Source: Chloroflexota bacterium
GTDB lineage: Bacteria; Chloroflexota; Anaerolineae; B4-G1; SLSP01
Length of the DNA: 11,005 nucleotides
NCBI GenBank assembly: GCA_022707665.1
Contig: JAKJAE010000068.1
Location: forward strand, 1-11,005
Direction: 5' to 3'
Shown here: piece by piece, positions 1-11,005 of the stretch
How positions within the stretch are numbered: the first letter of the stretch is position 1
How the letters are laid out: the number at the start of each line of letters is the position of its first letter
Made by a program: the position numbers and the translations under genes
The notes under the pieces: model-generated
The model's database searches: none
What the model was told of the DNA's origin: nothing
The model's input: only the letters and a program-made list of their open reading frames with translations

Positions 1-1
1 C

Positions 2-724
2 GATGAGGTTTTCCTGTATGAGGTGAGTGTGAAACCCCTCCAGGCCGAGGAGGCGCGCCTCGGCGACGCGGGGATTGTGATGGTCGACATTGCCGACCCG
101 CTGTGCCACGCAGCCAGCCTGTTCTTGATGGCGGATTACTCAGTGTTCGCGCTTACGGAACCCATGTTGTTCCATCGCTTGCTCGAACAGGCCGCACGGC
201 ACATTACGCCTGTTGTGGAGACCGTCGCGCGGGCATTTCCGGGACACCTCTGGCGTGTCGTGGGGTCGGAGTACGCATCGGAGCCGATGTTGCCCGGAAG
301 GCTCTACAGAGAGTATGCGGTGAGGTATACACAGCCGATCGTCGAGACGATCCAGCGTTATGGTGGATTTGCCCGCATCCATTCCCACGGGCGTCTGCGG
401 CGCATCCTGCCCGACATTGCTTCAATGGCGCCTGCCGGTCTGGACCCGATCGAGCCCCCGCCTCAGGGAGATATGGCGCTGATCGAGGTCAGGCGTGCCA
501 TTGGCGGGCAGACCGTGCTCTTTGGCAATATCGAGGCTTCCGAGATCGAGCTGCTCGATGCCGACGCGTTCGAGGCTCGTGTGCGCCAAGCCCTCGACGA
601 GGGCATGGCAGGACAGGGGCGAGGGTTCGTCCTGATGCCTTCCGCGTGCCCGTACGGCCGGGAGATCTCGTCGCGCGTTCGGACCAACTATGAGACCATG
701 GTGCGCCTGGCCAAAGCCGGGTAG
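2..724 (+). CDS. Uroporphyrinogen decarboxylase (URO-D) family protein, 5' end outside the window
   Basis: The reading frame is open from the first bases, and 240 residues are visible before the stop. URO-D-fold proteins usually have about 340-380 residues, so roughly the first third lies upstream. A GTG at 23 could serve as a start but has no ribosome binding site and would cut the TIM barrel, so I treat the gene as partial. The second half follows the family plan: an HSHGRLRRILPDI strand (about residue 127), a DPIEPPPQGDM stretch, a VLFGNIEASEIELLDADAF segment, and an ending with FVLMPSACPYG. True haem-pathway HemE proteins and Co-methyltransferases (MtaA/MtbA) share this fold; methyltransferases commonly carry HxCG plus a later Cys as zinc ligands. 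Here the motif is HSHG plus the Cys of SACPYG, so a metal-dependent methyl- or decarboxylase-type role is possible and HemE itself is unlikely. The substrate cannot be inferred. It probably shares an operon with the oxidoreductase 20 bases downstream. Confidence 0.82.
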   Translation, partial: DEVFLYEVSVKPLQAEEARLGDAGIVMVDIADPLCHAASLFLMADYSVFALTEPMLFHRLLEQAARHITPVVETVARAFPGHLWRVVGSEYASEPMLPGRLYREYAVRYTQPIVETIQRYGGFARIHSHGRLRRILPDIASMAPAGLDPIEPPPQGDMALIEVRRAIGGQTVLFGNIEASEIELLDADAFEARVRQALDEGMAGQGRGFVLMPSACPYGREISSRVRTNYETMVRLAKAG

Positions 725-744
725 CGATAGCGAGAGGAACTACG

Positions 745-1998
745 ATGAAGACCTACACTGAACAACCCCGAGAACTGCCCGTCGTCCGTGACGTCGATGT
801 GATCGTCGTGGGAGGCGGCCCTGCCGGCCTTGCTGCAGCCATCGCGTCCGCGCGGGCCGGGGCTCGGACGGTGCTCGTTGAGCAGTTTGGATACCTGGGA
901 GGCACCGCGACGGCCTCGCTCATGGCCTGTATCAACGGATTTCGAAATCAGGTGGAGCCTGACTTCACCCAGACGGTACGCGGCATCGCGGAGGAGATCG
1001 TCCTGGAACTGAAGGCGATGGACGGTTTGGGCAAGAGCCCTTATGCGCAGAAGTCCTACCCAACGACGCCAGGCCAGATGGAATACAGCTACGCCATCGA
1101 TACTGAGAAGTTCAAGTACGTCGTGCTGAAGCTTTGTGTGGAGGCGGGTGTGGATCTGCTCTTCCATACCTGGTTCGCCGACACGATCGTGGAGCAGGAT
1201 GTCGTCCGCGGGATCATCGTCGAGAACAAATCGGGACGTCAGGCGCTGTTGGCGCGTGTCGTGGTCGATGCGTCCGGCGACGGCGATGTGGCGGCCCGTG
1301 CCGGGGCACCGTTCTGGCAGACGGTCAAGGACGAGGCGCCCCGATTGAACGATGCCCTGATGTACCGGATTGCCTTTGGCGCTCAGCGACCCACTGCGCC
1401 GTTTGCGTGTGACTTCGGCACGAACGCCGTGGTCTGGGGACCCGGCACCCCGCCGATCGACGGGACAGATGCGGAGCAACTCTCAAGGGCCGAGATCGAG
1501 GCACGGTTGCGGGTGTACGAGGACTTCGCCCGGAAACAGGCACAGCATCCTGAGCTTTCGGATGCCCGCGTGATGGAGACGCCGCCCCTCCTTGGCGTTC
1601 GGCAGACCCGCTTCATCGAGGGCGAATACAAGCTGACGGCCGAGGATGCTATCGAGGGCCATCGGTTCGACGACGTGGTGGCCATCAGCTCCTGCGCCAT
1701 CATCCATTACTACGGCTACCGCCGTTATCTCGAGCACGAGGGATATGACATCCCCTACCGGGCTCTGGTGCCGAAGAAGGTGGACAATCTGTTGATCACG
1801 GGTCGGTGTATCTCCAGCGAACAGCAGCCCTATGAGTCACATCGCGCGATGATCCCGATGATGGCGATTGGGCAGGCGGCGGGCGTGGCTGCAGCGCTTT
1901 CGGCGCTACAGGACGTCAAACCACGAGCGCTGGATGTGACGATGCTCCAGAAAGCGCTGATTGCCCAGGGCGCGGAGTTGCGCAAGACCTTCGACTAA
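745..1998 (+). CDS. FAD-dependent oxidoreductase (FAD_oxidored family)
   Basis: This 417-residue cytosolic flavoprotein has an N-terminal Rossmann fold: VDVIVVGGGPAGLAAA with the GxGxxG loop at residues 23-28, and an acidic residue (E46, in VLVEQ) at the end of the second strand for the FAD ribose. It is followed by FGYLGGTATASL, the signature of the PF12831 group. A second FAD-contact block near residues 350-388 reads LLITGRCISS, then SHRAM, then MAIGQAAGVAAAL. Family members oxidise or rearrange varied small organic substrates and sit in catabolic clusters; the substrate is not deducible here. No transmembrane segment or signal peptide is visible. The ATG start has GAGAGGA about 8 bases upstream. 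The preceding URO-D-family gene is only 20 bases away, so co-transcription and a shared pathway are likely. It converges on the membrane protein gene, with 24 bases between the two stops. Confidence 0.88.
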   Translation: MKTYTEQPRELPVVRDVDVIVVGGGPAGLAAAIASARAGARTVLVEQFGYLGGTATASLMACINGFRNQVEPDFTQTVRGIAEEIVLELKAMDGLGKSPYAQKSYPTTPGQMEYSYAIDTEKFKYVVLKLCVEAGVDLLFHTWFADTIVEQDVVRGIIVENKSGRQALLARVVVDASGDGDVAARAGAPFWQTVKDEAPRLNDALMYRIAFGAQRPTAPFACDFGTNAVVWGPGTPPIDGTDAEQLSRAEIEARLRVYEDFARKQAQHPELSDARVMETPPLLGVRQTRFIEGEYKLTAEDAIEGHRFDDVVAISSCAIIHYYGYRRYLEHEGYDIPYRALVPKKVDNLLITGRCISSEQQPYESHRAMIPMMAIGQAAGVAAALSALQDVKPRALDVTMLQKALIAQGAELRKTFD

Positions 1999-2022
1999 CT
2001 CTGGAGAGTCCTATCGGAGGCC

Positions 2023-3258
2023 CTATTCGGATCTGCTTGGCCCACTTCTTTCAACGTTCAGGAAATCTGGCGAGTCTGTTCCTGCAGCAGCACAGCGGCG
2101 TACGCCGCACACTGTCGCGATGAGAACTGCATAAACACCCACCATCAGCGCGAGTGCGATGTCGAAGCGCTCGATGGGCCATTTGTACATATCTGCGCTG
2201 AGGGCAAGTAACGAGAAGGTCATATACCCAACCAGTAGTCGACGACTCTGGGCAGCAAATGGGGCAAGAGCGAATACAAGGAACAGAAAGTACCCGCAAT
2301 GCAGCTTGGCTGATAGGAGCAGCACAGTAGTGATCAGGAGGACGAGATCGCGCAGGAGTCCCGTCGGACGCCACGCGATGTAACCAAGCACGAGTAGCAC
2401 CCCCGCGACGAACAGCACTGAGTAGACGTCGAGGATGGCACCCTGAGAAGCGTCTCCCCGCCACTTAATCCACAAGGCGCCCAAACCAATGCCACCAAAC
2501 TGAAAGGGATGCTCGGTATGCTCTTGGCCGAAGTCCCAGAACACCGCTGTCTCGCCTGCCTGCAGGTAGAACGGAGCAAAGACAATTCCAAAGACCAGAA
2601 AGGGGATGACGGCATATCGCCAGTTCCGCGTGTTGAAGAGCGCGGCCGGTATCATCATCCCGCCGGTCAGCTTGGTCAAGAGGCCGAAGCCCAGTGCCAC
2701 ACTGGCTGCTGTGTGTTGTTTCCGAGCATAATGCAGCAGAGCTAAGGCGTAGAAGGCAACGACAATCGACTCGTCTTGGCGACGCAGGATGCTGTTACCC
2801 ATCGTCAGTGGGTTTAGGAGGAAGACAAGTGCCCAACGATATCCCAATGTTTTCTGTGGCGCCGAGAAGTATAGCAGGTAGGCAATCATCAGGTTGTAGA
2901 ATGAGAAATAGACCATAAATGCGATCGTTGTGCCCGGATTCCGGTATTCGAAGATCCCGGCAAGAATCGCAGGTGGAATCAGGAGGTAGTTGACCAGAGG
3001 CGGGGTCGCGGTGAAAACGTCGGTGTAGAGCTTACCCCCGCGGAGGATCGTTTCAGCCCGTGCAACCCACGGATCCGCGAAACGGGGCGCATCAGGCGAA
3101 CCGTAGTATCCCAGGGGCGCCAACACCAGCCACGCGAGCGCCAGATAGCCGGCTAGCAGCAGGAGGAACACTCCCAGGATCCACCAGACATACCGATGGG
3201 GTGACGTGGCCTTCCGGCAGCGCTTGAGAATCTGATTGCACACCCTGGTAGACTCCAT
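2023..3258 (-). CDS. Polytopic membrane protein, GT87/GT-C-like glycosyltransferase
   Basis: The 411-residue protein has about ten hydrophobic segments, beginning with WWILGVFLLLLAGYLALAW and ending with a helix near residue 385. The first extracytoplasmic loop contains several Asp residues (SPDAPRFADPW, then LYTDVFTATPPL). The pattern of an early acidic loop, a central RRQDESIVVAFYALALLHYA helix and an LLTKLTGGMM helix resembles DUF2029/GT87-type polyprenyl-phosphate-dependent mannosyltransferases. That likeness is in architecture; I cannot assign donor or acceptor. The frame stays open to 3498, but that extension overlaps the radical SAM gene and is Arg/Ser-rich as in antisense reading, so I chose the ATG at 3258. 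No good Shine-Dalgarno precedes it, so the start is uncertain by a few codons. Base composition is lower than in its neighbours (26/60 to 32/60 G+C in sampled rows), suggesting relaxed constraint or acquisition. It lies about 100 bases after the lipoate cluster on the same strand. Confidence 0.72.
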   Translation of the reverse strand: MESTRVCNQILKRCRKATSPHRYVWWILGVFLLLLAGYLALAWLVLAPLGYYGSPDAPRFADPWVARAETILRGGKLYTDVFTATPPLVNYLLIPPAILAGIFEYRNPGTTIAFMVYFSFYNLMIAYLLYFSAPQKTLGYRWALVFLLNPLTMGNSILRRQDESIVVAFYALALLHYARKQHTAASVALGFGLLTKLTGGMMIPAALFNTRNWRYAVIPFLVFGIVFAPFYLQAGETAVFWDFGQEHTEHPFQFGGIGLGALWIKWRGDASQGAILDVYSVLFVAGVLLVLGYIAWRPTGLLRDLVLLITTVLLLSAKLHCGYFLFLVFALAPFAAQSRRLLVGYMTFSLLALSADMYKWPIERFDIALALMVGVYAVLIATVCGVRRCAAAGTDSPDFLNVERSGPSRSE

Positions 3259-3358
3259 TACAAGACGTCTGCTAGCCCAACCGATACCCGGAGTAGCCCA
3301 GACGGTAGCACAATCAGTGGCACTGCGCAAGGCGCGTTGTCGAACTTTGGCACTAGCG

Positions 3359-4210
3359 TTACAGCGCGCTTTCCAACGCTCTGGGGAGCGCACAGCAGGC
3401 TTCCAGCCGTACAACCGTGTATCCTCGGGCTCGGGCGACTGCAAGGGTCTGGCGCGAGGGAAGCACGATCCGCGTGACGCCCGCATCCAGCACCGCAACT
3501 TCGGTTTCTGTGCGGAGGCCCTGGGCGCGTGGTCGCATACACCCCAATGCGATCTCGGTGGTGGGGAAACTCGCCCTGACTCTCTCGATCACGCTGCCCA
3601 CCATCTCGGCTGAGGGCGGAATGACTTCAGCCATTGGCGTGTCGCGTGTGGGCGAGAAGACGATGATGACGATGGTCTCGGGATGGGGAGCGCGGGCGAG
3701 CGGTTCCAGCAACCGGTCCTCGGTCCCATCGTAGATGGCGATGTGCGGCGCCACGTGCATTCCCACCTTACGCAGCCGGTGATAGGTAGCGACGTAGTCC
3801 TCGGTGGTTGCGTCAAGGCCAAAGACATCCCGGATGGTCGGCGTGCTCGGGATCTCCAGCGATACGAAGTCGATGACAGAGGCCAGGGCCTCAGCCGTGG
3901 CCTCGTCCATCAGGCCGGGGTGGATGTTGAGGATCAGGCCGGTCTCGGCCTTTACCTGCCGGATGGCATCGGTGCGCTCGCGCAGATTGAGGATGGTGCC
4001 GTCACGGGCAGATCCGCCACTCAGCAAAACGCCGACGGCGCCACGATCGCGCAGGTCCTGACAGACACCCACCAGCTCCCCGTCACCCACTGCCGGCACC
4101 ATTGCTCGAAGATATGACCGGTTGCAGTGGCGGCAGTTGAGTTGACAGGCTGTGCCTGACAGCGACACGGGCGGAAACTTGGGCAGAGGGCTGTAGGTTT
4201 TCAGGAGCAC
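3359..4210 (-). CDS. Radical SAM protein, LipS-type lipoyl synthase subunit (COG1856-like)
   Basis: This 283-residue protein has the radical SAM cluster motif CX3CX2C (Cys22, Cys26, Cys29, in CQLNCRHC) at the start of the barrel, and an SAM-binding LLSGGS strand at about residues 62-67. The C-terminal part carries LGCMRPRA (Cys224) and a paired ACCALP (Cys272, Cys273), which may ligate a second iron-sulfur cluster or donate sulfur. It resembles the 'uncharacterised homolog of biotin synthase' group. Together with the ligase pair and the other radical SAM gene, it fits the LipS1/LipS2 system, where two radical SAM enzymes jointly insert sulfur at C6 and C8 of an octanoyl-protein. I cannot say which of the two it is. 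The start is GTG at 4210, preceded by TGAGG 7 bases upstream. It is the last gene of the cluster, 79 bases after lplB. The lipoate role is inferred from family and context. Confidence 0.82.
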   Translation of the reverse strand: MLLKTYSPLPKFPPVSLSGTACQLNCRHCNRSYLRAMVPAVGDGELVGVCQDLRDRGAVGVLLSGGSARDGTILNLRERTDAIRQVKAETGLILNIHPGLMDEATAEALASVIDFVSLEIPSTPTIRDVFGLDATTEDYVATYHRLRKVGMHVAPHIAIYDGTEDRLLEPLARAPHPETIVIIVFSPTRDTPMAEVIPPSAEMVGSVIERVRASFPTTEIALGCMRPRAQGLRTETEVAVLDAGVTRIVLPSRQTLAVARARGYTVVRLEACCALPRALESAL

Positions 4211-4289
4211 GTTATGCCTCAGGGAACCTTGGCTGGGGACTGTGATCGGGAGGGACTGCCGGGGGCCCGTTTCAGCGTTCTTGCTCTGC

Positions 4290-4604
4290 TCACAGGGTAT
4301 CCGCTTCTTCAGCGCTAAGGAGCAGGTGGACGATGTCTTCGACAGATGCCCCGATCATCTCTACACCGGTTTCCAGGAAGGCCTGTAGCCGCTCTTGCAG
4401 GGTTCTAGCCTCCAGCGGTGCGCCAACCAGGCGTTCCTCCAGATCGAGGATGGCTTCCTCGGGGTGCATGAAGAAGTCGCCGGTCAGACGAAGGGAGGTG
4501 ATGAGCGGAGGCGTGACGTGTTCGGTTACGGTGAGGCGCACCCGGAGCAGCTTCCCGCCCGGGGCCTTGTAGTCAGCGCATCGCAATCCACTCGTTGGTC
4601 GCAT
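4290..4604 (-). CDS. lplB: Lipoate-protein ligase accessory (C-terminal) domain, stand-alone LplB
   Basis: The 104-residue protein matches the C-terminal domain of bacterial lipoate ligases. It has the CADYKAPGGKLLRVRLTV strand pair near residues 9-26 and LRLTGDFFMHPEEAILDLEE at about 38-57, followed by helices in which a ligase-type domain packs (LQAFLETGVEMIG). In E. coli LplA this domain is fused and helps activation of lipoate to lipoyl-AMP; in Thermoplasma and some bacteria it is a separate subunit, LplB, required with LplA. Here the separate form is seen: its ATG lies 32 bases inside the lplA gene, in another frame, so translational coupling is likely. GAAGAG precedes the ATG by about 6 bases. 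The pair would act in the cytosol on lipoyl domains of 2-oxoacid dehydrogenases, GcvH or related carriers. Confidence 0.85.
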   Translation of the reverse strand: MRPTSGLRCADYKAPGGKLLRVRLTVTEHVTPPLITSLRLTGDFFMHPEEAILDLEERLVGAPLEARTLQERLQAFLETGVEMIGASVEDIVHLLLSAEEADTL

Positions 4605-5340
4605 ATTGCTCTTCTTTCAGGGTCTGAGCTAGGGCGATCTCATGGTCGATGAGCTCGCCCGGCACGAGCGTGATATCCAGTGCCTCGGCGAAGCCGTCGA
4701 TCAAGGCCTGTGTGACGCGCTCGCGATCCACTGAGCCCATCTCCCGGCGGATGGAGGTCACACGCTCCTCTACGCCGGCAATCAGCTTATCGCGGATCTT
4801 CTCGTTGGGTACCCTCAGCAGTGTGAACATCAGGTGCGGGTCGACGTCACACAGGAGTGTACCGTGCTGCAGGATCCCGTGGGAGCGTCGCGTTTGAGCA
4901 TTGCCGGAGATCTTGCGCCCGTTGACGGTGATGTCGTTGATGGGTTTGAACTCGGCGGGCATGCCCAGCGCTCGCAGACCGATGACCAACCCACGGCAGA
5001 GCGCGTCGTAGGAGTCGAGGATCTTCCTGGGAAGCCCAGGATAGTCATCCGGAATGGCCAGTGAATAGGTGATCTCGCCCTCGTAGTCGTGGTAGACGGC
5101 GCCGCCACCGGTCAGCCGGCGAATGACGTCCACGCCGTGGGTAGTGCATGCTTCTCGATCGATCTCCTGCTCGAGTCCCTGGAAGTAGCCAATCGACACT
5201 GCAGAAGGCTGCCAACGGTAGAAGCGCAAGGTCGGCGGCACCATCCTACCGGTCACGCAGCGGAGGATCGCCTCGTCTATCGCCATATTGTCATAGGCAT
5301 TACGGGCACCGTGTTGCAGCAGTCGCCACGTCTGTGGCAT
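4573..5340 (-). CDS. lplA: Lipoate-protein ligase A catalytic subunit (BPL/LPL fold), sLpl(AB) type
   Basis: This 255-residue cytosolic enzyme starts with TWRLLQHGARNAYDNMAIDEA, the usual opening of the lipoate ligase/octanoyltransferase fold. It carries RRLTGGGAVYHD (residues 74-85), the lipoate and ATP-binding loop, and INDITVNGRKISGNAQ with the catalytic-type Lys143, then ILQHGTLL. It lacks the fused C-terminal domain of E. coli LplA, which is supplied by the next gene. LipM octanoyltransferases share this length and C-terminal style, but carry RRPTGGRGVLHD and a Cys nucleophile before the GRK segment. Here that position reads PINDI, as in true ligases, so ATP-dependent ligation is favoured. 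Octanoyl transfer remains possible. The ATG at 5340 is fixed by AAGGAG at 5347-5352. It overlaps the upstream radical SAM gene by 41 bases and lplB by 32 bases. Confidence 0.9.
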   Translation of the reverse strand: MPQTWRLLQHGARNAYDNMAIDEAILRCVTGRMVPPTLRFYRWQPSAVSIGYFQGLEQEIDREACTTHGVDVIRRLTGGGAVYHDYEGEITYSLAIPDDYPGLPRKILDSYDALCRGLVIGLRALGMPAEFKPINDITVNGRKISGNAQTRRSHGILQHGTLLCDVDPHLMFTLLRVPNEKIRDKLIAGVEERVTSIRREMGSVDRERVTQALIDGFAEALDITLVPGELIDHEIALAQTLKEEQYATNEWIAMR

Positions 5341-6316
5341 AGCACTCTCCTTCCATGCCGAGATATGACGTTAACTCCAGCCGCGCCTGGATGCGTTCTG
5401 CCTGTGAGAGCGGGGTGGCGTAGTTGTACATCACGCCGCCGGGGCGTTCGTTGTAGAGCGGCCGGTTGCAGTCAGGACAGCCGCTGGTGCGGAACGGGTT
5501 GCCGGTTTCAAGGACGCGCTCGATTGTGTTGGGGTCAATGCGTATCGCTATGAGCTGTCCTGCCTTGAACTCCATATCCTCTAGCCGCGCTTGCCCCCGA
5601 GTGATCAGGTAGCGTGCCAACTGGATGGCCCGGTACCGTTCGACATCTGGCGCAGGCAAGTCGAGCTTTGCACCCCGCACGGGCGTGAAGGCGAAGAGTG
5701 CGACCGTGCAATGCCGGTCGCGCGCATCCTGGATCTTGCGGATGAGGTCCTCGTCGCTGTCGCCCAGACCGACGATCAGATGGACCGATCCGGTGCCAAA
5801 GGTACCGACGATGGCATCCAGGAAGCGGTGATAACCATCCCAGTGGAAACCGGGCTTGACGCGTTGGAACGTCTCCTCGGTGGCGCAGTCAAGGCCGATG
5901 CCAATGCGGTTCACACCGGCGGCCTTCAGTTCTGGCAGCCACCTGGGATTGGTCGGGTTCATGCAGACCGAGATCGGCAGGTCGGATGCTGTGCGAAGTG
6001 CTTGCACTACGGAAATGAGACGGGATTCGAGTCCTGGCTCGAGCACGGTCTGAATGCAGATGCGACGCACGCCCTTGGCGTCCGGCAGGCGCGCCAGTAT
6101 TGCGTCGAGCTCGAACTCGGGCCACACGATGCGTGAGAGAAATCGGGGGTCGGCGTCACTATCGCGGGCCTGGGCACAGAAACGGCATGCGCCCGCACAG
6201 TGTTCTCCAAGCATCGTATAGAGGGTCGTTGGCATGGCGTCCATGCGCGCCCTACGAAGGCCGAGGACCACTGCTGAACCCAGGCTTAGTCTCAGTCTCG
6301 CTCCGTTACGCTCCAT
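5300..6316 (-). CDS. Radical SAM protein, LipS-type lipoyl synthase subunit (COG2516-like)
   Basis: The 338-residue protein resembles the biotin synthase-related radical SAM group. CX3CX2C lies at Cys40, Cys44 and Cys47 (HCAGACRFCAQ). Barrel strands follow, such as RICIQTVLEPG, LPISVCMNPTNP, RIGIGLDCA and SVHLIVGLGDSDED. A second Cys pair occurs late, in SGCPDCNRPLYNERPGG (Cys280, Cys283), probably part of an auxiliary iron-sulfur cluster site, with C-terminal Cys325 and Cys337 also present. Canonical LipA instead carries its auxiliary cluster Cys residues N-terminally, and it is not recognisable here. As first gene of the cluster it is probably one half of the LipS1/LipS2 sulfur-insertion pair; which half is not resolved. 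The ATG at 6316 follows GAAAGGA at a rather long spacing of about 12 bases. MDAMPTTLY at residues 25-33 offers alternative internal starts. Confidence 0.85.
   Translation of the reverse strand: MERNGARLRLSLGSAVVLGLRRARMDAMPTTLYTMLGEHCAGACRFCAQARDSDADPRFLSRIVWPEFELDAILARLPDAKGVRRICIQTVLEPGLESRLISVVQALRTASDLPISVCMNPTNPRWLPELKAAGVNRIGIGLDCATEETFQRVKPGFHWDGYHRFLDAIVGTFGTGSVHLIVGLGDSDEDLIRKIQDARDRHCTVALFAFTPVRGAKLDLPAPDVERYRAIQLARYLITRGQARLEDMEFKAGQLIAIRIDPNTIERVLETGNPFRTSGCPDCNRPLYNERPGGVMYNYATPLSQAERIQARLELTSYLGMEGECYATDVATAATRCP
5347..5352 (-). promoter_or_regulatory. Ribosome binding site of lplA
   Basis: AAGGAG (read on the minus strand) lies 6 bases before the ATG at 5340 and inside the end of the upstream radical SAM gene. 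It fixes the lplA start and shows that the 41-base gene overlap is real. Confidence 0.8.
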
Positions 6317-6355
6317 CTGCTGCTGCGTTCCTTTCGTGTTGCTGTGACGAGTGCC

Positions 6356-6383
6356 AGTCTAGCACGACAGGACCGCGGGACAA
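6356..6383 (-). promoter_or_regulatory. Candidate sigma-70 promoter of the lipoate cluster
   Basis: On the minus strand, TTGTCC (6383-6378) is followed after 16 bases by TAGACT (6361-6356). The -10 is preceded by TGC, giving an extended -10. Each hexamer matches the consensus at 4 of 6 positions. The predicted transcript would start near 6349, leaving about 33 bases before the ATG at 6316. It sits downstream of the hairpin that ends the previous gene, so the cluster is likely transcribed on its own. Confidence 0.5.
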
Positions 6384-6418
6384 GCGCAGATCGCTGCACG
6401 CCGCCATCCGAAAACGCG

Positions 6419-6444
6419 AGATCCCCAGGATTTCCTGGGGATCT
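6419..6444 (-). terminator. Palindromic hairpin after the secreted repeat protein gene
   Basis: An 11-base perfect stem AGATCCCCAGG / CCTGGGGATCT with an ATTT loop (a twelfth A-T pair could close it to TT) lies 36 bases after the stop at 6481. On the minus strand it is followed by CGCGTTTTC, a short and offset T run, so it may be a weak intrinsic terminator. On the plus strand no T run follows directly. It separates this gene from the lipoate promoter. Confidence 0.55.
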
Positions 6445-6480
6445 GGCTTTGTGAACGGCGACGTCGTCAGCTGTAAGGGC

Positions 6481-7173
6481 TCAGGCCTCGTCCGGCGATG
6501 TGGGAGCGAATCTCTGTCTGAACCCACTGTCCTCTAGCGGGTCGCAGCCGGGCATCGCGTCACCGCGCATACCGCCGCTGCGTCCACCACGCATGCCGCC
6601 ACCGCGGATGCCCTCCGCACCACCAAAGCCGCTCATGCGACTGCCTCGTCCGCCAAGCATCAGCGTGTCACCAAGGGCGTCTGCCTGTTCCTGGGTGATG
6701 ACGCCGTCGGCGACAGCCCGCTGGATAGCTTCATCGCGTGCGGCTTGCAGGTTGGCCTGGTAGGTCTCCTGATCGAGTCCCAGCTCGTCCAGCCAGTCGG
6801 CCAGCGACTGCTCACCGAGTTGGTCGACGCTGATGCCAAGCGCCGCGGCTACCAGGGTATCGCGATCCAGGTAGGGCTGCAGGCTCTGGTGCTGTTGGAC
6901 CTGGTCATATTGCTCCTGGGTAATCTGTCCGTCTGCCAGTGCCTGGTCCAGAGCCCGGGTACGGGAAGCCTCGCGCGCGGTCTCGAGTTCCTCAACGGTG
7001 ACGCCGAGTTCATCAGCCAGGAGGGTATCCTGATCGCTGCGATTTCCCCACCACCATCCGCCGCCTCCGTTCGCGCTTACTGCAGTCGCGGTGAGAACAA
7101 GGAGTCCCGCGACCAGCGCCAATGCGCCCAACCCAGCGACGAGCTTTCCTCTGCCGAGTTTGCTCTTTGACAT
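6481..7173 (-). CDS. Secreted protein with two helical repeats and a Gly/Arg/Met-rich tail
   Basis: The 230-residue product begins with a signal peptide: basic SKLGRGK, a hydrophobic core from about residue 11 to 30, and a likely cleavage near AVSA-N (34-35). A GGGGWWWG linker follows. Two related units of about 45-60 residues come next: one starts DTLLADELGVTVEELE (49-64) and ends LADGQITQEQYDQV (79-92); the other starts DTLVAAALGISVDQLG (105-120) and ends VADGVITQEQADAL (154-167). Each has the 'LGV(T/S)VeeL ... A(D)G.ITQEQaD' pattern seen in DUF2680-like and related actinobacterial/Chloroflexota exported proteins. Residues 174-208 are rich in Gly, Arg and Met. No function is known to me. 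The frame runs on to 8271, but that part is antisense to the dehydratase gene; the ATG at 7173 with GGAGG at 7181-7185 is the right start. Confidence 0.82.
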   Translation of the reverse strand: MSKSKLGRGKLVAGLGALALVAGLLVLTATAVSANGGGGWWWGNRSDQDTLLADELGVTVEELETAREASRTRALDQALADGQITQEQYDQVQQHQSLQPYLDRDTLVAAALGISVDQLGEQSLADWLDELGLDQETYQANLQAARDEAIQRAVADGVITQEQADALGDTLMLGGRGSRMSGFGGAEGIRGGGMRGGRSGGMRGDAMPGCDPLEDSGFRQRFAPTSPDEA

Positions 7174-7180
7174 TGTATTG

Positions 7181-7185
7181 CCTCC
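7181..7185 (-). promoter_or_regulatory. Ribosome binding site fixing the start at 7173
   Basis: TGGAGG on the minus strand lies 7 bases before the ATG at 7173. It identifies the true start inside a much longer open frame and coincides with the signal peptide start. Confidence 0.8.
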
Positions 7186-7235
7186 ATCTGTAGGATCTAT
7201 GTTGCTGTCTGAGGCCATGCCTCCCGACGCTCTTA

Positions 7236-7270
7236 GGTATACCCCAACGATGTGAAGATTCCGTGAAGAT
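7236..7270 (-). promoter_or_regulatory. Candidate promoter with 11-bp direct repeats (response-regulator type)
   Basis: On the minus strand, ATCTTCAC occurs twice (7270-7263 and 7259-7252), so the CTTCAC units begin exactly 11 bases apart. Ten bases after the second comes TATACC (7241-7236), a 4-of-6 match to a -10 element. Direct repeats at 11-base spacing near -35 are typical of OmpR/PhoB-type response regulators (one helical turn each). The transcript would begin near 7229, about 55 bases before the ATG. The regulator is not identified. Confidence 0.4.
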
Positions 7271-7289
7271 CTGATGAGCATCGTGTGTT

Positions 7290-7316
7290 TTGCCTCGACC
7301 CATGCGGGAGTACAAT
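7290..7316 (+). promoter_or_regulatory. Candidate promoter of the sugar-acid dehydratase gene
   Basis: TACAAT (7311-7316) matches the -10 consensus at 5 of 6 positions. The -35 is poor: TTGCCT at 7290-7295 with a short 15-base spacer. The leader would be about 80 bases. A weak -35 would suit an activator-dependent promoter. Confidence 0.35.
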
Positions 7317-7401
7317 CACTCGGCGACCTTGGTTCTCGGCATGTGACTCTGCCGGCAGTAGGACCTGCGACCATTCCGACTTGATCTGAGAGGAGTTCTC
7401 C

Positions 7402-8541
7402 GTGAAGATCACCAACATTGAGGTGTACCCTGTCTGGGGCGGATTCCGGAATTTCCTGTTTGTCGTGGTGGATACGGATCAGGGCTATCACGGTGTGGGC
7501 GAGGCCGGCATCACCGGCCGTGAGCTGGCTGTCATCGGCGCGATCGAGCACTTCAAACCGCTGTTGATCGGGGAGAATCCCTTCCGCATTGAGCACATCT
7601 GGCAGAAGCTCTTCCGGGGCGGTTTCTTCCCCGCACAGCGCATCCTGACCGCGGCGATCTCGGCGATCGACATCGCGCTCTGGGACATCAAGGGCAAGGC
7701 GTTGGGCGTGCCGATCTTCGAGCTCTTGGGGGGACTGGCGCGTGACAAGGTCGTATGCTATCCCCACAACCGCGGCCACGCGACCGAGGTTGGCCCTCTT
7801 GTCGATTCGTGCCTTCAGACCAAGGCCGAAGGCTGGAAGTTCGTGCGTTTCGGGTTGCCCGAGGATGGCAAAGTGCTCGAACCACGTCAGGCCGTGCTGA
7901 CGGCGATCAAGCAGCTCCACGCCGTGCGCGATGCGGTGGGCGATGAGATCGAGATCTGCTTCGACGTGCATACGCGGCTGGACCTGCCCGATGCCGTCTG
8001 GCTGTGCCAGGAGGCGGAGGCGGTGCGTCCTTACTTCATGGAAGATCCACTGCGCGCCGAAAACCCCGACTCGTTCAAGACGCTCCGTACACGTACGACG
8101 GTGCCCCTGGCGGCGGGCGAGCAGTTCAGCTCGAAGTGGGAGTTCCGGCAGTTGATCGAGGAGGAGTGGATCGACTACGCGCGGATCGACCTCTGCATCG
8201 CCGGCGGGTTCACCGAGGCGCGGAAGATCGCGGGCTGGGCAGAGACGCACTACATCAAGCTGGCCGTTCACAATCCCCTTGGGCCGGTCTCATCGGCTGC
8301 CTGTCTGCAGCTCAACCTGGCGTCGCCGCTCGTCGGGGTACAGGAGCAACCACGCAAGACCGGCACGGTCCTGACGGACGTCGTGCCTGTTCAACCCAAG
8401 TGGGAAGATGGTTACCTGCTTCCGCCGACGCTGCCGGGCCTGGGCGTGATCTTCGATCGTGAGGCGGCAAAGGCGCATCCTATGCAGATGGCCGAGCTTC
8501 CACATCTGCAGCGGCTGGATGGGTCGGTGACAAACTGGTAA
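7402..8541 (+). CDS. Enolase-superfamily sugar-acid dehydratase (galactonate dehydratase-like)
   Basis: This 379-residue mandelate racemase/muconate lactonising enzyme family protein has the N-terminal capping domain (MKITNIEVYPV, then GVGEAG) and a C-terminal barrel. The three metal ligands are visible as D188 (FDVH), E214 (FMEDP) and E240 (AAGEQ). H190 two residues after the first ligand, and H290 in HNPLGPVSSAA, match the acid-base pair of D-galactonate dehydratase-type enzymes. Dehydration of an aldonic acid to a 2-keto-3-deoxy acid is therefore likely. The end of the second barrel strand (KFVRFGL) lacks the KxK of muconate lactonising enzymes and racemases. The exact sugar acid is unknown. 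The GTG start at 7402 has GAGGAG about 8 bases upstream. No aldolase, kinase or sugar transporter gene is beside it, so it seems monocistronic. Confidence 0.85.
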   Translation: MKITNIEVYPVWGGFRNFLFVVVDTDQGYHGVGEAGITGRELAVIGAIEHFKPLLIGENPFRIEHIWQKLFRGGFFPAQRILTAAISAIDIALWDIKGKALGVPIFELLGGLARDKVVCYPHNRGHATEVGPLVDSCLQTKAEGWKFVRFGLPEDGKVLEPRQAVLTAIKQLHAVRDAVGDEIEICFDVHTRLDLPDAVWLCQEAEAVRPYFMEDPLRAENPDSFKTLRTRTTVPLAAGEQFSSKWEFRQLIEEEWIDYARIDLCIAGGFTEARKIAGWAETHYIKLAVHNPLGPVSSAACLQLNLASPLVGVQEQPRKTGTVLTDVVPVQPKWEDGYLLPPTLPGLGVIFDREAAKAHPMQMAELPHLQRLDGSVTNW

Positions 8542-8647
8542 CGCAGGAAGATCTGCGTCATCAGGATCAGCGCGTTATCCAAGCACTTCAAGGTCGCCCA
8601 GCCGGGGCGAGGCATTGGTCGCCCGTGCGCTGCTGGCGGCGGAAAGC

Positions 8648-8692
8648 TTGACTTCGGATGGCACCTTGGTAGTATTGCAGGTGTAAACACTA
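8648..8692 (+). promoter_or_regulatory. Promoter and possible operator of the Fur/PerR-family gene
   Basis: TTGACT (8648-8653) and TAGTAT (8670-8675) are separated by 16 bases and give 5/6 and 4/6 matches to the -35 and -10. An imperfect inverted repeat TAGTATT-N9-AACACTA (8670-8692; 6 of 7 positions symmetric) covers the -10 and the expected start site. Fur-family regulators often control themselves through such AT-rich dyads, so autoregulation is plausible. It is not a close match to the Bacillus Per box. Confidence 0.45.
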
Positions 8693-8708
8693 TCTATAAG
8701 GAAAGCTC

Positions 8709-9167
8709 GTGTTAGAAAACTCAGAGGCAGAAACCCGGTATCAGGCGCTCGTCAGCAAGTTCCGCGCGCGTGAGTATCGCATCACGCCTCAGCGGTTGGC
8801 GATTTTGCGCCTGTTGGCAGAGAGCACTGATCACCCAAGCGCAGGGCGGATCTATCAAGAGCTCTGCGATCGATTTCCCACCATGAGCCTGGCAACGGTC
8901 TACAAAACGCTGGCTGTGCTCAAAGAAATGGGTGAGGTTCTTGAGTTGAGCCTGGGCGAGGGTGAGAACCGGTACGATGGGCATAACGCGGTTCCCCATC
9001 CACACCTCATCTGTACGCGCTGCGGCAAGATCCTGGATTCGGATGTGGTTCTGGACCAAGATGTGATCGCCACCGCCGCGAAGGCCTCGGGGTTCAAAAT
9101 CCTCAGCCATCGCCTTGACCTCTACGGTGTCTGTCCGGAGTGCCAAAAGGCCGAATCGGGCGAGTAG
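8709..9167 (+). CDS. Fur-family metalloregulator, PerR-like peroxide sensor
   Basis: The 152-residue DNA-binding protein has an N-terminal winged helix (RITPQRLAILRLL, then MSLATVYKTLAVL as recognition helix, about 59-71) and a C-terminal dimer domain. The structural zinc site is intact: Cys102 and Cys105 (CTRC), Cys142 and Cys145 (CPEC). All five positions that bind regulatory metal in Bacillus PerR have the PerR residue: H42 (HPSAG), D90 (RYDG), H97 and H99 (HPH) and D110 (KILD). The C-terminal HRLDLYGVCPEC also resembles PerR. It probably senses peroxide by metal-catalysed oxidation of His and represses defence or iron genes; a Fur or Zur role cannot be excluded. The GTG start at 8709 has AAGGA about 8 bases upstream. 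It stands alone; no catalase or peroxiredoxin gene lies in the window. Confidence 0.88.
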   Translation: MLENSEAETRYQALVSKFRAREYRITPQRLAILRLLAESTDHPSAGRIYQELCDRFPTMSLATVYKTLAVLKEMGEVLELSLGEGENRYDGHNAVPHPHLICTRCGKILDSDVVLDQDVIATAAKASGFKILSHRLDLYGVCPECQKAESGE

Positions 9168-9278
9168 CTCCTCACAGTATAGGTGGATTGCGTCGCTTTA
9201 CCTTGACCGCCCTGATCAGTGTCGCAACGGGTTCGCCGTACGTCTCACTGTGCTGACCATCAGGCTCGTAGCCCTGCC

Positions 9279-10820
9279 TTACATCGACCAGAGGCGTACG
9301 CCTTCCCAGGCAAGGCGCTGCTCGCGGTATGGGTCGTGCTCAACCCGGCACTCGTTATCCAGGATCATCGTCGCACGTTCTGCTTCAGTGTAGGCCGGCC
9401 AGGGCGTCAGCTCAGCGTGATCGGGTGTGCCGTTGCGGGCAAAGGCGACCCAGGCAAGGCTCATCTTGCGCGCGAGCGCGTGAGCTTCGGGGAGGTCGCC
9501 GGTTATTCCCGGTGCGCGGGCGACGTTGTCGAAGACGAAGGGCACATCCAGCGAATGGGTGGCGCGGAGCTTGCCGCCAAGGGCCGGAGATCTCCAGGCG
9601 AAAAGGTACATGAAGACCGGGGCCGTCGCAGTAGCGCCCTGGAGCTCCGCGATCCTGATCGATCCTCGCCGCATGACGTAGTCGCTGGCCATGGTGGCGA
9701 AGCGTTCATTGGTGGGTACCCCAGGCGCGGCATAGGCTTCGAGAACCCGGTGGGCGGCCCGCCCGGCGATGGCCCGGGCAAGCAACCGCAGCGCACACCG
9801 CGCTGCCAGGCTCTCGCGGCTGAACGGGCTCAGGAATGGGATCCCACCGATGAAGAGCGTGGCCTCATCCCTGGTCGTGCCGATCAACAGCGGGACGTGT
9901 GTTGAGATCGCCGGCGCTGCGGGGTCAAAAGGGGCGCAGGGAAGCGCCTCACCATCAACCGTGGGCTCCAGGACGTAGTAGGGATTCCAGCGTGTGACGG
10001 CTTCGTGCGCGGCAAGCAGGCGTTCCACAGGGACATCGTGGAGGGCCGTGCTGTTGCTGCGGGTGATCCCGAGGCGTCGGAGTATCGCGCGCGCATACCT
10101 GGTCGACCGCTCCTTCGGGAACATAAACACGCCGGGTCCGCTCTGGATGATAGCTTTGTGGAATAGCCCCTGCGCTGCAGGCATCGCCATCAGCGCACTC
10201 ACCTTTGCGCCGCCACCGGACTCGCCAAAGATCGTGACATTGTCCGGGTCCCCGCCGAAACTCGCGACATTGTCGCGCACCCAGCGCAGGGCCAGCACGA
10301 GATCGAGCATCCCGGCGTTGCCCGAAGCGGCGTATTGGGGGCCGAGGAGATCGGCAAGATAGAGGTAGCCCAGGGGGCCGAGGCGATGGTTGACACTGAC
10401 CACAACCACATTCCCGCCACGAGCCAGCGCTGTTCCGTCGGCCCATCCCCCTGACCCGGACCCGACGGTGAAGCCGCCTCCGTGGCACCAGAAGAGCACC
10501 GGGCGTTTGGCACTGTCGGTATGCGGCGTCCAGACATTGAGCACAAGGCAGTCCTCGCTCTCCGGGAGGGGCTCGCCCGTGCCGAAGATTGCCGCAACCT
10601 GGGGTGTGATGTTGAAGGCATTGCCCCTGGGCTGAGGCGCGCTCGGGCCGTACGCTAAGGTGTCGCGGATGCCGGCCCACGGTTTGGGAGGCGTAGGCGG
10701 CATGAAGCGTTGGGGCCCACCCATAGGCCCACCGTAGGGGATGCCCTTGAAGGTGACGACACCCTCGTCGATGGTGCCCCGCACCTTGCCTGACGTCGTC
10801 TCGACGATTATATCGGCCAT
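9279..10820 (-). CDS. Type B carboxylesterase/lipase (PnbA-like)
   Basis: This 513-residue alpha/beta hydrolase starts with GKVRGTIDEGVVTFKGIPYG, typical of type B esterases. The oxyanion loop is HGGG (113-116). The nucleophile elbow is FGESGGG with Ser201. The acid is probably Glu319 in TTRDEATLF, and the histidine His422 in HSLDVPFVFDN. EDCLVLNVWTP (89-99) and GNAGMLDLVLALRWVRDNV are further family blocks. It hydrolyses carboxylic esters of uncertain structure. No signal peptide is seen, so it is probably cytosolic. The open frame begins at 10913, but the ATG at 10820 has AAGGAG at the right distance and matches the family start. It converges on the Fur-family gene, with 111 bases between the stops and no clear terminator. 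Confidence 0.9.
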   Translation of the reverse strand: MADIIVETTSGKVRGTIDEGVVTFKGIPYGGPMGGPQRFMPPTPPKPWAGIRDTLAYGPSAPQPRGNAFNITPQVAAIFGTGEPLPESEDCLVLNVWTPHTDSAKRPVLFWCHGGGFTVGSGSGGWADGTALARGGNVVVVSVNHRLGPLGYLYLADLLGPQYAASGNAGMLDLVLALRWVRDNVASFGGDPDNVTIFGESGGGAKVSALMAMPAAQGLFHKAIIQSGPGVFMFPKERSTRYARAILRRLGITRSNSTALHDVPVERLLAAHEAVTRWNPYYVLEPTVDGEALPCAPFDPAAPAISTHVPLLIGTTRDEATLFIGGIPFLSPFSRESLAARCALRLLARAIAGRAAHRVLEAYAAPGVPTNERFATMASDYVMRRGSIRIAELQGATATAPVFMYLFAWRSPALGGKLRATHSLDVPFVFDNVARAPGITGDLPEAHALARKMSLAWVAFARNGTPDHAELTPWPAYTEAERATMILDNECRVEHDPYREQRLAWEGVRLWSM

Positions 10821-10827
10821 ACGTCTG

Positions 10828-10833
10828 CTCCTT
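10828..10833 (-). promoter_or_regulatory. Ribosome binding site fixing the carboxylesterase start
   Basis: AAGGAG on the minus strand lies 7 bases before the ATG at 10820. The upstream in-frame ATG at 10913 has no such site, and the residues between look non-coding. Confidence 0.8.
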
Positions 10834-10948
10834 CGGGCATCTTTTTCCTTGGCGAGGCAGCGATCACACTTGCATGTCGAGACCGGCGCCGATTGTGCTG
10901 ACCTGTGGCCCATCGCAATGGTTGCCCACGCTGAGTTCCTCCGATCGC

Positions 10949-10971
10949 AGGGCGAAGTACAACTTCGCCCT
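10949..10971. repeat. Perfect 10-bp hairpin, REP-like
   Basis: AGGGCGAAGT (10949-10958) pairs with ACTTCGCCCT (10962-10971) around the three-base loop ACA. No T run follows on either strand, so it is not a standard intrinsic terminator. A short GC-rich dyad in the gap behind a gene end resembles intergenic REP-type palindromes, but only one copy is in this window. Confidence 0.5.
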
Positions 10972-10979
10972 ACGCGGAT

Positions 10980-11005
10980 CTAGTCGATCTTCTTCAGGTA
11001 CAGAA
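10980..11005 (-). CDS. Last codons of a minus-strand gene, most of it outside the window
   Basis: Reading from the window end on the minus strand, one frame gives LYLKKID and then a TAG stop at 10982-10980. The lysine-rich tail ahead of a stop, followed 8 bases later by the hairpin at 10949-10971, looks like the natural end of a gene. Eight codons are too few to name a family. The carboxylesterase gene follows on the same strand with a gap of about 160 bases. Confidence 0.3.

Follow-up and report, generated by a model that had tools for sequence, protein, structure and literature searches.

The 11,005-nucleotide contig analysed here (hereafter the window; C478 in our numbering of the source assembly) carries four adjacent genes that, as judged from sequence, very probably constitute a complete archaeal-type LipS cassette for lipoyl cofactor assembly, standing in for LipA in the bacterial family to which the source organism belongs (probability approx. 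0.9). A preliminary description of this DNA had proposed that the organism obtains lipoate by the LipS route, and the protein families, the conserved cluster ligands, the split ligase and the lack of a detected LipA all argue for that proposal. The pathway, its gene arrangement and its presence in Chloroflexota have already been published (Tanabe et al. 2023, PMC10332631); the route is thus a known, uncommon one.

Gene organisation

The features of the locus are as follows.

6411..6442, minus strand: hairpin resembling a terminator (ATCCCCAGG...CCTGGGGAT followed by TTTT), located upstream of lipS2; weak, recognised by eye
5300..6316, minus strand: lipS2, radical SAM protein of the LipS2 family, 338 aa
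4573..5340, minus strand: lplA, catalytic subunit of a split lipoate/octanoate:protein ligase, 255 aa
4290..4604, minus strand: lplB, accessory subunit of the split ligase, 104 aa
3359..4210, minus strand: lipS1, radical SAM protein, LipS1-like by sequence and ligands, 283 aa

Open reading frames were recovered at exactly the coordinates from which four minus-strand genes in a row had been described, and they confirm both overlaps claimed among the first three genes, i.e., 41 bases between lipS2 and lplA (5300-5340) and 32 bases between lplA and lplB (4573-4604); lplB and lipS1 are separated by 79 bases. The 41-base overlap is plausibly genuine because a Shine-Dalgarno-like stretch (GGAGAG, by eye) precedes the lplA ATG at 5340, within the 3' end of lipS2. 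It was found in the window alone, the relatives having a gap or, in L140 and L143, a 4-7-base overlap (from ORF coordinates; the lplA start position is unsure in L139 and L145). A similar stretch (GAGG, by eye) lies ahead of the lipS1 GTG at 4210. Within lplB, an in-frame TTG would, as an alternative start, cut the overlap with lplA to 14 bases; in 11/11 relatives holding both genes, the lplB-like stretch starts upstream of the lplA stop.

The hairpin upstream of lipS2 weakly suggests that the cassette opens its own transcription unit. It was not called by a terminator pattern scan, promoter and terminator scans of positions 2000-6600 gave no more matches than did shuffled sequences, and a search against Rfam returned no match. 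A conserved fifth gene beside the cassette was considered and rejected, flanking genes being common to only two or three loci at once.

Distribution of the cassette and of LipA

No LipA was found in the source genome (3.06 Mb, 73% complete), in which the sole match to the LipA model proved to be RimO (441.5 bits against TIGR01125). At such completeness, this one assembly may simply have missed lipA. The survey covered 48 genomes retrieved for the order, 24 from the family of the window (f1) and 11 and 13 from two sister families (f2 and f3, respectively). The cassette is present in 14 of the 24 f1 genomes (G000, G025-G028, G032-G036, G043-G045 and G047), being counted in G045 from lipS1-lplB and in G028 from lipS2-lplA, both cut at contig ends. 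Twelve of these 14 genomes hold the four genes in the same order on one contig, with lipS2 cut at the contig end in three of the 12 (G026, G032 and G043).

LipA does not exceed its cut-off in any of the 14 cassette genomes, which extends the result of the lipA check from the source genome to the family. The product of the chances of missing it, taken from stated completeness, is 2.4e-14 if misses are independent. Within f1, LipA was detected above cut-off in a single genome (G040), which is without the cassette, compared with 21 of the 24 genomes of f2 and f3. A different LipS1/LipS2 system occurs in 9/24 genomes of these sister families, and all nine also possess LipA; the difference in LipA between cassette genomes and genomes with the other LipS system gives a Fisher p of 1e-6, ignoring relatedness. 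It therefore seems likely that the LipS cassette replaces LipA in the family of the window.

It might be argued that the cassette has an accessory role and serves a carrier of its own, of the LbpA/sHdr type, and that an undetected LipA performs housekeeping lipoylation. Co-occurrence with LipA is indeed common in LipS bacteria (Tanabe et al. 2023, PMC10332631), as it is in the nine sister-family genomes. However, this reading, which we regard as improbable, has to contend not only with the lack of LipA in 14 genomes but also with the lack of any extra carrier: 22 of the 24 f1 genomes have exactly one GcvH-family protein and the other two have none. In addition, the copy of the source genome is a true GcvH (TIGR00527, 166.3 bits, cut-off 115.85), beside which a GcvP-like neighbour was recognised by eye.

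It should be noted that both LipA and the cassette are missing from 9/24 f1 genomes, one of which, G039, has lplA-lplB alone. Among genomes of this kind, G042 (97% complete and of the same genus as the source) encodes GcvH and two E2 proteins, and G029, G038 and G041 encode GcvH and E2, with no lipoyl synthase known to these searches. Since such genomes have targets and no detectable synthase, either detection or biology is incomplete somewhere.

In the LipS systems of the sister families, the ligase is of a fused type and a DUF116 domain is present, in contrast to the split ligase of the window. DUF116 was rejected as a general LipS partner, as it goes with this fused-ligase type; in f1 it occurs only in G000 and G043, elsewhere in the genome from the cassette. 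One further genome, G020, has the ligase of the sister-family system and no LipS gene.

Radical SAM proteins

The two genes flanking the ligase pair had been described as two different radical SAM genes whose content matches LipS1 and LipS2, and profile matches together with the retention of every ligand defined by mutagenesis argue for these identities. LipS2 scores 332.2 bits against NCBIfam NF053743 (cut-off 270; E 2.8e-99). Its radical SAM CxxxCxxC motif (C40/C44/C47) and the putative auxiliary ligands C87, H179, C280 and C283 are identical in 78/78 aligned rows (78 of 81 kept after a length filter, with five Thermococcus-type rows included and the Thermococcus kodakarensis protein itself not among them). 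The four auxiliary residues are the counterparts of C85, H178, C276 and C279, to which the auxiliary cluster of T. kodakarensis LipS2 was assigned by mutagenesis (Neti et al. 2022, PMC9585515). A phmmer search of the PDB with LipS2 gave no match at E 0.001.

LipS1 aligns with all 268 positions of NCBIfam NF053742 (model positions 1-268) at 224.8 bits (E 1.5e-66), under the cut-off of 230. For this group the cut-off seems rather strict, because only 3/48 genomes of the order exceed it; the LipS1 proteins of the cassette genomes fall under it in 13/13 cases (that of G028 is missing owing to a contig end). The ligand residues were therefore taken as the better test. In an alignment retaining 51 of 53 rows after a length filter, T. 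kodakarensis LipS1 not being among them, C22/C26/C29 (CxxxCxxC), H156 and C224 are present in 51/51 rows and C272/C273 in 50/51, the remaining row having a gap. C224, C272, C273 and H156 were matched, by motif, order and similar spacing and without direct alignment, to C230, C276, C277 and H159 of T. kodakarensis. The first three of these, and perhaps H159, hold the auxiliary cluster of that LipS1, and loss of H159 nearly abolishes its activity (Neti et al. 2022, PMC9585515). Hence the protein encoded at 3359..4210 is classed as LipS1-like on its sequence and ligands, below the formal cut-off.

The radical SAM pair could alternatively belong to another sulfur-insertion pathway, resembling BioB or PylB, with the ligase pair only scavenging lipoate. 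Weak matches to other families do exist (MSMEG_0568-family 52.7 bits and BioB 31.8 for LipS2; for LipS1, BioB as the next best family with 20.2, and PylB 19.7), and one f1 genome, G039, carries lplA-lplB mid-contig with no lipS genes, i.e., the ligase can occur alone. However, all of these matches are far under the respective cut-offs and far below the 332 and 225 bits obtained with the LipS models; BioB and PylB identities were rejected on these scores. Retention of all auxiliary ligands in both proteins and the conserved four-gene order further count against such a pathway, which appears quite improbable.

Split ligase

The catalytic and accessory subunits that had been proposed are recognisable in the two middle genes. 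LplA matches PF21948 (LplA-B_cat; 182 bits, E 1.5e-53) and contains the conserved lysine in the motif NDI..NGRKISGNAQ, with no cysteine. In a comparison with the PDB, its best solved relatives are 2ars and 3r07_A, which we take to be Thermoplasma LplA, i.e., a split enzyme. LplB exceeds the cut-offs of NCBIfam LplB (65.7 bits, cut-off 65; E 3.3e-18) and Lip_prot_lig_C (24.5, cut-off 24), and it matches 3r07_C ("ligase A subunit 2") with an E of 3.1e-5. The NCBIfam "exception" models LplA_large (206.8, cut-off 480) and LplAB (180.7, cut-off 550) are not reached. A catalytic domain with its lysine and a separate LplB are thus both present. Of the earlier suggestion that the LipS enzymes here work with sLpl(AB), the LipS route stands, whereas the ligase is a separate archaeal-type LplA/LplB pair and not the fused sLpl(AB).

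Lipoylation targets and a LipM-like protein

Besides GcvH, the source genome encodes an E2 protein (PF00198, 273 bits), for which the best NCBIfam model is pyruvate dehydrogenase E2 (399.7, below its cut-off of 552.1) and which is adjoined by E1-like genes (by eye). It also encodes, on contig C99, a second protein of the LplA fold with a cysteine in a CF motif. This cysteine is common to 16/16 rows of its group, at a position where the ligase rows have a gap. LipM-type octanoyltransferases act through such a cysteine, and the protein appears to resemble LipM; "LipM-like" is used as a label only, since no NCBIfam LipM name attaches to it. Owing to this protein, LplAB need not be the sole way in.

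E2 was found in 8/14 cassette genomes, seven of which also have the cysteine-bearing LipM-like protein. The remaining six (G032-G036 and G047) have neither, and GcvH was found in five of them; here no PF21948 enzyme other than LplAB was seen, and of the two target families searched only GcvH is represented. The association between the LipM-like protein and E2 (p 0.005, ignoring that the eight genomes represent two genera) is confounded, all E2-bearing cassette genomes lying within genera g1 and g2. The E2-bearing f1 genomes G029, G038 and G041 gave no LipM-like match, and short LipM-like-scoring proteins occur in f2 and f3 with or without E2.

A published idea holds that LipS systems acquired by transfer act solely on the carriers cognate to them. 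A contrary and tentative proposal, which we consider possible and rather doubtful as a whole, is that in one Thermoflexales-like family an archaeal cassette has wholly displaced LipA for housekeeping GcvH, and for E2 where present, and that the LipM-like protein was retained or acquired in genomes that have E2 to load as well. LplAB would then serve GcvH, and the cysteine enzyme would serve E2.

Origin and relation to known systems

In the LipS2 tree (78 of 81 rows), an archaeal contig, L141, forms the row next to the Chloroflexota group (support 98), and it again adjoins this group in the ligase (LplA) tree (support 90; 70 of 73 rows, all truncated after residue 420). L141 is titled Euryarchaeota, has an archaeal-type Kae1 (492.9 bits, cut-off 375) and carries lipS2-lplA-lplB up to its end. 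Both are quick trees in which long branches were flagged, and no conclusion is drawn from their deep nodes. That Chloroflexota received LplAB by transfer from Altiarchaeota has already been proposed (Tanabe et al. 2023, PMC10332631). Although the assembly is broken into 513 contigs, with 2.07% contamination, and the genes on L141 follow the same order up to its end, it is highly improbable that the window is a binning contaminant, archaeal or other, from a host using another route, given that the cassette occurs in three genomes of the same genus and ten others of the family, that the enolase-superfamily gene upstream of it is also present at the same-genus locus L136, and that the Chloroflexota rows form one supported group in both trees (96 for LipS2, 99 for LplA).

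The order lipS2-lplA-lplB-lipS1, with separate LplA and LplB, is that typical of archaea (Tanabe et al. 2023, PMC10332631). In T. kodakarensis, whose LipS1 and LipS2 are of the same families and whose cluster ligands described by Neti et al. (2022, PMC9585515) all recur here, the lipoate genes are said to be unclustered (Tanabe et al. 2023, PMC10332631), whereas here they are clustered in a bacterial host. The same work reports the cluster in Chloroflexota, Aerophobota and Synergistota with "some rearrangement"; the window shares the phylum, gene set, split ligase and proposed archaeal origin with those Chloroflexota clusters, yet has the archaeal order. Chemistry equal to that of the sLpl(AB)-LipS1/S2-LipT system of sulfur oxidizers may be expected, although here no LipT lies beside the cassette, and there is no fused sLpl(AB) and no second GcvH-family protein. 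Family-level replacement of LipA and genomes with a single target were not found in literature on lipoyl synthesis in Thermoflexales and Chloroflexota, including passages of PMC10332631; its supplementary tables, outside that scope, may contain both.

Proposed pathway and implications

It is reasonable to assume that LplA and LplB would activate free octanoate (or lipoate) with ATP and attach it to apo-GcvH at the lipoyl lysine, and probably to the pyruvate dehydrogenase-type E2 in the same way. Sulfur would then be introduced first at C8, by LipS2, and next at C6, by LipS1, each enzyme probably drawing on its own auxiliary [4Fe-4S] cluster. In the source genome, octanoyl groups may come from the LipM-like protein as well. 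This chemistry and the order of steps follow by analogy from published work on T. kodakarensis and proteobacterial sulfur oxidizers, and we likewise infer the source of octanoate and the target served by each attachment enzyme.

The names given to lipS2 relatives in their source records vary ("radical SAM protein", "biotin synthase" and, for a few, "lipoyl synthase"), and genomes relying on the LipS route can thus seem incapable of lipoate synthesis. A natural comparison is available within the order, in which one family has an archaeal-type LipS cassette without LipA, and its sisters keep LipA, with another LipS system added in nine of 24 genomes. Such a comparison makes it possible to ask whether LipS machinery acts on cognate carriers alone or is able to serve ordinary bacterial GcvH and E2.

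Genes flanking the cassette and related loci

On either side of the lipS2-lplA-lplB-lipS1 cassette, the window carries the following genes:

2023-3498, minus strand, GT87-like membrane glycosyltransferase (23.5 bits, below the cut-off of 25)
7402-8541, plus strand, enolase-superfamily (mandelate racemase-like) gene

If translation began at the listed TTG, the GT87-like gene would share 140 bases with the end of lipS1, so its true start probably lies further downstream. A homologue of the enolase-superfamily gene likewise adjoins the cassette at L136, a locus from the same genus.

In a third type of LipS locus in Chloroflexota (L146, L147, L148, L149, L151, L154, L156, and L167), a Cys-bearing LipM-like gene lies directly 3' of lipS2, replacing lplA-lplB. 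A LipM-like protein, together with GcvH and two E2s, is also encoded by G042, a 97% complete genome from the genus of the window, in which searches found no LipA above the cut-off and no LipS1, LipS2, or cassette LplA. Elsewhere in the order, single open frames of 514-605 aa containing both LplA and LipA domains (G004:C248, G011:C106, G019:C16, and G020:C185) represent a fused ligase-lipoyl synthase, and an NCBIfam model for such fusions exists (LplA_LipA_fuse).

In a sister family, the LipS locus takes this form:

L129 (G008:C347), 4154-8964, lpl(AB)-DUF116 fusion, FAD oxidoreductase (geranylgeranyl-reductase family), lipS2, and lipS1, in this order

Judged by its place, the oxidoreductase is LipT-like. 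A stretch resembling this DUF116 domain, detected by tblastn only, also lies 3' of the ligase at the Terraquivivens, Jordarchaeum, Thermoplasmata, and Sporomusa loci. Within the literature collection searched, no publication combines "DUF116" and "lipoate"; our guess is that this DUF116 domain might possibly act as an Fe-S or sulfur helper.
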